The notes under the pieces are model-generated. The model ran no database searches. It was not told the origin of the DNA and saw nothing but the letters and a program-made list of their open reading frames with translations. From positions 62,001 to 126,000 of the forward strand of contig NZ_BMJB01000003.1 in NCBI RefSeq assembly GCF_014642855.1: DNA of 64,000 nt, in the 5' to 3' direction. The first letter of the stretch is position 1. Every line of letters begins with the position of its first letter. Positions 1 to 64,000 of this stretch are shown here, piece after piece. Made by a program: the position numbers and the translations under genes. Source of the DNA: Edaphobacter acidisoli (GTDB lineage Bacteria > Acidobacteriota > Terriglobia > Terriglobales > Acidobacteriaceae).

Positions 1-206
1 CTGCCGTACCTTTGCAACAAGGTAACAACTTCTCAATCAGCGTCGATTGCGACAGCCGCGAAGAAGTCGATAAACTCTTCGCCTCGCTTGGCGAAAAAGG
101 CAAAGTCGATATGCCCGTCCAGGACATGTTCTGGGGAGACTACTTCGGCATGGTCACCGACCAGTTCGGCATCGGCTGGATGTTTAACCACACACCAAAG
201 AAATAG
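1..206 (+). CDS. VOC/PhnB-like glyoxalase-fold protein, 3' end only
   Basis: The reading frame is open to the left edge and ends in TAG at 204-206, so the start lies outside the window. The visible C-terminal part has the pattern of PhnB-type VOC proteins (small metal-fold proteins related to glyoxalases and demethylases): a DSREEVDKLFASL helix, then WGDYFGMVTDQFGIGW and a final strand MFNH. PhnB-like proteins are often found next to ECF42 sigma factor and DGPF genes, and this one converges on such a sigma gene 51 bp away. The substrate cannot be inferred. The family call is fairly safe; the function is unknown. Confidence 0.8.
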   Translation, partial: AVPLQQGNNFSISVDCDSREEVDKLFASLGEKGKVDMPVQDMFWGDYFGMVTDQFGIGWMFNHTPKK

Positions 207-257
207 TCAGTCACACTAGGCGACCCATAGCACGTCTTCAAAACGCCCGTGGGTCGC

Positions 258-1529
258 TCAATTTTTGCTGGCAGAGCATTTCTGCGCCCGCTTTATCAGC
301 AGCTCCTGCTCACGCGCATTGCGCGTGAGTGATGCCGCGCGCTCAAACTCCATGCGAGCCTCATCATCGCGTCCCAATTTCACCAGCAGATCGCCGCGCA
401 CCGTCGGCAGCAGATGATAGTTCGCCAACGTCCCCTCGCGCACCAAAGCATCGACCACCACCAACCCCATCTCCGGCCCAAACGCCATCGAGAGCGCCAC
501 CGCACGATTCAACTCCACTACAGGCGACGGCATCACTTCAAAGAGCCTTGCGTACAGTCCTGCAATCTGTGCCCAATCGGTCTCCTCAGCTTCGAGCGCA
601 CGGGCATGACACGCAGCAATCGCCGCCTGCAGTGCATACACACCATCAGCACCACCCAGCTTCTCCACACGATCCAGTGCCGCCAACCCTCGCTGAATCA
701 AAAGCCGGTCCCACAACGCACGCCGCTGGTCCAGCAATAGAATCGGCTCACCAGACGCACTCGTTCGAGCCCTCAGGCGCGAAGCCTGAATTTCCATCAA
801 TGCAGCCAGACCATGCACCTCAGGCTCCTGCGGCATCAACTCCGCAACAACTCGCCCCAACCGCAAAGCATCTTCACACAATGCCGGCCGCATCCAGTCA
901 TCGCCCGCCGTCGCCGAATATCCCTCATTGAAGATGAGGTAGATCACCTCAAGCACCGCTGTCAGTCGCGCGCGCAGTTCTTTGCCCTTCGGCACCTCGA
1001 ACGGCACCTGCTCTTTCGTCAGCGTGCGCTTCGCCCGGACGATCCGCTGCGCCACCGTCGCCTCGGGCACCAGATACGCACGCGCAATCTCATCGGTCGT
1101 CAACCCGCCAAGCATCCGCAGCGTCAACGCAACCTGCGCATCCTGCTTCAGCACGGGATGACACGCCGTAAACACCAGCCGCAGCAGATCGTCACCGATA
1201 TCGTCGTCCATCGCCGCATCCAGTTCCGCGACAGCGCGCTCCTGCAACTCTTCAGCATCGCGCGCCAGCTCCCCATGCTTCTCTTCCACGCGCCGGTTGC
1301 GGCGAAACATATCAATCGCGCGGCGCTTCGCTGTGGTCATCAGCCACGCCGCAGGATTGTCCGGGATACCCGTCCTCGGCCACTGCTCAAACGCGGCGAC
1401 CAGAGCCTCCTGCGCCAAGTCCTCAGCCAGCCCGACATCGCGCACACGCCGCGCCAGCCCGGCAATCAACCTTGCCGACTCGATCTTCCACACAGCCTCG
1501 ATCGTGCGATGAACATCGGTAGCCGTCAC
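258..1529 (-). CDS. ECF42-type RNA polymerase sigma factor with long C-terminal extension
   Basis: A sigma-70 family regulator that should direct RNA polymerase to a small set of promoters. Region 2 is at about residues 10-85 (AEDLAQEALVAAFEQW and the TAKRRAIDMFRR helix). Region 4 is at about 125-185 (LTTDEIARAYLVPEATVAQR). A helical, TPR-like extension follows to residue 423. This length and the two neighbouring DGPF genes are the hallmarks of ECF group 42, which has no classical anti-sigma factor; the extension is thought to control activity. The start is GTG at 1529 with no good ribosome-binding site; an in-frame stop just upstream limits the choice. It lies 87 bp behind the DGPF gene at 1617-1973 and is probably co-transcribed with it. 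Confidence 0.9.
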   Translation of the reverse strand: MTATDVHRTIEAVWKIESARLIAGLARRVRDVGLAEDLAQEALVAAFEQWPRTGIPDNPAAWLMTTAKRRAIDMFRRNRRVEEKHGELARDAEELQERAVAELDAAMDDDIGDDLLRLVFTACHPVLKQDAQVALTLRMLGGLTTDEIARAYLVPEATVAQRIVRAKRTLTKEQVPFEVPKGKELRARLTAVLEVIYLIFNEGYSATAGDDWMRPALCEDALRLGRVVAELMPQEPEVHGLAALMEIQASRLRARTSASGEPILLLDQRRALWDRLLIQRGLAALDRVEKLGGADGVYALQAAIAACHARALEAEETDWAQIAGLYARLFEVMPSPVVELNRAVALSMAFGPEMGLVVVDALVREGTLANYHLLPTVRGDLLVKLGRDDEARMEFERAASLTRNAREQELLIKRAQKCSASKN

Positions 1530-1616
1530 AGCTATCGATCACATCACGCCAGTAGAAACGAACGCAAGCACGCAGGAAACGGCTGCACCTATGCCTCGAA
1601 GGCGCAGCCGCACCCA

Positions 1617-1973
1617 TCAGGCAAGCTGCATCGACGGGACCTCACAGATTTGGCGAATCTCGCACTCGCCATCCCCTGCCACCTTCAAAAAGCGGCGGGT
1701 CTGTTCGATCGCCTCTTGCTTCGACCGCACCTCAATCAGCGCAAAGCCGCCAACTACTTCCTTCGCCTCGGTAAACGGGCCATCTGTCACCTTGAAGTCA
1801 TCGCCAGACTTTCGCACCCGAGCGCCCAGCGCACTGGGCAGGCAGCCTTCAGTGGCCAGCAACACACCTTCGTTCGTCATATCTGAAATCAACTTCCCCA
1901 TCTCCATCATCTCCGTTTCACTCGGGGGAGTTCCCTCAGGTTTACTTGGCTTGTACACACACAAAAATCGCAT
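1617..1973 (-). CDS. YCII-related DGPF-domain protein (ECF42 partner, copy 1)
   Basis: Small dimeric alpha/beta protein of the YCII/DGPF family. The sequence carries the name-giving motif as KVTDGPFTEAKE, followed by VVGGFALIEVRSKQEAIE, typical of the family. No enzymatic activity is established for the family; genetically it accompanies ECF42 sigma factors. The start at 1973 (MRFLCVYKP) is chosen because AAGGAG lies 8 nt upstream and the family begins with this strand; an 18-residue in-frame extension to 2027 is Arg-rich and unlikely. A promoter-like pair TGTCGA/CGACGTA lies about 80-105 bp upstream of the start. The sigma gene follows in the same direction. Confidence 0.88.
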   Translation of the reverse strand: MRFLCVYKPSKPEGTPPSETEMMEMGKLISDMTNEGVLLATEGCLPSALGARVRKSGDDFKVTDGPFTEAKEVVGGFALIEVRSKQEAIEQTRRFLKVAGDGECEIRQICEVPSMQLA

Positions 1974-2050
1974 CCGTCTTCTCCTTGTTCTCAATGAATG
2001 GCAAATTCCGTAAGAGGAGGTTCTCAACTGTCAAAAGCCGCCTCTACTTG

Positions 2051-2080
2051 TACGTCGAATGAGCTTCTGAAAAATCGACA
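2051..2080 (-). promoter_or_regulatory. Putative ECF42-dependent promoter of DGPF copy 1
   Basis: On the minus strand TGTCGA (2080-2075) is followed after exactly 17 bp by CGACGTA (2057-2051). The same two elements at the same spacing precede the second DGPF gene. They fit the ECF42 target motif as I recall it (TGTCGA at -35, CGA/TC at -10). The start codon at 1973 would leave a leader of about 70 nt. The assignment to the neighbouring sigma factor is an inference. Confidence 0.65.
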
Positions 2081-2113
2081 AGGTGCCGCGATTTTTTTGA
2101 AGACCACGAAGCT

Positions 2114-2536
2114 TCAGCGGAGCGCACCCTTGCCCTGCATCTCTTCAAAACCCTTCGCAACCTTCTGCACGTCCTCGGGAAAATCAGCCATCTCATGCAC
2201 CTGGCGTACCTCGATCACCTCATGCTCACCCGCTGGACACCGCTTCGCCCACTCAATCGCCTCTTCATGTGACTTCACCTGGATCATCCAGTAGCCACCA
2301 ATCGCCTCCTTCGCCTCGGCAAACGGCCCATCCGTCACCTTAGCCTTGCCGCCGTTGAACGAAACCCTCGCCCCAGCCGACGGCGGCGCCAGTCCCTCAA
2401 CCATCAGCAACACGCCCGCCTTCTGCAACTGCTCGTTATACCGCATCATTGCCTCAACGGCCTTTGCATCGGGCATGGCCGAAGCGTCAACCGCCTCATA
2501 TCCACTACCCGGAATCATCAGCATCATGAATCGCAT
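2114..2536 (-). CDS. YCII-related DGPF-domain protein (ECF42 partner, copy 2)
   Basis: Second DGPF/YCII family member, 140 residues, starting MRFMMLMIPGSGYEA. It holds the motif KVTDGPFAEAKEAIGGYWMIQVKSHEEAIEWAKR and the C-terminal GEHEVIEVRQVHE strand usual in this family. The start at 2536 is supported by AAAGGAG 8 nt upstream; a longer in-frame reading to 2689 adds residues with no family character and runs through the promoter. It is upstream of the first DGPF gene and the sigma gene on the same strand, with its own promoter-like element. The reaction is unknown. Confidence 0.88.
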   Translation of the reverse strand: MRFMMLMIPGSGYEAVDASAMPDAKAVEAMMRYNEQLQKAGVLLMVEGLAPPSAGARVSFNGGKAKVTDGPFAEAKEAIGGYWMIQVKSHEEAIEWAKRCPAGEHEVIEVRQVHEMADFPEDVQKVAKGFEEMQGKGALR

Positions 2537-2575
2537 CTCTGAAATCTCCTTTGGCTGAAATTCACCTTCTACCTC

Positions 2576-2605
2576 TACGTCGAACGCCGCCGGACAAATT
2601 CGACA
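2576..2605 (-). promoter_or_regulatory. Putative ECF42-dependent promoter of DGPF copy 2
   Basis: On the minus strand TGTCGA (2605-2600), 17 bp, CGACGTA (2582-2576). The spacing and both boxes are identical to those upstream of DGPF copy 1, while the spacer sequences differ, which argues for selection on the two boxes. The coding start at 2536 is about 40 bp downstream. Confidence 0.65.
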
Positions 2606-2815
2606 ATCCGTCAGGAATTTCTCAACCATCCTAAGGCGGCTGTGACTGGAAAATATGAACGCAAAAACAAGCGAGGCATCACTGCACATGTAGGCACATT
2701 CAGAAACTATTCATCTAACGAAACAATCCGTCTATCAGAAACCCCGTACACTCACTGTGTAAAATGACAATTGAACACAATCAACCCCTCGAAAATTGCA
2801 CAGGAGAACCCAGAA

Positions 2816-3826
2816 ATGTCGAAGTTGACCCCAGGAAAACTTGCAGGACTCAAAGCCGTCTCCGACCATCGCGGAGTCATTGCGGCCGCCGCCATGGACC
2901 AGCGCGGCTCCCTGCAGAAGTCCCTTGCCAAGGAGCGCGGAGCCGCCGCCGACGCGCACGACCTTGAAGTCTTCAAGACCCTCGTGACCAGCGTCCTGAC
3001 CAAGCATGCCTCGGCCATCCTGCTCGACCCCGAGTTTGGCCTGCCTGCCTCCAAGCACCGCAACGGCAAGGGCCTGCTGCTCGCCTACGAGAAGACCGGC
3101 TACGACGCCAACACCGCTGGCCGCCTGCCTGACCTGCTCGACGTCTGGAGCGTCCGTCGCCTCAAGGAAGCCGGCGCTGACTGCATCAAGATTCTGCTCT
3201 ACTACACCCCCTTCGAAAAGTCGGCCATCAACGACCACAAGCAGGCCTGGATCGAGCGCATCGGCGATGAGTGCCTCGCCCACGACATTCCCTTCTTCCT
3301 TGAGTTCGTCGGTTACGACGCCGAGGGCGGCGATGAGAAGTCCGTTGCCTACGCGAAGAAGAAGCCCGAGATCGTCTCCGGCGCGATGGCCGAGTTCGGC
3401 AAGGCCCGCTACAACGTCGATGTTCTCAAGGTCGAAGTCCCCATCGTCATGGAGTTCGTCGAAGGCACCAAGGCGTTCAAGGGCGAGAAGGCATACACCC
3501 GCGCTGAGGCTCTGCAGCACTTCCGCGACGCCGAAGCAATGACGCACAAGCCATTCATCTACCTCTCCGCAGGTGTCTCGAATCCAGTCTTCATCGAGAC
3601 CCTCGAACTGGCCGCCGAGTCCGGCACCAAGTTCAACGGCGTACTCTGCGGCCGCGCCACCTGGAAGGACGGCATCGCCATCTACGCCAAGCAGGGCGCA
3701 AAGGCCTTCGAGGACTGGCTGGAAACCACCGGCGTCGAGAACATCAACAACGTCAACAATGCTCTCAAGGCAGCCAGCCCCTGGCAGGAGAAGTTCGGCG
3801 TCAAGCATATGAGCGAACTCGCCTAA
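2816..3826 (+). CDS. lacD: Tagatose-1,6-bisphosphate aldolase (LacD-like class I aldolase)
   Basis: A cytosolic class I aldolase that should cleave tagatose 1,6-bisphosphate (and possibly fructose 1,6-bisphosphate) to glyceraldehyde 3-phosphate and dihydroxyacetone phosphate. The protein is 336 residues, normal for LacD. AMDQRGSL (about residue 26) and DPEFGLPA lie in the first barrel strands, and DVLKVEVP places the Schiff-base lysine at residue 205, the position known for LacD. The start at 2816 follows AGGAG by about 9 nt; an upstream in-frame ATG at 2771 would add 15 unlikely residues. No lactose or galactose genes adjoin it, so it may serve glycolysis or another ketose-phosphate route. 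A strong terminator follows at 3847. Confidence 0.9.
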   Translation: MSKLTPGKLAGLKAVSDHRGVIAAAAMDQRGSLQKSLAKERGAAADAHDLEVFKTLVTSVLTKHASAILLDPEFGLPASKHRNGKGLLLAYEKTGYDANTAGRLPDLLDVWSVRRLKEAGADCIKILLYYTPFEKSAINDHKQAWIERIGDECLAHDIPFFLEFVGYDAEGGDEKSVAYAKKKPEIVSGAMAEFGKARYNVDVLKVEVPIVMEFVEGTKAFKGEKAYTRAEALQHFRDAEAMTHKPFIYLSAGVSNPVFIETLELAAESGTKFNGVLCGRATWKDGIAIYAKQGAKAFEDWLETTGVENINNVNNALKAASPWQEKFGVKHMSELA

Positions 3827-3846
3827 TCTCAACTCAGGTGCAATTC

Positions 3847-3880
3847 AAGAGCCGTGGCCCAGCGCCACGGCTCTTCTTTT
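3847..3880 (+). terminator. Rho-independent terminator after lacD
   Basis: A perfect 12-bp stem (AAGAGCCGTGGC at 3847-3858 with GCCACGGCTCTT at 3864-3875) with a 5-nt loop, followed by CTTTT. It starts 20 bp after the lacD stop. Confidence 0.88.
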
Positions 3881-3909
3881 AGTACCTGCAACTCACAGGC
3901 TCAGCTACG

Positions 3910-5232
3910 ATGAGTCTAAGTAACCAAATGTCTCAGCGAAGTGTACTCATAACGCTTCTGTTCTCTGCATTGGCTGCACACAGCCAAACGCAATCGGCCA
4001 CTGTCCCCGTTCACACTCCGCTGCCAGTTCAAATCGATAAATCCTTGCCCATGCAGGTCGGCCAGCCCATCCACGGCGAGCTCATCTACCCCGTCTACGC
4101 CGACAACAAACTCGTCCTCCCCGCAAAGACCATCGTCACCGGCAGCGTCACCGCGCTCCACCCGAACCACGACCGCCGCGTCTCCGCCCGCCTTCGCGCC
4201 GACTTCACACCCTTCTACACCCCAGTCGTCGACTTCAACCAGATCCAGCTTCCCGACGGAACCACCCTCACCATCGCTACCAGCACAGCCACCGACGGCG
4301 CGCCCATCTACCGCCTCGTTGCTCCGCCTCCTCGCAAAGGTGGTTTCATCCGCAGACAGTTCGACACCGGCCTCCAAATCCTCCACGACCAGATCTCGCT
4401 CTTCACGGCACCGGGCAAAAAAGACCGTCTCCTGCGCGTCGTCTATAGCCAGCTTCCCTGGCATCCACAGAACATCGAAAAAGGCACCGCGTGGACCGTC
4501 GAAACAACTACACCGTTCACCGTTTCGGAGCAGCCAGCCTCACCCGATCCCGCCGTATCAACCGAGAACTCTTCAAATTCGTCCGCCTGGTTCGTTCAGG
4601 CCTATCTCAACGAGAAGCTCAGCTCTGCCACCTCCAAACAAGGCGAACCCATTCGCGCCACGGTCGCTGAACCCATCTACAATCCCGACCACAGCATCGC
4701 CGTTCCGCAGGGTGCAACACTCGTCGGCACGATCACTCAAGCCAGGCCCGCACGCCGCTTCGGACGCGCCGGTGTCCTCCACTTCAACTTTCGCCAGCTC
4801 GTGCTTCCCGCCGGTACGACTCGCAATGTCGAGACGACACTTACCGCCGCCGACTCAGCCGGCGGACAGAACCTCGCCATGAACTCCGAAGGCGTCGTCA
4901 AACCCAAGCCGCAAGACAAGATCGCCATCCCCTTGCTGCTCGCCGCACTCGCCATTAGCCCGCTCCACGAAGATGCCGACGACCGCGGCGAAGTTCTCGC
5001 GCGCAAAAACGCCACTGCATCGAACAGCATCGGCATCATCGGCTTCGTCGTCGGCATCGCATCCGGCTCAGCCAACGTCGCCGCCGGCTTCGGCGCCTAC
5101 GGCACGGCGCTCGCGCTCTACAATCGCTGGATCAAGCGCGGCACCGACGTCACCTTCGTCCGCGACACCCGCATCGTGCTCCAAACCACTCCACGGCATG
5201 CACCAGTCTTATCGGCTCAGCCATCACACTGA
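3910..5232 (+). CDS. Exported protein of unknown function with internal duplication
   Basis: 440 residues, not assigned to a named family. The N-terminus has a Sec-type signal peptide (VLITLLFSALAAHSQ, cleavage near residue 25). Two segments resemble each other: residues 51-81 (GQPIHGELIYPVYADNKLVL) and 244-277 (GEPIRATVAEPIYNPDHSIA), each followed by a VTGSVT/LVGTIT strand. This points to a duplicated beta-rich domain, faintly like the VirB10/TrbI periplasmic domain, but I do not claim that function. A hydrophobic Gly/Ala-rich stretch near residues 375-405 could be a membrane segment. The ATG at 3928 is an alternative start. The stop codon abuts the stop of the converging guaA gene with no intervening base. 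Confidence 0.7.
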   Translation: MSLSNQMSQRSVLITLLFSALAAHSQTQSATVPVHTPLPVQIDKSLPMQVGQPIHGELIYPVYADNKLVLPAKTIVTGSVTALHPNHDRRVSARLRADFTPFYTPVVDFNQIQLPDGTTLTIATSTATDGAPIYRLVAPPPRKGGFIRRQFDTGLQILHDQISLFTAPGKKDRLLRVVYSQLPWHPQNIEKGTAWTVETTTPFTVSEQPASPDPAVSTENSSNSSAWFVQAYLNEKLSSATSKQGEPIRATVAEPIYNPDHSIAVPQGATLVGTITQARPARRFGRAGVLHFNFRQLVLPAGTTRNVETTLTAADSAGGQNLAMNSEGVVKPKPQDKIAIPLLLAALAISPLHEDADDRGEVLARKNATASNSIGIIGFVVGIASGSANVAAGFGAYGTALALYNRWIKRGTDVTFVRDTRIVLQTTPRHAPVLSAQPSH

Positions 5233-6792
5233 CTACTCCCACTCAATCGTCCCCGGCGGCTTCGACGTAATGTCGTACACCACCCGATTAATCCCCCGCA
5301 CCTCGCTGATGATCCTGCTCGAAATCGTCCGCAGCACCTCATACGGCAGCGGAGCCCAATCCGCGGTCATGCCGTCCTCGCTCTCCACCGCACGAATCGC
5401 GCAGGTGTTCGCATAGGTCCGCTGGTCGCCCATCACACCCACCGACTTCACCGGCAGCAACACAGCAAAGCTCTGCCACACCTTGCGATACAGGCCAGCC
5501 TTCTTGATCTCCTCGACGACAATCGCATCCGCTTCCTGCAAAATGGCCACCCGCTCCGCCGTCACCTCGCCCAGAATCCTCACCGCCAGCCCCGGCCCTG
5601 GAAACGGCTGCCGCTCCAGAATCTCTTCCGGCATTCCCAGGTCGCGGCCAATCCTCCGCACCTCGTCCTTGAAGAGATCGCGCAGCGGCTCTATCAGCTT
5701 CAGCTTCATGTTCTCTGGCAGGCCGCCGACATTGTGATGACTCTTGATCGTATGGCTCGGCCCATGCACACTCGACGACTCGATCACATCCGGATACAGC
5801 GTCCCCTGCACCAGCCACGCGACCTCTTTGCCCGCGCTCTTCTCGGCCCGAAATATCTGTGCCGATTCATCATCGAACACCGCAATAAACTCATTCCCAA
5901 TCGTCTTGCGTTTCTTCTCTGGATCAGTCACGCCCGCCAGTTTCGTCAAAAACCGCTCACCCGCATCCACCGCAACGACGTTCAGCCCTAACCCTTCGCG
6001 CATCGTCTTCTGCACCTTCGTGAACTCGTCCTTGCGCAGCACACCGTTGTTCACAAAGATGCACGTCAACCTGTCGCCAATCGCCCGCGCCACCAGCACC
6101 GCCGCCACCGACGAATCCACGCCACCGCTCAGCCCGCAAATGGCGTGCCCATCGCCCACCTGAGCCTTAATCCGCGCCACCGTCGATTGAATAAAGTGCT
6201 CCGGAGTCCAGTCCTGTTTCGCCTCGCAGATCTCCAGGCAGAAGTTCTTCAGCAGTTCCATCCCCTGCCGCGTATGCGCAACCTCAGGATGAAATTGCAC
6301 GGCCCAAATCCGCCGCGCTTCATCCGCAATTCCCGCAACCGCATTCGCCGTCTTCGCCGTCAGCGAAAAGCCAGCAGGCAGCTTCTCCGCATGATCGCCA
6401 TGCGACATCCAAACCTCAAGTGTCCCCGGCAGCCCGCGAAACAGAGGCGTCTCGGCAATCACATCCACTTCGGCATGGCCATACTCACGTGCCGCAGCTG
6501 CCACCACCTTGCCACCCAGATGATGCACGACAAACTGCAACCCATAGCAAATGCCGAGCACCGGCACACCCATCGCCAACACCGCCGGGTCCGCCGCCGG
6601 AGAGTCTTTGTCGTACACCGAGCAAGGCCCGCCCGAGAGAATCACGCCCTTCGGCTTCAGCCCCTTCACCTGCTCCAGCGAAGCAGTGCAAGGCAGCACG
6701 ACAGAAAACACATTGAACTCACGAATACGCCGCGCAATCAGCTGCGTATACTGCGACCCAAAGTCCAGAATGACAATCGTTGAGGTATCCAC
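5233..6792 (-). CDS. guaA: GMP synthase (glutamine-hydrolysing)
   Basis: Makes GMP from XMP, ATP and glutamine, the last step of guanine nucleotide synthesis. 519 residues, the usual length. The N-terminal class I amidotransferase has the nucleophile in LGICYGLQ and the His-Glu pair in QFHPEVAHT. The ATP-pyrophosphatase P-loop is LSGGVDSSV, and the C-terminal dimerisation domain ends PPGTIEWE as in other GuaA proteins. It is the last of three genes on the minus strand (leuS, a membrane protein, guaA), 26 bp after the preceding gene, so probably in one operon. No guaB is visible in the window. Confidence 0.97.
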
Positions 6793-6818
6793 AAATCCAG
6801 TGTAAATGGCGTCCCGCG

Positions 6819-7763
6819 CTACTTCAGCGACGACCCCTCATACGCCCGCCAAAGCTCCAGATACGCCACCTGCCGCGTCACATGAAAGAAATCCGAAGCA
6901 ATGAAATAAAGCAATGTCACCCCAGCCCACCACCAGGCCATAAACGTCGGCGTAGCCACCGCCTCGAACGGCAGTGGAGTCGCCGTAAACACAATCGCCA
7001 GCACAATCAGCGCGATCTTTACAATCCCCATCACCAGGTTAATCTCGATCAGCTTCGAGCGAAGCGGTCCTACCCAAAACGCAGCCTTCAGGCTCGCCCA
7101 TGCACCCGTGCCGCGCAACATCGCGAGCAGCGGCGCCACAGACACCGCCCAGCTCGCAATTGCCCACGCTGAAAACAGTCCCAGCGTCGTGATAATCGCA
7201 AGCGCAAAGTACCCCACCAGATTCGGCTCACCACCAGCAGCCAGCGGCCCAGTCACGGTCTTCCCGGAAATCCACTGCAACAGCAAAAACCACACGCAGA
7301 AGCTTCCCAACAGCGTCACCACCCGCAGCGCCTGCAACACCATCAACGTCCCCAGCCGACGATGCAGCGTAGCATCCACACGCCGCAACACCACGGTCCT
7401 GCCCACCGACGAAGCCACCACCCACACCGCCACCAGCAACGGCCCCAGCCACGCAAGCACATGGAGCACCGGAGGAAGCAACAAATCCATCGCCTTCGCC
7501 AGCGTCGCCGCCGTGTCCATCGGTTCCACGATAGAAATCCTGCGCAATGCCTCCATATCGAGAGGAACACTCCGTGCAATCTTCAGTGCCTCATACCCTG
7601 CCACCGCCACCGCAGGCACGCCAAACGCCCACCGCCACGCCACCTCCAGCGCCGTCCACTCCCGATGCCGCCAGCACCGCGCCATCGTATGGACCAGTGA
7701 CTGCGTGCCCCGCACGGTCCCTGCAGCAATGACAACGCCTTCGTCTTCCCGAAGCTGCTCCAC
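6819..7763 (-). CDS. Multi-pass membrane protein of unknown function
   Basis: 314 residues with about six hydrophobic helices (for example [76 protein letters not shown]). No named family was recognised; the same kind of gene occurs near leuS in acidobacteria as far as I recall, but that is memory only. The start is GTG at 7763, sharing one base with the leuS stop (TAGTG), which suggests translational coupling. It lies between leuS and guaA. It ends [14 protein letters not shown] in the cytosol. Confidence 0.75.
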
Positions 7764-10279
7764 TACTTCACCACAAGGTTCACAAGTTTGCCCGGCACCA
7801 CAATCACCTTCACCACTGCCTTCCCTTCCACACGCGCAGTAACCTTCGCATCCGCTAGCGCCGCGGCCTTCACCGCAGCCTCATCGCTTCCCGCCGGAAC
7901 CTTCACCACATTCACCAACTTGCCATTCATCTGCACAGGAATCTCAACTTCGTCCTCACGCGCCAGCGCTTCATCGGCCACAGGCCACGGCGTGCGAAAC
8001 ACCGCGCCCTCTCCACCAAGCTGCTCCCAAAGCTCCGCCGCCAGGAACGGCGCAAACGGTGCAAGCAACAGCGTAAGCCCGCGAAAGACCTGCGCCATCA
8101 CCTCACCCGAGACCTCACCCGCATCCATCGACGCTTCCTTCGCGGCAATCTCGTTCACTAGAATCATGATCGACGCAATCGAAGTATTGAAGTGCCACCG
8201 CCCCCCAAAGTCATGAGTAATCTTCCCAATCGTCTGGTGCAGCTTCCGCAGCAACTCCTGCCCGGCAGCCGACTCTCCACTCCCACCAGCCGCTCCCGCA
8301 TACTTCGTCGTCAGCCGATGCACCCTGCCCAGAAACCGGCTCACACCCGCAACACCATCCTCCTGCCAATCCAGATCACGGTCCGGAGGCGCGGCAAACA
8401 GCGCATACATCCTCGTTGCATCCGCTCCATAGCGCGCAATCATATCGTCAGGCGAAACCACATTGCCCTTCGACTTCGACATCTTCGCGCCGTCCTTAAT
8501 CACCATTCCCTGCGTAAACAACCGCTCCGCAGGCTCATCATTCTTAATCAAGCCAAGATCGCGCATCACCTTCGTCCAGAAGCGCGAGTAGATCAAATGC
8601 AGGATCGCGTGTTCGACACCGCCGATGTACTGGTCAATAGGAAACCAGTAATTCGCCTTGTCCGAATCAAACGGCGCAGCCGAATTCTTCGCATCTGCAT
8701 ATCGGTAAAAGTACCAGCTCGAATCGACAAACGTGTCCATCGTATCCGTCTCGCGCCGCGCAGGCCCGCCACACACTGGACACTTCGTCTCCACAAACCC
8801 CACAACCCTCCCCAAAGGAGAGCCACCCTGCTGCGTAATCTCCACCTGCTCAGGCAGCACCACCGGCAGCGCGTTCTCCGGCAGCGGAACCACGCCACCA
8901 GCCTCCACGCCCGCATGTCCATTCACGCAATACACCATCGGAATCGGCGTGCCCCAATACCGCTGCCGGCTCACACCCCAGTCCTTCAGGCGATATGTAA
9001 CCGTAGCAGTACCAAATCCATTCTCCTTCGCAAACGCCGCCATCTTCCGCTGCGCATCTTCGCACCCCAACCCGGTCCACTCACCCGAGCCAACCAGCAC
9101 AGCGTCTTCCTCTGCAGTGAACGGCAGCTCCGTCTCGCCAGACTTCAGCGCAATCACACGCCGCACCTCCAGCCCGTACTTCTCGGCAAACTCAAAGTCC
9201 CGCTCATCGTGCGCCGGAACGCTCATAATCGCGCCAGTTCCATAGTCGGCCAGAATATAGTTCGCCACCCAGATCGGCACAGGCTCGCCATTGAACGGAT
9301 TCACTGCAAACCGTCCCGTCGGCACGCCATGCTTCTCAATCGCGCCCACATCGCCAGCCTCGCGCGCACGCTTCTGCTGCTCCAGCAGTTCATCAATCTT
9401 CACCGCCAGCGCCGCATCCTCTGCTGCAAACGCCTTCGCCACCGCATGCTCCGGAGCAAGCTGCACCGAAGTCGCGCCAAAGATCGTATCGACGCGAGTC
9501 GTAAAGACAGTAATCTTGTCTGCACTACCAGCTACAGCAAAATCAACCAGCGTGCCCTCGCTCCGGCCAATCCAGTTCCGCTGCATCGTGCGGACCTTCT
9601 CCGGCCAACCATCAAGCTTGTCCAACCCATCGAGCAGCTCATCGGCATACTTCGTAATCCGTAGGAACCACTGTGTCAGATCTCGCTGTTCAACGATCGT
9701 GTCCTCATGCCGCCAGCAGCGCCCATCCACCACCTGCTCGTTGGCCAGCACCGTCTGGCACTCCGGACACCAGTTCACCTTGCTCTTCTTCCGATACGCC
9801 AGCCCTGCCTCGTACATCTTCAGAAAGAACCACTGGTTCCACCTGTAATACTCCGGCAGGCAAGTCGTCACTTCGGTAGCCCAGTCGTAGCTGAAGCCAA
9901 TCCGCCGCATCTGCTCACGCATCGCCGCAATGTTCGCCAGCGTCCACTCCCGCGGAGGCGTATTGTTTTTCAGCGCCGCATTCTCCGCCGGCAGTCCGAA
10001 CGCGTCCCAGCCCATCGGATGCAGCACGTTATACCCGCGCATCCACATATGTCGCGCCAGAGCGTCGCCAATCGAGTAGTTCCGCACATGCCCCATGTGC
10101 AGCTTGCCACTCGGATACGGCAGCATCTCGATGCAATAAAACTTCGGCTTGCCGGAGTCATGCCCCTCAGCCGCATACAAAGCAGCATCAGCGTCCCACC
10201 GCGCCTGCCACTTCGGTTCAATCTCTGCCGGAACATACCGTCCCTGCCGCTCGCTCTCCATCACATTCGTTTCAGACAT
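7763..10279 (-). CDS. leuS: Leucyl-tRNA synthetase
   Basis: Charges tRNA-Leu with leucine. 838 residues, close to the bacterial standard. The class I signature HMGH (in PSGKLHMGHVRNYS) is near residue 62, a zinc-like Cys pair is in NWCPECQ, the CP1 editing domain occupies about residues 220-420 (TRVDTIFGATSVQLAPEHA), and the KMSKS loop is in DGAKMSKSKGNVVSP. The C-terminal domain ends GKLVNLVVK. The start ATG at 10279 gives MSETNVMESERQ; the second Met is a possible alternative. First gene of the leuS, membrane protein, guaA run; the 133-bp gap to the divergent cyclase gene must hold its promoter. Confidence 0.97.
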   Translation of the reverse strand: MSETNVMESERQGRYVPAEIEPKWQARWDADAALYAAEGHDSGKPKFYCIEMLPYPSGKLHMGHVRNYSIGDALARHMWMRGYNVLHPMGWDAFGLPAENAALKNNTPPREWTLANIAAMREQMRRIGFSYDWATEVTTCLPEYYRWNQWFFLKMYEAGLAYRKKSKVNWCPECQTVLANEQVVDGRCWRHEDTIVEQRDLTQWFLRITKYADELLDGLDKLDGWPEKVRTMQRNWIGRSEGTLVDFAVAGSADKITVFTTRVDTIFGATSVQLAPEHAVAKAFAAEDAALAVKIDELLEQQKRAREAGDVGAIEKHGVPTGRFAVNPFNGEPVPIWVANYILADYGTGAIMSVPAHDERDFEFAEKYGLEVRRVIALKSGETELPFTAEEDAVLVGSGEWTGLGCEDAQRKMAAFAKENGFGTATVTYRLKDWGVSRQRYWGTPIPMVYCVNGHAGVEAGGVVPLPENALPVVLPEQVEITQQGGSPLGRVVGFVETKCPVCGGPARRETDTMDTFVDSSWYFYRYADAKNSAAPFDSDKANYWFPIDQYIGGVEHAILHLIYSRFWTKVMRDLGLIKNDEPAERLFTQGMVIKDGAKMSKSKGNVVSPDDMIARYGADATRMYALFAAPPDRDLDWQEDGVAGVSRFLGRVHRLTTKYAGAAGGSGESAAGQELLRKLHQTIGKITHDFGGRWHFNTSIASIMILVNEIAAKEASMDAGEVSGEVMAQVFRGLTLLLAPFAPFLAAELWEQLGGEGAVFRTPWPVADEALAREDEVEIPVQMNGKLVNVVKVPAGSDEAAVKAAALADAKVTARVEGKAVVKVIVVPGKLVNLVVK

Positions 10280-10412
10280 GTTTCCATTGTAAAGAAGCCC
10301 GTCTCAGAAGCCGCTAAACTTCCACCTAAACCCGGGTAGCCGCAGAATTTACCGTGCCGAACATCCACCTCACGCGATATATTGACACTCTCATCCCAAA
10401 TTAGGAGAGCTG

Positions 10413-11966
10413 ATGGAAGAACAGGCATCACCGGAGAGGAACCAGGCAGCTTTGATTGCCAGAGAGACGCATGCCTCTGAATCCGAGACCCCGACCACTC
10501 GCGATCGCTGGACCAATCTGCTCATTGCGTTCCCAATCTTGCTGCTCTTCTCCTATCTTGGGATCGCGCTCTCGCGCCAGTCGCAAGGCGTTGCCACTAT
10601 CTGGTTCACCAATGGAATGCTCTTCAGTATCGTCATCACACGCCCACGCAACACTTGGTGGCGCTATTTCATCATCGGCTTTCTTGCCGATACGCTCGCC
10701 GACCGCTTCTGGGGCGACCCCTTCCGCCTCTCCGCGGGTGTGGCCTTTGCCAACTTCATTGAGGTTATCTCTTCCACTCTTATCCTGACACGCTGGTTTG
10801 GCCATCCCCTTAACCTCTCGCGCCGTCGCCCTCTACTCGGCTTTCTCCTCGTCGCTGTCATCGGCGCAACCGCCATCACCAGCGCGCTAGGAGCCTCGTG
10901 GACGCTTCTCTTCGTCAACGCCGGTCCATGGCTGTCGCTCTTCCGCGCATGGTATCTCGGAGACATCCTCGGCATGGCCATCATGGCCCCGCTGCTGTTT
11001 ATCCTGCTGCGGCCGGGCTTCTTCGATATGCTTCGGCTGCCCAACCTACCGAAGACCCTGCTCTATCTTTTCGTGCCGGCAATCGCCACTTTCCTCGTCT
11101 TCACCCATAACCAGGACCCGCTCATCTTCTTCATCTTTCCTGCGCTGCTGCTCGTCGTCTTTCGCCTCGGCTTCCCCGGAGCGGCGCTCACCATCTTTAT
11201 AGTCGCCTGCATCTCTATCCGCCTTACCGCCACCGGCCACGGTCCACTAATGCTCATCGGCAGTTCCATGCTGCACCGCATTGTTGTCGCACAGATCTTC
11301 CTCGCAGTGGCCATATTTACGGCCTTCCCCGTCGCCGCACTGCTCGAAGACCGCAAAGCCCTCCAGCATTCGCTCGAAGCCAGCGAAGCCAAATACCGGA
11401 CGCTCGCCAACGCCGACTCACTTACCGGTCTTGCCAACCGCCGCGCCTTCGATGCCCGCCTCGATGCCGAGTGGCGCCACGCTCTAGCTCTCCGCCAGCC
11501 TCTCGCTGTGCTCCTCATCGACGTCGACCACTTCAAGTCCTACAACGACACACACGGCCACCTCAGCGGCGACCGCTGCCTTCGCCACATCGCCGAAGCC
11601 ATCTCCACCAATCTCTACCGTGCCACTGACACCGCCGCTCGCTTCGGCGGCGAAGAATTCACCGTCATCCTTCCCGGCACCGACATAGAAGAGGCCCTCA
11701 CTATCGCCGAAACTCTTCGCCAAGCCGTAGCCGCCATGCGTCTGCCACATTCCGGAAATACCTGCGGGAGCATTCAGACCATCAGCATCGGCGTCGCATC
11801 CACCATCCCTGCCGCAGACGAGCCTCCGCTCTCGTTGCTGAAATCCTGTGACGAAGCCCTCTATTTCGCTAAACAGCAAGGACGCAACCAGGTCAAAGCC
11901 GCCTCAGCCATTCCCCACACCACCGACCTCGAAGACGCCGAACCCACCGCTCCACAGCTCCCCTGA
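10413..11966 (+). CDS. Diguanylate cyclase with MASE1 membrane sensor
   Basis: Should make cyclic di-GMP from two GTP. 517 residues. The first ~320 residues are a MASE1-type integral membrane sensor with about eight helices (NGMLFSIVITRPRNTWWRYF is typical), followed by a GGDEF domain from about residue 335 (ANADSLTGLANRRAFDARL). The active site is GGEEF in ARFGGEEFTV, so it should be catalytic. The inhibitory I-site RxxD is intact as RATD, five residues before GGEEF, so product inhibition is expected. AGGAG lies 6 nt before the ATG. The C-terminal 25 residues are polar and rich in Pro and Glu. Confidence 0.93.
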   Translation: MEEQASPERNQAALIARETHASESETPTTRDRWTNLLIAFPILLLFSYLGIALSRQSQGVATIWFTNGMLFSIVITRPRNTWWRYFIIGFLADTLADRFWGDPFRLSAGVAFANFIEVISSTLILTRWFGHPLNLSRRRPLLGFLLVAVIGATAITSALGASWTLLFVNAGPWLSLFRAWYLGDILGMAIMAPLLFILLRPGFFDMLRLPNLPKTLLYLFVPAIATFLVFTHNQDPLIFFIFPALLLVVFRLGFPGAALTIFIVACISIRLTATGHGPLMLIGSSMLHRIVVAQIFLAVAIFTAFPVAALLEDRKALQHSLEASEAKYRTLANADSLTGLANRRAFDARLDAEWRHALALRQPLAVLLIDVDHFKSYNDTHGHLSGDRCLRHIAEAISTNLYRATDTAARFGGEEFTVILPGTDIEEALTIAETLRQAVAAMRLPHSGNTCGSIQTISIGVASTIPAADEPPLSLLKSCDEALYFAKQQGRNQVKAASAIPHTTDLEDAEPTAPQLP

Positions 11967-11992
11967 TCCCTATAAAGCAGTACCATCCTCAC

Positions 11993-12727
11993 ATGACAGC
12001 GGATGCCATCTCCGCCCGCAGACTTGCCTTCATCGAATTAGCCGTCGGCTATCTACTCATCCTCATCGTCATCTGGGCACCGCGCACAACCCAGCGTCCC
12101 TTCTACATCGCAGCTGTCCTCTGGATTGCCCTCGTCATGCTCTACTCGCGCGAAAGCGCGACAAAGCTGGGCTTTGATATTCCGCCACGCCGCTCACTCT
12201 GGATCATTCCCGCAGCGCTCGGGCTCGCCGCCGCAGCCGTCGCAGTTGCTGCTGCTCTCCACACGCTCAACCTTCCATCTACACCCGCGCTCTTCATCCA
12301 GCGCTATTGGGGATATGCCATCTGGGCCTGCGTCCAGCAATTTCTGCTACAGGATTTCTTTCTCCTGCGCCTCACACGCACGCTTCCCACCAAAGCCGCC
12401 GCAGCCGTCGCAGCCGCGTTGCTCTTCTCACTCGCTCACATCCCCAACCCAATCCTCGTACCCATAACCCTGCTATGGGGACTCGCGACCTGCCTGCTCT
12501 TCCTTCGCTACCGCAACCTCTACTCCATCGCGATAGCGCACGCGATCCTGGGCATCACCGTAGCACTCACAATCCCCGGCCCCGTAGATCACAACATGCG
12601 CGTCGGCCTCGGCTACCTCACCTACCACCATCATCACCTCAGCCAGAACCCCCACACTGTATCCACCAATGCATGTGTCACCGCCGAAGCTCCAACCCTT
12701 CGCTCCGCTCGCCACGCCCTGCCATAA
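11993..12727 (+). CDS. CPBP (CAAX/Abi-type) membrane protein, motif 1 altered, overlapping tail
   Basis: Membrane protein of the CPBP family (intramembrane proteases related to Rce1). Several helices are visible, then the family core WACVQQFLLQDFFLLR, FSLAHIPNP and HAILGI. The second and third motifs look normal, but the glutamate pair of motif 1 (EExxxR) reads QQ, so protease activity is doubtful. A natural-looking C-terminus would be at HNMRVGLGYLTY; the frame runs about 33 residues further, through a His run, into sequence that is antisense to the last codons of the next gene. The stop at 12727 is 94 bp inside that gene. It is 26 bp downstream of the cyclase gene and may be co-transcribed with it. 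Confidence 0.8.
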   Translation: MTADAISARRLAFIELAVGYLLILIVIWAPRTTQRPFYIAAVLWIALVMLYSRESATKLGFDIPPRRSLWIIPAALGLAAAAVAVAAALHTLNLPSTPALFIQRYWGYAIWACVQQFLLQDFFLLRLTRTLPTKAAAAVAAALLFSLAHIPNPILVPITLLWGLATCLLFLRYRNLYSIAIAHAILGITVALTIPGPVDHNMRVGLGYLTYHHHHLSQNPHTVSTNACVTAEAPTLRSARHALP

Positions 12728-13533
12728 AAAATTCCCGCAATCGCTGCCAGCAGAACATACCGCCAATTGAAGTGCGCCGTGCGTTTATTGAAATGCGAAA
12801 GCCCAAACAGCACCGCCGTTAGAATCAGCGCGTAACTTCTCCCCATCTTTCGTTCCAGCAAGTTCTGCAGCCATCCACGGAAGAAAACCTCTTCCGGCAC
12901 GGCCACAAACAGAAACGTAAACACCGCAGCCATCGGCAACTTCCCCAACTGCCGCCATCCAATCGCAAAGCCATGCCAGTGCAGAAACCCCAACCACAGT
13001 CCCAACCCAACAGCAATCGGCAGATAAAAGACCCACTCCCGTAAACCCACGCGCACATCGCGCCAACGCAGCCGCAAATCAAATCCAACCCCATCCAGCC
13101 GCCGCACCGCCAGAAACCCGTAAAGCCCCGCATCCAGTAGCAGCATCTTGTTGAACACAGCCATCCGCGCAGGCCACGCGGGCTCAAACCAACGCAAATC
13201 CACCGCCAGCCCCAACGCGGCAAGCACCGCAAAATCCAACCAGGTTCCACGTTGCACCGCGTCCATCCGCGCAGCCAGCCAAAGCGCCACTGTCACCAGC
13301 ACAGGCAGCACAGCATACAAAGCAAACCAACTCCACTGAAACATGCCCGCCGAAGAGGCCACCAGCACATAGGCCACGCTCAAAATCGCAGGCACAACCA
13401 ATCGCGCCCAGACAGCCCATCCCTCACCCAGCCGCGCCCACCGCCGCGAACAGAACGCCGCAAAGAAAAACGGCGCGAGCAGCAAAACCGCCGCCACCAC
13501 CATCGCCGGACTGACCATCACCCCATTAGCCAT
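12634..13533 (-). CDS. CPBP family intramembrane metalloprotease
   Basis: 299 residues with about eight membrane helices. The three CPBP motifs are intact: VPEEVFFRGWLQNLL (EExxxR), LFGLSHFN and THALVDTVW. It should therefore cleave membrane-embedded or prenyl-type substrates, though no substrate is known. It starts 15 bp after the end of nfo on the same strand, so the two are probably one transcript. Its last 94 bp overlap the tail of the converging CPBP gene at 11993-12727, which is a distant relative lacking the glutamates. Confidence 0.87.
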   Translation of the reverse strand: MANGVMVSPAMVVAAVLLLAPFFFAAFCSRRWARLGEGWAVWARLVVPAILSVAYVLVASSAGMFQWSWFALYAVLPVLVTVALWLAARMDAVQRGTWLDFAVLAALGLAVDLRWFEPAWPARMAVFNKMLLLDAGLYGFLAVRRLDGVGFDLRLRWRDVRVGLREWVFYLPIAVGLGLWLGFLHWHGFAIGWRQLGKLPMAAVFTFLFVAVPEEVFFRGWLQNLLERKMGRSYALILTAVLFGLSHFNKRTAHFNWRYVLLAAIAGIFYGRAWRAERRVGASAVTHALVDTVWGFWLR

Positions 13534-13548
13534 CCACCGCCCTCAGAA

Positions 13549-14430
13549 TCAACCCGCCGCCAGCGTTCGCAGCACTCCCACATTCCTCGCCTCGTCACCC
13601 GGAGCATCCACCGGCGTCTCCGCGAGAAACGCCGCATGGGCAAACCGCTCATCGTGCAGCAGTCGCCGAAACGCCTCCGCACCAATCGTCCCCTCGCCAA
13701 TATGCTCGTGCCGATCCAGCTTCGACCCCATCGCCGCCTTCGCATCATTGCAGTGCCACACCTTCACTGCGTCAAACCCCACTGTAGACTCCACCAGTTT
13801 CATCGTCTCAATGTAGCCATCCTCCGAAACAATGTCGTACCCCGCCACATGCACGTGGCACGTATCCAGACACACCGCCACGGGAGCATGCGCTTTCAGC
13901 GTCTCCACCAGCTCGGCTACTTGCTCCAGCTTTCCTCCCAGCGAAAACTCCGCGCCCGCCGTGTTCTCAATCAGAATCCTGAACTCTTTCCCAGGATTGA
14001 TCGTCTTCGAAAAATCGATCCCGGCGATCGCCTTCTCAATCGACTCCGCCGCCAGCCGCAGCCCCTCCTCACGCGTCAATCCCTTCCAGCTCCCCGGATG
14101 CAGCACCAGATACTCCGCCCCCAGCGCCATCGCCCGCTCCACCTCACCGCGAAACGCCGTAATCGAATTTGCCCGCACACTCTCCGCCTGGCTGCAAACA
14201 TTAATTAAATAGCTCGCATGAACAGCCACCGGCCCCACATCATGCTTCTTCCTCAACTCCATCATCTTCGCCGCATCCGCAGCTTTCACCGGAGCAGCCT
14301 TCCACATCCTCGGACTTGCCGAAAATATCTGGCACGCATTCGCACCCGCCTCCACGGCACGATCAATCGCAGTCCAGACACCGCCCGCCGTGCCTACATG
14401 GACACCAATCCGCTTCTTCGTTCCAGCCAT
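13549..14430 (-). CDS. nfo: Deoxyribonuclease IV (AP endonuclease IV)
   Basis: Zinc-dependent base-excision repair enzyme that nicks DNA 5' of abasic sites. 293 residues, the normal size. The TIM-barrel fold shows GVHVGTAGGVWTAI at the start, VAVHASYLIN, VLHPGS, the metal-binding LIENTAG (Glu), CLDTCHVHVAGYD (Asp, His), KVWHCNDAK, and DRHEHIGEG. These hold the usual His, Asp and Glu ligands. The ATG at 14430 lies across a 114-bp divergent region from a DUF6526-like gene. A CPBP protease gene follows after 15 bp. Confidence 0.95.
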   Translation of the reverse strand: MAGTKKRIGVHVGTAGGVWTAIDRAVEAGANACQIFSASPRMWKAAPVKAADAAKMMELRKKHDVGPVAVHASYLINVCSQAESVRANSITAFRGEVERAMALGAEYLVLHPGSWKGLTREEGLRLAAESIEKAIAGIDFSKTINPGKEFRILIENTAGAEFSLGGKLEQVAELVETLKAHAPVAVCLDTCHVHVAGYDIVSEDGYIETMKLVESTVGFDAVKVWHCNDAKAAMGSKLDRHEHIGEGTIGAEAFRRLLHDERFAHAAFLAETPVDAPGDEARNVGVLRTLAAG

Positions 14431-14544
14431 CTAGCTATACGCCTCCATCTCCATTATTTTCAGCAAATCCGCCGCCCTCAATAAAATGCTATGCTGGTTG
14501 CCCGCTACAGCACCACACACTCCTTGCACCGGAAAGGAACGACG

Positions 14545-14985
14545 ATGCCCCAGGAACAGAACCTCAAAAACCATCATCGCTTCGACCCGCTCATGCACTT
14601 CTTTGTCTTTCCTGTCACGCTGCTCAACTTTATATTCTCCATCGTGATCGCAGCACGCCACTGGTCACAACACTCTCATCTCGCCATCTGGTGGATCATT
14701 CTCTCAGCCGCCCTCGCCGTCCTCGCGACAAAATGCCGCATCAACGACCTCAAATTGCAGGACCGCATTATCCGGCTCGAAGAGCGCCTGCGCCTGCAAG
14801 CCCTTCTTGGCCCAGCTGAATCAGCTCATATCAACGAGCTCACTACCCCACAACTCATCGCCCTGCGCTTCGCCTCAGATCAGGAGATCCCAGCACTGGT
14901 CAACAAAACCCTCACTCAGAATCTCTGCCCCAAATCCATCAAAGAGAGCATCACCAACTGGCGCGGAGACTACCACCGCGTCTAA
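14545..14985 (+). CDS. DUF6526-like membrane protein
   Basis: 146 residues beginning MPQEQNLKNHHRFDPLMHFF, the pattern of DUF6526 proteins (N-terminal NHxRxDPLxHFF, then two membrane helices). The helices are about residues 20-38 (FPVTLLNFIFSIVIAA) and 48-64 (IWWIILSAALAVLAT). A charged cytosolic tail with IRLEERLRLQALL follows. Function unknown. The start is set by GGAAAGGAAC before the ATG at 14545; an upstream ATG at 14491 would add 18 residues without family character. It converges on the gene at 15058. Confidence 0.8.
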   Translation: MPQEQNLKNHHRFDPLMHFFVFPVTLLNFIFSIVIAARHWSQHSHLAIWWIILSAALAVLATKCRINDLKLQDRIIRLEERLRLQALLGPAESAHINELTTPQLIALRFASDQEIPALVNKTLTQNLCPKSIKESITNWRGDYHRV

Positions 14986-15057
14986 TTGAGACCTTGCTTT
15001 TTGCATTTCCGTTCCGTGGCAGAGCGGAGGAATCAAGCTTTTCTTCCGCCAGCCCGG

Positions 15058-15690
15058 CTATGCCCACCCCACCGAAAACGAACCCCGCTCATGCCGCGGC
15101 CTCTCAAGCTCATCCGCAAGGGCAATCGCATAGTCCTCCATTGAAATCCTGCTCTCACCCTTTTCGTTCGAGATCAACTCTTTCGTTCCCAGTCGAAACT
15201 TCCCTGTCCGCTCTCCCGGCTCAAAAAACGCTGCCGGACTCAGATACGTCCAGTTAATATCTGAACCGCGCAGCACGTCCAGAGCCTTCTCATGAGAGGT
15301 CGCAATCGGCATCCACTGCGCCGGCAGATGTCCAGACTTGATCAGCGTCACCCCAGGAGCCACCTCCAGCAACCCGGCACCGCCAACCATCAACAATCTC
15401 GGCACGCCAGCCTTCTTCACCGCTGCAACCTCACGCTTCGTCACATCAATCAAAGCATCCGTGTTGTCAGCAGGTGGCTGATACGCCGTCACCACCGCAT
15501 CTGCACCTTTAATCACCGCGGCAATCGCATCCACATTCGAGAGATCGTCCGCCTTCGCCGTCACTCCCGGCTGCCCCTTCAGCGAATCCACCTTCCGCGC
15601 CACGCCAGTCACCTTATGTCCGCGCGCAACCAACTCCTTCACAATCCTGCTGCCCGCATTCCCAGTCGCACCATACACCACAACGTTCAT
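15058..15690 (-). CDS. NAD(P)-binding Rossmann-fold protein (atypical SDR)
   Basis: 210 residues. The N-terminal dinucleotide fold is clear (MNVVVYGATGNAGSRIVKEL, then VTGVAR and a GVTAKADDLSN loop). Related proteins are annotated as NAD(P)H-binding proteins or NADH-flavin reductases (YwnB/BVR-B type). There is no classical YxxxK pair, so it may bind the cofactor for a non-SDR type reaction or act as a sensor. The middle has RLLMVGGAGLLEVAPG, typical of this subgroup. It stands alone between a converging gene and a CysJ-like gene on the same strand 80 bp upstream. Confidence 0.85.
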   Translation of the reverse strand: MNVVVYGATGNAGSRIVKELVARGHKVTGVARKVDSLKGQPGVTAKADDLSNVDAIAAVIKGADAVVTAYQPPADNTDALIDVTKREVAAVKKAGVPRLLMVGGAGLLEVAPGVTLIKSGHLPAQWMPIATSHEKALDVLRGSDINWTYLSPAAFFEPGERTGKFRLGTKELISNEKGESRISMEDYAIALADELERPRHERGSFSVGWA

Positions 15691-15770
15691 CGCACCCTCC
15701 CTTGCAACATGTCTTTAAAAAGATGCGGCCCAGCCGCAGCCAGGCCACACTCTACAGAAAAAATTCTGTT

Positions 15771-16946
15771 CTAGTAAACGTCGCGCTGATACCGCTTCTG
15801 CTTCTTCATCGCCGAAAGGTACTCCGCGGCAAAATCCAGCGTGCCGTTCGACCCCTTCGCAATCACATCCAGCAACGCAGCCTCCACGTCCTTCGCCATG
15901 CGGCTCGCATCGCCGCACACATAGAAGTAAGCTCCACGCTGCAACCACTTATACAGTTCAGTTGACTTCTCCCGCATCCGGTCCTGCACGTAGACCTTCT
16001 TCGTCTGATCACGCGAAAACGCCGTGTCAAGGTGCGTCAGCACGCCATCCTTCTTCATGGCGGCAAACTGCTCTTTGTATAGAAAATCCAGCGCCTCACG
16101 CTGCTCGCCGAAGAACAACCAGTTATCGCCCTTCTGCCCGGTCGCCTGCCGCTCTTCCAGAAACGCGCGGAACGGTGCAATCCCCGTGCCCGGCCCAATC
16201 ATAATCACCGGAACATTCGTATCTGCAGGCAAACGGAAATTGTTATTCGAGTGCAGAAAGATCGGCATCGTCGTGCCCTTCAGCGAGCGGTCGCCCAACT
16301 GTCCGCTGGCCACGCCCTGCCGCTGCCGCCCATGCGATTCATACCGAATCACCCTCACCGTCGTCTGCACATTGTCCTTATGCAACGCCTGGCTTGAAGC
16401 AATCGAGTACATCCTCGGAGTCAGCCGTTGCAGCACATGAAAGAGCTGCTGCGGATCAGTCACGACACCAGGAAAATCCGCCGCCAGGTCGATAAACTCG
16501 CGACCCCAGCAATACTCCTCTGCCTGCGCCTTGTGCTCCGGCCCGGTCACTGCCTTCAGCTTCTCGTTCTCCGGAGCCAGCTTCGCAAACTGGTTCAGGC
16601 TGCCGCGCGCCAGCTTGCCAATGCCCAACCGCGTCCGCAGCGCCTCTTCCAGCGAAATCTCTACCTTGTAGTGGTCCAGCACGCGCTCATCGCCCTTGAA
16701 ACCGAGCACCGCCAGCGTCGCCTGCACCAACTCTTCGCGGTTATCCGGAACGATGCCCACCGCATCGCCCGGGGTATAGGTCATGCCTTCTTCAAGCGAC
16801 AGCTCAATGTGCCGCGTCTCTTTTTCCGACCCCGCCGCCGTCAACAGCTCGTTATACAAAACGGTCGAAATATAAGGGTTGTTCCTCGTGTACTTCGCCG
16901 CATGTGCCTCTGTAGCCTTCGTCTCCTGCTCCAAAACCTCGCTCAT
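15771..16946 (-). CDS. CysJ-like FAD/NADPH reductase without flavodoxin domain
   Basis: 391 residues related to the diflavin reductase half of sulfite reductase. Seen in order: FAD-binding domain with connecting insert (RHIELSLEEGMTYTPGDAVG, RMYSIASS), then the NADPH domain (IGPGTGIAPFRAFLEER, YVCGDA) and the C-terminus KRYQRDVY, which matches CysJ closely. The N-terminal FMN (flavodoxin) domain of full CysJ (about 600 residues) is missing. It must pass electrons to a separate flavodoxin or ferredoxin partner; none, and no CysI, is in the window. The start at 16946 (MSEVLEQ) is preferred because an earlier in-frame Met at 16982 adds 12 unlikely residues. Confidence 0.87.
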   Translation of the reverse strand: MSEVLEQETKATEAHAAKYTRNNPYISTVLYNELLTAAGSEKETRHIELSLEEGMTYTPGDAVGIVPDNREELVQATLAVLGFKGDERVLDHYKVEISLEEALRTRLGIGKLARGSLNQFAKLAPENEKLKAVTGPEHKAQAEEYCWGREFIDLAADFPGVVTDPQQLFHVLQRLTPRMYSIASSQALHKDNVQTTVRVIRYESHGRQRQGVASGQLGDRSLKGTTMPIFLHSNNNFRLPADTNVPVIMIGPGTGIAPFRAFLEERQATGQKGDNWLFFGEQREALDFLYKEQFAAMKKDGVLTHLDTAFSRDQTKKVYVQDRMREKSTELYKWLQRGAYFYVCGDASRMAKDVEAALLDVIAKGSNGTLDFAAEYLSAMKKQKRYQRDVY

Positions 16947-17057
16947 CTCTCTATGATAGAAGCTTGTGCACCAAATCCGCAAAGCCTCACGGTGAACGAC
17001 AACTCAGTAAAACCGCGCATTTTCCATGCAAATCAGCGCAGGATCGCGCGCGCACGA

Positions 17058-17456
17058 ATGCATACGAGTAAAATCATCCTCGTGCGGCGTCTTCTCGCAT
17101 TCGCGTTGCTTCTGTTCTTCAACGTTCCGTTGATAACGCCGCTCTTCGCGCTCACATCCACATCCGACGCAAACCTTCCCGCCTGCTGCCGCCGCAACGG
17201 CAAGCACCACTGCAACATGCAGATGGCCGAACCCGCGTCGAACGATCCATCCGTCTCCTCCACTCCTGAAAAGTGCCCCTGCTACCCGCGGCCAGCCACA
17301 CTCGTCCGCATCACGCACGCGCAGGCTCAGTCTGAAGCACACAGCGTCACCGCAAGCGTAGCTGTCACGCACATCACGCCGCACGCCGAGACGCGCTCCA
17401 AAGCAGCCTTCATCTCCCCCTACCAAAAGCGCGGCCCTCCAGCGCAGCAAGCCTAG
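17058..17456 (+). CDS. Small exported Cys/His/Met-rich protein, possible metal binder
   Basis: 132 residues. A hydrophobic signal or anchor covers residues 8-31 (LVRRLLAFALLLFFNVPLI). After it comes a cluster of possible metal ligands: CCRRNGKHHCNMQM at residues 43-56 and CPC at 73-75. No named family was recognised; I recall similar small proteins beside TonB receptors in acidobacteria, but this is unchecked. The TonB receptor gene starts 128 bp downstream in the same direction. Start at 17058 is the first ATG ahead of the signal; no strong ribosome-binding site is seen. A role in copper or other metal handling is an inference from composition and place. Confidence 0.65.
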   Translation: MHTSKIILVRRLLAFALLLFFNVPLITPLFALTSTSDANLPACCRRNGKHHCNMQMAEPASNDPSVSSTPEKCPCYPRPATLVRITHAQAQSEAHSVTASVAVTHITPHAETRSKAAFISPYQKRGPPAQQA

Positions 17457-17471
17457 AGCAATCCCCACCAT

Positions 17472-17498
17472 CAGTTGTCATCCTTCCATCACACGTGG
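17472..17498. repeat. CAGTTGTCATCCTTCC dispersed element, copy at 17.5 kb
   Basis: CAGTTGTCATCCTTCC at 17472-17487 followed by a GGGAGGA that can pair with TCCTTCC. The same core and hairpin recur at 60023 and, without the hairpin, at 59964 and 59993. Confidence 0.55.
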
Positions 17499-17584
17499 GA
17501 GGACCGCTTCCTGCTGCTGCGTGCAGACGCATGCTCCTGCACGCAGCCCAGCATCGTCGTTCGACGAAAAAGAAAAAGGACCCC

Positions 17585-19855
17585 ATGCGCAAATTTGCTC
17601 TACTTTGCCTTCTCTATCTCTTCTGCGGCTCCGCTGCCCACGCAGCGATCTTCAGTCAGCTCCGAGGAATCGTGCACGATCCCGAGCACCGCCCCATCGC
17701 CGGCGCACACATCGAGCTTCGCTCCGCCAACTCCGCCTACACCCAATCCGCTATCTCCGGTGCCGACGGCTCCTTCACCATCCTCTCCATCCCACTTGGC
17801 GACTACACCATCACCATCACGCAGCCCGGCTTCGACACGCGCACGCAGCCCATTACACTCGTCTCCGGTACCTCGCCCATCCTGCATTTCGAGCTGCACC
17901 TCACCACAGTCCAGCAGTCCGTCAACGTCAACACCGCACCGGTCAACACCGACACCGTCACCCCAACCACCCTCATCAGCCGCCAGCAAATCGCCGAGAC
18001 CCCCGGCGCAGCGCTCACCAACTCGCTCGCCATGATCACCGACTACGTCCCCGGCGCCTACATCACCCACGACATGCTCCACATGCGCGGCGGCCACCAG
18101 GTCAGTTGGCTCATCGACGGCGTCCAGATCCCTAACACCAACATCGCCTCCAACCTCGGCGCGCAGATCGATCCCAGCGACATCGACTACATCGAAGTTC
18201 AACGCGGCAGCTACGCCGCCGGTCTCGGCGACCGCACCTACGGCATGTTCAACGTCGTCCCGCGCAACGGCTTCGAGCGCGACCACCAGGCCGAGCTGCG
18301 CCTCACCGCAGGCAGCTTCCTCCAAAGCGAAGCCAAGCTCTCGCTCGGCAATCACAGCGAAAAATCCGCGTGGTACTTCAGCCTCAACGGCAACCGCAGC
18401 GACTACGGCCTCGCCCCACCCATCTCGCAAGTCCACCACGACGCCACCAACGGCTACGGAGCCTTCGCGTCCTTCATCAACAACCGCACACCCAAAGACC
18501 AGTTCCGACTCGTCGCACAGTATCGCGGCGACTACTTCCAGATCCCCTACGACCCCAACCCGCTTAGCTTCGAAAACCAGCAATACGACTCCAGCGGCCT
18601 CCGCGACGGCCAGCACGAACAGGATGCGCTCGCAGCCTTCTCCTGGATCCACACCTTCAACTCCAGCACGGTCCTGCAGCTATCGCCCTTCTACCACTTC
18701 AATCTCGCCAACTACGACTCCAACCCCAACGACACCCCCATCGCCACTACCGCGCACCGCACCTCCAACTACGCCGGCGCACAAACCTCCATCACCACCA
18801 CCATCGCGCGCAACACCATCGAAGCCGGCCTCTACTCCTTCGGTCAACACGACTCCAACCGCTTCGGCGCCATCTTCAACGACGGTTCCGGCACACCCCC
18901 ATTCACCACCCCCAGCAGCGCCAGCGGCGGCCTCATCGAGGAGTACGTCTCCGACAACTTCAAAGCCACGCCCTGGCTCACGCTCATCGGCGGCGTGCGC
19001 CAGTCGCACTTCCAGGGCGGCTTCACAGAAGACGCCACCAGTCCACGCATCGGCGCAGCCATCCTCGTCCCCAAACTCAACTGGGTCTTCCGCGGATTCT
19101 ACGGCCGCTTCTACCAGCCCCCACCACTCGTCACCGCCAGCGGCCCGCTCGTGCAATACGCGCAGGACAATAACACCACCTTCGTCCCACTCCACGGCGA
19201 GCGCGACGAAGAGCACCAGTTCGGCGTGCAAATCCCTCTTCGCGGCTGGCTCCTCGACGCCGACACCTTCAAAACCCGCGTCAACAACTTCCTCGACCAC
19301 TCCAACCTCGGCGACTCCAGCATCTACTTCCCCGTCACCATCAACGGCGCGCTCGTCCGCGCCTGGGAACTCAGCCTCCGCTCGCCACAACTCTGGCATC
19401 ACGCACAAGCACACCTCGCCTACTCCAATCAGATCGCCGAGCAGCGCGGAGCCATCACCGGAGGCCTCATCTGCACACCCGTCTCCTCACCCCAATGCGA
19501 CGCCAGCTTCGACTACGAGCCCGTCGACCACGACCAGCGCAACACGCTCAACGTCGGCCTCACCACCACGCTGCCCATGCACACCTTTGCCTCAACCAAT
19601 GTCTACTACGGTTCAGGCTTCGTGAATGGCAACCCCGATCCATCCACACCATATACGAGCAACTACCTGCCGCAACACACAACGGTAGACCTCGCGCTAG
19701 GCAAAACCTTCAGCGAAAACCTCTCCATCTCCGTCACGGCAACCAACATCGCCAACCGCCGCGTATTGCTCGACAACAGCCTCACCTTCGGCGGCTTCCA
19801 CTACAACGACCCACGCCAGATCTACGGCGAACTCCGCTACCGCTTTAAATATTGA
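17585..19855 (+). CDS. TonB-dependent outer-membrane receptor
   Basis: 756 residues. A signal peptide (FALLCLLYLFCGSAAHA) is followed by a carboxypeptidase-like regulatory domain at about residues 25-105 (LRGIVHDPEHRPIAGAHIEL, DGSFTILSIPLGDYTITI), a plug at about 115-225 (MLHMRGGHQVSWLIDGVQIP, IEVQRGSYAAGLGDRTYG) and a beta-barrel to the C-terminal aromatic YGELRYRFKY. It imports a substrate across the outer membrane with energy from a TonB complex encoded elsewhere. The start at 17585 is chosen for the signal peptide; a 30-residue in-frame extension is not plausible. The substrate is unknown; the ABC transporter and metal-type genes that follow suggest a metal or metal complex. Confidence 0.9.
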   Translation: MRKFALLCLLYLFCGSAAHAAIFSQLRGIVHDPEHRPIAGAHIELRSANSAYTQSAISGADGSFTILSIPLGDYTITITQPGFDTRTQPITLVSGTSPILHFELHLTTVQQSVNVNTAPVNTDTVTPTTLISRQQIAETPGAALTNSLAMITDYVPGAYITHDMLHMRGGHQVSWLIDGVQIPNTNIASNLGAQIDPSDIDYIEVQRGSYAAGLGDRTYGMFNVVPRNGFERDHQAELRLTAGSFLQSEAKLSLGNHSEKSAWYFSLNGNRSDYGLAPPISQVHHDATNGYGAFASFINNRTPKDQFRLVAQYRGDYFQIPYDPNPLSFENQQYDSSGLRDGQHEQDALAAFSWIHTFNSSTVLQLSPFYHFNLANYDSNPNDTPIATTAHRTSNYAGAQTSITTTIARNTIEAGLYSFGQHDSNRFGAIFNDGSGTPPFTTPSSASGGLIEEYVSDNFKATPWLTLIGGVRQSHFQGGFTEDATSPRIGAAILVPKLNWVFRGFYGRFYQPPPLVTASGPLVQYAQDNNTTFVPLHGERDEEHQFGVQIPLRGWLLDADTFKTRVNNFLDHSNLGDSSIYFPVTINGALVRAWELSLRSPQLWHHAQAHLAYSNQIAEQRGAITGGLICTPVSSPQCDASFDYEPVDHDQRNTLNVGLTTTLPMHTFASTNVYYGSGFVNGNPDPSTPYTSNYLPQHTTVDLALGKTFSENLSISVTATNIANRRVLLDNSLTFGGFHYNDPRQIYGELRYRFKY

Positions 19856-19869
19856 GTCAACGAGTCAGG

Positions 19870-19910
19870 CGCCCCATTCATGCCGCAGCCTCTCGCGGCA
19901 TGGGTGGGGC
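19870..19910. repeat. Dispersed hairpin repeat (CCCATTCAT type), copy 1
   Basis: GCCCCATTCATGCCGC (19870s) faces GCGGCATGGGTGGGGC (to 19910) over a short loop; as RNA the 16-bp stem is complete with two G-U pairs. Related copies are at 24790, 37590 and 37733. It lies just after the TonB receptor stop and could slow or end transcription there. Confidence 0.6.
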
Positions 19911-20010
19911 TCCACACATATCAACCTTTCGATGGAGGCACACCACCCATCATTATGATTAACATCATCCTGCACCCCAGAAGCCTTGCCACTAGAAGAG
20001 GTCCAGCACC

Positions 20011-20769
20011 TTGAAACTGCTCGTCCGGCTCAGGCCGATTGCATTCATCGCCCTTCTGCTCATCCTCTGGCAGATAGCGATCGACCTGCATCCCATCCAT
20101 ATCCTCCCCAGCCCGTGGCAGACCGCGGGAGGCATCCTCTATCTCATCCAGCACAAGCTGCTGCTCAAATACATCGCCGCCTCGCTCTTCCGCGTCACCT
20201 GGGGATTCACCCTCGCCTCCATCCTCGCCATCCCACTCGGCCTCATCATCGGCTGGTATCGCCGCGCCGAGATGGCCTTCAACCCCATCATCCAGATCCT
20301 CCGCCCCATCTCTCCGCTCGCCTGGATTCCCATCGCCATCCTCTGGTTCGGCGTCGGCGACTCAGCCGCAATCTTCCTCATCTTTCTCGGCTGCTTCTTC
20401 CCCCTGATGCTCACCGCCATCAACGCCGTACAAAGCGTCCCCGAAGTCTACGTCAACGCAGGCCGCAACTTTGGCCTTAGCCCATCGGAACTCGTCTATC
20501 GCGTCCTCTATCCTGCCGTCGTTCCGCAACTGATCGTCGGCCTCCGCATCACGCTCGGCATTGCCTGGCTCGTCGTTGTCGCAGCCGAAATGATCGCCGT
20601 CGACTCCGGCCTCGGCTTTCTCATCGTCGACGCCCGCAACGCCGGCAACCGCTACGATCTCGTCGTCGCCGGCATGGTCATCATCGGCATCATCGGCCTT
20701 CTGCTCGACCTCGCCATGCGCTCACTCGAACAAGTCAAATCCTTCCGCTGGGGTTACGCTCAGGACTAA
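20011..20769 (+). CDS. ABC transporter permease, NitT/TauT (SsuC-like) type, first copy
   Basis: 252 residues, about six membrane helices, with the permease loop for the ATPase around residues 145-165 (YVNAGRNFGLSPSELVYRVL). It belongs to the family that includes SsuC and TauC. The start is TTG at 20011 with AGAGG about 10 nt upstream. It is strongly similar to the second permease at 21573: both share ILRPISPxAWIP, FGVGD, and a nearly identical block ending VVVAAEMIAVDSGLG. The two probably form a heterodimer. The ATPase gene starts 3 bp after its stop. Confidence 0.9.
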   Translation: MKLLVRLRPIAFIALLLILWQIAIDLHPIHILPSPWQTAGGILYLIQHKLLLKYIAASLFRVTWGFTLASILAIPLGLIIGWYRRAEMAFNPIIQILRPISPLAWIPIAILWFGVGDSAAIFLIFLGCFFPLMLTAINAVQSVPEVYVNAGRNFGLSPSELVYRVLYPAVVPQLIVGLRITLGIAWLVVVAAEMIAVDSGLGFLIVDARNAGNRYDLVVAGMVIIGIIGLLLDLAMRSLEQVKSFRWGYAQD

Positions 20770-20772
20770 CTC

Positions 20773-21576
20773 ATGTCATCCACCATGCCCATCGCCGCAA
20801 CCGCCAACTCGCCCGCTCAGGCCGCACCCGTCAAGCTCAGCGTCGACCACGTCAACATGACGTTCAACCGCGACGGCAAAACCACGCCTGTCCTCGAAGA
20901 CATCAATCTCCAGGTACACGAAGGCGAATTCATCTGCCTGCTCGGGCCCTCAGGCTGCGGCAAATCGACACTGTTGAACACCATGGCCGGCTTTCTCTCT
21001 CCGACCAGCGGCGCCATCCGCATCGACGGCGAGCCCGTCACCGGCCCCGACCCGCGCCGCATCTTCGTCTTTCAGGAACGCGGCGTCTTCCCATGGCTCA
21101 CCGTCGAAGGCAACATCGGCTTCGGCCTCTTCAAGCTCCCCGAAGCCGAGCGCAAACAACGCATCGCCCACTACATCAAGATGGTCGGCCTCGGCGGTTT
21201 CGAGCAGTCCTACCCCAACGAGCTCTCCGGCGGCATGAAACAACGCCTCGAAGTTGCCCGCGCTCTCGCCGTCAACCCCGACATGCTCTTCCTCGACGAG
21301 CCCTTCGGCGCGCTCGACTCCATCACGCGCCTCATCATGCGCGGCGAGCTGCTCCGCATCTGGCAAGCCGAGCGCAAGACCATCATCTTCGTCACGCACG
21401 ACATCGACGAGGCCGTCCAGCTCGCCGACCGCGTCGTCGTCCTGAACCAGCGCCCCGCCAGCATCCAGCAAATCGTCAACATCGACATCCCACACCCGCG
21501 CGATCTCAGCTCCCCACGTTACCTCGAACTCCGCGACGGTATCTTCCACCAGATAGGACTGGCCCACCACGTATGA
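20773..21576 (+). CDS. ABC transporter ATP-binding protein, NitT/TauT type
   Basis: 267 residues. Walker A GPSGCGKST, Q-loop VFQERGVFPW, signature LSGGMKQR, Walker B MLFLDEPFGALD and the switch His in IFVTHDIDEAV are all present, so it should power the two permeases beside it. The family transports sulfonates, nitrate, taurine and similar small solutes, but some members serve other substrates. It sits between the two permease genes; its TGA overlaps the ATG of the second permease (ATGA), a sign of coupled translation. Confidence 0.92.
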   Translation: MSSTMPIAATANSPAQAAPVKLSVDHVNMTFNRDGKTTPVLEDINLQVHEGEFICLLGPSGCGKSTLLNTMAGFLSPTSGAIRIDGEPVTGPDPRRIFVFQERGVFPWLTVEGNIGFGLFKLPEAERKQRIAHYIKMVGLGGFEQSYPNELSGGMKQRLEVARALAVNPDMLFLDEPFGALDSITRLIMRGELLRIWQAERKTIIFVTHDIDEAVQLADRVVVLNQRPASIQQIVNIDIPHPRDLSSPRYLELRDGIFHQIGLAHHV

Positions 21577-22355
21577 GCGCACTCGCCGAACCCAAAAAAT
21601 GGGAACGCTACTTCTGGCCGCTCGTCGCCACCGCGCTCTTCCTTGCGGTCTGGCGATACTCCGTCCTCTGGTCGCATACGCGCATCTTCCCATCGCCATA
21701 TGAAGTCGAACGCGGCATGGTCGAACTCATCCACCAGCACGTCCTCTGGGGAGACATCATCGACTCGCTTCGCCGCGTCGCCATCGGCTTCGGCGCAGCA
21801 GTCCTGCTCGGCGTGCCCATCGGACTCACCCTCGGCTGGTATCCCGCCGCCGACCAGGTCGTCAACCCGGCGATGCAGATCCTGCGCCCCATCAGCCCCA
21901 TCGCCTGGATCCCCGTCGCCATCATCCTCTTCGGCGTCGGCGACGACGCAGCCATCTTCCTCATCTTCCTCGGCGCATACTTCCCCATCGTCGTTGCCTG
22001 CATCAACGGCGTCTCGAACGTCCCCTCCATGTACCGCCGCGCCGGCCGCAACTTCGGCCTCACACCCGCGCAGCTTCTCCGCAAAGTCATCTTCCCCGCC
22101 GCGCTCCCGCAAATACTCATCGGCCTGCGCATCGCGCTTGGCATCGCGTGGCTCGTCGTCGTCGCCGCCGAAATGATCGCCGTCGACTCTGGCCTCGGCT
22201 ATCTCATCATCGACTCACGCAACTCCGGCAAGCGCTACGACCTCGTCGTCGCCGCCATGCTGCTCATCGGCATCATCGGCCTCATCCTCGACCTCGCCTT
22301 CCGCCGCCTCGAACGCATCAAGTCCGTCCGCTGGGGGTTCCGCAATGCCTCTTAG
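21573..22355 (+). CDS. ABC transporter permease, NitT/TauT (SsuC-like) type, second copy
   Basis: 260 residues starting MSALAEPKKWERYFWP. It has about six membrane helices and the ATPase-contact loop MYRRAGRNFGLTPAQLLRKV. It is a close paralogue of the permease at 20011, so the pair arose by duplication and probably makes a heterodimeric channel. The ATG at 21573 overlaps the ATPase stop; a much longer open frame to the left is only a shadow of the ATPase gene. Its stop overlaps the start of the solute-binding protein gene by 11 bp. Confidence 0.9.
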   Translation: MSALAEPKKWERYFWPLVATALFLAVWRYSVLWSHTRIFPSPYEVERGMVELIHQHVLWGDIIDSLRRVAIGFGAAVLLGVPIGLTLGWYPAADQVVNPAMQILRPISPIAWIPVAIILFGVGDDAAIFLIFLGAYFPIVVACINGVSNVPSMYRRAGRNFGLTPAQLLRKVIFPAALPQILIGLRIALGIAWLVVVAAEMIAVDSGLGYLIIDSRNSGKRYDLVVAAMLLIGIIGLILDLAFRRLERIKSVRWGFRNAS

Positions 22356-23418
22356 CTCAAAGTCGCTCAAAAAGATCATCCTCTTCTCCGCCGCGGGCTG
22401 GCTCATCCTCATCACTGCAATGCACGCATGGCTCAACGTCAACTGGGCCGCCGTGCTCAACGACTATCGCCCCGAAGCCAAGCGCAAAATCATCGTCGCT
22501 TACCTCCCCGTCACCTGCCAGCTCACCTGCCCCGTCACTGACTACATCTCCAAATACTCCGAGAACGGCGAGCTCTTTCTCCCACGCATGTTCCAGGGCT
22601 TCCCCGAGATGAAAGAAGCGCTCATCTCGAACAAAGTACAAGCCGCCTTCATCGTCGCACCCATGGCCATCGCTCTCCGCGCGCAAGGCGTTCCCATCAA
22701 GGTCGTCTACCTCGGCCACCGCTATGGCTCTGCAATGGTCGTACGAAAAAATGGCCCCATCAAAACCTTCGCCGACCTCAAAGGCCGTACCGTCGCCATC
22801 CCCAGCCGCTTCTCCGACGAGCGCCTCATCCTCTTCCGCGCCATGAAGGTCTGGCACATGGACCCGCACAGTATCAAAATGGTCGAGATGGCCCCGCCCG
22901 ACGTGTCGGGAGCACTCGCGGCGGGCGCCATCGACGGCTTCGTCATGGGCGAACCCTTCCCCTCGCAGGCCGAGATGGCCGGCTACGGACGCATCCTCTT
23001 CCAGGCCCGCGACTACTGGCCCGACTACATGTCCTGCATCCTCGTCGTCCGCCAGGACCTCATCGACAAAAATCCCCAGGCAGTACAAGTCCTCGTTGAT
23101 GGCATCGCCCGCTCCGGCCTCTGGCTCGACAAAAGCAAGCCCAACCGCGAAGACGCCGCCGACTTCGTAGGCCGCTTCTACTACAACCAGAAGCCCGCGC
23201 TGCTCCGCTGGGCACTCACCAAGCCGATGGACCGCGTCACCTACAGCCCGCTCGCCCCGCGCAAGGCCGACTTCGACATGGTCCGCGACCTCATGATCGA
23301 AACCGGCGTCCTCAACAAGAAAATCGACTTCTCCGACTACACCGACACTAGCTTCTCCGACAAAGCCAACATCGAGACCGCCTGGAAATATCAGGCCGGT
23401 TCAGCCACAGCAAAGTAG
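22345..23418 (+). CDS. ABC transporter solute-binding protein (NMT1/SsuA-like) with Cys pair
   Basis: 357 residues. An N-terminal hydrophobic anchor (residues 10-30, IILFSAAGWLILITAMHAWL) is followed by a periplasmic NMT1/THI5-like type II binding fold (KAAFIVAPMAIALRAQGVPI-like segment, GRTVAIPSRFSDE, GAIDGFVMGEPF). Close to the mature N-terminus is CQLTC (C58, C62), an unusual Cys pair for this family and a possible metal site. The last residues ETAWKYQAG are polar. Its ATG lies inside the end of the second permease gene. It should capture the substrate that the receptor brings into the periplasm. Confidence 0.87.
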   Translation: MPLSSKSLKKIILFSAAGWLILITAMHAWLNVNWAAVLNDYRPEAKRKIIVAYLPVTCQLTCPVTDYISKYSENGELFLPRMFQGFPEMKEALISNKVQAAFIVAPMAIALRAQGVPIKVVYLGHRYGSAMVVRKNGPIKTFADLKGRTVAIPSRFSDERLILFRAMKVWHMDPHSIKMVEMAPPDVSGALAAGAIDGFVMGEPFPSQAEMAGYGRILFQARDYWPDYMSCILVVRQDLIDKNPQAVQVLVDGIARSGLWLDKSKPNREDAADFVGRFYYNQKPALLRWALTKPMDRVTYSPLAPRKADFDMVRDLMIETGVLNKKIDFSDYTDTSFSDKANIETAWKYQAGSATAK

Positions 23419-23562
23419 CTACTGCATGGATCAGGAAAAAGATGAACGTCATTCTGAACGAGCGAAGCGAAGTGAAGAACCCCCGCATTTTCTCGGCAGC
23501 CGCAAGAATCTACCCGTTGCAATCACCAACATCAAAGCAACAACGGGCATAAGGAGCACACC

Positions 23563-23868
23563 ATGATCCGCCGAACCTTCCTCCAACTCCTCACGCTCGC
23601 CGGAGCAGGCTCGCTCACCACCGGCTGCACCGAAGCCAAGGCCCAAACCATCACCTACAAGATCAAAGGCTTCTCCTGCGTCACCTGCGCCGCTGGCCTC
23701 GACGTCATGCTCCGTCGCAACAAAGGCATCCTGCGCTCGCACTCCACCTACCCCGAAGCCACCACAACCATCGAGTACGAACCCAAAGTCATTACCCCAG
23801 CCACCATCCAGTCCCTCATCGCCGAGATGGGCTTCACCGCGCAGCAGCAACCGCCAACCAATAGCTAA
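23563..23868 (+). CDS. Lipoprotein with heavy-metal-associated (HMA, MerP-like) domain
   Basis: 101 residues. The N-terminus has twin arginines (MIRRTFLQLL) and a lipobox LTTGC with C22, so it may be exported by Tat or Sec and lipid-anchored. The rest is an HMA domain: TYKIKGFSCVTCAAGL with the metal-binding CxxC at C39 and C42. It resembles periplasmic copper or mercury chaperones such as MerP. AAGGAG lies 9 nt before the ATG. It follows the solute-binding protein after 144 bp and precedes the DUF169 gene by 14 bp. This gene is the best reason to think the whole cluster handles a metal. Confidence 0.85.
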   Translation: MIRRTFLQLLTLAGAGSLTTGCTEAKAQTITYKIKGFSCVTCAAGLDVMLRRNKGILRSHSTYPEATTTIEYEPKVITPATIQSLIAEMGFTAQQQPPTNS

Positions 23869-23882
23869 CCAGAGGAATCATC

Positions 23883-24641
23883 GTGCACGCCCCTGAACAC
23901 TACACCAACCTCGCCTACCTGCTCACCAACGCACTCGACCTCACCCAACCACCTATAGCCATCACTTTCACTGACAACATTCCCACCGGCGTCCCCACGC
24001 ACACCACACCAGCCCCAGCAGGTTGCCGCTTCTGGCAGGACGCAGCCGAAGGCGCATTCGCCACGTCAGCCAAAGACCACGCTCTCTGCTCCATCGGCTG
24101 CTACACCCACAACCTGCCCATGTCAGCCGCCACACAAACCGACCTCGCCGACACACTCAAAGTCCTCAACGATCTCACCTACGTCACCGCACAAGATCTG
24201 GCGCAAATCCCCGCACTCAAATCGCAATCGAAGCACATCCTCTACAGCCCACTTGGCGAAACCCCACTCCCACCAGACGTAGTCCTCCTCTTCGCCGACG
24301 CCAGCCAGACGCTCATCCTCACCGAAGCCACCCAACAAGTCGAGGATCAAAATCCACCCGCGCTCGGCCGTCCCGCCTGCGCCGTCGTCCCGCAAGTCAT
24401 CAACACCGGTCGCGCAGCCCTCAGCCTCGGCTGCTGCGGAGCCCGCGCCTACCTCGACACCCTCACCGACAGCGTCGCCCTCTTCGCCATCCCCGGAGCA
24501 AAGCTGGAAGCCTACGCGAAGCGCATCGAAGCACTCAGCAAAGCCAACACGACGCTCGCAAAGTTCCACAGCCTCCGCCGCCAGGCCGTCGCCGCAGGCC
24601 AATCTCCCACCATCAAGGAGTCACTCGCCGCACTCGCTTAG
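23883..24641 (+). CDS. DUF169 family protein
   Basis: 252 residues. The conserved features of DUF169 are visible: PIAITF near the start, GCRFWQDA (C48), CSIGCYTHNLPM (C69, C73), GRPACAVVPQ and LGCCGARAYLD. The several conserved cysteines suggest a metal or iron-sulfur site; no activity is known for the family. It has no signal peptide, so it is cytosolic. GTG start at 23883 with AGAGGAA upstream. Last gene of the receptor/ABC/HMA run; DUF169 may process or sense what the system imports. Confidence 0.85.
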   Translation: MHAPEHYTNLAYLLTNALDLTQPPIAITFTDNIPTGVPTHTTPAPAGCRFWQDAAEGAFATSAKDHALCSIGCYTHNLPMSAATQTDLADTLKVLNDLTYVTAQDLAQIPALKSQSKHILYSPLGETPLPPDVVLLFADASQTLILTEATQQVEDQNPPALGRPACAVVPQVINTGRAALSLGCCGARAYLDTLTDSVALFAIPGAKLEAYAKRIEALSKANTTLAKFHSLRRQAVAAGQSPTIKESLAALA

Positions 24642-24855
24642 TACTCGTTCTGCATCTCCATTTCGACTTTCTTTTGCGCTTCCACTCCAATCTTTTTTGC
24701 ATTTCCATTCCCTAGAGCAGCAGCCTGCCCTGAGCGAAGTCGAACGGGGAGGAATCTGCTTTCCTCTCGACCAACACAAAAGCCCGAACCCCATCCATCG
24801 CAGCTTCATCGCGATGGGTGGGAATGTATCCCCTTGCCCAGCCAGCCTTCAGTTG
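24642..24855. repeat. Composite dispersed repeats between two genes
   Basis: Non-coding. In order: TTTGCATTTCC (24696-24706), CCCTGAGCGAAGTCGAACGG then GGGAGGAATCTGCTTTC (about 24728-24763), a hairpin CCCATCCATCGC/GCGATGGGTGGG (24790-24801 and 24811-24822), and a CAGTTGTCAGCCTTCC element near 24852. The same modules in the same order occur at 37.6-37.85 kb. The last element runs into the end of the next gene. Confidence 0.7.
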
Positions 24856-26343
24856 TCAGCCTTCCACCATCACTGGATTCGACACCGCACTCTCGCGCCG
24901 CCGCAGCAATCCCACCCACACCACAAGCATCGCAGCCAGCCCCGCCAGCACCAGCCATGCAAACCAATCACCCCACCCGCCATACAGCGTCGCATCATGG
25001 CGAACCGGCACCATCACCAGCATCGTGGTGAACGCGCCATCCGCCGCAACCGGCGTCTCCGCCATCACGCGCCCGCGATCGTCACTCACCGTCATCAATC
25101 CACGCTTCGCCACGCGCACAATGCTGTACCCGTTCTCCACGCCACGCATCAGCGCCATGTGCCCATGCCACGTGCGGTCCACACCAAAATCCCACGCTGG
25201 CACCAGCATCAACCCCACGTCCCGCGCACCATACTTTCTCGCAGGATTCGGATAGTCCATATCACGGCAGATCTCCACTCCCACCCTACCCACCGGCTCA
25301 TCGAGAACCGACATACCCCCGCCCGGTATTGCTCCGCTCTCCATCCCCGGCACCAGATGGTGCTTGTGATAAATCGTCTCCAGCGTCCCCGCCGCCGAAT
25401 ACAATCGGGCCTCATTGAACGTCTCCGGCCCAGTGGTATCGATCATCCCCACCAGCACCTGCACTCCGGCCTCCCGCGCAGTCTGCTCAAAAAACGCATC
25501 CACCTGACCCACATCCCCACGCGTAACCAGCACTGTCGCTTCCGGCAGCACCACATACTTCGCGCCGCGAGCCGCCAGCATCCGAATCTCTCCGCTGTAC
25601 TCATCAGCCAACGCCATCACCTGCTCCGGAGCCGAAGGCAGCATGTTCGCCGGATCACGATCGATCAACCCCACCATCGCCATCCGCGGTGCACGCGGCG
25701 TCAGATACAGCCGGGCCGCACCATACCCGAAGACACACACCACAAAAGCGCCAAGCCCCCACGCCAACTGCCTGCGCTCACGCCCGCGCGACGACAGCGC
25801 CGCAGCCCCCAGCGCAGGAAACAGCAGCACGGCAAACCCAATCCCATACAGTCCCGCCAGCGCTCCCAACTGCAGCACCGGCAGGTTCCCCAACTGCGTA
25901 TAAGCCGTATCGCCAAACGTGCCCTGCGACAGGTTCGTCAGATACTCCCCCGCAACAATCACCGCCGGAAACGCCAGCACCGCCAGCCATCGTCGACCAC
26001 GCACAAAGAAACTACGGTACAACCCCGCCGCCAGCATAAACACAATCGACGGTACTGCCACACTCTCAGCCACCACCCACACTGGTATGTGGATCGAGTG
26101 ATGCATGTAATACACCAGGTTCATCGCACCCAGTACACGCGCAACAAACGCCATCCCCAGCGCTGTCCACGCCGAAACCCTCGGCGCAAGCCACAGCACC
26201 GGCAGGGCAGCCAGCCAGATCGGCCACCAGCGTGGCTCTAGCCCCGTCGACCAGTAGTATCCCGCCGCACATACCAGCGTCGCCGCCAGCACCGTCTCAA
26301 ACCCAATCCAGCCTGCCGCTTTTCCGTAACTCGCGTTCGCCAT
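24856..26343 (-). CDS. Apolipoprotein N-acyltransferase-like protein (Lnt family)
   Basis: 495 residues. About seven N-terminal membrane helices are followed from residue ~215 by a nitrilase-fold domain with the three catalytic positions: Glu in VLPEATVL, Lys in YHKHHLVPG and Cys in VGVEICRDMDYP. One membrane helix closes the protein, as in Lnt, which adds the third acyl chain to lipoproteins. Because it is divergent and under a TetR-type regulator, it may be a specialised Lnt rather than the housekeeping one. Start at 26343 is supported by AAGGAG; a GTG eight codons upstream is less likely. It follows the TetR gene by 30 bp. Confidence 0.82.
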   Translation of the reverse strand: MANASYGKAAGWIGFETVLAATLVCAAGYYWSTGLEPRWWPIWLAALPVLWLAPRVSAWTALGMAFVARVLGAMNLVYYMHHSIHIPVWVVAESVAVPSIVFMLAAGLYRSFFVRGRRWLAVLAFPAVIVAGEYLTNLSQGTFGDTAYTQLGNLPVLQLGALAGLYGIGFAVLLFPALGAAALSSRGRERRQLAWGLGAFVVCVFGYGAARLYLTPRAPRMAMVGLIDRDPANMLPSAPEQVMALADEYSGEIRMLAARGAKYVVLPEATVLVTRGDVGQVDAFFEQTAREAGVQVLVGMIDTTGPETFNEARLYSAAGTLETIYHKHHLVPGMESGAIPGGGMSVLDEPVGRVGVEICRDMDYPNPARKYGARDVGLMLVPAWDFGVDRTWHGHMALMRGVENGYSIVRVAKRGLMTVSDDRGRVMAETPVAADGAFTTMLVMVPVRHDATLYGGWGDWFAWLVLAGLAAMLVVWVGLLRRRESAVSNPVMVEG

Positions 26344-26373
26344 AAACCTCGCTCCTTCAGCCTCCACAAAACA

Positions 26374-26967
26374 TCAAGCCCGAAGGCCATTCAGCAATCT
26401 CTCCAGTGAACGCCTCACCAGCGCACGAAACTCCTTCTCCGTCATGGCAAATCTCCCACCCCGATACAGCGCCAGATACCCATGCACATGGGCCCACAGC
26501 TCCATCGCGACCTCCCACACGTCATCGCGCTTCAGCCGCTTCTGTTTCATCCAATACGCAAGCGTGTCGGCAATCGGAGTCAGCGTCGGCGATTTGCGCG
26601 CCCGAAAATCCTCCGGAAAACGCCGCGCCCCCGGCCGCAACTCAGCAAACACATAATCAAAGATCCTCGGATGCGCCAGCGCATAGTCGACATAACCATC
26701 CAGCAGTCCCAGCATCTGCGCCTCAAATCCCGCCTCAACACGAGTCCGGTCAAAAAAATCGACCAGCCGCGCAAACTCCCTCTCCACCACCTGGTTCAGC
26801 AGCGCCTCACGATTGGCAAAGTGGTGATAGATGGCCATGGCCGTCACGCCAACTTCGCCAGCCACCCGCCGCATGCTTACCGCCTGCGCCCCCTCAGCCT
26901 CCAGAATGCGCAGCGCACACTCGGCAATCTTTTCCGAAGTAGTCGAATTCGCCTGTTCTGCAATCAT
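26374..26967 (-). CDS. TetR/AcrR family transcriptional regulator (upstream of Lnt-like gene)
   Basis: 197 residues. N-terminal helix-turn-helix at about residues 28-55 (VSMRRVAGEVGVTAMAIYHHFANREALL), then an all-helical ligand domain (WG-type TetR C-terminal). The inducer is unknown. It is the first gene of a two-gene transcript with the Lnt-like gene. The start ATG at 26967 is only a few bases from a pair of inverted half-sites (26971-27003), so autorepression of the pair is likely. Confidence 0.9.
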   Translation of the reverse strand: MIAEQANSTTSEKIAECALRILEAEGAQAVSMRRVAGEVGVTAMAIYHHFANREALLNQVVEREFARLVDFFDRTRVEAGFEAQMLGLLDGYVDYALAHPRIFDYVFAELRPGARRFPEDFRARKSPTLTPIADTLAYWMKQKRLKRDDVWEVAMELWAHVHGYLALYRGGRFAMTEKEFRALVRRSLERLLNGLRA

Positions 26968-26970
26968 CTA

Positions 26971-27003
26971 TACACCGTATATCACGGTGAACTATACGGC
27001 GTA
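26971..27003. promoter_or_regulatory. Probable TetR operator (inverted TACACCGTATA half-sites)
   Basis: TACACCGTATA (26971-26981) and TATACGGCGTA (26993-27003) are inverted copies matching at 10 of 11 positions, 11 bp apart; inside the left part CACCGT/ACGGTG (26973-26978, 26984-26989) forms a second, overlapping palindrome. The site sits immediately upstream of the TetR start, where binding would block transcription. Confidence 0.65.
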
Positions 27004-27111
27004 AAGCAGTAATATAAATTTCTTCTAAACCTTCCATCGTCAAAGCCAAAACCTTCATGCTGTCGCACGAAGGAGTATGGCCCATCAGGCATATCTATTT
27101 GCTTTGGAAAA

Positions 27112-27696
27112 TTATTTGTTCGTGCGCGAGCCAGCGATCAGAATATCCACCAACCTGCGCGCACTCCGCTGCCAATCTGGCCCGGACGCCACATGAGAAA
27201 CACCGATCAGCGCCCTCAGCAAGTCGAACGGTTCAAGATCGTTTCGCATCTCGCCACTCTTGATCGCACGCTTCACCAACCCGTCGATAGCCCCGAGTAC
27301 TAGCCCACGAGATCCCTCAAACAGCTTCGAAGCCCCACCAACAACGCTGTTCAGCGCGGGAGCAATAATCTGCTTTGCCGCAATATGGTCGACAAACAGC
27401 AGCATCCACGCCCGCAGAGCTTCCATCGGAGACATCGTCTCGGCAAACCTGCGCTCAGCCGCAGCAAGTTTCTCCACCTCACTGCGGTAAACCGCCTCGA
27501 TCAGGTCATCGCGCGCAGGAAAGTGCCGATACAGCGTACCCGCCCCAACCCCAGCCCGTTTCGCAATCTCATCCAGACTCGCCTCTGCTCCCAGACGAGT
27601 AAACTCCGCCTTCGCCACCTCAAGAATCCGTTCACGGTTCCGCTGCGCGTCGATGCGCGGCTTTCGCTGAACGGGTTCTGAGCGCTTCTTCGTCAT
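27112..27696 (-). CDS. TetR family transcriptional regulator (facing aldo/keto reductase)
   Basis: 194 residues starting MTKKRSEPVQRKPRIDAQRN. Helix-turn-helix at about residues 35-60 (ASLDEIAKRAGVGAGTLYRHFPARDDL), followed by a SbtR-like C-terminal domain (FVDHIAAKQIIAPALN). This subgroup often sits beside oxidoreductase genes. The start at 27696 is favoured; an in-frame extension to 27786 runs through the operator region. It is divergent from an aldo/keto reductase gene, and two identical-type palindromes lie between them. Confidence 0.9.
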   Translation of the reverse strand: MTKKRSEPVQRKPRIDAQRNRERILEVAKAEFTRLGAEASLDEIAKRAGVGAGTLYRHFPARDDLIEAVYRSEVEKLAAAERRFAETMSPMEALRAWMLLFVDHIAAKQIIAPALNSVVGGASKLFEGSRGLVLGAIDGLVKRAIKSGEMRNDLEPFDLLRALIGVSHVASGPDWQRSARRLVDILIAGSRTNK

Positions 27697-27714
27697 CCTC
27701 AAAATAATTGCAAC

Positions 27715-27758
27715 CGGAGACACTCTCCGATTATCTATACATGCGGAGACAATCTCCG
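27715..27758. promoter_or_regulatory. Twin TetR operators CGGAGA-N3-TCTCCG
   Basis: Two perfect palindromes, CGGAGA CAC TCTCCG (27715-27729) and CGGAGA CAA TCTCCG (27744-27758), start 29 bp apart, close to three helical turns. They lie between the divergent TetR gene and the aldo/keto reductase gene and so could control both. Confidence 0.8.
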
Positions 27759-27829
27759 TTTTATTTGACGTCACGACATTCGTCAATGCCAGGGAGAAGC
27801 CAAACCGCAGGCGAACCAGGAGGAATCGT

Positions 27830-28729
27830 ATGCCCTACCACGCAAATCTTACCGCCACCTTCACACTGCCCGGCAGTTCACTCACCGTCAACCGCATGGG
27901 TTACGGTGCCATGCAGCTTGCAGGCAAAGACGGCAGCAAGATGGTCTGGGGGCCACCCAAAGATGTTGAAGGCGCAATCTCTCTCCTGAGAGACGCCGTC
28001 GCAAGCGGTGTCAACCACATTGACACCTCTGACTTCTACGGTCCGCACGTCACCAATCAGCTCATCCGAAGAGCGCTCGCTCCCTACCCTGGCGATCTGG
28101 TGATCGTGACCAAGGTCGGAGCCGGCCGAGGTGAAGATGGCTCATGGAACCCTGCTCTCTCGCGTATCGAGCTGATCGCCGCGGTCCACGACAATCTCCG
28201 CAACCTCGGTCTCGACACGCTCGATGTCGTCAACCTGCGCAGCATGTTCGACAGATATCGCCCATCGGAGGGTTCCCTCGAGGAACCCCTCACCGTCCTG
28301 GCCGAGCTTCAGCAGCAAGGCCTGATACGCCACATCGGCTTGAGCCACGTTACACCCACACAGATCGCGGAAGCGCGACGCATCGTTCCCATCGTCTGCG
28401 TCCAGAACCACTACAACCTCGCCCACCGCGCCGACGACGCTCTCATCACGGACCTCGCCCGCAATGGCATCGCCTACGTTCCTTTCTTCCCGCTTGGCGG
28501 CTTCACTCCCCTGCAATCGGACACCCTGTCCACAGCGGCCTCCCATCTCAACGCCACTCCCATGCAGGTCGCGCTTGCCTGGTTGCTTCAGCGTTCGCCC
28601 AACATGCTCGTCATCCCGGGAACATCCTCCATCACACACCTTCACGAGAACCTTCAGGCAGCAACGCTCCATCTCCCTGCCGAAGTGCTCGCGGACCTCG
28701 ACGCCATCAACCAGACACCGCAGCGATAA
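27830..28729 (+). CDS. Aldo/keto reductase
   Basis: 299 residues, TIM-barrel NADPH-dependent oxidoreductase. Visible: NRMGYGAMQLAG, the active-site Asp and Tyr in HIDTSDFYGPH, the Lys in VTKVGAG, and the cofactor loop VIPGTSSITHLHEN. The usual catalytic His position reads as LRSMFDR, as in some members of this group. Substrate unknown; regulated copies behind TetR genes often serve detoxification of carbonyl compounds. AGGAGG upstream supports the ATG at 27830. The epimerase-like gene follows after 47 bp and is probably co-transcribed. Confidence 0.92.
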   Translation: MPYHANLTATFTLPGSSLTVNRMGYGAMQLAGKDGSKMVWGPPKDVEGAISLLRDAVASGVNHIDTSDFYGPHVTNQLIRRALAPYPGDLVIVTKVGAGRGEDGSWNPALSRIELIAAVHDNLRNLGLDTLDVVNLRSMFDRYRPSEGSLEEPLTVLAELQQQGLIRHIGLSHVTPTQIAEARRIVPIVCVQNHYNLAHRADDALITDLARNGIAYVPFFPLGGFTPLQSDTLSTAASHLNATPMQVALAWLLQRSPNMLVIPGTSSITHLHENLQAATLHLPAEVLADLDAINQTPQR

Positions 28730-28776
28730 GAAGCACCGCTCTCCCTGTCTTCACGCAAAAAGTGAAAGGAGAAATC

Positions 28777-29667
28777 ATGAAAGTCTTCGTTACAGGCGCT
28801 ACCGGCTTTATCGGTTCTGCGGTTGTTCTGGAACTCATCGACTCAGGCCACCAGGTGCTGGGGCTCACGCGGTCCGATGCAGGTGCCCAATCACTCGCAG
28901 CCGCTGGCGCGCAGGTGCACCGAGGCGAGCTTGAAGACATCCAGAGCCTGCGCAGCGGAGCAGAAGCCGCCGACGCCGTCATTCACACCGCCTTCAATCA
29001 CGATTTTTCAAAGTTCAAAGAGAACTGCGAGCTCGACCGTCACGCCATCGAAGCCATCGGCGCCGTGCTCAAAGGCTCCGAGCGTCCATTGATCGTCACC
29101 TCCGGCGTAGCAGCGCTGGCCGAGGGCCGCGCCGCTACCGAAGACGACCCGCCGCATCCTGTTTCCGATTCCTACCCTCGCGCCTCTGAACCCGTGGCTT
29201 TAGAACTGCTGCAGCAAGGAGTACGAGCCTCTGTCATGCGCCTTCCGCAGGTCCATGACACAACAAGACAGGGGCTGGTCTCCTATCTCATCCAGTTGGC
29301 CCGCGAGAAAGGCGCCTCCGCTTACATTGACGCTGGACTCAACCGCTGGGCCGCAGTCCATCGGCTCGACGTCGCCCGGCTATACCGGCTGGCCCTTGAG
29401 AAAAACGTCGCAGGAGCCAGGTATCATGCAGTCGCCGAAGAGGACGTGCCTCTGCGCGATATCGCCGAAGCCATCGGCCGAGGCCTGAACGTCCCCACCG
29501 TCTCCATCGCGCCGGATACCGCAGCCAATCACTTTGGCTGGCTGGGAGCATTCGCTGGAATGGATCTCTGGGCCTCTGGCGCGAAGACGCAGCACCGACT
29601 CAAATGGAATCCCACAGGCCCCAGCCTCATCTCCGACCTCAACAACATGCAATATCACCAGCTTTGA
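28777..29667 (+). CDS. NAD-dependent epimerase/dehydratase family (extended SDR)
   Basis: 296 residues with the cofactor motif GATGFIGSAVV at the start and LGLTRSDAGAQSL, the pattern of acidobacterial and rhizobial reductase-like SDRs (3-beta-HSD type). The YxxxK pair is replaced by YPRASEPVAL, so catalysis may be altered. It follows the aldo/keto reductase gene in the same direction behind GAAAGGAG. The stop converges on rplK, and a terminator active both ways lies between. Confidence 0.87.
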   Translation: MKVFVTGATGFIGSAVVLELIDSGHQVLGLTRSDAGAQSLAAAGAQVHRGELEDIQSLRSGAEAADAVIHTAFNHDFSKFKENCELDRHAIEAIGAVLKGSERPLIVTSGVAALAEGRAATEDDPPHPVSDSYPRASEPVALELLQQGVRASVMRLPQVHDTTRQGLVSYLIQLAREKGASAYIDAGLNRWAAVHRLDVARLYRLALEKNVAGARYHAVAEEDVPLRDIAEAIGRGLNVPTVSIAPDTAANHFGWLGAFAGMDLWASGAKTQHRLKWNPTGPSLISDLNNMQYHQL

Positions 29668-29723
29668 ACGATCTGTCCCGCGCAATTGCCGCCGTACAGC
29701 GCGCCGCAAATTGCACCGGAACT

Positions 29724-29770
29724 AAAAAGGGGTTGGGGATGTCCTGATGACATCTCCCAACCCTCTTTTC
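29724..29770. terminator. Bidirectional terminator between SDR gene and rplK
   Basis: GGGTTGGGGATGTCC and its near-perfect inverted partner (GACATCTCCCAACCC) form a stem of about 14 bp with a short loop at 29729-29763. A T run follows on each strand (TCTTTT on plus, CTTTTTAG on minus), so it can end both the epimerase transcript and the rplK operon. Confidence 0.88.
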
Positions 29771-29795
29771 AAAACAAAATCCAATCGAAATCGAG

Positions 29796-30233
29796 CTAAG
29801 CAACAACGTCGATGCCCATCGAGCGCGCCGTGCCGCGAATCGTCTTCGCAGCAGCCTCAACGGTAGCAGCGTTCATGTCCGGCATCTTCTGCTTGGCGAT
29901 CTCAAGCACCTGCTTCTCCGTCACCTTGCCCTTCTTCTCCTTATTCGGAGTGCCCGAGCCCTTCTCGATACCGGCGGCCTTCAGCAGCAGCACCGGAGCC
30001 GGTGGAGTCTTGGTGATGAACGTGAAAGTGCGGTCCGCATACACGCTGATGACGACCGGAACGGTCAGCCCAGCCAGCGCCGGGTCCTTGCCCGTGCGGT
30101 CGTTAAACTGCTTGCAGAACTCCATGATGTTGACCTGCGCCTGACCAAGCGCGGGGCCGACCGGGGGAGCAGGCGTAGCCTTCCCAGCCACAATCTGAAG
30201 CTTGACGTATCCAGTAACCTTCTTCGGTGCCAT
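29796..30233 (-). CDS. rplK: 50S ribosomal protein L11
   Basis: 145 residues starting [30 protein letters not shown]; both domains of L11 are present, including the C-terminal rRNA-binding part with [23 protein letters not shown]. It binds 23S rRNA at the GTPase centre. It follows nusG on the minus strand. In most bacteria rplA comes next; here a terminator and a converging epimerase gene follow instead. Confidence 0.97.
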
Positions 30234-30303
30234 CGGGGTAAATCCTCTTCGCTTTCAGCGGCGCGCTCAAGTCACGCCGGCATAAATTGATACTTCCAAA
30301 CTC

Positions 30304-30930
30304 TTATTCGACGACCTTGTCCACCTTCGAGAACTCGATCTCGACCGGCGTCGACCGCCCGAAGATGCTGACCATCACCTTCAGGGTCTGCTTGTCTTCG
30401 TTGATCTCGTCCACCGCGCCCGTAAAGTTGGCAAACGGTCCCTCGTTGATCCTTACCTGCTCGCCCTTGTCGAACTTCACCTTCAGGGTCGGCTTGTCCT
30501 TGCTCACATCCGTGCGGAACAGGATCGAACTGACCTCCTGCTCGGACAAAGCTACCGGACTGTCGCCCGTCCCCAGAAAGCCTGTCACCCGCGGAGTGTT
30601 CTTGATCACATGCCACAGGTCGTTGTCGAGGTCCATCTCGACCAGCACATACCCCGGCAAAAACACACGCTCAATCGTGTACTTCTTCCCGTTGCGCAGC
30701 TCCGTCACCGGCTCGGTCGGAATCATGATGCGGCCAATCTTGTTCTGCAGGCCAAAGGCCGCAATGCGGCTCTCAAGCGACTCGCGCACCTTGCGCTCGA
30801 ATCCCGAGTAGGCGTGGATGATGTACCACTTGAAGCTCTCGTTTACCGGAGGCGCCAGTTGCTCCGACGGCTCGCCGGCGTTCGACGCCTCGGGCTTCTG
30901 CTCTTCCGGATTCAGCTCTTCTGCCGCCAT
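30304..30930 (-). CDS. nusG: Transcription termination/antitermination protein NusG
   Basis: 208 residues. After an acidic, Pro/Glu-rich leader of about 30 residues comes the NGN domain (WYIIHAYSGFERKVRESLESR, PGYVLVEMDLDNDLWHVIKNTPRV) and a C-terminal KOW domain (FDKGEQVRINEGPFANFTGAV). It binds RNA polymerase and links it to Rho or ribosome. Start at 30930 (MAAEELNPEE) is preferred, with AAGGAAC upstream; an earlier ATG at 30951 adds seven residues. Located between secE and rplK, the usual order. Confidence 0.96.
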   Translation of the reverse strand: MAAEELNPEEQKPEASNAGEPSEQLAPPVNESFKWYIIHAYSGFERKVRESLESRIAAFGLQNKIGRIMIPTEPVTELRNGKKYTIERVFLPGYVLVEMDLDNDLWHVIKNTPRVTGFLGTGDSPVALSEQEVSSILFRTDVSKDKPTLKVKFDKGEQVRINEGPFANFTGAVDEINEDKQTLKVMVSIFGRSTPVEIEFSKVDKVVE

Positions 30931-30976
30931 GCTTGTTCCTTCTTTGCGCATTCTCGAATCTTTCTACTCAGACCGA

Positions 30977-31237
30977 TTAGTGTCCCGTCAGCAAGTGAAG
31001 CAGCCGCTCGATCATGTTGCCGAAGACCGTATCGACAACCCAGAAGAACGCCGCAAACAGAAACACCGTAATCAGCACCACGATCGTGGTCGACTGCACC
31101 TCGGGCCAACCCGGCCACCACACCTTGCGCATCTCACTGCGCGTCTCTCTCAGAAACGCCATCAGGCGCGCCGGCTGGCTCTTCAACTGCTCAAGGCCGT
31201 TCGTGGGTTCGTTCTGTACTGCCACTGTCTTCGCCAT
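30977..31237 (-). CDS. secE: Preprotein translocase subunit SecE
   Basis: 86 residues with a single C-terminal membrane helix (TTIVVLITVFLFAAFFWVVDTVF) preceded by the conserved amphipathic part LMAFLRETRSEMRKVWWPGWPEV. Essential membrane component of the Sec channel. Lies between tRNA-Trp and nusG. Confidence 0.95.
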   Translation of the reverse strand: MAKTVAVQNEPTNGLEQLKSQPARLMAFLRETRSEMRKVWWPGWPEVQSTTIVVLITVFLFAAFFWVVDTVFGNMIERLLHLLTGH

Positions 31238-31305
31238 AGTGCTGACTCAAACCTTCGTGCTGCTCAAATTCTGTTCATGCCACCCTGCTATCAAACCAGG
31301 CAGGA

Positions 31306-31381
31306 TGGCGGGGGAGCTCGGATTCGAACCGAGAAGTTCGGTTTTGGAGACCGACAGTTTAACCGTTGAGCTTACTCCCCC
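31306..31381 (-). tRNA. tRNA-Trp (anticodon CCA)
   Basis: Cloverleaf read on the minus strand: acceptor stem GGGGGAG/CTCCCCC, T-arm with GGTTCGAATCC, anticodon loop with CCA, and an encoded 3' CCA (31308-31306). It is between rpmG and secE, a common place for tRNA-Trp. Confidence 0.96.
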
Positions 31382-31447
31382 GAGAAAGCTGTACGCTCTC
31401 AGCCTTCGGCCTCTGGTAAGCCCGAAAGCCAGCGGATGAAGGCTGTC

Positions 31448-31597
31448 TTACTTGGTCTCTTTGTGCGGCGTGTGCTTGCGGCACGTATTGCAGAACTTCG
31501 AGAACTCCAGACGGCCCGTCGTCGTCTTCTTGTTCTTCGTGGTTGAGTAGTTCCTGTTCTTGCACTCCGGGCACTGCAACGTGATAATTTCGCGCAT
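31448..31597 (-). CDS. rpmG: 50S ribosomal protein L33
   Basis: 49 residues, read directly from the sequence: it starts [20 protein letters not shown] and ends [11 protein letters not shown]. The two CxxC pairs (CPEC and CNTC) of the zinc-binding form of L33 are intact. Upstream AAGGAGA precedes the ATG at 31597. It sits before tRNA-Trp, secE, nusG and rplK, matching the usual bacterial order. Confidence 0.96.
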
Positions 31598-31761
31598 TTC
31601 TAAACTCTCCTTCTAACGTGGCCAGCCGCTTCGGCTGGCAAGCAGCAATGTCGTTCAATCGACCGTCCGACACGCCGCGACGCAGGGCATACGGCCCCCG
31701 CTGCCGAATCCTGATTTTCAGTACGGAAAGACAAGCGGTCAGGCCACGCTCATCCTCCTCT

Positions 31762-31789
31762 ATTATCCACGAAATCTATCATTTCGCAA
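31762..31789 (-). promoter_or_regulatory. Candidate sigma-70 promoter of the rpmG-rplK unit
   Basis: TTGCGA and GATAAT boxes on the minus strand with 16-bp spacing, about 165 bp upstream of rpmG. Chosen by eye; the leader would be long. Confidence 0.4.
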
Positions 31790-31880
31790 AGGCTCGAATA
31801 ACACGAATCGCAACTTTTCACGGCTCTGCGAAAATGCAGGAAAATCACTGATTTCTTGGCCGGTTCCACTTGACGGTTGA

Positions 31881-31924
31881 GGGCCAAAGGCCCGTCTCAT
31901 ACCAGCCTGGGGTGAAACCCCAGG
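31881..31924. repeat. Paired palindromes, probable extragenic repeat
   Basis: GGGCCAAAGGCCC (31881-31893) and an 8-bp perfect stem CCTGGGGT/ACCCCAGG with a 3-nt loop (31906-31924). No T tract follows, so it is more like a REP-type element than a terminator. Confidence 0.5.
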
Positions 31925-32084
31925 TAATCGATCCAAAAGAAATCGAAGGACTGAAGGCCCGACTCATGCACTTTTCCAGAACCATCTGAAGATCCTTAGG
32001 CAAACCGCTCAGAGACACAGTGCGACTGAAATCCTCGCGACTCCATTCGGGGTTGCCAGATTTCGTCATATTCTTAGCAGCGAT

Positions 32085-32621
32085 TTATCGGATCGTTCTT
32101 GCCGAGCTAGCCGCAAATTCCTTTTTGGCATTGCCCAGAATGCGCCGCGAAAGAATTATCTGCGAAATTCCAATCGCCATGCCAACTAGCATGAGCGCAA
32201 AAACAAACGGCGGCATGTCCCGTCCTTGACCAGTCACCGCCCAGCTTGGCATCGACGTACGAATGGCAAGCGCCCAGGTCTCCAGAAAGAAGATGGCCAG
32301 TAGATAGACGCAATGAATCATCAGCAGGCGCGGCACCTGCTCCCGAACATACTGCGCCGATAGGCGGTACCTGGTATTGACACCTCTGGGCCGGAAGAAA
32401 ATATAGATGAAGACACCTCCTGAATAGCTGATGAGCGTCGCATATTGCATCCCGTAAGGTCGCCCGCCAAAAAAGATAAACGCAAGAACAGAGCCCACCA
32501 CCAACGCAAAATAGAGAGCGGCCACACCCAAGCCCTCAGTCATCGTCATCGGATCTTCGTCGGGCTGCTTTTCTTCCGGAATATCGAAGTACTCAAACAC
32601 CGTAGAAGTGTACTCTCCCAT
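32085..32621 (-). CDS. Membrane protein of unknown function
   Basis: 178 residues with an acidic N-terminus (MGEYTSTVFEYFDIPEEKQP) and about four hydrophobic helices (VAALYFALVVGSVLAFIFFG, YATLISYSGGVFIYIFFRP, LLMIHCVYLLAIFFLETWAL, FVFALMLVGMAIGISQIIL). No family recognised. It lies between tuf and rpmG, genes that are usually adjacent, and its codons and GC look lower than the neighbours, so it may have been inserted. A tuf terminator upstream means it needs its own promoter. Confidence 0.65.
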   Translation of the reverse strand: MGEYTSTVFEYFDIPEEKQPDEDPMTMTEGLGVAALYFALVVGSVLAFIFFGGRPYGMQYATLISYSGGVFIYIFFRPRGVNTRYRLSAQYVREQVPRLLMIHCVYLLAIFFLETWALAIRTSMPSWAVTGQGRDMPPFVFALMLVGMAIGISQIILSRRILGNAKKEFAASSARTIR

Positions 32622-32720
32622 CGCTCAAGATATTACGTCCGCGAATGACTTGTCGGAATGTGCCACGATTACTGCACTGCGCTAGCAATGCTTCTGGCTG
32701 CAGGCATATCGACCTTAACC

Positions 32721-32749
32721 AAAGAAGCGGCGAGCCGAAGCTCACCGCC
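32721..32749 (-). terminator. Terminator after tuf
   Basis: On the minus strand GCGGTGAGC, loop TTCG, GCTCGCCGC (plus coordinates 32748-32727), then TTCTTT. The stem has one G-U pair; the UUCG loop is especially stable. Confidence 0.75.
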
Positions 32750-32813
32750 TGATTTGATCTTCGCGGGTCAGCAGAAACACGCGCGAAGCGCGTCTCCTGC
32801 CGTCCGCGAAGGA

Positions 32814-34001
32814 CTACTTGATGATCTCGGAGATCGTCCCTGCGCCGACGGTCCTGCCGCCCTCGCGGATCGCGAACCGAAGACCCTTCTCCATGGCCAC
32901 CGGCGTCACCAGCTCAACCGTCAGCTGGATGTTGTCGCCAGGCATCACCATCTCCGTGCCCTCCGGAAGCTTCGCCGAGCCCGTCACGTCCGTCGTCCGG
33001 AAGTAGAACTGCGGACGATAGCCGTTGAAGAACGGCGTATGACGCCCGCCCTCTTCCTTCGACAGCACATAGATCTCGCCCTTGAACTGCGTGTGCGGCG
33101 TAATCGAGCCGGGCTTCGCCAGCACCATCCCGCGCTCCACATCCTCCTTCGCCGTGCCGCGCAGCAGCAAGCCCGCGTTGTCGCCAGCCAGACCCTCGTC
33201 CAGCTGCTTCTTGAACATCTCCACGCCCGTCACCGTCGTGTTCTGCGTGTCGCGGAAGCCGACGATCTGCACCGCCTCGCCCACCTTCACCTTGCCACGC
33301 TCAATACGTCCCGTCACCACCGTGCCGCGACCCGAGATCGAGAAGATATCTTCAATCGGCATCAGGAACGGCAGATCCACCGCGCGGTCAGGCTGCGGCA
33401 CACTCTTGTCCACCGCCTCCATCAGCTCGTCGATCTTCTGCTCCCACTGCGCCTCACCGTTCAGCGCGCCCAGCGCACTGCCGCGAATCACCGGCACGTC
33501 GTCGCCGGGGAAGTCGTACTTCGACAACAGCTCGCGCACTTCCATCTCGACCAGGTCCACCAGCTCGGCGTCCTCGACCGCATCGCACTTGTTCAGAAAC
33601 ACCACGATGTACGGCACGCCAACCTGACGCGCCAACAGCACGTGCTCCTTGGTCTGCGGCATCGGGCCGTCGGTGGCCGCAACCACCAGAATCGCGCCGT
33701 CCATCTGCGCCGCGCCGGTGATCATGTTCTTGATGTAGTCGGCGTGGCCGGGGCAATCGACGTGCGCATAGTGACGGTTCGGCGTCTCGTACTCCACGTG
33801 CGAGGTGGCAATGGTAATACCGCGCTCGCGCTCCTCTGGAGCGTTGTCGATCGTGTCGAACGAACGAAACGTGTTCTTCGGGTTGTGCTTCGACAGCACC
33901 TTCGTGATCGCCGCCGTCAGCGTCGTCTTGCCGTGGTCAATGTGACCAATCGTCCCTATGTTGACGTGCGGCTTTGACCGGTCAAATTTTTCCTTCGCCA
34001 T
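32814..34001 (-). CDS. tuf: Elongation factor Tu
   Basis: 395 residues. GTPase motifs [17 protein letters not shown] and NKCD are intact, followed by domains 2 and 3 ending [12 protein letters not shown]. It delivers aminoacyl-tRNA to the ribosome. Start at 34001 ([20 protein letters not shown]) follows GAGGAGA; an earlier in-frame Met at 34031 is unlikely. It is preceded by four tRNA genes and a small protein gene, as in the tufB operons of proteobacteria. Confidence 0.98.
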
Positions 34002-34073
34002 CGCTCTTGTCTCCTCAGTGTTGGCCGGCATCTCAACCGGCGTTGAAATCGAAAATCAAAACCCAAACTTGTC

Positions 34074-34382
34074 TCAGTAATATGCGTACAGCTTGAAGAA
34101 CTTCTGCCGCAACTCCGGCGCGACCTTCTCCAGACTGGCCAGGTAGAACTCACGAATCTGCCCCTGGTCGCTCGGGTTCAACCGGCTGTACTCACCGGCA
34201 ACCGCAGCGCCCAGCAGCCCCTTGCGCAGAACATCTTCAAACTCGCGCACGCGAAACCCTGCCCGCTCCACGGACTTCAGAAAATCCGCAACCTTCCCTG
34301 GCGCAAAAGAAGCCGCGACAGCGGCCTTCACCGCATTGAAGGTCTCAGGGTCAGCAACCGAAAGTACAGCCTGCTCAAACAT
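34074..34382 (-). CDS. Small conserved protein of unknown function upstream of tuf
   Basis: 102 residues, mostly helical, MFEQAVLSVADPETFNAVKA to KFFKLYAYY. No family recognised and no signal peptide. It lies between tRNA-Gly and tuf in the same direction, 72 bp ahead of tuf, and is probably in the tRNA-tuf transcript. The reading frame is supported by codon bias and by a clean ATG at 34382. Confidence 0.75.
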   Translation of the reverse strand: MFEQAVLSVADPETFNAVKAAVAASFAPGKVADFLKSVERAGFRVREFEDVLRKGLLGAAVAGEYSRLNPSDQGQIREFYLASLEKVAPELRQKFFKLYAYY

Positions 34383-34437
34383 CGCTTCTTAAAATCTCCT
34401 GCGAACGGGCCACAGCCAGGTCGCCTTCAAAAACCTA

Positions 34438-34512
34438 TGGAGCGGGAGACGGGAATCGAACCCGCGACCAACAGCTTGGAAGGCTGTGACTCTACCACTG
34501 AGTTACTCCCGC
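34438..34512 (-). tRNA. tRNA-Gly (anticodon TCC)
   Basis: Acceptor stem GCGGGAG/CTCCCGC, D-arm AACTCAGTGGTAGAGT, anticodon TCC, T-arm with GGTTCGATTCC, encoded CCA at the 3' end (34440-34438). Confidence 0.96.
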
Positions 34513-34526
34513 CCGCCGCAAAAATC

Positions 34527-34601
<75 letters not shown>

Positions 34602-34628
34602 CTTCACAACCAACCCAACTCAACCATC

Positions 34629-34811
34629 CTACCGCGAACGCATCCGTCCAAGCACGACGCGGAAGGCAAAAAATCCCAGCAAAATCCACGTAAGCTCCTG
34701 GATCTTTCCCGGCTCGATCGTCCGCCAGACGCATAGCGCCAGCAAACCCATCACCGCCAGCGCAATCCACATCCGTCCGCTGCTGGCAGGGCCAAAATCC
34801 AAAACGCTCAC
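34629..34811 (-). CDS. Small two-helix membrane protein (tentative)
   Basis: 60 residues with two hydrophobic segments ([16 protein letters not shown] and [18 protein letters not shown]) and a basic C-terminus GRMRSR. GTG start at 34811, with GGAAGG about 12 nt upstream. It occupies the space between tRNA-Tyr and tRNA-Thr on the same strand. No family recognised; the ordered membrane topology is the main support. Confidence 0.5.
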
Positions 34812-34844
34812 CAGTCCCGCAATCCTTCCAGTCCAACCAACTCA

Positions 34845-34931
34845 TGGTGCACAGGGGAGGATTCGAACCTCCGTAGCGCATAGCGCGGCAGATTTACAGT
34901 CTGCTGCCATTAACCACTCGGCCACCTGTGC
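34845..34931 (-). tRNA. tRNA-Tyr (anticodon GTA)
   Basis: Acceptor stem GCACAGG/CCTGTGC, anticodon GTA in CAGACTGTAAATCTG, a long variable arm as expected for a class II tRNA, T-arm with GGTTCGAATCC, encoded CCA. Confidence 0.96.
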
Positions 34932-35098
34932 ACATCCTGCAAACCCGCCCGCCGCGCAGCCCTCATCTCCAACCGAATCTTCCCCGCGAAACACTGCCGC
35001 GGAGTCATCTCACGTTGAAGGAGTTTTCAGAAGGCCTGCCGGCCAGAACGGTCCCGCAGTACAACCAAACCCATCCAAATCCACGACTGCCGATAAAC

Positions 35099-35174
35099 TG
35101 GAGCTGGCGAAGGGACTTGAACCCCCGACCCTCTGATTACAAATCAGATGCTCTACCAGCTGAGCTACGCCAGC
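35099..35174 (-). tRNA. tRNA-Thr (anticodon TGT)
   Basis: Acceptor stem GCTGGCG/CGCCAGC, D-arm TAGCTCAGCTGGTAGAGCA, anticodon TGT between CTGAT/ATCAG, T-arm with GGTTCAAGTCC, encoded CCA. First gene of the tRNA-tuf cluster. Confidence 0.96.
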
Positions 35175-35263
35175 CCTAACAGTCAACTGCGCTGCCATCG
35201 CGTCGAACTCCGCGAACAACAGCGCATAACAACTTTAGCATAGCCAGAATGCCACAGCAAAAC

Positions 35264-36448
35264 CTAAGACGCCACGCCTATCGCAAACCTCTCCCGCAAA
35301 TAACGCCCCAGTTTCCGGGGCCACTCGCGGTCCATGCACGGACGCTCAATCAGCACATAAAACACTGTGCCTACCATTAGGACCATCGGCAATCCGATCA
35401 CCACACCGGCACCATAAAGACGGGCAAACCCGGTCAAAAAATGCACCCGCCCGAATACCCAATAGCATCCATCCATCACCAGCGAATGCGTCAGATAAAT
35501 GCTGTAGCACATGCCTCCCACCGTCGCCACAAACGCATTGCGGAAAAACCGGTTCAGCAGCTTGCCGCGAAACGCGCTGATAAACAGCACCACCAGCAAC
35601 GCTGGCATCCAGTACCCCGCCTCGCGGTCACTCATAGAAAACACGACATACCATAGCGGAACTCCAACCACGTCCCACCACCACGAAGACCTGATCCGCG
35701 GCAGCACCGTGATGTACCCATCCGCCATCAGCAGCCCGGCCAGAAAATACTGCACAGACCATGCGAGCGACAGCGTATACCGGCTCTCGGGATGCTCAGG
35801 TATATGCGCCGCCACTGCCCCGAAGCCTACGATCAAGCCCACCAGCAGCAAGCGCCGGGCCCACTTCGGCCTCGGAAAAAACAGCACCGCCAGCAGAGGG
35901 GCCAACACGTAGAACTGGACCTCCACCTCCAGCGACCAGCTCGGCGGATGCACCAGTGGATGCACGCCATACATCAGCCAATGCAGGTACAGCAGACTCG
36001 CCAGCAGGTGCGGCAACACCTCCATCACAGGAAGATGTTTCAACGCCACCACCAGCGGAAACCGCATCAACAAATTAATGATGTACGGCGGTTCCAGCCG
36101 CGTCACCCGCCGCAGAAAGTATGCTTTCAGCCCAACCTTCGGCCCTCCGGTAATATGCTGCTGTGCGAATGGCAGCCCCAGCACCAGCCCGCTGATGGCA
36201 AAAAAAATCGGCACGCCGCGGCCCATATGAAGGAGCACGAAAAAAATAGGGTTCGACCCTCCATTGGACACACAGGTTCCGCAGGTAATATTCGACATCT
36301 TCTCCAGGTGATACAGCAGGACCGAAGCGATCGCGACAAACCTCAAACCATCGATCTCGGGAATATACCGCCCGCTCGTCGTCACACGGCGCAGCGAATC
36401 CACAAGACTCTTCTTTGTCCCGCGTTCCGCTTCTGTTTCAGGCGTCAT
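35264..36448 (-). CDS. Acyltransferase 3 family membrane protein
   Basis: 394 residues, about ten membrane helices. The family motifs are visible: IPEIDGLRFVAIASVLLYHL at the N-terminus with the key Arg and His, FFAISGLVLGLPF, and WSLEVEVQFYVLAPLLA. Members O-acylate sugars of surface polysaccharides or antibiotics. The start at 36448 (MTPETEAERG) is preferred over a TTG six codons upstream because AGGA lies 8 nt before it. No glycan cluster is adjacent, so the acceptor is unknown. Confidence 0.9.
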   Translation of the reverse strand: MTPETEAERGTKKSLVDSLRRVTTSGRYIPEIDGLRFVAIASVLLYHLEKMSNITCGTCVSNGGSNPIFFVLLHMGRGVPIFFAISGLVLGLPFAQQHITGGPKVGLKAYFLRRVTRLEPPYIINLLMRFPLVVALKHLPVMEVLPHLLASLLYLHWLMYGVHPLVHPPSWSLEVEVQFYVLAPLLAVLFFPRPKWARRLLLVGLIVGFGAVAAHIPEHPESRYTLSLAWSVQYFLAGLLMADGYITVLPRIRSSWWWDVVGVPLWYVVFSMSDREAGYWMPALLVVLFISAFRGKLLNRFFRNAFVATVGGMCYSIYLTHSLVMDGCYWVFGRVHFLTGFARLYGAGVVIGLPMVLMVGTVFYVLIERPCMDREWPRKLGRYLRERFAIGVAS

Positions 36449-36563
36449 TGGCTCGATCCTATACAACTCCCTCTACCCGTCACAATGATTCCTCCGATGC
36501 CCGCAACCGATTTACGCTAACCTGATTACGTCATGCGCCCCAACCCAACGGCTTCCGGATCCC

Positions 36564-37553
36564 ATGCGTAGACGCACCCGCTACTCTCTGCTGCTCGCCC
36601 TCGCGATCATCGCCGCGCTCGTCGTAGCTGTCCTTCTTCGCAAGGCCGCGCCGCCCGAAGTCGCGCGCCTGCTCCCCGAGTCCGACGCCATCTTCTACGC
36701 CAACCTCCGCCCCATCCGTCTGGCCACGCACTTCGACCGCGCCCAGATCCATCGCAGCCCCGAGTACCAGCAGTTCATCGACGCCACCGGCATCGTGCCC
36801 GAGCGCGACCTTGACGCCGTCGCCTTCGCCGTTCACCGCATGCCCGACCCCAACGGCCCCAACGGCCCCGTCGGCTACTCCGAAGTCTTCGAGGGCCGCT
36901 TCGACGGCGTCCGCCTCGGCCGCTACCTGCGCTCGCTCGCTACCTCTATCGAAGACTACGACGGCCACACCATCTACACCATCCCTGTCGGCGAAGGCAA
37001 AGACATCCGCCCCTTCCGCATCACGCAGCTCGCCTACGACACCATCGCCGCCTCCAACATGCCCACTACCGAGCAGATTCACTCCATCCTCGACCGCCAC
37101 CGCGCCGCCGCCTCGCCCTTCGCCGGGTCGTCGCTCCTGCGCGCGCGCTACCGGGACGTACCGCTGCTCTCCCCCGTCTGGGCTATCGGACACATCGGCC
37201 TTCCCTTCTCCGACCGCGGCTACATCAGCGTCTTCGGCCTCCAGCTCCCCCTCGCCGCCGACACCACCTTCGTCGCCAGCCTCCGCTACGTCGGCGCGCT
37301 CCACCTGCGCATCGTCGAATACGCGCCCAACGAAACCACCGCGGCCAACACTACCCAAACCCTCAACACGCTGCTCAATCTCTTCCGCTCCATCCAGCAA
37401 AATCAGCCCACCAACCCCAACGACGCCGCTTTGCTCCAGATGACCAACACCATCAAAATCGAGCAAGACAAAGACCACGCCGTCCTCTCCGCAAACGTTC
37501 CTATTGAACTCATCAAACAACTCACCGCCGCCCCACCCAGCCCGCAACCATAA
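36564..37553 (+). CDS. Membrane-anchored protein of unknown function
   Basis: 329 residues. One N-terminal hydrophobic segment (YSLLLALAIIAALVVAVLL) probably anchors it facing the periplasm. The soluble part begins LLPESDAIFYANLRPIRLA and ends with a Pro-rich tail; its start resembles DUF3352-like exported proteins (an xxPxDAxxYxNL pattern), but this is weak. It stands alone, divergent from the acyltransferase across a 115-bp gap. Confidence 0.7.
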   Translation: MRRRTRYSLLLALAIIAALVVAVLLRKAAPPEVARLLPESDAIFYANLRPIRLATHFDRAQIHRSPEYQQFIDATGIVPERDLDAVAFAVHRMPDPNGPNGPVGYSEVFEGRFDGVRLGRYLRSLATSIEDYDGHTIYTIPVGEGKDIRPFRITQLAYDTIAASNMPTTEQIHSILDRHRAAASPFAGSSLLRARYRDVPLLSPVWAIGHIGLPFSDRGYISVFGLQLPLAADTTFVASLRYVGALHLRIVEYAPNETTAANTTQTLNTLLNLFRSIQQNQPTNPNDAALLQMTNTIKIEQDKDHAVLSANVPIELIKQLTAAPPSPQP

Positions 37554-37937
37554 GCGGTGGCGTTTCAATCAGCCACCAATCTTCGGGTGCCCCATTCATC
37601 GCGGCTTTATCGCGATGGGTCGGAAAGCACAAAGCCCAATCAGCCACCCTTTGCATTTCCATTCCGCACCCTGAGCGGAGTCGAAGGGGGAGGAATCTGC
37701 TTTCTCCTTCAACAGCCACAAACGTTCGGGCGCCCCATTCATACGCAGTTTCATCGCGCATGAGTGGGAATGAACACACTCGCCCAGCCCCTTTGCATTT
37801 CCACTCCGCACCCTGAGCGAAGTCGAAGGGGGAGGAATGCAGTGGTAGAACCGATTAACCTAAGCCATATACAATTCACTACGAACAAAATTGTTCATCC
37901 CCGGCACCACGCAAATCTCTCCTGGAGAACCCCGCCC
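37554..37937. repeat. 384-bp intergenic region made of dispersed repeats
   Basis: No gene. In order: hairpin CCCCATTCATCGCG/CGCGATGGGT (37590-37620), TTTGCATTTCC (37650-37660) with CCCTGAGCGGAGTCGAAGG and GGGAGGAATCTGCTTTC, hairpin CCCATTCAT/GCATGAGTGGG (37733-37768), then TTTGCATTTCC (37792-37802) with CCCTGAGCGAAGTCGAAGG and GGGAGGAATG. So the composite unit is present nearly twice. The last ~80 bp carry the promoter and GGAGA site of the next gene. Confidence 0.75.
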
Positions 37938-39383
37938 ATGTCCGGACGTACCCGCACCCTCGCCCTCCTCGCACTCGCGGCCCTCACTGCACCTGCTCTC
38001 CTCGCGCAATCCGGCAAAGTCCTCACTGGCCAGGCAGCCTTCACCGACTGGAACCAGCAGCAGCCCGGCGTCCGCCATAAGATCACCCTCGCCGACCTGC
38101 CCGAGCCCAAGCCCGACGAAGCCGTAGACAACGGACCCACCGTAGTCCCGCGCCCGGACAACGCCTGGCCCACCGCGCCCGCCGGCTTCAAAGTCACCCT
38201 CTACGCCGGCGGCGACTCCACCCCCATGCAGCGCAGCGAAAACCGCCGCCAGACCCACCAGGCCGCCGAAGGCACCTTCGTCATGCCGCGTCTCATCACC
38301 TTCGCGCCCAACGGCGACCTCTTTCTCGCCGACTCACAAGCCGGCATCGTCTTCGTCCTCCGCGGCGTCGGTCCCGACGGCAAGGCCACCCACATCGAAA
38401 AGTTCGCCACCGGCCTCGACCATCCCTTCGGCATCGCCTTCTATCCCGCGACCAATCCCAAATGGGTCTACGTCGGCAACGCCACCACCATCCAGCGCTT
38501 CGCCTATCACCCCGGCGACATGCATGCGACCGGCGCACCCCAGACCATCATCCCCGACATCCCCGGCTACGCCCAGCTCCGCGGCGGCGGCCACTGGACA
38601 CGTGACGTCGTCTTCACCGCCGACGGCAACCACATGCTCGTCTCCGTCGGCTCCGGCTCCAACGTCGACGACGCCGACACCCACCCCCGCGAGTTCCACC
38701 GCGCCGACATCCTCGAATACACACCCGACGGCAAATTCATCAAGGTCTACGCCCACGGCCTCCGCAACTGCGTCGGCGAAGCCATCAACCCCATCACCGG
38801 CTCACTCTGGTGCTCCACCAACGAGCGCGACAACCTCGGCAACCACCTCGTCCCCGACTACGTCACCAGCGTCCCCGAAAACAGCTTCTTCGGCTGGCCC
38901 TGGTACTACATGGGCGGCCACCGCGACCCGCGCCTCCAGGACCCTTGCGCCAACGGCACCGGCCCCAACCCGCAACTCACCAAACCGCTCACTGAAGCTG
39001 AAGCCGCGAACTGCAAGCGCGAAGACATCTCATCGCACGTCCGCACCCCTGACGTCATCGTGCAGCCTCACATGGCCTCGCTCGAGATGGCCTTCTATCC
39101 CATCCACAAATCCCAGTTCCCATCCGAATACACAGGCGGGGCCTTCGCCGCCGAACACGGCTCCTGGAACCGCAAGAACCGCGCCGGCTATGAAGTCATC
39201 TACATCCCCATGAAGAACGGCCACGCCACCGGCGAGTACGAGGACTTCCTCACCGGCTTCGTCGTCAACAGTGGCCAGGTCTGGGGCCGACCTGTCGGCG
39301 TAGCCGTCGCCAAAGACGGCAGCCTCTTCGTCACCGACGACGGCTCCCGCAGCGTCTGGCACATCACCTACACCGGCAAATGA
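37938..39383 (+). CDS. PQQ-dependent sugar (sorbosone) dehydrogenase-like protein
   Basis: 481 residues with a signal peptide (TLALLALAALTAPALLAQ). The rest is a six-bladed beta-propeller like L-sorbosone and soluble glucose dehydrogenases: FAPNGDLFLADSQAG, TGLDHPFGIAFYP, VYVGNATTIQRFAY, SVGSGSNVDD, CVGEAINPITGSLWCSTNERD, PENSFFGWPWYYMGG, RPVGVAVAKDGSLFVTDDGS. It should oxidise a sugar or aldose in the periplasm with PQQ as cofactor. The start at 37938 is supported by GGAGA and the signal peptide. A terminator follows. Confidence 0.88.
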   Translation: MSGRTRTLALLALAALTAPALLAQSGKVLTGQAAFTDWNQQQPGVRHKITLADLPEPKPDEAVDNGPTVVPRPDNAWPTAPAGFKVTLYAGGDSTPMQRSENRRQTHQAAEGTFVMPRLITFAPNGDLFLADSQAGIVFVLRGVGPDGKATHIEKFATGLDHPFGIAFYPATNPKWVYVGNATTIQRFAYHPGDMHATGAPQTIIPDIPGYAQLRGGGHWTRDVVFTADGNHMLVSVGSGSNVDDADTHPREFHRADILEYTPDGKFIKVYAHGLRNCVGEAINPITGSLWCSTNERDNLGNHLVPDYVTSVPENSFFGWPWYYMGGHRDPRLQDPCANGTGPNPQLTKPLTEAEAANCKREDISSHVRTPDVIVQPHMASLEMAFYPIHKSQFPSEYTGGAFAAEHGSWNRKNRAGYEVIYIPMKNGHATGEYEDFLTGFVVNSGQVWGRPVGVAVAKDGSLFVTDDGSRSVWHITYTGK

Positions 39384-39386
39384 ACG

Positions 39387-39424
39387 TTGAGCCGCAGCGA
39401 TTCTCCATCGCTGCGGCTCAATTT
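39387..39424. terminator. Terminator after the sorbosone-dehydrogenase-like gene
   Basis: Perfect 14-bp stem TTGAGCCGCAGCGA (39387-39400) and TCGCTGCGGCTCAA (39408-39421) with a 7-nt loop, then TTT. It lies between converging genes and may serve both. Confidence 0.85.
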
Positions 39425-39483
39425 GCCTGCATTTCCATTCTCGTTTTTTGTATTTCCATTCCGTAGCAGCTTTACCGGGATCA

Positions 39484-41085
39484 CTACCGGCGGCTAGCAA
39501 CCACCGTCTGCGGCAATTGGCACACCTTCACCGCACCATTCTCAAAGCCGCAAGAGAAACCCGTAGCTGCATTCCTGTCCAGCACCACCCAATCCACGCC
39601 CAGCGGAGCAAGTGCAGCAATCCTGCGCGCATCGGTCTCTTTGCTCAACCCCTTCTGCGCACCTTCACCCGCAGCCCACGCAGGCGCCAGCGCAGGAGTA
39701 ATCGAAACCTCACCGCCATCCTTCGAGTAATCCGGCAACGCGCTCCGCTCAGCCAGAGCGCGAAAACACTGCGCATCCTCACCCGGCTCAGAAATATAGT
39801 GTGCATCCAGCGCAAACAGCGCGTTCTTCGGCGTATTCAGCTTGATCCACTGAAACGCCTGCTCCCACTGATTCTCAGCCGCGCTTCCATGCCTCATGCC
39901 AGGCAGCTCCAGGTGCGCCGAATCCGGAAACGTCTGCCATTCGGCAAACGTCATCAACCCACCCAGCACTGCCAGTGCCGCAGTCCATCGAACAGCATGT
40001 CTCCGCAGCATCCACTTCGCCGCAGCCGCACCGAGCAGCAGAATCATCACCACATAAACAATCTGAAACACCCGTAGCGGCTGCATCCGCGCCACCAGAT
40101 AATTCGACGCATCTACCCGCGCGAACACCAGCGCAATCCCCATCGCCATCACGCCGCACACAACCGACATCCGCGCCAGCGCCGCACGCGCCGCATTACC
40201 TTCACGCCGGCCAAATGCAATCACCGCCAGAATCACCAGCGGAGCCACCAGACCCATCCACTCATACCAGTGCCACCGGCTCAAAAACCAGTAGTACCGC
40301 GTCACCGCAGCCTGCCGATAGATCGCGCTCTCTGGCGGGGCGAGCCTCGACACCACTTCCGCCATCGTTACTGCTCCCACGCAAAGCGCCGCCGTACCCC
40401 ACCGCCGCACCGCCAGGCTCTCCGACGCGACACACGCCAGCACCAGCACGCAAGCCAGTGCATAGCCCGCCATCAGTGGATGCATCGCCCCTGCCACCAC
40501 CAGCGCCGCCACCATCAGCAGCAGTCCGCGCCTCTGCTCTCCATCCTCCGAAACAAAGAACCCAAGCGCCCCAGCCAGCGCCAACAGTGCGCACGGTGTC
40601 GAAATGCTCCGCGCCGTCACATACGGATCCATCAGCATCAGCGACGTACCCGCGATCGGCAGCATCAGCCACACCGCCAGCAGAGCCACCGCGCCGCATC
40701 GCGCCGTACGCGAGCGAAAACACCGCGCCGCCACCAGCCACGCCGCAAACAGCGTCGCCCAGATGCTCGCCACATACACGCCAAAGAAGACCGCTTCGAG
40801 CCCCAGATGCGACCACCGCACCAGCCCGGCCATCACGTGCGCGAACACTGAAAACCGCAGGTGCTCGGTCACAAACACCGTCTCATGCGGATACAGCTTC
40901 GGATCGAGCAGCCACTTCACCCCAGCCATATACAGCCCGCCGTCTTCGGCATAGGGGTGATAGCCGCTCACGGCAACAGCCAGCACAGTCAGCACCGCGC
41001 CCAACGCCGCGCCAAACCGCTGCTCGCGCTTGCTTGCCGCCGGGGACGATTCCAGAACGATAGGTGCAGCTACTGTTGTTGCCAA
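39484..41085 (-). CDS. Multi-pass membrane protein, glycosyltransferase-like topology
   Basis: 533 residues with about ten membrane helices and a C-terminal soluble domain of about 130 residues (ENQWEQAFQWIKLNTPKNALFALD, PLGVDWVVLDRNAATGFSC). The first loop has YHPYAEDGGLYMAGVKWLLD, comparable to the acidic loop of GT39 and DUF6798-type proteins. A role in glycan or lipid modification is possible but not shown. It converges on the dehydrogenase gene and is divergent from the aminotransferase gene. Confidence 0.75.
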   Translation of the reverse strand: MATTVAAPIVLESSPAASKREQRFGAALGAVLTVLAVAVSGYHPYAEDGGLYMAGVKWLLDPKLYPHETVFVTEHLRFSVFAHVMAGLVRWSHLGLEAVFFGVYVASIWATLFAAWLVAARCFRSRTARCGAVALLAVWLMLPIAGTSLMLMDPYVTARSISTPCALLALAGALGFFVSEDGEQRRGLLLMVAALVVAGAMHPLMAGYALACVLVLACVASESLAVRRWGTAALCVGAVTMAEVVSRLAPPESAIYRQAAVTRYYWFLSRWHWYEWMGLVAPLVILAVIAFGRREGNAARAALARMSVVCGVMAMGIALVFARVDASNYLVARMQPLRVFQIVYVVMILLLGAAAAKWMLRRHAVRWTAALAVLGGLMTFAEWQTFPDSAHLELPGMRHGSAAENQWEQAFQWIKLNTPKNALFALDAHYISEPGEDAQCFRALAERSALPDYSKDGGEVSITPALAPAWAAGEGAQKGLSKETDARRIAALAPLGVDWVVLDRNAATGFSCGFENGAVKVCQLPQTVVASRR

Positions 41086-41309
41086 ATATCCGCTACTCCA
41101 AAATAAAATCGGCCAACATCATCCAGTTGCCGCACTTGAACACTTCAGTATTGGACGAACTTCACAAAAAACCAGGTTGGTCTTCTCAAACTTCAACGCG
41201 CAGTTGATGTTCACCACATCAATGCCCTGCGAGGAGCCGCGCATGCTCCATTACCCCATAGCCTCTGCTGAATCGCATAAGTCTACCGGCTTCCAAACCG
41301 CTTCCCTGA

Positions 41310-41328
41310 AAGAACGTATAGTGTTCTT
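41310..41328. promoter_or_regulatory. Inverted repeat upstream of the aminotransferase
   Basis: AAGAAC (41310-41315), 7 bp, GTTCTT (41323-41328), ending 28 bp before the start at 41357. A possible operator; no regulator gene is adjacent. Confidence 0.35.
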
Positions 41329-41356
41329 CTAACCCGAAGCAAGGAAAAAAGACGTT

Positions 41357-42661
41357 ATGGACCGCCAGGAAATCAATCGCAAACAGAAGCAGTTCATCTT
41401 CCCCGCCGTCGCCACCTACTTCCGCGATCCCTTACCACTAGAGCGCGGCGAGATGCAGTACATCTGGGACGTTGAGGGCAAGCGTTACCTCGATTTCTTC
41501 GGCGGCATCGTCACCGTCGGCGTCGGCCACGCCAACCCGCGCGTCACCGGCCCCATGAAGGCCCAGATCGACAAACTCCAACACACCTCCACGCTCTATC
41601 CAAACGAGACCGCTGTAGCGCTCGCCGAAAAAATCGCCCAAATCACTCCTGGCCGCCTCGAAAAGAGCTTCTTCACCTCCTCCGGCAGCGAGGCCAACGA
41701 GACCGCCATCGACACCGCCCGCCAGCACACCGGCAACCTCGAAATCCTTGCCCTCCGCCACGCCTACAGCGGCCGCTCGTCCATGACGCGCGCCCTCACC
41801 GGCATCAGCTCCTGGCGCAAAGTCTCCTATCAGATCGGCATCGTCCACGCGATGAACCCCTACTGCTACCGCTGTCCGCTCGGCAAAACCTACCCCAGTT
41901 GCGACGTGGCCTGTGCGCAGGACATCGAAGCCGTCATCCAGTCCAGCACCTCCGGCTCTATCGCCGGCATGATCGCCGAACCCATCCAGGGCGTCGGCGG
42001 ATTCATCACGCCGCCGAAAGAGTACTTCAAGCTCGCCTTCAACATCGTCAAACAGTACGGCGGAGACTTCATCGCCGACGAGGTCCAGACCGGCTGGGGC
42101 CGCACCGGCAAAACCTGGTTCGGCATCGAGCACTGGGAAGTCGAGCCCGACATCCTCACCGCCGCCAAGAGCCTAGCCAACGGCCACCCCATCGGCCTCA
42201 CCGTCGCCACGCCCGAAGTCGCCGACGCCTACAAAGGCCCCACCATCGCCACCTTCGGCGGCAACCCCGTCACCTGCGTCGCCGCCAAAGCCGTCATCGA
42301 CCTCATCGAAGAAGACGATCTCCGCACCAACTGCGCCGTCGTCGGCGCCTACCTGCGCGAACGCCTCCTCGAACTCCAGCAGAAATATCCCATCATCGGC
42401 GACGTACGCGGCATGGGCCTCATGCAAGCGCTCGAGCTCGTCAAAGACCCGAAGACCAAAGAGCCAGCGCCCGAAGCCACCGCAGCCCTGCTCGAAGCCG
42501 CCCGCGAAAACGGCCTGCTCATCGGCAAAGGAGGCATGTACAACAACGTCCTCCGCCTCTCACCACCCATGAACATCGCCAAATCCGACGTAGACGAAGC
42601 CTTCCGCCTGCTCGATAAAACCTTCGCCACCGTCACGGCAAACCTGCACCATACCGCTTGA
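41357..42661 (+). CDS. Class III aminotransferase (aspartate/alanine-glyoxylate type)
   Basis: 434 residues, PLP-dependent. Typical points: YLDFFGGIVTVGVGHANP, SSGSEANETA (phosphate binding), the PLP Asp in IADEVQTGWGRTG and the Schiff-base Lys in LTAAKSLANGHPIG. It is most like the AGXT2 group, which moves amino groups between alanine or other donors and glyoxylate; the true donor is not visible. An inserted CYRCPLGKTYPSCDVAC stretch with four Cys is unusual and recurs in some relatives. AGGAAAA lies before the ATG. Confidence 0.9.
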   Translation: MDRQEINRKQKQFIFPAVATYFRDPLPLERGEMQYIWDVEGKRYLDFFGGIVTVGVGHANPRVTGPMKAQIDKLQHTSTLYPNETAVALAEKIAQITPGRLEKSFFTSSGSEANETAIDTARQHTGNLEILALRHAYSGRSSMTRALTGISSWRKVSYQIGIVHAMNPYCYRCPLGKTYPSCDVACAQDIEAVIQSSTSGSIAGMIAEPIQGVGGFITPPKEYFKLAFNIVKQYGGDFIADEVQTGWGRTGKTWFGIEHWEVEPDILTAAKSLANGHPIGLTVATPEVADAYKGPTIATFGGNPVTCVAAKAVIDLIEEDDLRTNCAVVGAYLRERLLELQQKYPIIGDVRGMGLMQALELVKDPKTKEPAPEATAALLEAARENGLLIGKGGMYNNVLRLSPPMNIAKSDVDEAFRLLDKTFATVTANLHHTA

Positions 42662-42766
42662 GCCATCCGCGAAAACGCTGGAACATTAGGCCTCTCACAT
42701 CTCACCCACCGTCCACTATGGCACTTCGTTTGCTGCAAATTGAAGACGCAGGAGAAGGAGAGATCC

Positions 42767-43006
42767 ATGCACATTCACGGCCACATCAATATCCAGGCGC
42801 TGTCACTGGGCCCGTCACAAAGCGCGCAGCGTGCCGCTGAAACCAGGAAGGCTGCCGCCAATGTCCGAAAAAAACTCGGCACCTTTGCAGACACTGTCGA
42901 CAGTGAAGCTATCCTCGCAATAGAGCCGGACACATCCGGCAGTTCCAATCAGCAGGAGCCGCCGGCAGAAGATACCTTCAAGCACTTCCTCTCAGTCACG
43001 GCATAG
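42767..43006 (+). CDS. Small protein of unknown function
   Basis: 79 residues starting MHIHGHINIQALSLGPSQSA, then a helical AAETRKAAANVRKKLGTFAD. I recall short acidobacterial proteins with a similar start, but cannot name a family. GGAGA precedes the ATG at 42767; an earlier in-frame Met adds nine residues. It follows the aminotransferase by 105 bp and ends 10 bp from the converging HD-GYP gene. Confidence 0.65.
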   Translation: MHIHGHINIQALSLGPSQSAQRAAETRKAAANVRKKLGTFADTVDSEAILAIEPDTSGSSNQQEPPAEDTFKHFLSVTA

Positions 43007-43016
43007 CAACCTGCGA

Positions 43017-44294
43017 TCAAACCGCCGCATAAACCAGCGGTGTCGCATGCGCAAACACCGGCTTCCTGTGGCTCGCAACGACGTCTACCAGAGCTTCTAC
43101 GCAATCGCGGTCCAGCTTCTTCGGGGCCAGGTCCTTCAGAATCGGAACAATCTGCTCGAACTCCAGTCCCGCACGATAAGGCCTGTCCTCCGACAGCGCA
43201 CCATAGATATCCGCCACTGCAACAATCCTCGCCTCCAGCGACAGATCGCGCGCTACCATCCGGTTCGGATATCCCGAGCCATCCAGCTTCTCGTGGTGCT
43301 GCCCTGCAATCACCGCGATCTCATGGAACGGCTCCACGTGCTCAAGAATCCGCCGCGTGTAGCCCGGGTGCTGCCGCACCGCACGCCACTCCGCGGCATT
43401 CAATCCACCCACTTTATCCAGAATCCTGTTCGACACACTCAGCTTGCCGATGTCATGCAGCAGCGCCGCGCGCCTCACTACCTGCACCCGGTCCTCGCGC
43501 AACCCTACTCGCTCTGCAATCCCACGCGCCGCGTCCGCCACGCCAATCGAGTGACTAAACGTAAAGTGCGACTTCGCATCCACCACATCGGCAAACGCCT
43601 CGCATACCCGGTCAATCTCCGCCGCCTCGCGATACTCGCGTCTGCCAGGATCCAGATCACACACCACATGCCGAGTCTCGTCCTGCTGCTCACCCCAGAA
43701 GCAGCCCTTCCACAACTCACCACGCTCTGCAATCGACTCCGCCACGCGCACCAGACCGCGATCGAACCAGCTTCCACCACGCTCTGCCAGCGCATCCATC
43801 GCCCGCCGCGTGCCGCTCACTGAAGCAACCGTATCCAGATACCGCGCTACAGCGCAGATTCGCGCCAGCAGAGGAATCTCTTCTCCGCGCAGGCTGTCCG
43901 GAATCCCTCCGCCGTCCCAGCGCTCCTCCGCGCAACGCACCGCCTCTGCGGCCAGCTCATTCAAGCCCAGCTTGCGCATAATGCTCGCGCCGCGAACCGC
44001 ACGCAGCGAAGCCTGCGCCACATCCATCCCATCAATAAAATAATTTCCCGCAACGTCTTTCAGCAGCAGCGCATAGTAAAGAGCGTCCATCTCCACCGCG
44101 CCCAGCCGGATCTCGCGCCCAATCCGCATCCCCACCAGGCAGCTTCGCTGCGCATGCCCCTTCACCGAGCCTTCCTTCAGCTCCAGCGCATATCCCAGTG
44201 CCGAGATCACCTCCGACAGTGAGATGGCCTCTTCCCTCTTCCGCATATTCTGTTCCAACGAGGATGACTTCACTGTCATAGACTTCCCTGCCAT
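43017..44294 (-). CDS. HD-GYP phosphohydrolase with two tandem HD domains
   Basis: 425 residues. The C-terminal half is a full HD-GYP domain: HSIGVADAARGIAE, LLHDIGKLSVS, QHPGYTRRIL, GQHHEKLDGSGYP and VADIYGALSEDRPYR. It probably breaks down cyclic di-GMP or a related dinucleotide. The N-terminal half repeats the fold in a decayed form (LLLKDVAGNYF instead of LLHDIGK, AEERWDGGGIP instead of HHEKLDGSGYP) and probably lost catalysis. Start ATG at 44294 or the Met at 44279; both have weak Shine-Dalgarno sequences. No sensor or receiver domain is attached. Confidence 0.88.
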   Translation of the reverse strand: MAGKSMTVKSSSLEQNMRKREEAISLSEVISALGYALELKEGSVKGHAQRSCLVGMRIGREIRLGAVEMDALYYALLLKDVAGNYFIDGMDVAQASLRAVRGASIMRKLGLNELAAEAVRCAEERWDGGGIPDSLRGEEIPLLARICAVARYLDTVASVSGTRRAMDALAERGGSWFDRGLVRVAESIAERGELWKGCFWGEQQDETRHVVCDLDPGRREYREAAEIDRVCEAFADVVDAKSHFTFSHSIGVADAARGIAERVGLREDRVQVVRRAALLHDIGKLSVSNRILDKVGGLNAAEWRAVRQHPGYTRRILEHVEPFHEIAVIAGQHHEKLDGSGYPNRMVARDLSLEARIVAVADIYGALSEDRPYRAGLEFEQIVPILKDLAPKKLDRDCVEALVDVVASHRKPVFAHATPLVYAAV

Positions 44295-44473
44295 AGATCG
44301 TCGCTTCCCATGCCGAAGTTAACCACCCGGCCCAATATTCCAGCGCGGCATATAACACCGCACCAGCTCCATCCCCGAATATAGAAATCTCATCCCCCGT
44401 TCGATATTCCCCAAAAGGGTCACATCCGCCCTAAAAGTCCCACCCATCAAGACTTTTAGCCCACCAATAGCAA

Positions 44474-44501
44474 AAAGGGCCGGCCCGCGCGGGCCAGCCC
44501 T
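44474..44501 (-). terminator. Terminator after the M23 peptidase gene
   Basis: AAGGGCCGGCCCGCGCGGGC and its partner GCCAGCCCTT form a GC-rich hairpin just downstream of the stop at 44524; on the minus strand it is followed by TTTTTG. Confidence 0.8.
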
Positions 44502-44523
44502 TCATCACTTCATCGAACCAGAA

Positions 44524-45546
44524 TTACGAACCCTTCACCGTCGAGTCACCCAACCCCGCCAGCGTCACCCGCAGATACTTATGCGGATTCACCGGCGTAT
44601 TGTGAATCCTCACCTCATAGTGCAGGTGCGAACCCGTCGTCCGCCCGCTGTGGCCCACATAGCCAATAATCTGCCCACGCACCACGCTCTCGCCCGCCGC
44701 GCACGCAAACCCCGACATGTGCCCATACAGCGTCTCGATCCCATGCCCATGGTCAATGATCACCTCGCGGCCATATCCATTGCCCATCGAAGCCTTCATC
44801 ACCACGCCATCGCCGGTCGCCCGAATCGGCGTCCCATTCGGCGCGCCAATATCGATGCCCGCATGGAACTCGCCCTCGCCATTGCCCAGCACCGGGTCTT
44901 CACGCTCGCCAAAGCTGCTCGTAATCGGCCCCATGATCGGCCATAGCGTCGGAATATACGAAGCCAGGTCCGCGCCCACCGTCGGCATATCAAACGGCGA
45001 TCCAAACCCCGACGGCGCACGGCTGCCCATCGTCGCCAGCGCCCGCGTCGCCAGCCCATTCATCGCCGAGCTGCGCAGCGCATAAAACGCGTCCACCGAC
45101 TTGTAATACGACGTGTCCGTCATCGCATTGTTCGGATCAACCAGCGGAGTATTCTGAATCTCCTCGGCCACATCGGTCTTCCCGCGCCGCCTCGTCAGCT
45201 TCTCCACCGGCATCGCCAGCTTGTTCGCCGTCAGCCCATACAGCGCCGAAACCTCGCCCGCCAGCGACCCCAGCGAAGCCGCCTCGACGTCCTTCTCATG
45301 CGCAGTCTTCTCCAGATGCGCATAGTCCTGCTGCAGCGCATTGTGGTCCGCGCGAAGCTGATTGAACTTCGCCGTCTTGACCAGCATTCGCGTATACGAC
45401 CCCGCCAGCCCGGTAATCGTAAACAAGCCGATCGCCGCCGCAGCTACAAAGATGTACGCATAATGCAAAGGCACCGGAACCTTATCCAAGGTCCCATCCT
45501 CGTCACGGCTGACGAAAATAATGTAGTACTTTTTTCTGAAACTCAA
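44524..45546 (-). CDS. M23 family (LytM/NlpD-like) metallopeptidase
   Basis: 340 residues. An N-terminal cytosolic stretch (FRKKYYIIFVSRDEDGTLDKV) and one membrane helix (YIFVAAAAIGLFTITGLAGSY) are followed by a coiled coil (about residues 60-100) and a C-terminal LytM domain with HAGIDIGAPNGTPI, HGHGIETLYGHMS and GSHLHYEVRI, which give the zinc ligands H-x3-D and HxH. It should cut peptidoglycan cross-links or regulate amidases at the cell wall. The TTG at 45546 with AAGG 8 nt upstream fits the family start; the frame is open to a TTG at 45606. Confidence 0.87.
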   Translation of the reverse strand: MSFRKKYYIIFVSRDEDGTLDKVPVPLHYAYIFVAAAAIGLFTITGLAGSYTRMLVKTAKFNQLRADHNALQQDYAHLEKTAHEKDVEAASLGSLAGEVSALYGLTANKLAMPVEKLTRRRGKTDVAEEIQNTPLVDPNNAMTDTSYYKSVDAFYALRSSAMNGLATRALATMGSRAPSGFGSPFDMPTVGADLASYIPTLWPIMGPITSSFGEREDPVLGNGEGEFHAGIDIGAPNGTPIRATGDGVVMKASMGNGYGREVIIDHGHGIETLYGHMSGFACAAGESVVRGQIIGYVGHSGRTTGSHLHYEVRIHNTPVNPHKYLRVTLAGLGDSTVKGS

Positions 45547-45927
45547 TCCTCGAACCTTGGCCCGGATTTCGACCGCGAGCAACACAGCGGTCAGGAGAGA
45601 TTGCAATTACGCCATCACACGTTCAAAGCACACAATCATCGCAGCCAAATGCGTTTCAGCAATTGTCATTTCCAAATTGCAATTCTCTCGAGGGCTTCCT
45701 TTGAAGAGCGTACCAAACAGGTAACACCTGCGCAACTTACTTTAGACTCGTCTTCCACAATCGATATCCCACTTTCGGGTCATCACTTCTCCAGACGAGC
45801 CCCAACCCATCAAGTTTCACCCCGAAACCATCGAGACGCCCTCTCAGCACAATCGCCCACGTATTTCACTAGCAAAACATATTTCTCATTGACAAATATG
45901 CGGCCGAGCCCCTAACGTCTCATACAC
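45547..45927. promoter_or_regulatory. 381-bp intergenic region with promoter for the beta-helix protein
   Basis: No gene is seen. TTGACA (45889-45894), 18 bp and TAACGT (45913-45918) form a good sigma-70 promoter for the gene at 45928. The predicted start of transcription would fall about 5 bp before the ATG, so the mRNA could be almost leaderless; no Shine-Dalgarno sequence is visible. Confidence 0.45.
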
Positions 45928-48474
45928 ATGGCATATCGATCGCTCCTGCTCCCAATCGCCCTCCTTGTAAGCGTCTCTGCCCCTGCACAGATCTACGTCT
46001 CCCCACGCGGGTCCGACTCCGCCTCAGGCGCCAGGCAGCATCCCGTGCGCACACTCGAGCACGCGCGCGACCTCGCCCTCCACTCCGGCAAACAGGTCAT
46101 CCTCGACGGCGGCCTCTACCGCCTCACCGCCCCGCTCGTCCTCACCCCCGCAGATGACGGCCTCTCCCTGACCGCCGCTCCCGGCGCCCATCCCGTCATC
46201 AGCGGCGGCGTCCGCGTCACCCATTGGACACTTGTCGACAAAGCCCGCAACCTCTGGCAAGCGCCCGCACCCGCCGGCCTCACCAACACCCGCCAGCTCT
46301 ATGTCGACGGCGTCCGCGCCCATCGCGACCGCGGCCCGCTCCCGGTCGCCCTCACCATGACCGCCACCGGCTACCAGGCGTCATCCGACCAGCTCAGCCA
46401 CTGGCGCAACCCCACCGACATCGAGCTCGTCTACACCGGCGGCAACAGCGTCTGGAACGTTCGCTCCATGGGCCTCGGCTCCTGGACGCAGCCGCGCTGC
46501 CCCATCGCCTCCATCGCCGGCGACGCCATCACCGTAGCCGAGCCCTGCTGGACGAACTCCACCCAGCGCGTCATGCTGCCCTCCGGCGCACGCACCGCAA
46601 ACCTCGTCGGGCCAAAGTCCGTCGGCAAGCAGCCAAGCTACATCGAGAACGCCTTCGAGCTGCTCGGCACCCCCGGCGAGTTCTACTTCGACCGCGCCGC
46701 CCACACCATCTACTACACCCCACGCCCCGGCGAAAACCTGAACACAGCCGACGTCGAAGCGCCCGTGCTCGAAAAGCTCATCGACGTCCAGAGCACCGCA
46801 TCGCAGCCCGTCAGCAACCTGAAGTTCGAGGGCCTCACCTTCTCCTACGCCACCTGGCTCTTCCCCTCCACCAACGAAGGCTTCTCCGAGATCCAGGCCA
46901 ACTACATGGTCACCGGCCCTCATGGCTACGACCGCCAGGGACTCTGCAAACTCGTGCCCGACGGCGAGTGTCCCTTCGGCAAGTGGACGCCCGAACCCGG
47001 CAACGTCGCCGTATCCACCGGCCGCAACATCACCTTTCTCCGCGACACCTTCACGCATCTCGGTGCCGCAGGCCTGGCCATGGGAGACGGCACGCAAAAC
47101 TCGCTCGTCGAGGGCTGCATCTTCACCGACATCTCCGGCAACGGCCTCGAGCTCGGCAACGTCGACCAGCCCCTCGCCCCCATCTCCGATTTCACCTCCG
47201 GCAATCGCATCGAAAACAATCTCTTCCGCAACGTTGGCGCCGAGTATCGCGGTGGCATCGGCATCGTCATCGGCTACGCGCGCAGCACTCTCGTCGCGCA
47301 CAACCAGCTCGACCATCTCCCCTACGCCGCCATCTCCATCGGCTGGGGCGGCTGGCCCGACAAGATCAAGCTCCCCGGACAAGCCAACAACTCCGGGCAC
47401 AACGTACTCTCCGACAATCGCATCAGCGACTTCATGCTCGTCCTCTCCGACGGCGGCGGCATCTACACCCAGGGCCGCACCGGAAAAGACCTCAGCGACG
47501 GCGAGCGTGTCACCGGCAACGTCATCACCAGCCAGTTCAGCTCCGGACACGGCATCTACACCGACAACGGCTCCGCGATGATCACCATCGACCACAACGT
47601 CGTCTTCCACGCCAACCACGACGACATCAACTCCAAACACCACGACTACTACGACGGCCAGAACGGCGACCAGTTCGACCCGCTCGCCATCCTCAACAAC
47701 TACTACCAGCAGGGCGACCCCGACGCCGATCAAAAGCAGGTGCGCTACGCAGGCAACCGCCTCATCGCGCAGCTCAACGAAGCGCCTTCCACCCTGCTCA
47801 CCAACGCCGGCATCCAACCCGCGTTCCGTGCCATCGCCACCCAGCCGCTCACGCGCCCGACCGCCCCGGAGCCGCCCAGCCGCGTCTCCAGCTTCGCCAA
47901 AGACTCGAGCGCCTACATCAGCTGGAACCCGCCCGTATTCGACGGAGGCTCACCCATCACCTCCTACACCGTCAAGGCGAACGACGGCACCACGCTGCAT
48001 GTGCCCGCGGCTGAGTTCTCAAACAAGGCCTACGTCGAATTCAAAGGCCTGCACAACGGTCAGCGCTACACCTTCACCGTCACCGCCAGCAACGCAAACG
48101 GCGCCAGCTCCGCCTCGCTTCCCTCACCGGAGATCACCGTGCAGCCGCTCGCCATCGCTCCGCCCGCGGCACCCGCCAGCGCCGCAGCGTTCCGCGACGG
48201 CAACGTCGTCAGCATCCACTTCTCCAGCCCTCAACCCACCGAACCGCGCAGCGAAGAATCGCCCATCGTCGCCTACGTCGTCACCGTGCTCTCCAGCGGA
48301 CGCAAAGTCGTCTTCACCGGACGCAACGTCATCGCACTCCAGGACGGCAAACACGTCACCTTCAACACCCTCACACTCAAAGCCGGCGAGAAGCCTCACT
48401 TCACCGTAGCCGCAATGAATGCCGCAGGCGAAGGAAAGCCCCTCACCATCGACGCCATCAACGTCCGCCGCTAA
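45928..48474 (+). CDS. Secreted right-handed beta-helix protein with fibronectin III domains
   Basis: 848 residues. Signal peptide (LLLPIALLVSVSAPAQ). From residue 25 to about 640 the chain looks like a pectate-lyase-type beta-helix (YVSPRGSDSASG, ISGGVRVTHW, FEGLTFSYATWLFPS, NRIENNLFRNVGAEY), then two fibronectin type III-like modules at about 650-745 and 750-848 (APASAAAFRDGNVVSIHFS). Likely a polysaccharide-degrading or -binding enzyme acting outside the cell. The substrate is not evident, and no catalytic site is called. The gene is downstream of a TTGACA/TAACGT promoter and has no obvious ribosome-binding site. Confidence 0.82.
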   Translation: MAYRSLLLPIALLVSVSAPAQIYVSPRGSDSASGARQHPVRTLEHARDLALHSGKQVILDGGLYRLTAPLVLTPADDGLSLTAAPGAHPVISGGVRVTHWTLVDKARNLWQAPAPAGLTNTRQLYVDGVRAHRDRGPLPVALTMTATGYQASSDQLSHWRNPTDIELVYTGGNSVWNVRSMGLGSWTQPRCPIASIAGDAITVAEPCWTNSTQRVMLPSGARTANLVGPKSVGKQPSYIENAFELLGTPGEFYFDRAAHTIYYTPRPGENLNTADVEAPVLEKLIDVQSTASQPVSNLKFEGLTFSYATWLFPSTNEGFSEIQANYMVTGPHGYDRQGLCKLVPDGECPFGKWTPEPGNVAVSTGRNITFLRDTFTHLGAAGLAMGDGTQNSLVEGCIFTDISGNGLELGNVDQPLAPISDFTSGNRIENNLFRNVGAEYRGGIGIVIGYARSTLVAHNQLDHLPYAAISIGWGGWPDKIKLPGQANNSGHNVLSDNRISDFMLVLSDGGGIYTQGRTGKDLSDGERVTGNVITSQFSSGHGIYTDNGSAMITIDHNVVFHANHDDINSKHHDYYDGQNGDQFDPLAILNNYYQQGDPDADQKQVRYAGNRLIAQLNEAPSTLLTNAGIQPAFRAIATQPLTRPTAPEPPSRVSSFAKDSSAYISWNPPVFDGGSPITSYTVKANDGTTLHVPAAEFSNKAYVEFKGLHNGQRYTFTVTASNANGASSASLPSPEITVQPLAIAPPAAPASAAAFRDGNVVSIHFSSPQPTEPRSEESPIVAYVVTVLSSGRKVVFTGRNVIALQDGKHVTFNTLTLKAGEKPHFTVAAMNAAGEGKPLTIDAINVRR

Positions 48475-48595
48475 CCCCCTTCAGCAAACACACGGGTGCC
48501 CCAGAGCCTGCCCTGAGCTTGTCGAAGGGTCTCGATTCCGAGACCTGGGGCCATTCGCGCAAAACGCGAACCTTTGCAGTTGTCGTTACAAAAAG

Positions 48596-48760
48596 CCGTC
48601 ATCCTGAGCCAATGTCATCGTGAGGGAAACAGCCGTCATCCTGAGCGAAGATTGCCATCGTAAGGAAAAAGCCCGTCATCCTGAGCGAAGATTGCCATCG
48701 TAAGGAAAAAGCCCGTCATCCTGAGCGAAGCGACCGCAGGGAGCGCAGTCGAAGGACCCT
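48596..48760. repeat. Tandem array built on CCGTCATCCTGAGCGAAG
   Basis: Four units start at 48596, 48633, 48673 and 48713. The second and third are identical over 40 bp (48633-48672 and 48673-48712); the first is a 37-bp variant and the last diverges into GCGACCGCAGGGAGCGCAG. Each begins CCGTCATCCTGAGC. Confidence 0.85.
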
Positions 48761-48960
48761 GACACCGCCGAATCCCACCCATACCTCCAACCCCTTTCAG
48801 CCACAACCTCCAGCATCCCGTCCAAAGCAGCCACGTCGGTGTCAACCCCTCAACTCGCCCAAAACCCCCGCAAATCAAACAAACCAAACGTCAAATAAAT
48901 CTCCGCAAACTGGCGGTCGAGTTTCCCCCAATCCCGTAAAATAGAACCAGCCAGAAAATA

Positions 48961-48990
48961 AAGAAGCCCCGGAGCAATCCGGGGCTTCTT
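48961..48990. terminator. Bidirectional terminator downstream of the glycosyltransferase fusion
   Basis: AAGAAGCCCCGGA (48961-48973), loop GCAA, TCCGGGGCTTCTT (48978-48990). On the minus strand it is followed by TATTTTC, so it likely ends the 49119-52658 gene 130 bp after its stop. Confidence 0.85.
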
Positions 48991-49118
48991 CATTTGAAAT
49001 CAATACCTTACAAAAGCACTCGGGGGCCCTCAATGAAATCAAGACTTTACAAAAAGTACCCCACCCATAACCCCAATCAATCGAATACTTTGGTACTCAA
49101 GTACCGGGGGAGGGGGTA

Positions 49119-52100
49119 CTACCGCACCTCCGTCAGCCTGTCCGTCTCAGCCGACATCTTCGCCGTCCGATCCAGCTTGTCCCAGTTGAACGGCTTCCCA
49201 TCGATCGCCCGCTTCACCGTCTTGAACAGCACCACCGCAAAGACCTGCCGGTACGTGAACCGCTGGATCCAGATGTGCACCAGCAGCCAGGCATCTCCCT
49301 TGCTCGCCGGATGCCTCCGCTCCAGCATGAACGCCAGCACCGACGTGATGAAGTCGATCACCAGGAAGACCAGGAAGAACGCCAGCAGCTTATAGAAGCT
49401 ATCCGGCGAAGCCGTCAGCGGGTGGAAGTACCGATCCAGTGCGAAGTGGATCGCACCCAACACGAACATCAGGTCGATCAGCGGAGAGACCAGCGGCAGA
49501 AAGATCTGGAAGATCAGGATGTTCGGCAGCGCGAACAGTCCCATCGCCTTGTTCCGGGTAATCGCCCCGCGGTGCTTCCACACCGCCTGCAGAATCCCGA
49601 ACGACCAGCGGAACCGCTGCCGGATCAGCCCATCTGCATTCACCGGGGCCTCGGTAAACGCCAGCGCCTGGTCCTCGTAGATCGCCGCGTAACCCTGCTC
49701 CAGCAGATTCATCGTCAGGTCGGCGTCCTCGGCCACCGTGTTCGAGTGGTATCCACCAGCCACCTTCACCGCCGACGTCCGCCACGCGCCAATCGCCCCC
49801 GGAACCACCGGCACCACGTCAAACAAATCCAGCGCGCGCCGCTCGAAGTTCTGGCTCGTGATGTACTCGAGCGCCTGCCACCGCGTCCAGAGGTTCACGC
49901 GATTGCCGACCTTCGCATTGCCCGCCACCGCGCCGATCTTCGGGTCAGCAAACAGCGGCACCAGCCGCCCGATAGCATCGTGCGCGATCACCGTATCCGC
50001 GTCGATGCCGACATAAATCTCTTCATCGAAGTGATCGAGCGCATAGTTCAGCGCCTCCGCCTTGCCCGCATTCGGCTTCGTCAGCACCGTCAACCGGCCC
50101 GAAGCGATGTCCGCCGGATAAGCCGCCTTCGCTACCTCGTATGTCTTGTCCGTCGAGCCATCGTCGATCACGATGATGCGGATGTTCTTGTAGTTCGACA
50201 TCATCACCGAACGGATCGTCCGCACGATCACCTTCTCTTCGTTGTACGCAGGAATCAGCACCGCGACGCGCGGCATATAGTTCGCATCCGCATAGTTCGG
50301 CCGCTTGCGGAAGCGGTCGATCAGCGCGCAGACTCCCATAATGATCAGCCGCGCGCTCATCAGCACGTCGCCGATGAAGAACAGGTCAACCAGAAAGTTT
50401 TGAAAGAAGCCGACAAAGAAGAACGTAACCGAGTCTGCCCTCGCCTGCCATCTCTGATGCGGAGTCAGCAGAGGCATCACCTGATCGCGCGTCTTGCCCA
50501 GCAGGTCCGACACCGGAACAATCTCATAGCCATGCGCACGCAGGCTCGTAATCAGCAACGGCAACGCCGCCACCGTCGCCGAGCGGTCGCCGCCGCTGTC
50601 ATGCAGCAGAATGATCGATCCCTTTGTCCAGGGCTTGTCCTTCATCCCGGCAATCTGCTCGAAGACGCTGTCCGTAATCTCCTGCGGGCTCTTCCGCGGA
50701 TGCTCGTCCCAGTCGTTCGTGTCGATCTTGTTCCCCAGAATGGTGTAACCCATGTTCTGGATGCGATCGACCGGTGCAGCCTGATCGTTAGTATCCGGCT
50801 CTTGGTCAATCGAATATGGTGGACGGAAAAACAGCGGTTGCACACCCAGCTTCGCGGCAAACAAGCGCTCCGTCAGATTCAGCTGCAGGTCCACCTGAGC
50901 GTTCGAAATTTCGCTGATGTCAGGATGCGTGAAGGTATGGTTGCCGATCTCGTGTCCCTCGCGGTACACACGCTCCATGATGCCCACGTTCTTCTCGGCG
51001 TTCTCGCCAATCATCAGGAACGTAGCCTTGACGTTGTACTTCTTCAGGATGTCGAGAATCTTCGGCGTCCATACAGGATCGGGCCCATCATCGAACGAGA
51101 GCGCAATCTTCTTCGGGTTATACCCATACTGCTGGACCGTGTACGACAGCGGATACGAGTTCATCGTCTCCTGAGAGATCGTGCGATAACCCACAGGGAC
51201 CGACTCATCATCGTCCATCGTCATCGTGCGCTCGCCATCCTGTGGCCGTCGCGTGATGCGCAGAATGTCTCCATCGCCCTCGGTATCGACGTCGTATCCC
51301 GGAGGGACCTTTGCAAGTGCCTTGATCGGGTCCACCTTGTTCGGCGAGTCCCAGATCTTCCACAGCGAGTTGTCTTCAGAACCGAGTTGCCATAAAGCAA
51401 ACGTCTGAATGCCGAGCGCCTGCGCCGCGCGCATCTCGTTCAGCACTGTCACTGCATCCAGAAACCACACCTGATGCCGGATGTGCGCGTCCTCATCGTC
51501 ATAGGCAAAGTGCGGATTCAGCGAGTCCGGATCGAGAGCTACCTGCGCCTCGGAGTCGTAAGCCTCCTGCCATGCCTCCTGCGTTGAAAGATTGCGTGAT
51601 CCCAATACTTTCTCCGGCTGTGGCTTCGGTCGCTGTCCACGGCGCGGAGGCGGCGGCAGCGTCGTGCTCCAGTCGTAGCCATAACTGCCCACCGAGCAAA
51701 TAATCTTGTCCTTCGGCACAGTCTTCAGCACTGTCTTCAGGTTGTTCAGGAACCAGTCCTGCGCGGCAATCGGTCCCGGTCCGCTATCGATCTGGTGCTG
51801 GTCATAGTTCATCAGCAGCAGGCCATTCGAGTGATTGGCCAGGAACGTCAGATTGAAGTCATCGTCATCAACCGGAGCGTTCACATACAAGCTCCAGTTG
51901 TGCGGATGAAAGTCGTCATACAAAGCGCCAACCAGCGCGTTGAAGCCTGGCTGCGCGTCAGTCGGAATCTCTTCCAGGTCGAGCGAAATGCCGTGATAAC
52001 CCGGATTGGCCGACAAAAACTTATCGATCTGCTTGACGAAGTTTGCCCGAGCGTCGGCATCATTCAGAAAATCGCCGATCTCCGGCAGAAAGTAGCCCTT

Positions 52101-52658
52101 CGTCGGATCGTAGTTATTGACCAGCGGAAAGACTTCCGTGTTGACGTGGTTTTTCGCGATGGTCCTGGCAACCTGGTTCTCGCGGTCCACCTGATGCACT
52201 CCAGTGGAATCGACCACAGCAAAAGGCGTGTTGTCTTCCGAATAGCCGGTCAAAGAACCGTCAGGCGTAACCACATGAAGCCACTCAGGAAAGAGCAGGT
52301 CAATCTGGCTGATGTGCTGTTTGAGCGAAGAATAGCTGGCCGGATCGTCGACTACATAGTATGCCGCACGAAGACCTTCGCCAGAGTTCAGCGGCACCGC
52401 CGACGGCTTCGTATCCGTCTTACGATGGGCGGACCGACGCAGCTTCTGGACAGTCTTCGCGCTCTTAGGAGGAGTGGCAAGCGCGCGATAGTTACGCTTC
52501 GGAGTCGCCAGGAGCAGCTCCGGCAATGGCTTCATTCGCAACAGGTTGATGATGAACAAGGTCCCCAGCAACAGTCCTGCGAGGGCCAGTATGTCGAAGA
52601 TGCGTCGCAGCCTCTTCCAGCGCTTACGCTGCGGATCATAGAAAACTTGTTTGTTCAT
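49119..52658 (-). CDS. GH18-like / NodB deacetylase / GT2 glycosyltransferase fusion
   Basis: 1179 residues in three enzymatic parts. A membrane helix (about 22-40) is followed by a GH18/PgaB-like glycoside hydrolase domain (about 95-450) with GISLDLEEI near 223-231. A NodB domain follows (about 515-720) with SFDDGPDP (521-528), HTFTHPD (574-580) and RPPYS. Then come a membrane segment, a family 2 glycosyltransferase (VAVLIPAYNE about 798, DAD at 887, AEDADL near 976, QRFRW at 1014) and further helices. It probably makes, deacetylates and trims a poly-N-acetylglucosamine-like polymer. A divergent GT39-like gene lies upstream. Confidence 0.88.
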   Translation of the reverse strand: MNKQVFYDPQRKRWKRLRRIFDILALAGLLLGTLFIINLLRMKPLPELLLATPKRNYRALATPPKSAKTVQKLRRSAHRKTDTKPSAVPLNSGEGLRAAYYVVDDPASYSSLKQHISQIDLLFPEWLHVVTPDGSLTGYSEDNTPFAVVDSTGVHQVDRENQVARTIAKNHVNTEVFPLVNNYDPTKGYFLPEIGDFLNDADARANFVKQIDKFLSANPGYHGISLDLEEIPTDAQPGFNALVGALYDDFHPHNWSLYVNAPVDDDDFNLTFLANHSNGLLLMNYDQHQIDSGPGPIAAQDWFLNNLKTVLKTVPKDKIICSVGSYGYDWSTTLPPPPRRGQRPKPQPEKVLGSRNLSTQEAWQEAYDSEAQVALDPDSLNPHFAYDDEDAHIRHQVWFLDAVTVLNEMRAAQALGIQTFALWQLGSEDNSLWKIWDSPNKVDPIKALAKVPPGYDVDTEGDGDILRITRRPQDGERTMTMDDDESVPVGYRTISQETMNSYPLSYTVQQYGYNPKKIALSFDDGPDPVWTPKILDILKKYNVKATFLMIGENAEKNVGIMERVYREGHEIGNHTFTHPDISEISNAQVDLQLNLTERLFAAKLGVQPLFFRPPYSIDQEPDTNDQAAPVDRIQNMGYTILGNKIDTNDWDEHPRKSPQEITDSVFEQIAGMKDKPWTKGSIILLHDSGGDRSATVAALPLLITSLRAHGYEIVPVSDLLGKTRDQVMPLLTPHQRWQARADSVTFFFVGFFQNFLVDLFFIGDVLMSARLIIMGVCALIDRFRKRPNYADANYMPRVAVLIPAYNEEKVIVRTIRSVMMSNYKNIRIIVIDDGSTDKTYEVAKAAYPADIASGRLTVLTKPNAGKAEALNYALDHFDEEIYVGIDADTVIAHDAIGRLVPLFADPKIGAVAGNAKVGNRVNLWTRWQALEYITSQNFERRALDLFDVVPVVPGAIGAWRTSAVKVAGGYHSNTVAEDADLTMNLLEQGYAAIYEDQALAFTEAPVNADGLIRQRFRWSFGILQAVWKHRGAITRNKAMGLFALPNILIFQIFLPLVSPLIDLMFVLGAIHFALDRYFHPLTASPDSFYKLLAFFLVFLVIDFITSVLAFMLERRHPASKGDAWLLVHIWIQRFTYRQVFAVVLFKTVKRAIDGKPFNWDKLDRTAKMSAETDRLTEVR

Positions 52659-52793
52659 CTCGGAAAGTTACAGCCAGTCAATTAAGCGCTATCTGCAATC
52701 GTATGCAGCCGCACTACTTGAAGTCAACGCATTCGCGAGCATGTTCTGTTTGCGATACGCAGCGTCGTTACACAAACAGTATGATGCATTTAA

Positions 52794-54212
52794 ATGCGCG
52801 GCAGACAATTGCGAACATGGTTGTGGACTACGGTGGCGCTCGCCCTCGGAGCCCTGCTGCGGCTCCGGTTCATCAGCCTCGCCGGCGCCATAGGCGGCGA
52901 CTCGCTGGTCTACGGTGACATAGCTAAAAACTGGCTCACCCATGGTGTCTACGGCTTTGCCATGCGCGGCGCCCAGCCACTGCCTACTCTCATCCGTCTG
53001 CCCGGATATCCGCTCTTTGTCGCTCTCTGCTTTCGAATCTTCGGTATCGACCACTACACCGCGGTCATGTATGTCCAATGCATCATTGACCTCGGCACCT
53101 GCCTTCTCGTCAGCGCGCTGGCCGGACGCCTCTTCGGCAAGCGCGCCGCGATGGCTGCGCTCTGGCTCGCCGTCCTCTGCCCATTCACGGCAAACTACGT
53201 CGCGGCCCCGCTAACCGAGACACTGACGCTCGCCACCATCGCGCTCGCGTTCTACAGCCTCGAACGCTGGCGCGCGGCAGCGCTCGGCTGGAACCGCTGG
53301 CTCTGGACCACCTCCGCCGCGATGGCCTACTCGCTGCTGCTGCGCCCCGAGCAATGCCTGCTCGCCGCCGCCATCATTCCCACAATGCTCTGGATGTCTC
53401 TGCGCACGCATGCACGAACCATCGCGCCGGTAGCCGCAGCAGCAATCTGCGTCGTGCTTCCACTCGCGCCCTGGGCCGCGCGCAACTGGAACACCTTCCA
53501 CGTCCTGCAACCGCTCGCCCCGAAATCCGCAGCCGACCCCGGTGAGTTCGTCCCTAAAGGCTTCTATCGCTGGTACAGAACCTGGGCCATCGACTTCACC
53601 TCCACCGACGACGTCTACTGGAACTACAACGCAAACACGGTCGAGATCAGCGACCTGCCCACGCGAGCCTTCGACTCCGACGACCAGTACTTCCGCACCG
53701 GCGCCCTCCTCGCCGAATACAACGAGACCTGCAACGCAACCTCCGCCTTCGACGCGCGCTTTGCCGCACTGGCGCGTGAGCGCATCCACGCCGACCCGCT
53801 TCGCTACTACGTTGCGCTCCCCGTCGCTCGCGTCCTCAACATGCTTCTGCGTCCCCGCACCGAGATCCTCCCCGTCACGGTCGAATGGTGGAAGTGGAGC
53901 CAGCATCCGAAAGGAAGCGCGTTCTCCATCGCCTACGCCGCGCTAAATCTCGTCTACCTCCTGCTCGGCGGTGCAGGTCTTTGGCAATGGCGCAAAAGGA
54001 ACTGGACCGGCAACGATGCCTTGGCCTGGGCCATGCTAGGTTATCTGCTGCTCCGATTGGCATTGCTGCTGACGCTCGACAACTCCGAGCCGCGCTACAC
54101 ACTCGAATTCTTCCCTCTCCTCATCGTCTGGTCCGGAGCATTATGGAAGCCGAGTCTCAACCCCGAAGCCAACGCCGCCTTGAAGGCCGAAGCCGCTTTG
54201 CCGGAAAAATAA
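52794..54212 (+). CDS. GT39-type (dolichyl-phosphate-mannose mannosyltransferase-like) membrane protein
   Basis: 472 residues, about ten to eleven membrane helices. The first periplasmic loop carries the acidic pair GGDSLVYGDIAKNWL, which marks the ArnT/PMT-like GT-C fold. IRLPGYPLFVALCFRIFG and NSEPRYTLEFFPLLIVW also fit the family. It likely moves a sugar from a polyprenyl phosphate to an envelope acceptor. It is divergent from the GH18-NodB-GT2 fusion over 135 bp, so both may serve surface polysaccharide. Confidence 0.85.
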   Translation: MRGRQLRTWLWTTVALALGALLRLRFISLAGAIGGDSLVYGDIAKNWLTHGVYGFAMRGAQPLPTLIRLPGYPLFVALCFRIFGIDHYTAVMYVQCIIDLGTCLLVSALAGRLFGKRAAMAALWLAVLCPFTANYVAAPLTETLTLATIALAFYSLERWRAAALGWNRWLWTTSAAMAYSLLLRPEQCLLAAAIIPTMLWMSLRTHARTIAPVAAAAICVVLPLAPWAARNWNTFHVLQPLAPKSAADPGEFVPKGFYRWYRTWAIDFTSTDDVYWNYNANTVEISDLPTRAFDSDDQYFRTGALLAEYNETCNATSAFDARFAALARERIHADPLRYYVALPVARVLNMLLRPRTEILPVTVEWWKWSQHPKGSAFSIAYAALNLVYLLLGGAGLWQWRKRNWTGNDALAWAMLGYLLLRLALLLTLDNSEPRYTLEFFPLLIVWSGALWKPSLNPEANAALKAEAALPEK

Positions 54213-54279
54213 TAAAAGATAATCAAAACCAATCAATCGCGAGACGAACCCTGCACAGCCGCGCTAGAATCTAACCCCT

Positions 54280-55878
54280 ATGGCCACCGCAGAACTCTCG
54301 CCCACGACCGCCTATTCGATCTCGCTTACGCCCTTCGCCAACGAGCCGTTCGTCGACTTCAGCAAGGGAGAAAACAAGCGCGCGATGGGAGACGCGCTCG
54401 ACCTGGTCACTGCAAGTCTGGGCCGCGAGTACGACCTCATCATCGGCGGCAAACATCTCCGCACCACCAGCAAGATCGTCTCCTCAAACCCCGCGCGCCC
54501 GGCTGAAGTCGTCGGCATTCATCAGCGCGCTGGCGCCGAGCACGTCGAAGCCGCAATGCAAGCAGCGCAAGCGGCATTCCTCAAGTGGAAGACCGTCCCT
54601 GTCCCCGAGCGCGCAGGCCTGCTCTTCCGCGCGGCCGAGCTGATTCGCCAGCGCAAGTTCGAGTTCCACGCCTGGCTCGTCTACGAAGCCGGCAAGAACT
54701 GGGCCGAAGCCGACGCCGACGTAGGCGAGACCATCGACTTCCTCGAATTCTACGGCCGCGAAGCCCTTCGTCTCGACGCCGCAACGACCCCAATTCAGTA
54801 CCCCGGCGAACGCAACCGTCTGCGCTACATCCCGCTCGGTGTCGGCGCAGTCATCTCGCCGTGGAACTTTCCCTTCGCCATCATGGCTGGCATGACCGCC
54901 GCAGCCATCGTCTGCGGCAACACCGTCGTCCTGAAGCCATCCGTCGATGCCCCCACCATCGCCGCGCGATTCATGAACATCCTCATCGAGGCTGGCCTTC
55001 CCGACGGCGTCGTCAACTTCTGCCCCGGCGAAGGACACGAGTTCGGCAGCGCCGTCGTCCGGCACCCGCAGACGCGCTTCATCTCCTTCACTGGCTCGAA
55101 AGCCGTCGGCCTCGAGATTCACGAGCAGGCCGCTAAAACCCACCCGGGCCAGATCTTCATCAAGCGCACCATCCTCGAGATGGGCGGCAAAGACTCCATC
55201 ATCGTCGACGCAGACTGCGACATCGACGCCGCAGTCGAAGGCGTCGTCGCCAGCGCCTTCGGCTTCAACGGCCAGAAGTGCTCCGCCTGCTCGCGCGCCA
55301 TCGTCGACGCGACCATCTACGACAGCTTCTGCGACCGGCTCCGCGAGCGCGTATCCGCAATCAAAACCGGCAATCCCGCCGAGAACGTCTACACCGGTCC
55401 CGTCATCAGCGAAAAAGCCTACAAAAAAATCCTCGACTACATCGAAATCGGCAAAGGCGAAGGCCGTCTGCTGAATGGCGGCCACTCCATCGAAACGCCA
55501 GAAGGCGGCTACTACATCGCTCCCACCGTCATCGCCGACGTCTCCCCAACCGCGCGCATCGCGCAGGAGGAGATCTTCGGTCCTGTCCTGGCCATCATCA
55601 AGTCCGAGAACTACGACGACGCCCTTGCCATCGCCAACAACACCGAATACGGCCTCACCGGCTCCATCTACTCGCGCTCACGCGAGAAGCTCGACCGTGC
55701 CGCCGAAGAGTTCCACGTCGGCAATCTCTACTTCAACCGCAAGAGCACCGGCGCCATGGTCGGCGCTCACCCATTCGGCGGCTTCAACATGAGCGGCACC
55801 GACTCCAAAGCCGGCGGCCCCGACTACCTGCTGCTCTTCACGCAAGCCAAGAGCATCGGAGAAAAACTGACGCGCTAA
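54280..55878 (+). CDS. pruA: L-glutamate gamma-semialdehyde (P5C) dehydrogenase
   Basis: 532 residues, NAD-dependent aldehyde dehydrogenase that turns glutamate semialdehyde into glutamate, the last step of proline breakdown. The long N-terminal part PFANEPFVDFSKGENK, the cofactor motifs PWNFPFAIMAG and FTGSKAVGLEI, the general base Glu in LEMGGKDS and the nucleophile Cys in FNGQKCSACSRA are typical of PruA/RocA. The C-terminus ends GGPDYLLLFTQAKSIGEKLTR. No proline dehydrogenase gene is beside it. The stop overlaps the stop of the converging regulator gene by 4 bp. Confidence 0.95.
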   Translation: MATAELSPTTAYSISLTPFANEPFVDFSKGENKRAMGDALDLVTASLGREYDLIIGGKHLRTTSKIVSSNPARPAEVVGIHQRAGAEHVEAAMQAAQAAFLKWKTVPVPERAGLLFRAAELIRQRKFEFHAWLVYEAGKNWAEADADVGETIDFLEFYGREALRLDAATTPIQYPGERNRLRYIPLGVGAVISPWNFPFAIMAGMTAAAIVCGNTVVLKPSVDAPTIAARFMNILIEAGLPDGVVNFCPGEGHEFGSAVVRHPQTRFISFTGSKAVGLEIHEQAAKTHPGQIFIKRTILEMGGKDSIIVDADCDIDAAVEGVVASAFGFNGQKCSACSRAIVDATIYDSFCDRLRERVSAIKTGNPAENVYTGPVISEKAYKKILDYIEIGKGEGRLLNGGHSIETPEGGYYIAPTVIADVSPTARIAQEEIFGPVLAIIKSENYDDALAIANNTEYGLTGSIYSRSREKLDRAAEEFHVGNLYFNRKSTGAMVGAHPFGGFNMSGTDSKAGGPDYLLLFTQAKSIGEKLTR

Positions 55879-56531
55879 GCAGACCTCATCTGCAGCAGGT
55901 TCCCTGCCTTCGCCGCAGCCTCGGCCAGCACGCGATGATGAATCGTGAACAGCGCCAGCTCCAGCCTGTCCGATACACCCGTCTTGTCATAAATCCCGCG
56001 CAGGTAATTCTTAATCACCTGTTCCTTGGTCCCAAGCTGGCTCGCAATCTCCTTGTTCTTGCACCCCTGCACGATCAGCGAGACGATCTGCATCTCCTTC
56101 GGCGTCAGCCGGTCGCGTACGCGCGTCCCAACCGAGTCCGCCGTATGCATCGTCGTCACGTTCGTATGCTGCACATAGCGCTGCCCACTCGACACCCTGC
56201 GCACGCAGTCCACCAGGTCCGCGCCCAGGATATTGCGCCGCACCACGCCATCGAAGAGATGGACGACATTCTCTGCAAGCTGCTCCGTGTTCTCCGTAAC
56301 CAGAATCGCGTGGCTTCCAAGCGGCTGTGTGTGTGAGACCAGCGCCGCAAAATCCGGGCACAGGCTGGTCGAGACCATCACCGTCGCATTGCGAAAGCTG
56401 TCCACAGCCGAAAAGAGCTTCGCCACGTCCTCGCACTGGGCCACAATGCGCATATCGTCTTCCAGCGCCAGCACGCGGGCCGCTCCAGCCCTGAAGATTG
56501 CCTGATTGTCGGCCAGAATAAGTCGGTTCAT
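55875..56531 (-). CDS. LuxR/NarL-type regulator with receiver lacking the phosphoacceptor Asp
   Basis: 218 residues from MNRLILADNQAIFRAG. The receiver domain (1-120) keeps an acidic Asp at residue 8, but the expected Asp at position 54 is Ser in VMVSTSLCPD, so normal phosphorylation is unlikely. A LuxR helix-turn-helix follows at about 150-205 (LTPKEMQIVSLIVQGCKNKEIASQLGTKEQVIKN). It may bind DNA constitutively or sense another signal. It is divergent from the receiver/FAD-reductase gene and could control it. Start at 56531 is chosen by domain; in-frame Mets at 56582 and 56642 exist. Confidence 0.87.
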   Translation of the reverse strand: MNRLILADNQAIFRAGAARVLALEDDMRIVAQCEDVAKLFSAVDSFRNATVMVSTSLCPDFAALVSHTQPLGSHAILVTENTEQLAENVVHLFDGVVRRNILGADLVDCVRRVSSGQRYVQHTNVTTMHTADSVGTRVRDRLTPKEMQIVSLIVQGCKNKEIASQLGTKEQVIKNYLRGIYDKTGVSDRLELALFTIHHRVLAEAAAKAGNLLQMRSA

Positions 56532-56777
56532 GAGTGTCGTTTGTCTCCCTGCCGGGTTCAACTTCCCCGTTTTTGCACTCATCGGCGGGCACAACTCCCC
56601 TCTGGCGATTGTCTGCAAATCGGACAATGGGGCTCTTCCCAAACGACTGTCCGTTAACCACGCTACATCAATGGCTTACGATTTTGCACCCTAAACCTGT
56701 TCATATGAATCGAAAGATTGGCGCGGCCGAGTGTGCGCCGCTTCGCCCGAAACGGGCGGGCGAAGTATAACAAGAGT

Positions 56778-58424
56778 ATGCCGAAGCCAATTCTGCTCGC
56801 GATCGACGACGACACCAGTGTGCTGGAAGCCGTAGTTCAGGACCTGCGCCGCCACTATGGCCAGCAGTACCGCATCATCCGTGCGGCCTCTGGCGCAGCC
56901 GCGCTCGACATCTGCCGCCAGTTGCAGGAGCGCAAGGACATCGTCGCACTCTTCCTCTCCGACCAGCGCATGCCCGGCATGACTGGCGTCGAATTCCTCG
57001 AACAGGCGCTCACCATCTATCCCGAGGCCAAACGCGTCCTCCTCACCGCCTACGCCGACACCGAAGCCGCCATCCGCGCCATCAACTCGGCCAAGATCCA
57101 CTACTACCTCAACAAGCCCTGGGACCCGCCCGAAGAAAAGCTCTACCCGGTCCTCGACGACCTGCTCGAAGCCTGGAAGCAAGGCTACAAACCTCCCTTT
57201 GAAGGCATTCGGGTCATCGGCACCCGCTGGTCGCCCAAGGACCACGCCGTCCGCGACTTCCTCTCGCGTAACCGCATCCCCTACCAGTGGCTGACGCCCG
57301 AGCAGAGCACCGAAGCAGTCGATCTGCTCAGGGAAAAAGGCCTCGACGACTCCAAGCTCCCCGTAGTCGTCTTCGGCGACGGCACCGCGCTCGTCCAGCC
57401 CACCACCATCGACCTCGCCAACAAGGTCGGTATCTCGACCCAGGCGCAGCAGCAGTTCTACGACGTAGTCGTCGTCGGTGCAGGCCCCGCCGGCCTCGCC
57501 GCGGGAGTCTACGGCGCGTCCGAGGGCCTCAAGACACTCATCGTCGAGCCAAACGCACCCGGTGGCCAGGCCGGCTCCAGCTCACGCATCGAAAACTACC
57601 TCGGCTTCCCCAACGGCCTCAGCGGAGACGAGCTCGCCAAGCGCGCCTTCCTCCAGGCCGGCCGCCTCGGCGCCGAGTTCCTTCTGCAAAAAGTCACCAG
57701 CATCCGCCAGGAAAACCAGTACCGCGTCGTTGGCATGAAGGACGGACGCGAGGTGACATGCCACGTTTGTTTGATTGCAACAGGCGTCTCTTATTGCAAG
57801 CTGGATATACCGGGAGCGGACAAGTTCGCAGGCGCTGGCATCTACTACGGCGCGGCCCTGACGGAAGCAATGGCATGCGCAAACGAAGAGGTCTACATCG
57901 TAGGCGGCGCAAACTCTGCCGGACAGGCGGCGATGCACTTCTCCCGCTACGCTGCCAAGGTGCGGATGCTCGTGCGCGGAGACTCGCTCGCCAAAAGCAT
58001 GTCCAAGTACCTCATCGACCAGATCGAGGCGACGCCCAACATCATCGTCGAAACCCATACCGAAGTCATAGCCGCCTCCGGCAACGACCATCTAGAATGC
58101 CTGATGGTCCGCACGCCGCATGGCGAAGAATCACGCCCCACCAGCTCGCTCTTCATCTTCATCGGCGCCGAGCCCAAGACAGACTGGCTGCCGAACGATG
58201 TCCTGCGCGACGGCAAGGGCTTCGTCTTCTCCGGTCCCGAACTCAAAGCGAAGTGCCCGAAGTCGTGGAAGCTCGACCGCGAGCCGTATCTGCTCGAGAC
58301 CAGCGTCCCCGGCGTGTTTGTTGCAGGCGATGTGCGGTATAACTCCGTGAAGCGGTGCGCTTCAGCCGTTGGCGAAGGCTCCATCGCAATTCAGTTTGTG
58401 CACCAGTATTTAGCAACATTGTGA
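56778..58424 (+). CDS. Receiver domain / thioredoxin-fold / FAD-dependent reductase fusion
   Basis: 548 residues. Residues 5-125 form a receiver with the phosphoacceptor Asp at 62 (FLSDQRMPGM) and Lys at 113 (LNKPWD). Residues ~140-215 look like a small thioredoxin/glutaredoxin-like fold (IRVIGTRWSPKDHAVRDFL, VVVFGDGTALVQP). From ~228 comes a thioredoxin-reductase-like FAD/NAD(P)H module (VVVVGAGPAGLAAG, GGQAG, VYIVGGANSAGQAA, VPGVFVAGDVRYNSVKRC). The CxxC redox motif of true thioredoxin reductase is absent, so the electron acceptor is unknown. A histidine kinase gene follows after 23 bp. Confidence 0.9.
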   Translation: MPKPILLAIDDDTSVLEAVVQDLRRHYGQQYRIIRAASGAAALDICRQLQERKDIVALFLSDQRMPGMTGVEFLEQALTIYPEAKRVLLTAYADTEAAIRAINSAKIHYYLNKPWDPPEEKLYPVLDDLLEAWKQGYKPPFEGIRVIGTRWSPKDHAVRDFLSRNRIPYQWLTPEQSTEAVDLLREKGLDDSKLPVVVFGDGTALVQPTTIDLANKVGISTQAQQQFYDVVVVGAGPAGLAAGVYGASEGLKTLIVEPNAPGGQAGSSSRIENYLGFPNGLSGDELAKRAFLQAGRLGAEFLLQKVTSIRQENQYRVVGMKDGREVTCHVCLIATGVSYCKLDIPGADKFAGAGIYYGAALTEAMACANEEVYIVGGANSAGQAAMHFSRYAAKVRMLVRGDSLAKSMSKYLIDQIEATPNIIVETHTEVIAASGNDHLECLMVRTPHGEESRPTSSLFIFIGAEPKTDWLPNDVLRDGKGFVFSGPELKAKCPKSWKLDREPYLLETSVPGVFVAGDVRYNSVKRCASAVGEGSIAIQFVHQYLATL

Positions 58425-58447
58425 AAGGCGGCAAGAACAGAACGACC

Positions 58448-59908
58448 ATGAACGAACAGGCCCAGGCAGTCCAGAACAAGGAAGCGATGAGCGAAGCTCT
58501 CGTCGAGAAGCTGCGCACCGTACCCATTCTGTCGTCTTTGAAGGATGAAGAGCTACGCTGCCTGGAAGGCGTCGAAGAAATCCGGCTGACAAAAGGAACG
58601 ACACTCGTGCATCAGGGCGAGTCCGTTCACAATTTCTGGATTCTGCTCGAAGGCGAGGTGCAGATCTTCTGGGTGCAGCCCGATGGCCGCGAAACCTCGG
58701 TAGCCTCCATGCCCAAAGGCGCTGCCTTCGGCGAGGTGCCTCTGCTGGCAAACATCCCCTGCGTCGTCAATGTAAGGGCCGCGGCAGACTCCGACCTCCT
58801 GCAGTTAAGCGAGCAGGGTTTCTGGAATCTGATGACCACCTGCCCGACGGTTCGCAAAGCCATCCTCGCCAACATGGGCGACCGTTTCCAGCGCATGCAA
58901 AGCGTCACCATCCAGCAGGAGAAAATGGCGTCCCTCGGCACACTCGCTGCCGGCCTCATGCACGAGCTCAAAAATCCAGGCTCCGCCGCGCGCCGCGCCG
59001 CCTCGCAGCTCCGTCAGAACCTGATGCGCATGCACGAGCTCTCGCGCAAATTCAAGCAGAGAGACCTGACCATCGAACAGAAAAAGTGCATGTTCGAGAT
59101 GCAGGACCTCGCACTCGCTGAACAAAAACCCCGCGTGATGAGCTCACTCGAGCAGAGCGACGCCGAGGAGCATCTGGCCGAGTGGCTTGAGTCCGTCAAC
59201 GTCGAGAATGCCTGGAAGCTCGCTCCCACACTGGTCTCCATCGGCATGGACGAAAAAGAACTCACCTGCGCGAGGGCCGAGTTTCCCGGCGAAATGCTTT
59301 CCGACGCACTCAGCTGGCTCGACGCAATGGTTTCGAGCATGCAACTTGTAGGCACAATCGAAGAGAGCATTGGCCGCGTGACCGACCTCGTTCACGCGGT
59401 CAAATCATATGCGTACGAAGGCAAAGGCAAACGCCAGGCCATCGACGTCAACGAGAGCATCCACGCCACCATCCTCATCCTCGCCCACAAGATGCGCGAG
59501 AAAGAGCTCACCATCGAGAAGACCTTCAGCCCCGATCTCCCTCCACTCGAAAGTGACTCCACCGGCCTCAATCAGATCTGGACCAACCTCCTCGACAACG
59601 CCATCGACGCCGCGCCCCAGAAGGGCAAGATCCAGGTCCGCACGTGGGCCGAGAAGTCCGACGCGAACGGCGCCAATCCGCACACCGAGCTCTGCGTCAT
59701 GGTGGCCGACAACGGTGGCGGCATCCCCGCAGAGATCCAGCCTCAGATCTTCGACCAGTTCTACACCACAAAACCAGTCGGCGTAGGCACAGGTATCGGC
59801 CTCGGCATCGTGCAGCGCATCGTGGACCAGTACGGCGGCAGCATCCACTTCTCCTCCGTACCCGGCAACACCGAATTCGTCGTGCGCATCCCCGCCACCC
59901 GCCAGTAA
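58448..59908 (+). CDS. Cyclic-nucleotide-binding-domain sensor histidine kinase
   Basis: 486 residues. An N-terminal cNMP-binding domain (about 25-140, GTTLVHQGESVHNFWILLEGEVQIF, PKGAAFGEVPLLANIP) is followed by an H-box with His172 (AAGLMHELKNPGS), a long helical insert, and the ATPase domain (NQIWTNLLDNAID, VADNGGGIP, GTGIGLGIVQRIVDQYGG). It has no membrane segment, so it is cytosolic. It likely phosphorylates the receiver of the reductase fusion just upstream. What binds the cNMP domain (a cyclic nucleotide or, as in some Crp-like domains, another signal) is not known. Confidence 0.9.
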   Translation: MNEQAQAVQNKEAMSEALVEKLRTVPILSSLKDEELRCLEGVEEIRLTKGTTLVHQGESVHNFWILLEGEVQIFWVQPDGRETSVASMPKGAAFGEVPLLANIPCVVNVRAAADSDLLQLSEQGFWNLMTTCPTVRKAILANMGDRFQRMQSVTIQQEKMASLGTLAAGLMHELKNPGSAARRAASQLRQNLMRMHELSRKFKQRDLTIEQKKCMFEMQDLALAEQKPRVMSSLEQSDAEEHLAEWLESVNVENAWKLAPTLVSIGMDEKELTCARAEFPGEMLSDALSWLDAMVSSMQLVGTIEESIGRVTDLVHAVKSYAYEGKGKRQAIDVNESIHATILILAHKMREKELTIEKTFSPDLPPLESDSTGLNQIWTNLLDNAIDAAPQKGKIQVRTWAEKSDANGANPHTELCVMVADNGGGIPAEIQPQIFDQFYTTKPVGVGTGIGLGIVQRIVDQYGGSIHFSSVPGNTEFVVRIPATRQ

Positions 59909-59963
59909 CGAATCATCAGACGATTCCAAAACAATTGGAGTCCTCGCTGTTTGCCTGCAAAAC

Positions 59964-60062
59964 CAGTTGTCATCCTCCATCAACTGCCAAAACAGTTGTC
60001 ATCCTCCATCGACTGCCCAAAACAGTTGTCATCCTTCCGCGCAGCGGGAGGATCTGCTTTTG
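59964..60062. repeat. Short tandem repeats CAGTTGTCATCCTCCATC
   Basis: Copies start at 59964, 59993 and 60023 (steps of 29 and 30 bp), each separated by an AACTGCC/ACTGCCCAAAA spacer. The last turns into TCCTTCCGCG and a GGGAGGATCTGCTTTTG tail, the same ending as other dispersed elements. Confidence 0.75.
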
Positions 60063-60192
60063 TCTTTCCTTGACTCATCGCCATCGCATCACCCGTCCGC
60101 GTCACTTTTTCACGGCAACATTTCCCCCGCACTCGCGTTTGTAGCTTCAGAACGCGCCGCACTCAGACGCGGCTGGAATGTGTGAGGACACC

Positions 60193-60531
60193 ATGAAGCT
60201 CTCTCGTTTTGCACTACCTCTCGTTGCCGCAGGAGTCATTTTCACTGCGGGCTGTTCGCACCCCAACTACTACGCGCCTCCACCGCCTCCGCCGCCTCCA
60301 CAAAGCGTTCCGCCCCTCATCCAACAGGCCAATCGCGATGGCTTCCGCGCAGGCCACGACGATGGTGCCCGCGATGCCTACAACCGCTTCGGCTATCATC
60401 CGCGTCACGACCGCAAGTACCACGACTGCCCCGGCTACAATCCTGCGCTCGGCCCGTTCGGCCCATACCGCGATGCCTTTCGCAACGCCTATCTCCGCGG
60501 TTACTACCAGGGCTTCTACAACCAGCGATAG
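60193..60531 (+). CDS. Small lipoprotein of unknown function
   Basis: 112 residues with a lipoprotein signal peptide (MKLSRFALPLVAAGVIFTAGC, lipobox TAGC). A Pro-rich linker (YYAPPPPPPPP) leads to a Tyr/Gly/His-rich domain (GYHPRHDRKYHDCPGYNPAL, YLRGYYQGFYNQR). No family recognised; it is probably anchored in the envelope. Start at 60193 fits the signal peptide. It is followed by the VOC gene after 65 bp. Confidence 0.75.
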   Translation: MKLSRFALPLVAAGVIFTAGCSHPNYYAPPPPPPPPQSVPPLIQQANRDGFRAGHDDGARDAYNRFGYHPRHDRKYHDCPGYNPALGPFGPYRDAFRNAYLRGYYQGFYNQR

Positions 60532-60552
60532 CCCGCACAACGACGTTCGTGT

Positions 60553-60592
60553 CGCTCCTGACGCCGCCATCGTAAGATAGGCGTCAGGAGCG
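60553..60592 (+). promoter_or_regulatory. Hairpin sequestering the ribosome-binding site of the VOC gene
   Basis: CGCTCCTGACGCC (60553-60565) pairs perfectly with GGCGTCAGGAGCG (60580-60592). The 3' arm contains the AGGAG at 60586-60590 that serves the GTG start at 60597. No T run follows, so it is not a standard terminator. It could control translation. Confidence 0.6.
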
Positions 60593-60596
60593 CACC

Positions 60597-61019
60597 GTGA
60601 CTCTCACTCCCTTCCACATCGCGTTTCCCGTCGATGACCTCGCCGCCGCGCGCGCCTTCTACGGCGGCACACTCGGCTGCCCCGAAGGCCGCAGCTCCGA
60701 CCAGTGGATCGACTTCGACCTCTTCGGCCACCAGATCGTCGCGCACCTCAAGCCGCGCGCCTCTGCGCCCGGCCATCACCACAACCCCGTCGACGGCCAC
60801 GACGTCCCCGTGCCTCACTTCGGCGTGGTCCTGCCCATGGACGCGTGGGAGCGCCTCGCCGAGCGCCTCCGCAACGCGCACATCCACTTCATCATCGAGC
60901 CATACATCCGCTTCAAGGGCCAGACCGGCGAGCAGGCAACCATGTTCTTCCTCGACCCCGCAGGCAACGCACTCGAGTTCAAGGCCTTCGCCGATCCCAG
61001 TCAGCTCTTCGCAAAGTGA
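60597..61019 (+). CDS. VOC family (glyoxalase-like) protein
   Basis: 140 residues, one vicinal-oxygen-chelate fold: [23 protein letters not shown] at the start and [16 protein letters not shown] at the end, with His and Glu positions typical of the metal site (HIAF, HFGV, LEFK). It may be a dioxygenase, isomerase or resistance-type protein. The start is GTG with AGGAG upstream; the site lies in a hairpin. It is on the same strand as the lipoprotein gene. Confidence 0.85.
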
Positions 61020-61193
61020 CGCACCCAAGCGGAGGTCAAACCTTTGCCTAAAGGGTTTCCTCAAAAATATATTTACAAAACCCCTTACCTATACCGATTT
61101 AGTTAGGATAGACTGCTTGGCGACCAGCACAACGGTTTTGCGGGCGGCAGAACGACAAGCTGCGTCCTGAATCGAAGAAGAAGGAAGCGAACG

Positions 61194-63446
61194 ATGCAAG
61201 TATCCAGACGGTGCAATAGCACGAAATTTTTCTCTGCAATGGTTGTGCTGGCGATGGCCGCACTTGGTTCGGCAACAGCAGGCGCACAGACCCGCCACCA
61301 GCAACCTGATCTCTCCAAAATGCCGTGGATGAACAAGTCCCTCAGCCCCGACCAGCGCGCCGACCTCGTCGTCAAACAGATGACGCTCGACGAAAAGATC
61401 CAGATGGTCCACGGCGACGGCTGGGGCGTACTGCGTCCCGGTGCTCCACTCGACCCACGCTCAAACTTCGGCGCAGGCTTCGTACACGGCATCGACCGCC
61501 TCGGCATCCCCGACCTCAACCTCGCCGACTCCGCCGTCGGCATCCGCATGGCCGCCTATCAAGGACGCTACGCCACGCTGCTGCCCTCCACGCTCGCCGC
61601 AGCCTGTAGCTGGGACACCGACGCAGCCTTCCTCTACGGCTCCGTCATCGGCCGCGAGCTGCGCGACCAGGGCTTCAACATGACCATCGGCGGCGGCGTC
61701 GACATCATGCGCGAGCCCCGCAACGGCCGCAACTTCGAGTACGCCGGCGAAGATCCCGTCCTCGCCGGAACCATGGACGGCTACGTCGAAAAAGGCGTCC
61801 TCGCCCAGCACGTCATGAGCGACGTCAAGCACTACGCCTTCAACGATCAGGAGACCGGACGCACCGAGGTCAACGTCCTCCTCGACAAAAAAGCCATGCG
61901 CGAATCCGATCTGCTCGCCTTCCAGGTCGCCATCGGCATCTCCGACCCCTCCGGCGTCATGTGCTCCTACAACCTCGTCAACAACGACTACGCCTGCGAA
62001 AACGACTACCTGCTCAACCAGGTCCTCAAGAAGGACTTCCACTTCAAAGGCTTCGTCCTCTCCGACTGGGGAGGCACCCACACCACCGTCAAAGCCGCTC
62101 TCAACGGCCTCGATGAAGAGATGCCCGGCGACGACGGCTACTTCGCTGCTCCGCTCAAGCAAGCCGTACTCGACGGCAAAGTTCCGCAGTCGCGTCTCGA
62201 CGACATGGTGCACCGCATCCTCCGCAGCATGTTCGCCGCAGGCGTCGTCGACAACCCGCCCATCCGCACCGTAGTCGATCCCTTCCAGGGCCGCGACGAC
62301 GCGAAGCACATCGAAGAAGAAAGCATCGTCCTGCTCAAAAATCAGGACAGCATCCTCCCGCTCAAAGCCGCGCCGTCCGAATCCATCGCACTCATCGGCG
62401 GCCACGCCGACGTAGCCGTCCTCTCCGGCGGAGGCTCCGCGCAGGTCGACGCGCCCAACGGCGACGCCGTGCATCCGCGCGAAGGCGGCGCACGCTGGGG
62501 CGTACCCGTCTACTTCCCGTCCTCGCCACTCAAATACATCCGCAAAAAATCACCTGACGCCACCATCAGCTATAACGACGGCACCGACACCGCAGCCGCC
62601 GCCGAATTCGCCAAAAAATCCAGCGTCGCCATCGTCTTCGTCACCCAGTGGATGAGCGAAGGCCGCGACGCCCATACGCTCTCGCTGCCCCACAATCAGG
62701 ACGCACTCGTCGAGGCCGTCGCCGCCGCCAACCCGAACACCATCGTCGTGCTCGAAACCGGCGGCCCCGTCTCGATGCCGTGGGCAGACAAAGTGAAAGG
62801 CATCGTCGAAGCGTGGTATCCCGGCATCGGCGGCGCTCAAGCGCTCTCCAACATCCTCTTCGGCACAATCAATCCCTCCGGCAAGCTCGCCGCCACCTTC
62901 GCCAAAGACGACGCGCAGTTGCCGCACCCCCAGATCGTCGGCATGGACGCCAGCACCCGCCATGGCGCCGTCTACATCGACGGCAAGGGCCACAAGACCC
63001 AAACCTTCGACCTCCACTACACCGCAGGCGCAGCGGTCGGCTACAAGTGGTTCGAGCAGCAGCACGAGCAGCCGCTGTTCCCCTTCGGCTTCGGCCTGTC
63101 ATACACCACCTACGCCTACTCCGGCCTCACCGTCGACGACGCCGCGCGCACCGTCCACTTCACCGTCAGGAACACCGGCACGCGCAAAGGCACCGAGATC
63201 GCCGAGGTCTACGCCAAACTCCCAACAGCCGCACACGAAGACTACAAGCGCCTCGTCGCCTGGCAGCGCGTCGAGCTCGCACCCGGCGAATCGAAGGACG
63301 TCACCCTCACGCTCAACCCGCTCTACCTCTCCGTCTTCGACACCGCCAAAGACGGCTGGCAGCTTCTGCCCGGAGACTACAAAATCCTCGCAGGTGCATC
63401 CTCGAACGAAACCCCGCTCGAAGCCACGCTGCACGTCGCGCAGTAA
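61194..63446 (+). CDS. Glycoside hydrolase family 3 beta-glucosidase
   Basis: 750 residues with a signal peptide (FFSAMVVLAMAALGSATAGA), so periplasmic or secreted. The (beta/alpha)8 domain has LADSAVGIRMA, the KHYAFNDQE substrate site and the nucleophile Asp291 in FVLSDWGGTH. The second alpha/beta sandwich follows, then a fibronectin III-like C-terminal domain (FGFGLSYTTYAYSGL to the end). It should release terminal beta-glucose or similar from oligosaccharides. AAGGAAG lies before the ATG. It converges with an isomerase-like gene 18 bp away. Confidence 0.95.
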   Translation: MQVSRRCNSTKFFSAMVVLAMAALGSATAGAQTRHQQPDLSKMPWMNKSLSPDQRADLVVKQMTLDEKIQMVHGDGWGVLRPGAPLDPRSNFGAGFVHGIDRLGIPDLNLADSAVGIRMAAYQGRYATLLPSTLAAACSWDTDAAFLYGSVIGRELRDQGFNMTIGGGVDIMREPRNGRNFEYAGEDPVLAGTMDGYVEKGVLAQHVMSDVKHYAFNDQETGRTEVNVLLDKKAMRESDLLAFQVAIGISDPSGVMCSYNLVNNDYACENDYLLNQVLKKDFHFKGFVLSDWGGTHTTVKAALNGLDEEMPGDDGYFAAPLKQAVLDGKVPQSRLDDMVHRILRSMFAAGVVDNPPIRTVVDPFQGRDDAKHIEEESIVLLKNQDSILPLKAAPSESIALIGGHADVAVLSGGGSAQVDAPNGDAVHPREGGARWGVPVYFPSSPLKYIRKKSPDATISYNDGTDTAAAAEFAKKSSVAIVFVTQWMSEGRDAHTLSLPHNQDALVEAVAAANPNTIVVLETGGPVSMPWADKVKGIVEAWYPGIGGAQALSNILFGTINPSGKLAATFAKDDAQLPHPQIVGMDASTRHGAVYIDGKGHKTQTFDLHYTAGAAVGYKWFEQQHEQPLFPFGFGLSYTTYAYSGLTVDDAARTVHFTVRNTGTRKGTEIAEVYAKLPTAAHEDYKRLVAWQRVELAPGESKDVTLTLNPLYLSVFDTAKDGWQLLPGDYKILAGASSNETPLEATLHVAQ

Positions 63447-63464
63447 CCCACCGCTCGGCTTCGC

Positions 63465-64000
63465 TCAGCAAACCTGATCGAAGCCGAGCCCAAGCAAATC
63501 CGCAACCTTCCAAAGCTGTTCCGCAATGTGTCCCAGGCCGATTGCGCAGTGATGCGCCGGCCCCTGCGCGCTCCATTGCTCAACGAACCGCCGCGCTCCA
63601 ATCGAAAACCTGTAGCGGCTATTTGTGTTGCCGATCTCCAGAATCTCCCCCGGAACGCTCTCACCTTCAGCAGTCAGCAGCTTGAAGCCGCGCTGCCTGT
63701 CCTCAACCACCGAAAGCAGCGTCACCGGCCCTTGCTTCACCTGCATCTCAACCGAAAGCCCCCTGCCCACCTTGCCGTGATAAACCTCCAGCGGCCGCAC
63801 CTTGATCTTGTCCTCTGCAATCCCAATGTGGCCGGGGCCATCATGTCCCAGCAGGACCAGGTCCGCGGCGAAGTCCATCGCGTAGTACTCGCTGAACGAC
63901 CCGCCCGCGCCCAGCAGGTCCATCATCTTCATCGCAATCGCATTCTTCACTTCATACTCGCCAGCCACAGGAATCCCGCGTCCCGTCAGCATCGACGTGC
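63465..64000 (-). CDS. L-fucose/L-arabinose isomerase-like protein, C-terminal part
   Basis: The frame is open to the right edge, so the N-terminal part lies outside. The 178 visible residues contain [45 protein letters not shown] and the closing [15 protein letters not shown], which match the C-terminal domain of sugar isomerases of the FucI/AraA-like group (a conserved His-His pair binds metal). It probably acts in sugar breakdown next to the beta-glucosidase, but its substrate is not shown. Confidence 0.85.

Follow-up and report, generated by a model that had tools for sequence, protein, structure and literature searches.

A two-component gene pair of Edaphobacter acidisoli with a cysteine-less flavoprotein as its predicted output

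We describe a pair of neighbouring genes in Edaphobacter acidisoli, found in a stretch of 64,000 nucleotides (hereafter, the window), whose products have the make-up of a response regulator and its histidine kinase. The response regulator carries, behind its receiver, a glutaredoxin-like domain and a FAD/NAD(P)-binding module, and the cysteine pairs by which such domains usually work are missing from both. On balance, we favour the reading in which the pair forms a cytosolic two-component system with an enzyme as its output; that is, the kinase would phosphorylate the receiver, and the receiver would in turn gate the flow of electrons from NAD(P)H through FAD. This arrangement of domains is suggestive of direct control of an electron-transfer enzyme by a phosphate signal. 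Response regulators with enzymatic outputs are already known, and fusions of a receiver with a thioredoxin reductase are already present in genome surveys; to our knowledge, nearly all well-studied two-component outputs are transcription, cyclic-di-GMP turnover or motility. If the favoured reading is true, a phosphorelay acting on a flavin enzyme would link the sensing step to the flow of electrons on a time scale of seconds, and direct two-component control of redox metabolism would be spread over many phyla.

The features of the locus are collected in Table 1. The two open reading frames lie exactly where a reading of the DNA alone (the sequence-only reading) had placed them, on one strand and separated by 23 nt, in an operon-like arrangement. 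The codons of the two residues which that reading had proposed for phosphotransfer, Asp62 of the first protein and His172 of the second, can likewise be read directly from the DNA.

Table 1. Positions of the gene pair, its domains and predicted functional sites, and one flanking gene, in window coordinates.
Feature	Position	Strand	Evidence
NarL-type regulator with a degenerate, aspartate-less receiver, divergent to the pair	55875..56531	-	GerE, 1.1e-11
Gene for the receiver - glutaredoxin-like - FAD/NAD(P) protein (548 aa)	56778..58424	+	ORF, Pfam, family alignment, AlphaFold2 model
Receiver, residues 1-118, with D10, D11, D62, T90, K113	56778..57131	+	Response_reg, 2.8e-14
Predicted phospho-acceptor Asp62, codon GAC	56961..56963	+	Read directly; invariant in 94 sequences
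Glutaredoxin-fold domain, residues 144-218, CxxC replaced by RWSPKD	57207..57431	+	Profile match to 2lqo, 2.8e-8
FAD/NAD(P)-binding, low-Mr thioredoxin-reductase-like module, residues 227-548	57456..58421	+	Pyr_redox_2, 7e-33; structural match to 4a5l
Site of the missing CxxC, residues 358-361, GAAL	57849..57860	+	Alignment to thioredoxin reductases
Lone conserved cysteine C367	57876..57878	+	Cys in 81/87 sequences
Histidine kinase gene (486 aa)	58448..59908	+	Pfam, co-presence, adjacency, model
Cyclic-nucleotide-binding-type beta barrel, residues 16-131, with C105 in place of the phosphate-binding Arg	58493..58840	+	cNMP_binding, 2.1e-18
Predicted phospho-donor His172, codon CAC	58961..58963	+	His in 80/82 kinases
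Helical insert in the DHp hairpin, about residues 206-281	59063..59290	+	Secondary structure of the model
ATP-binding catalytic domain, residues 330-484	59435..59899	+	HATPase_c, 1.3e-25

That a receiver, a thioredoxin-fold segment and a FAD module without its CxxC are joined in one protein had also been proposed, and Pfam, the family profile and the family alignment agree on it. The Pfam receiver match spans residues 7-118, and each of the five residues D10, D11, D62, T90 and K113 is kept in 86 of 87 aligned sequences. Judged by these conserved residues, the receiver is competent for phosphorylation. The acidic pocket, the phospho-accepting aspartate, the Thr/Ser and the Lys are thus found on the same polypeptide as an enzyme domain, which is the composition of an enzymatic-output response regulator.

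By its profile match, the segment behind the receiver is a glutaredoxin fold: residues 137-222, taken as a family profile, match the glutaredoxin Rv3198A, and the Pfam Glutaredoxin model matches 12 of 18 family members at E up to 0.1. The active-site cysteine of a glutaredoxin is absent, with RWSPKD standing where xWCxxC is expected. The second pair is gone as well. The E. coli-type CAxC of thioredoxin reductase aligns with G358 and L361; the glycine at 358 is shared by all 94 aligned relatives, and the 87-sequence alignment holds no invariant cysteine at all. With both CxxC motifs absent and no cysteine kept in every sequence, this family cannot use a thiol relay such as that of thioredoxin reductase or AhpF. 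We picture the glutaredoxin-like domain as a putative docking or coupling part with no catalytic role of its own.

The gene directly 3' of the flavoprotein gene does encode a kinase, as had been noted. It bears the marks of a HisKA-type histidine kinase, namely an H-box histidine, an N-box, G-boxes and an ATP-binding domain; the HATPase_c domain was found in all 82 family kinases, and N384 and G449/G451 are invariant in the family alignment. The HisKA match itself is weak (13.8 bits in the window's kinase, below the Pfam cut-off of 26.9), and only 10 of the 82 family kinases match at 0.001. The model of the kinase (pLDDT 91.3) places a helical insert, at residues 209-278, between the two DHp helices, which explains the weak score. 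In keeping with such an insert, His172 and Asn384 are separated by 202-215 residues across the family, a distance about 100 residues shorter in ordinary kinases. Reading the kinase sequence by eye revealed no transmembrane segment.

The sequence-only reading had assigned a cyclic-nucleotide-binding domain to the kinase, an assignment that stands as to fold, for the N-terminal barrel, and is doubtful as to ligand. The Pfam cNMP_binding score is 66.5 bits, against a cut-off of 27.5. The phosphate-binding arginine, however, is missing family-wide: its position is most often occupied by V, A, Y, F, S or L across the 82 kinases. In the absence of this arginine cAMP or cGMP is an unlikely ligand. 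In the alignment, one relative in Nostoc edaphicum has a receiver-like N-terminus instead of the barrel.

In the favoured mechanism, the barrel, and perhaps the helical insert too, would sense a cytosolic ligand or partner, probably not cAMP. The kinase would then autophosphorylate on His172 and pass the phosphate to Asp62, whose phosphorylation would alter the packing of the receiver against the glutaredoxin-like domain and the FAD/NAD(P) module. The altered packing would open or close the path of electrons that leads from NAD(P)H by way of FAD to an acceptor, and with neither CxxC present the reduced flavin would give its electrons to that acceptor directly, with no cysteine relay.

Other proteins of the same genus bear on this order of events. 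Paralogues in the genus carry the glutaredoxin-FAD unit behind a cNMP-type domain, behind some other N-terminus, or behind nothing, and their units have motifs identical in kind, with the CxxC likewise missing. When a profile of the kinase barrel was run over ten genus genomes, the ten partner kinases ranked first and the next seven matches, at 95-106 bits, were barrels fused to a glutaredoxin-FAD unit; a CRP-sized protein ranked below them, at 88 bits. The fused sensor domain is thus the nearest kin of the kinase barrel, which supports a path from sensor to His to Asp to flavoenzyme. It also supports the view that the kinase and receiver are a two-component version of a one-component sensor-enzyme design. 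The simplest reading of these sequence relationships is that a single sensor family would control a single enzyme family, in some cases as a fused domain and in others by way of a His-Asp relay. The fullest form of the proposal, in which cysteine-less glutaredoxin-FAD enzymes accept interchangeable inputs (a fused sensor, or a kinase with a receiver) and His-Asp phosphorylation switches electron transfer from NAD(P)H to a non-thiol acceptor, strikes us as evenly poised between right and wrong. Proteins named by NCBI as ‘cyclic nucleotide-binding domain-containing thioredoxin-disulfide reductase’ have the identical glutaredoxin-FAD unit and motifs; they differ in that the sensor-type domain is fused directly, rather than acting via a kinase and a receiver.

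The same parts could in principle work in the opposite direction. The FAD module would then be a redox sensor, and the state of its flavin, set by NAD(P)H, would alter phosphorylation or dephosphorylation of the receiver and so tune the kinase or a phosphate sink. No acceptor is evident, both catalytic CxxC are gone, and the kinase is soluble and tightly linked to the flavoprotein, all of which such a reverse flow would accommodate. We nonetheless regard it as unlikely, because the kinase already has a sensor domain of its own, because the sensor-fused paralogues fit better with the flavin unit as the common output, and because a recurrent second target of the kinase is not encoded nearby in most loci.

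In the FAD/NAD(P) module, the Pyr_redox_2 match covers residues 228-534, and the family alignments show almost no variation in the GxGxxG of the FAD site, in the motif GGANSAGQAA or in R400 of the NAD(P) site. Since these motifs are kept, the module is probably still a flavoprotein that NAD(P)H can reduce. Their conservation also bears on the idea of a catalytically silent scaffold, in which phosphorylation would control the assembly of a partner, such as a UBP-type zinc finger protein, and FAD would be structural only. The loss of both CxxC would suit a scaffold, as would the zinc finger gene that directly follows the pair, on its 3' side, in Streptomyces and Tsukamurella. A scaffold, however, needs neither an NAD(P)-binding motif nor R400, and these are near-invariant over many phyla; the idea thus seems to us quite unlikely.

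The AlphaFold2 model of the 548-residue protein has a mean pLDDT of 86.7 and a pTM of 0.70; residues 265-278 are of low confidence, and the model gives no reliable position of the receiver with respect to the enzyme. A structural match of the FAD module is 4a5l (Z 32.9, 1.9 A over 303 residues). Low-Mr thioredoxin reductases, which provide the nearest solved structures, are known in a flavin-reducing and a flavin-oxidising arrangement, and the model resembles the former. It lies 2.9 A from 5mh4, titled as a flavin-reducing structure, and from 1f6m, which we take to be in the same state; with 4a5l, which we likewise presume to resemble that state, the range is about 2-3 A. By comparison, it lies 7.9-8.2 A from 5mjk, titled as flavin-oxidising, and from 1tde, and about 8 A from 1trb, the last two being presumably in the flavin-oxidising state. 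In the flavin-reducing arrangement NAD(P)H would sit beside the flavin, as a reductase without cysteines needs. The preference of the model for this arrangement may also be an artefact or bias of AlphaFold2.

Other flavoproteins are instructive for comparison. AhpF, the flavoprotein subunit of alkyl hydroperoxide reductase (4o5q, Z 29.6 over 307 residues), likewise joins a thioredoxin-fold N-terminal part to a FAD/NAD module of like fold; however, it has cysteine pairs in both parts and no receiver, whereas the present family lacks both pairs and carries a receiver. Thioredoxin-reductase-like ferredoxin/flavodoxin-NADP reductases have no CxxC and bind FAD and NADP. They are like the present family in lacking the CxxC, and differ from it as stand-alone enzymes; their structures (6gar, Z 27.2, about 5 A rmsd) fit the model less well than do the flavin-reducing thioredoxin reductases. 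With low-Mr thioredoxin reductases the family has the FAD/NADP fold in common, but here the CxxC is lost and a receiver and a glutaredoxin-like domain are fused.

Similar fusions are sometimes annotated as thioredoxin reductases, and the pair might accordingly be a thioredoxin reductase under two-component control. The fold and the best structural matches are those of thioredoxin reductases, but none of the 94 aligned relatives has the redox CxxC, no cysteine is invariant, and the NCBIfam model TIGR01292 scores 208 bits against a cut-off of 343, so that we consider this reading very improbable and its CxxC mechanism refuted. The annotation of members as thioredoxin reductases is likely wrong, the catalytic cysteines being absent throughout.

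The pairing itself, which had also been claimed for other genomes, is borne out by its distribution. Of 60 genomes of the same genus, 55 have both genes and the other five have neither; in 30 of 30 loci of the genus the genes are adjacent. Of 86 loci from outside the genus, which span at least seven phyla, 63 have the kinase immediately downstream and 74 have a family kinase within the flank; 14 of the 86 are without a strong family kinase in the flank. Related loci number at least 584, counting one genome per species, and in many phyla there are full-length relatives with 54-85% identity, which places the architecture far beyond chance. Named loci belong to Acidobacteriota, Cyanobacteriota, Deinococcota, Actinomycetota, Pseudomonadota, Chloroflexota and Myxococcota, and there is one in Hymenobacter (Bacteroidota), where the family kinase lies just upstream rather than downstream; the count of at least seven phyla holds without it. 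One locus (L118) was not counted as proteobacterial, since the search around it gave the window's own phylum. Sampled by phylum, the counts were 34 of 297 for the window's own phylum, 10 of 244 for that of a cyanobacterial locus, 14 of 195 for that of a Myxococcus locus and 20 of 251 for that of a Chloroploca locus. The pair is small, consists of two soluble proteins and is present in hundreds of species, soil bacteria and cyanobacteria among them. In a Calothrix genome, the kinase has 38 matches, two of them near full length, and the best (36% identity) is the neighbouring gene.

These patterns of inheritance support the view that the kinase and the flavoprotein belong together. Covariation between the receiver and DHp was dropped as support for direct contact between them: over 143 pairs, 21 of the top 50 fell in the receiver against 10 expected, but with Acidobacteriaceae left out the excess disappeared (8 against 10.6 expected), so that the signal is a lineage effect. 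Chance or syntenic neighbourhood, with the kinase serving other receivers, would sit well with this failed test and with the loci that miss the kinase, but it is hardly credible given that, within the genus, neither gene occurs without the other and that the two are neighbours in distant phyla.

The sequence-only reading had stated that the pairing is known in genomes and its biochemistry is not. Our literature search, which covered the fusion as well as the kinase and the zinc finger, yielded a single find, a census of archaea that mentions predicted REC-thioredoxin reductase outputs in unfinished metagenomic samples (PMC5847659); the literature searched held no biochemistry on such a kinase-flavoprotein pair. 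The census proteins are alike in that a receiver is fused to an enzyme, and the part of the census that describes them gives no mechanism; the present family differs from them, as they are described there, in having no CxxC and in having a glutaredoxin-like domain and a specific soluble kinase (PMC5847659). DDOR and FFTR, two cyanobacterial thioredoxin-reductase-like flavoproteins, keep the CxxC and have lost the NADPH motif; they are also diverged kin of thioredoxin reductase, and the present family is their opposite, with the CxxC lost and the NAD(P) motif kept (PMC9025218).

Two neighbouring genes were considered as further parts of the system. The UBP-type zinc finger protein was rejected as an obligatory third part, since its gene adjoins the pair in actinobacteria and lies about 64 kb from it in the Edaphobacter acidisoli genome. 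The other is the divergent NarL-type regulator, in which Pfam finds no receiver match. It had been suggested that the output of the pair may be a redox enzyme instead of transcription. As to the protein itself the suggestion is supported, the output part being an intact FAD/NAD(P) module with no DNA-binding domain; it is qualified by this transcription regulator, which adjoins the pair in all 30 loci of the genus and in 19 further loci of Acidobacteriaceae. The regulator is kept in three examined genomes of the genus that are without the pair, and no close relative of it was found beside the pair in other phyla; for these reasons we rejected it as a part of the system. It may act on the promoter region, or it may be merely syntenic.

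At nine loci outside Edaphobacter, two or three kinases related to the window kinase flank a single receiver-flavoprotein gene, and one of these loci may instead represent a split gene. Family-wide, the DHp hairpin of the kinase carries a helical insert, which sits after the phospho-His helix and before the second helix and which may offer another site for sensing or docking. In the family kinase of Nostoc edaphicum (L039:11281-12669), a receiver-like N-terminus replaces the cyclic-nucleotide-type barrel. In Hymenobacter montanus (L126:3008-4744), the only Bacteroidota locus among the matches listed, the gene order differs: the receiver-flavoprotein gene has the family kinase immediately upstream, not downstream.

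The NarL-type regulator adjoins the pair divergently throughout the Acidobacteriaceae, and it is also present in genomes of the genus that lack the pair. Its HTH is strongly conserved. The UBP-type zinc finger protein, which adjoins the pair in actinobacteria and stands alone in the window's own genome, is missing from all three of the pair-less genomes among the first 25 of the genus, although each of these three is a small draft.

Features in the window, elsewhere in its own genome (G000) and at loci with receiver-flavoprotein relatives in other genomes (L-numbers)
Feature	Location	Strand	Remark
1179-aa ORF	window 49119-52658	-	read by eye
NarL-type regulator	window 55875-56531	-	receiver without phospho-aspartate; divergent neighbour of the pair
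Helical insert, kinase DHp hairpin	window 59063-59290	+	family-wide
UBP-type zinc finger protein	L041:10107-10460		adjoins pair; actinobacteria
UBP-type zinc finger protein	L042:10137-10487		adjoins pair; actinobacteria
UBP-type zinc finger protein	G000:C3:54800-54997		stand-alone; own genome
Multi-kinase loci	L040, L043, L067, L072, L077, L079, L094, L107, L113

Since a genome search places L118, whose record is titled Betaproteobacteria bacterium, with the Acidobacteriota, that title is probably wrong. At four cyanobacterial loci (L039, L044, L088 and L097), genes for glycogen debranching and for an AGE-family epimerase precede the pair. Within the window itself, the 1179-aa ORF, when read by eye, seems to join three parts in one chain: one that resembles a glycoside hydrolase, a polysaccharide deacetylase and a glycosyltransferase.
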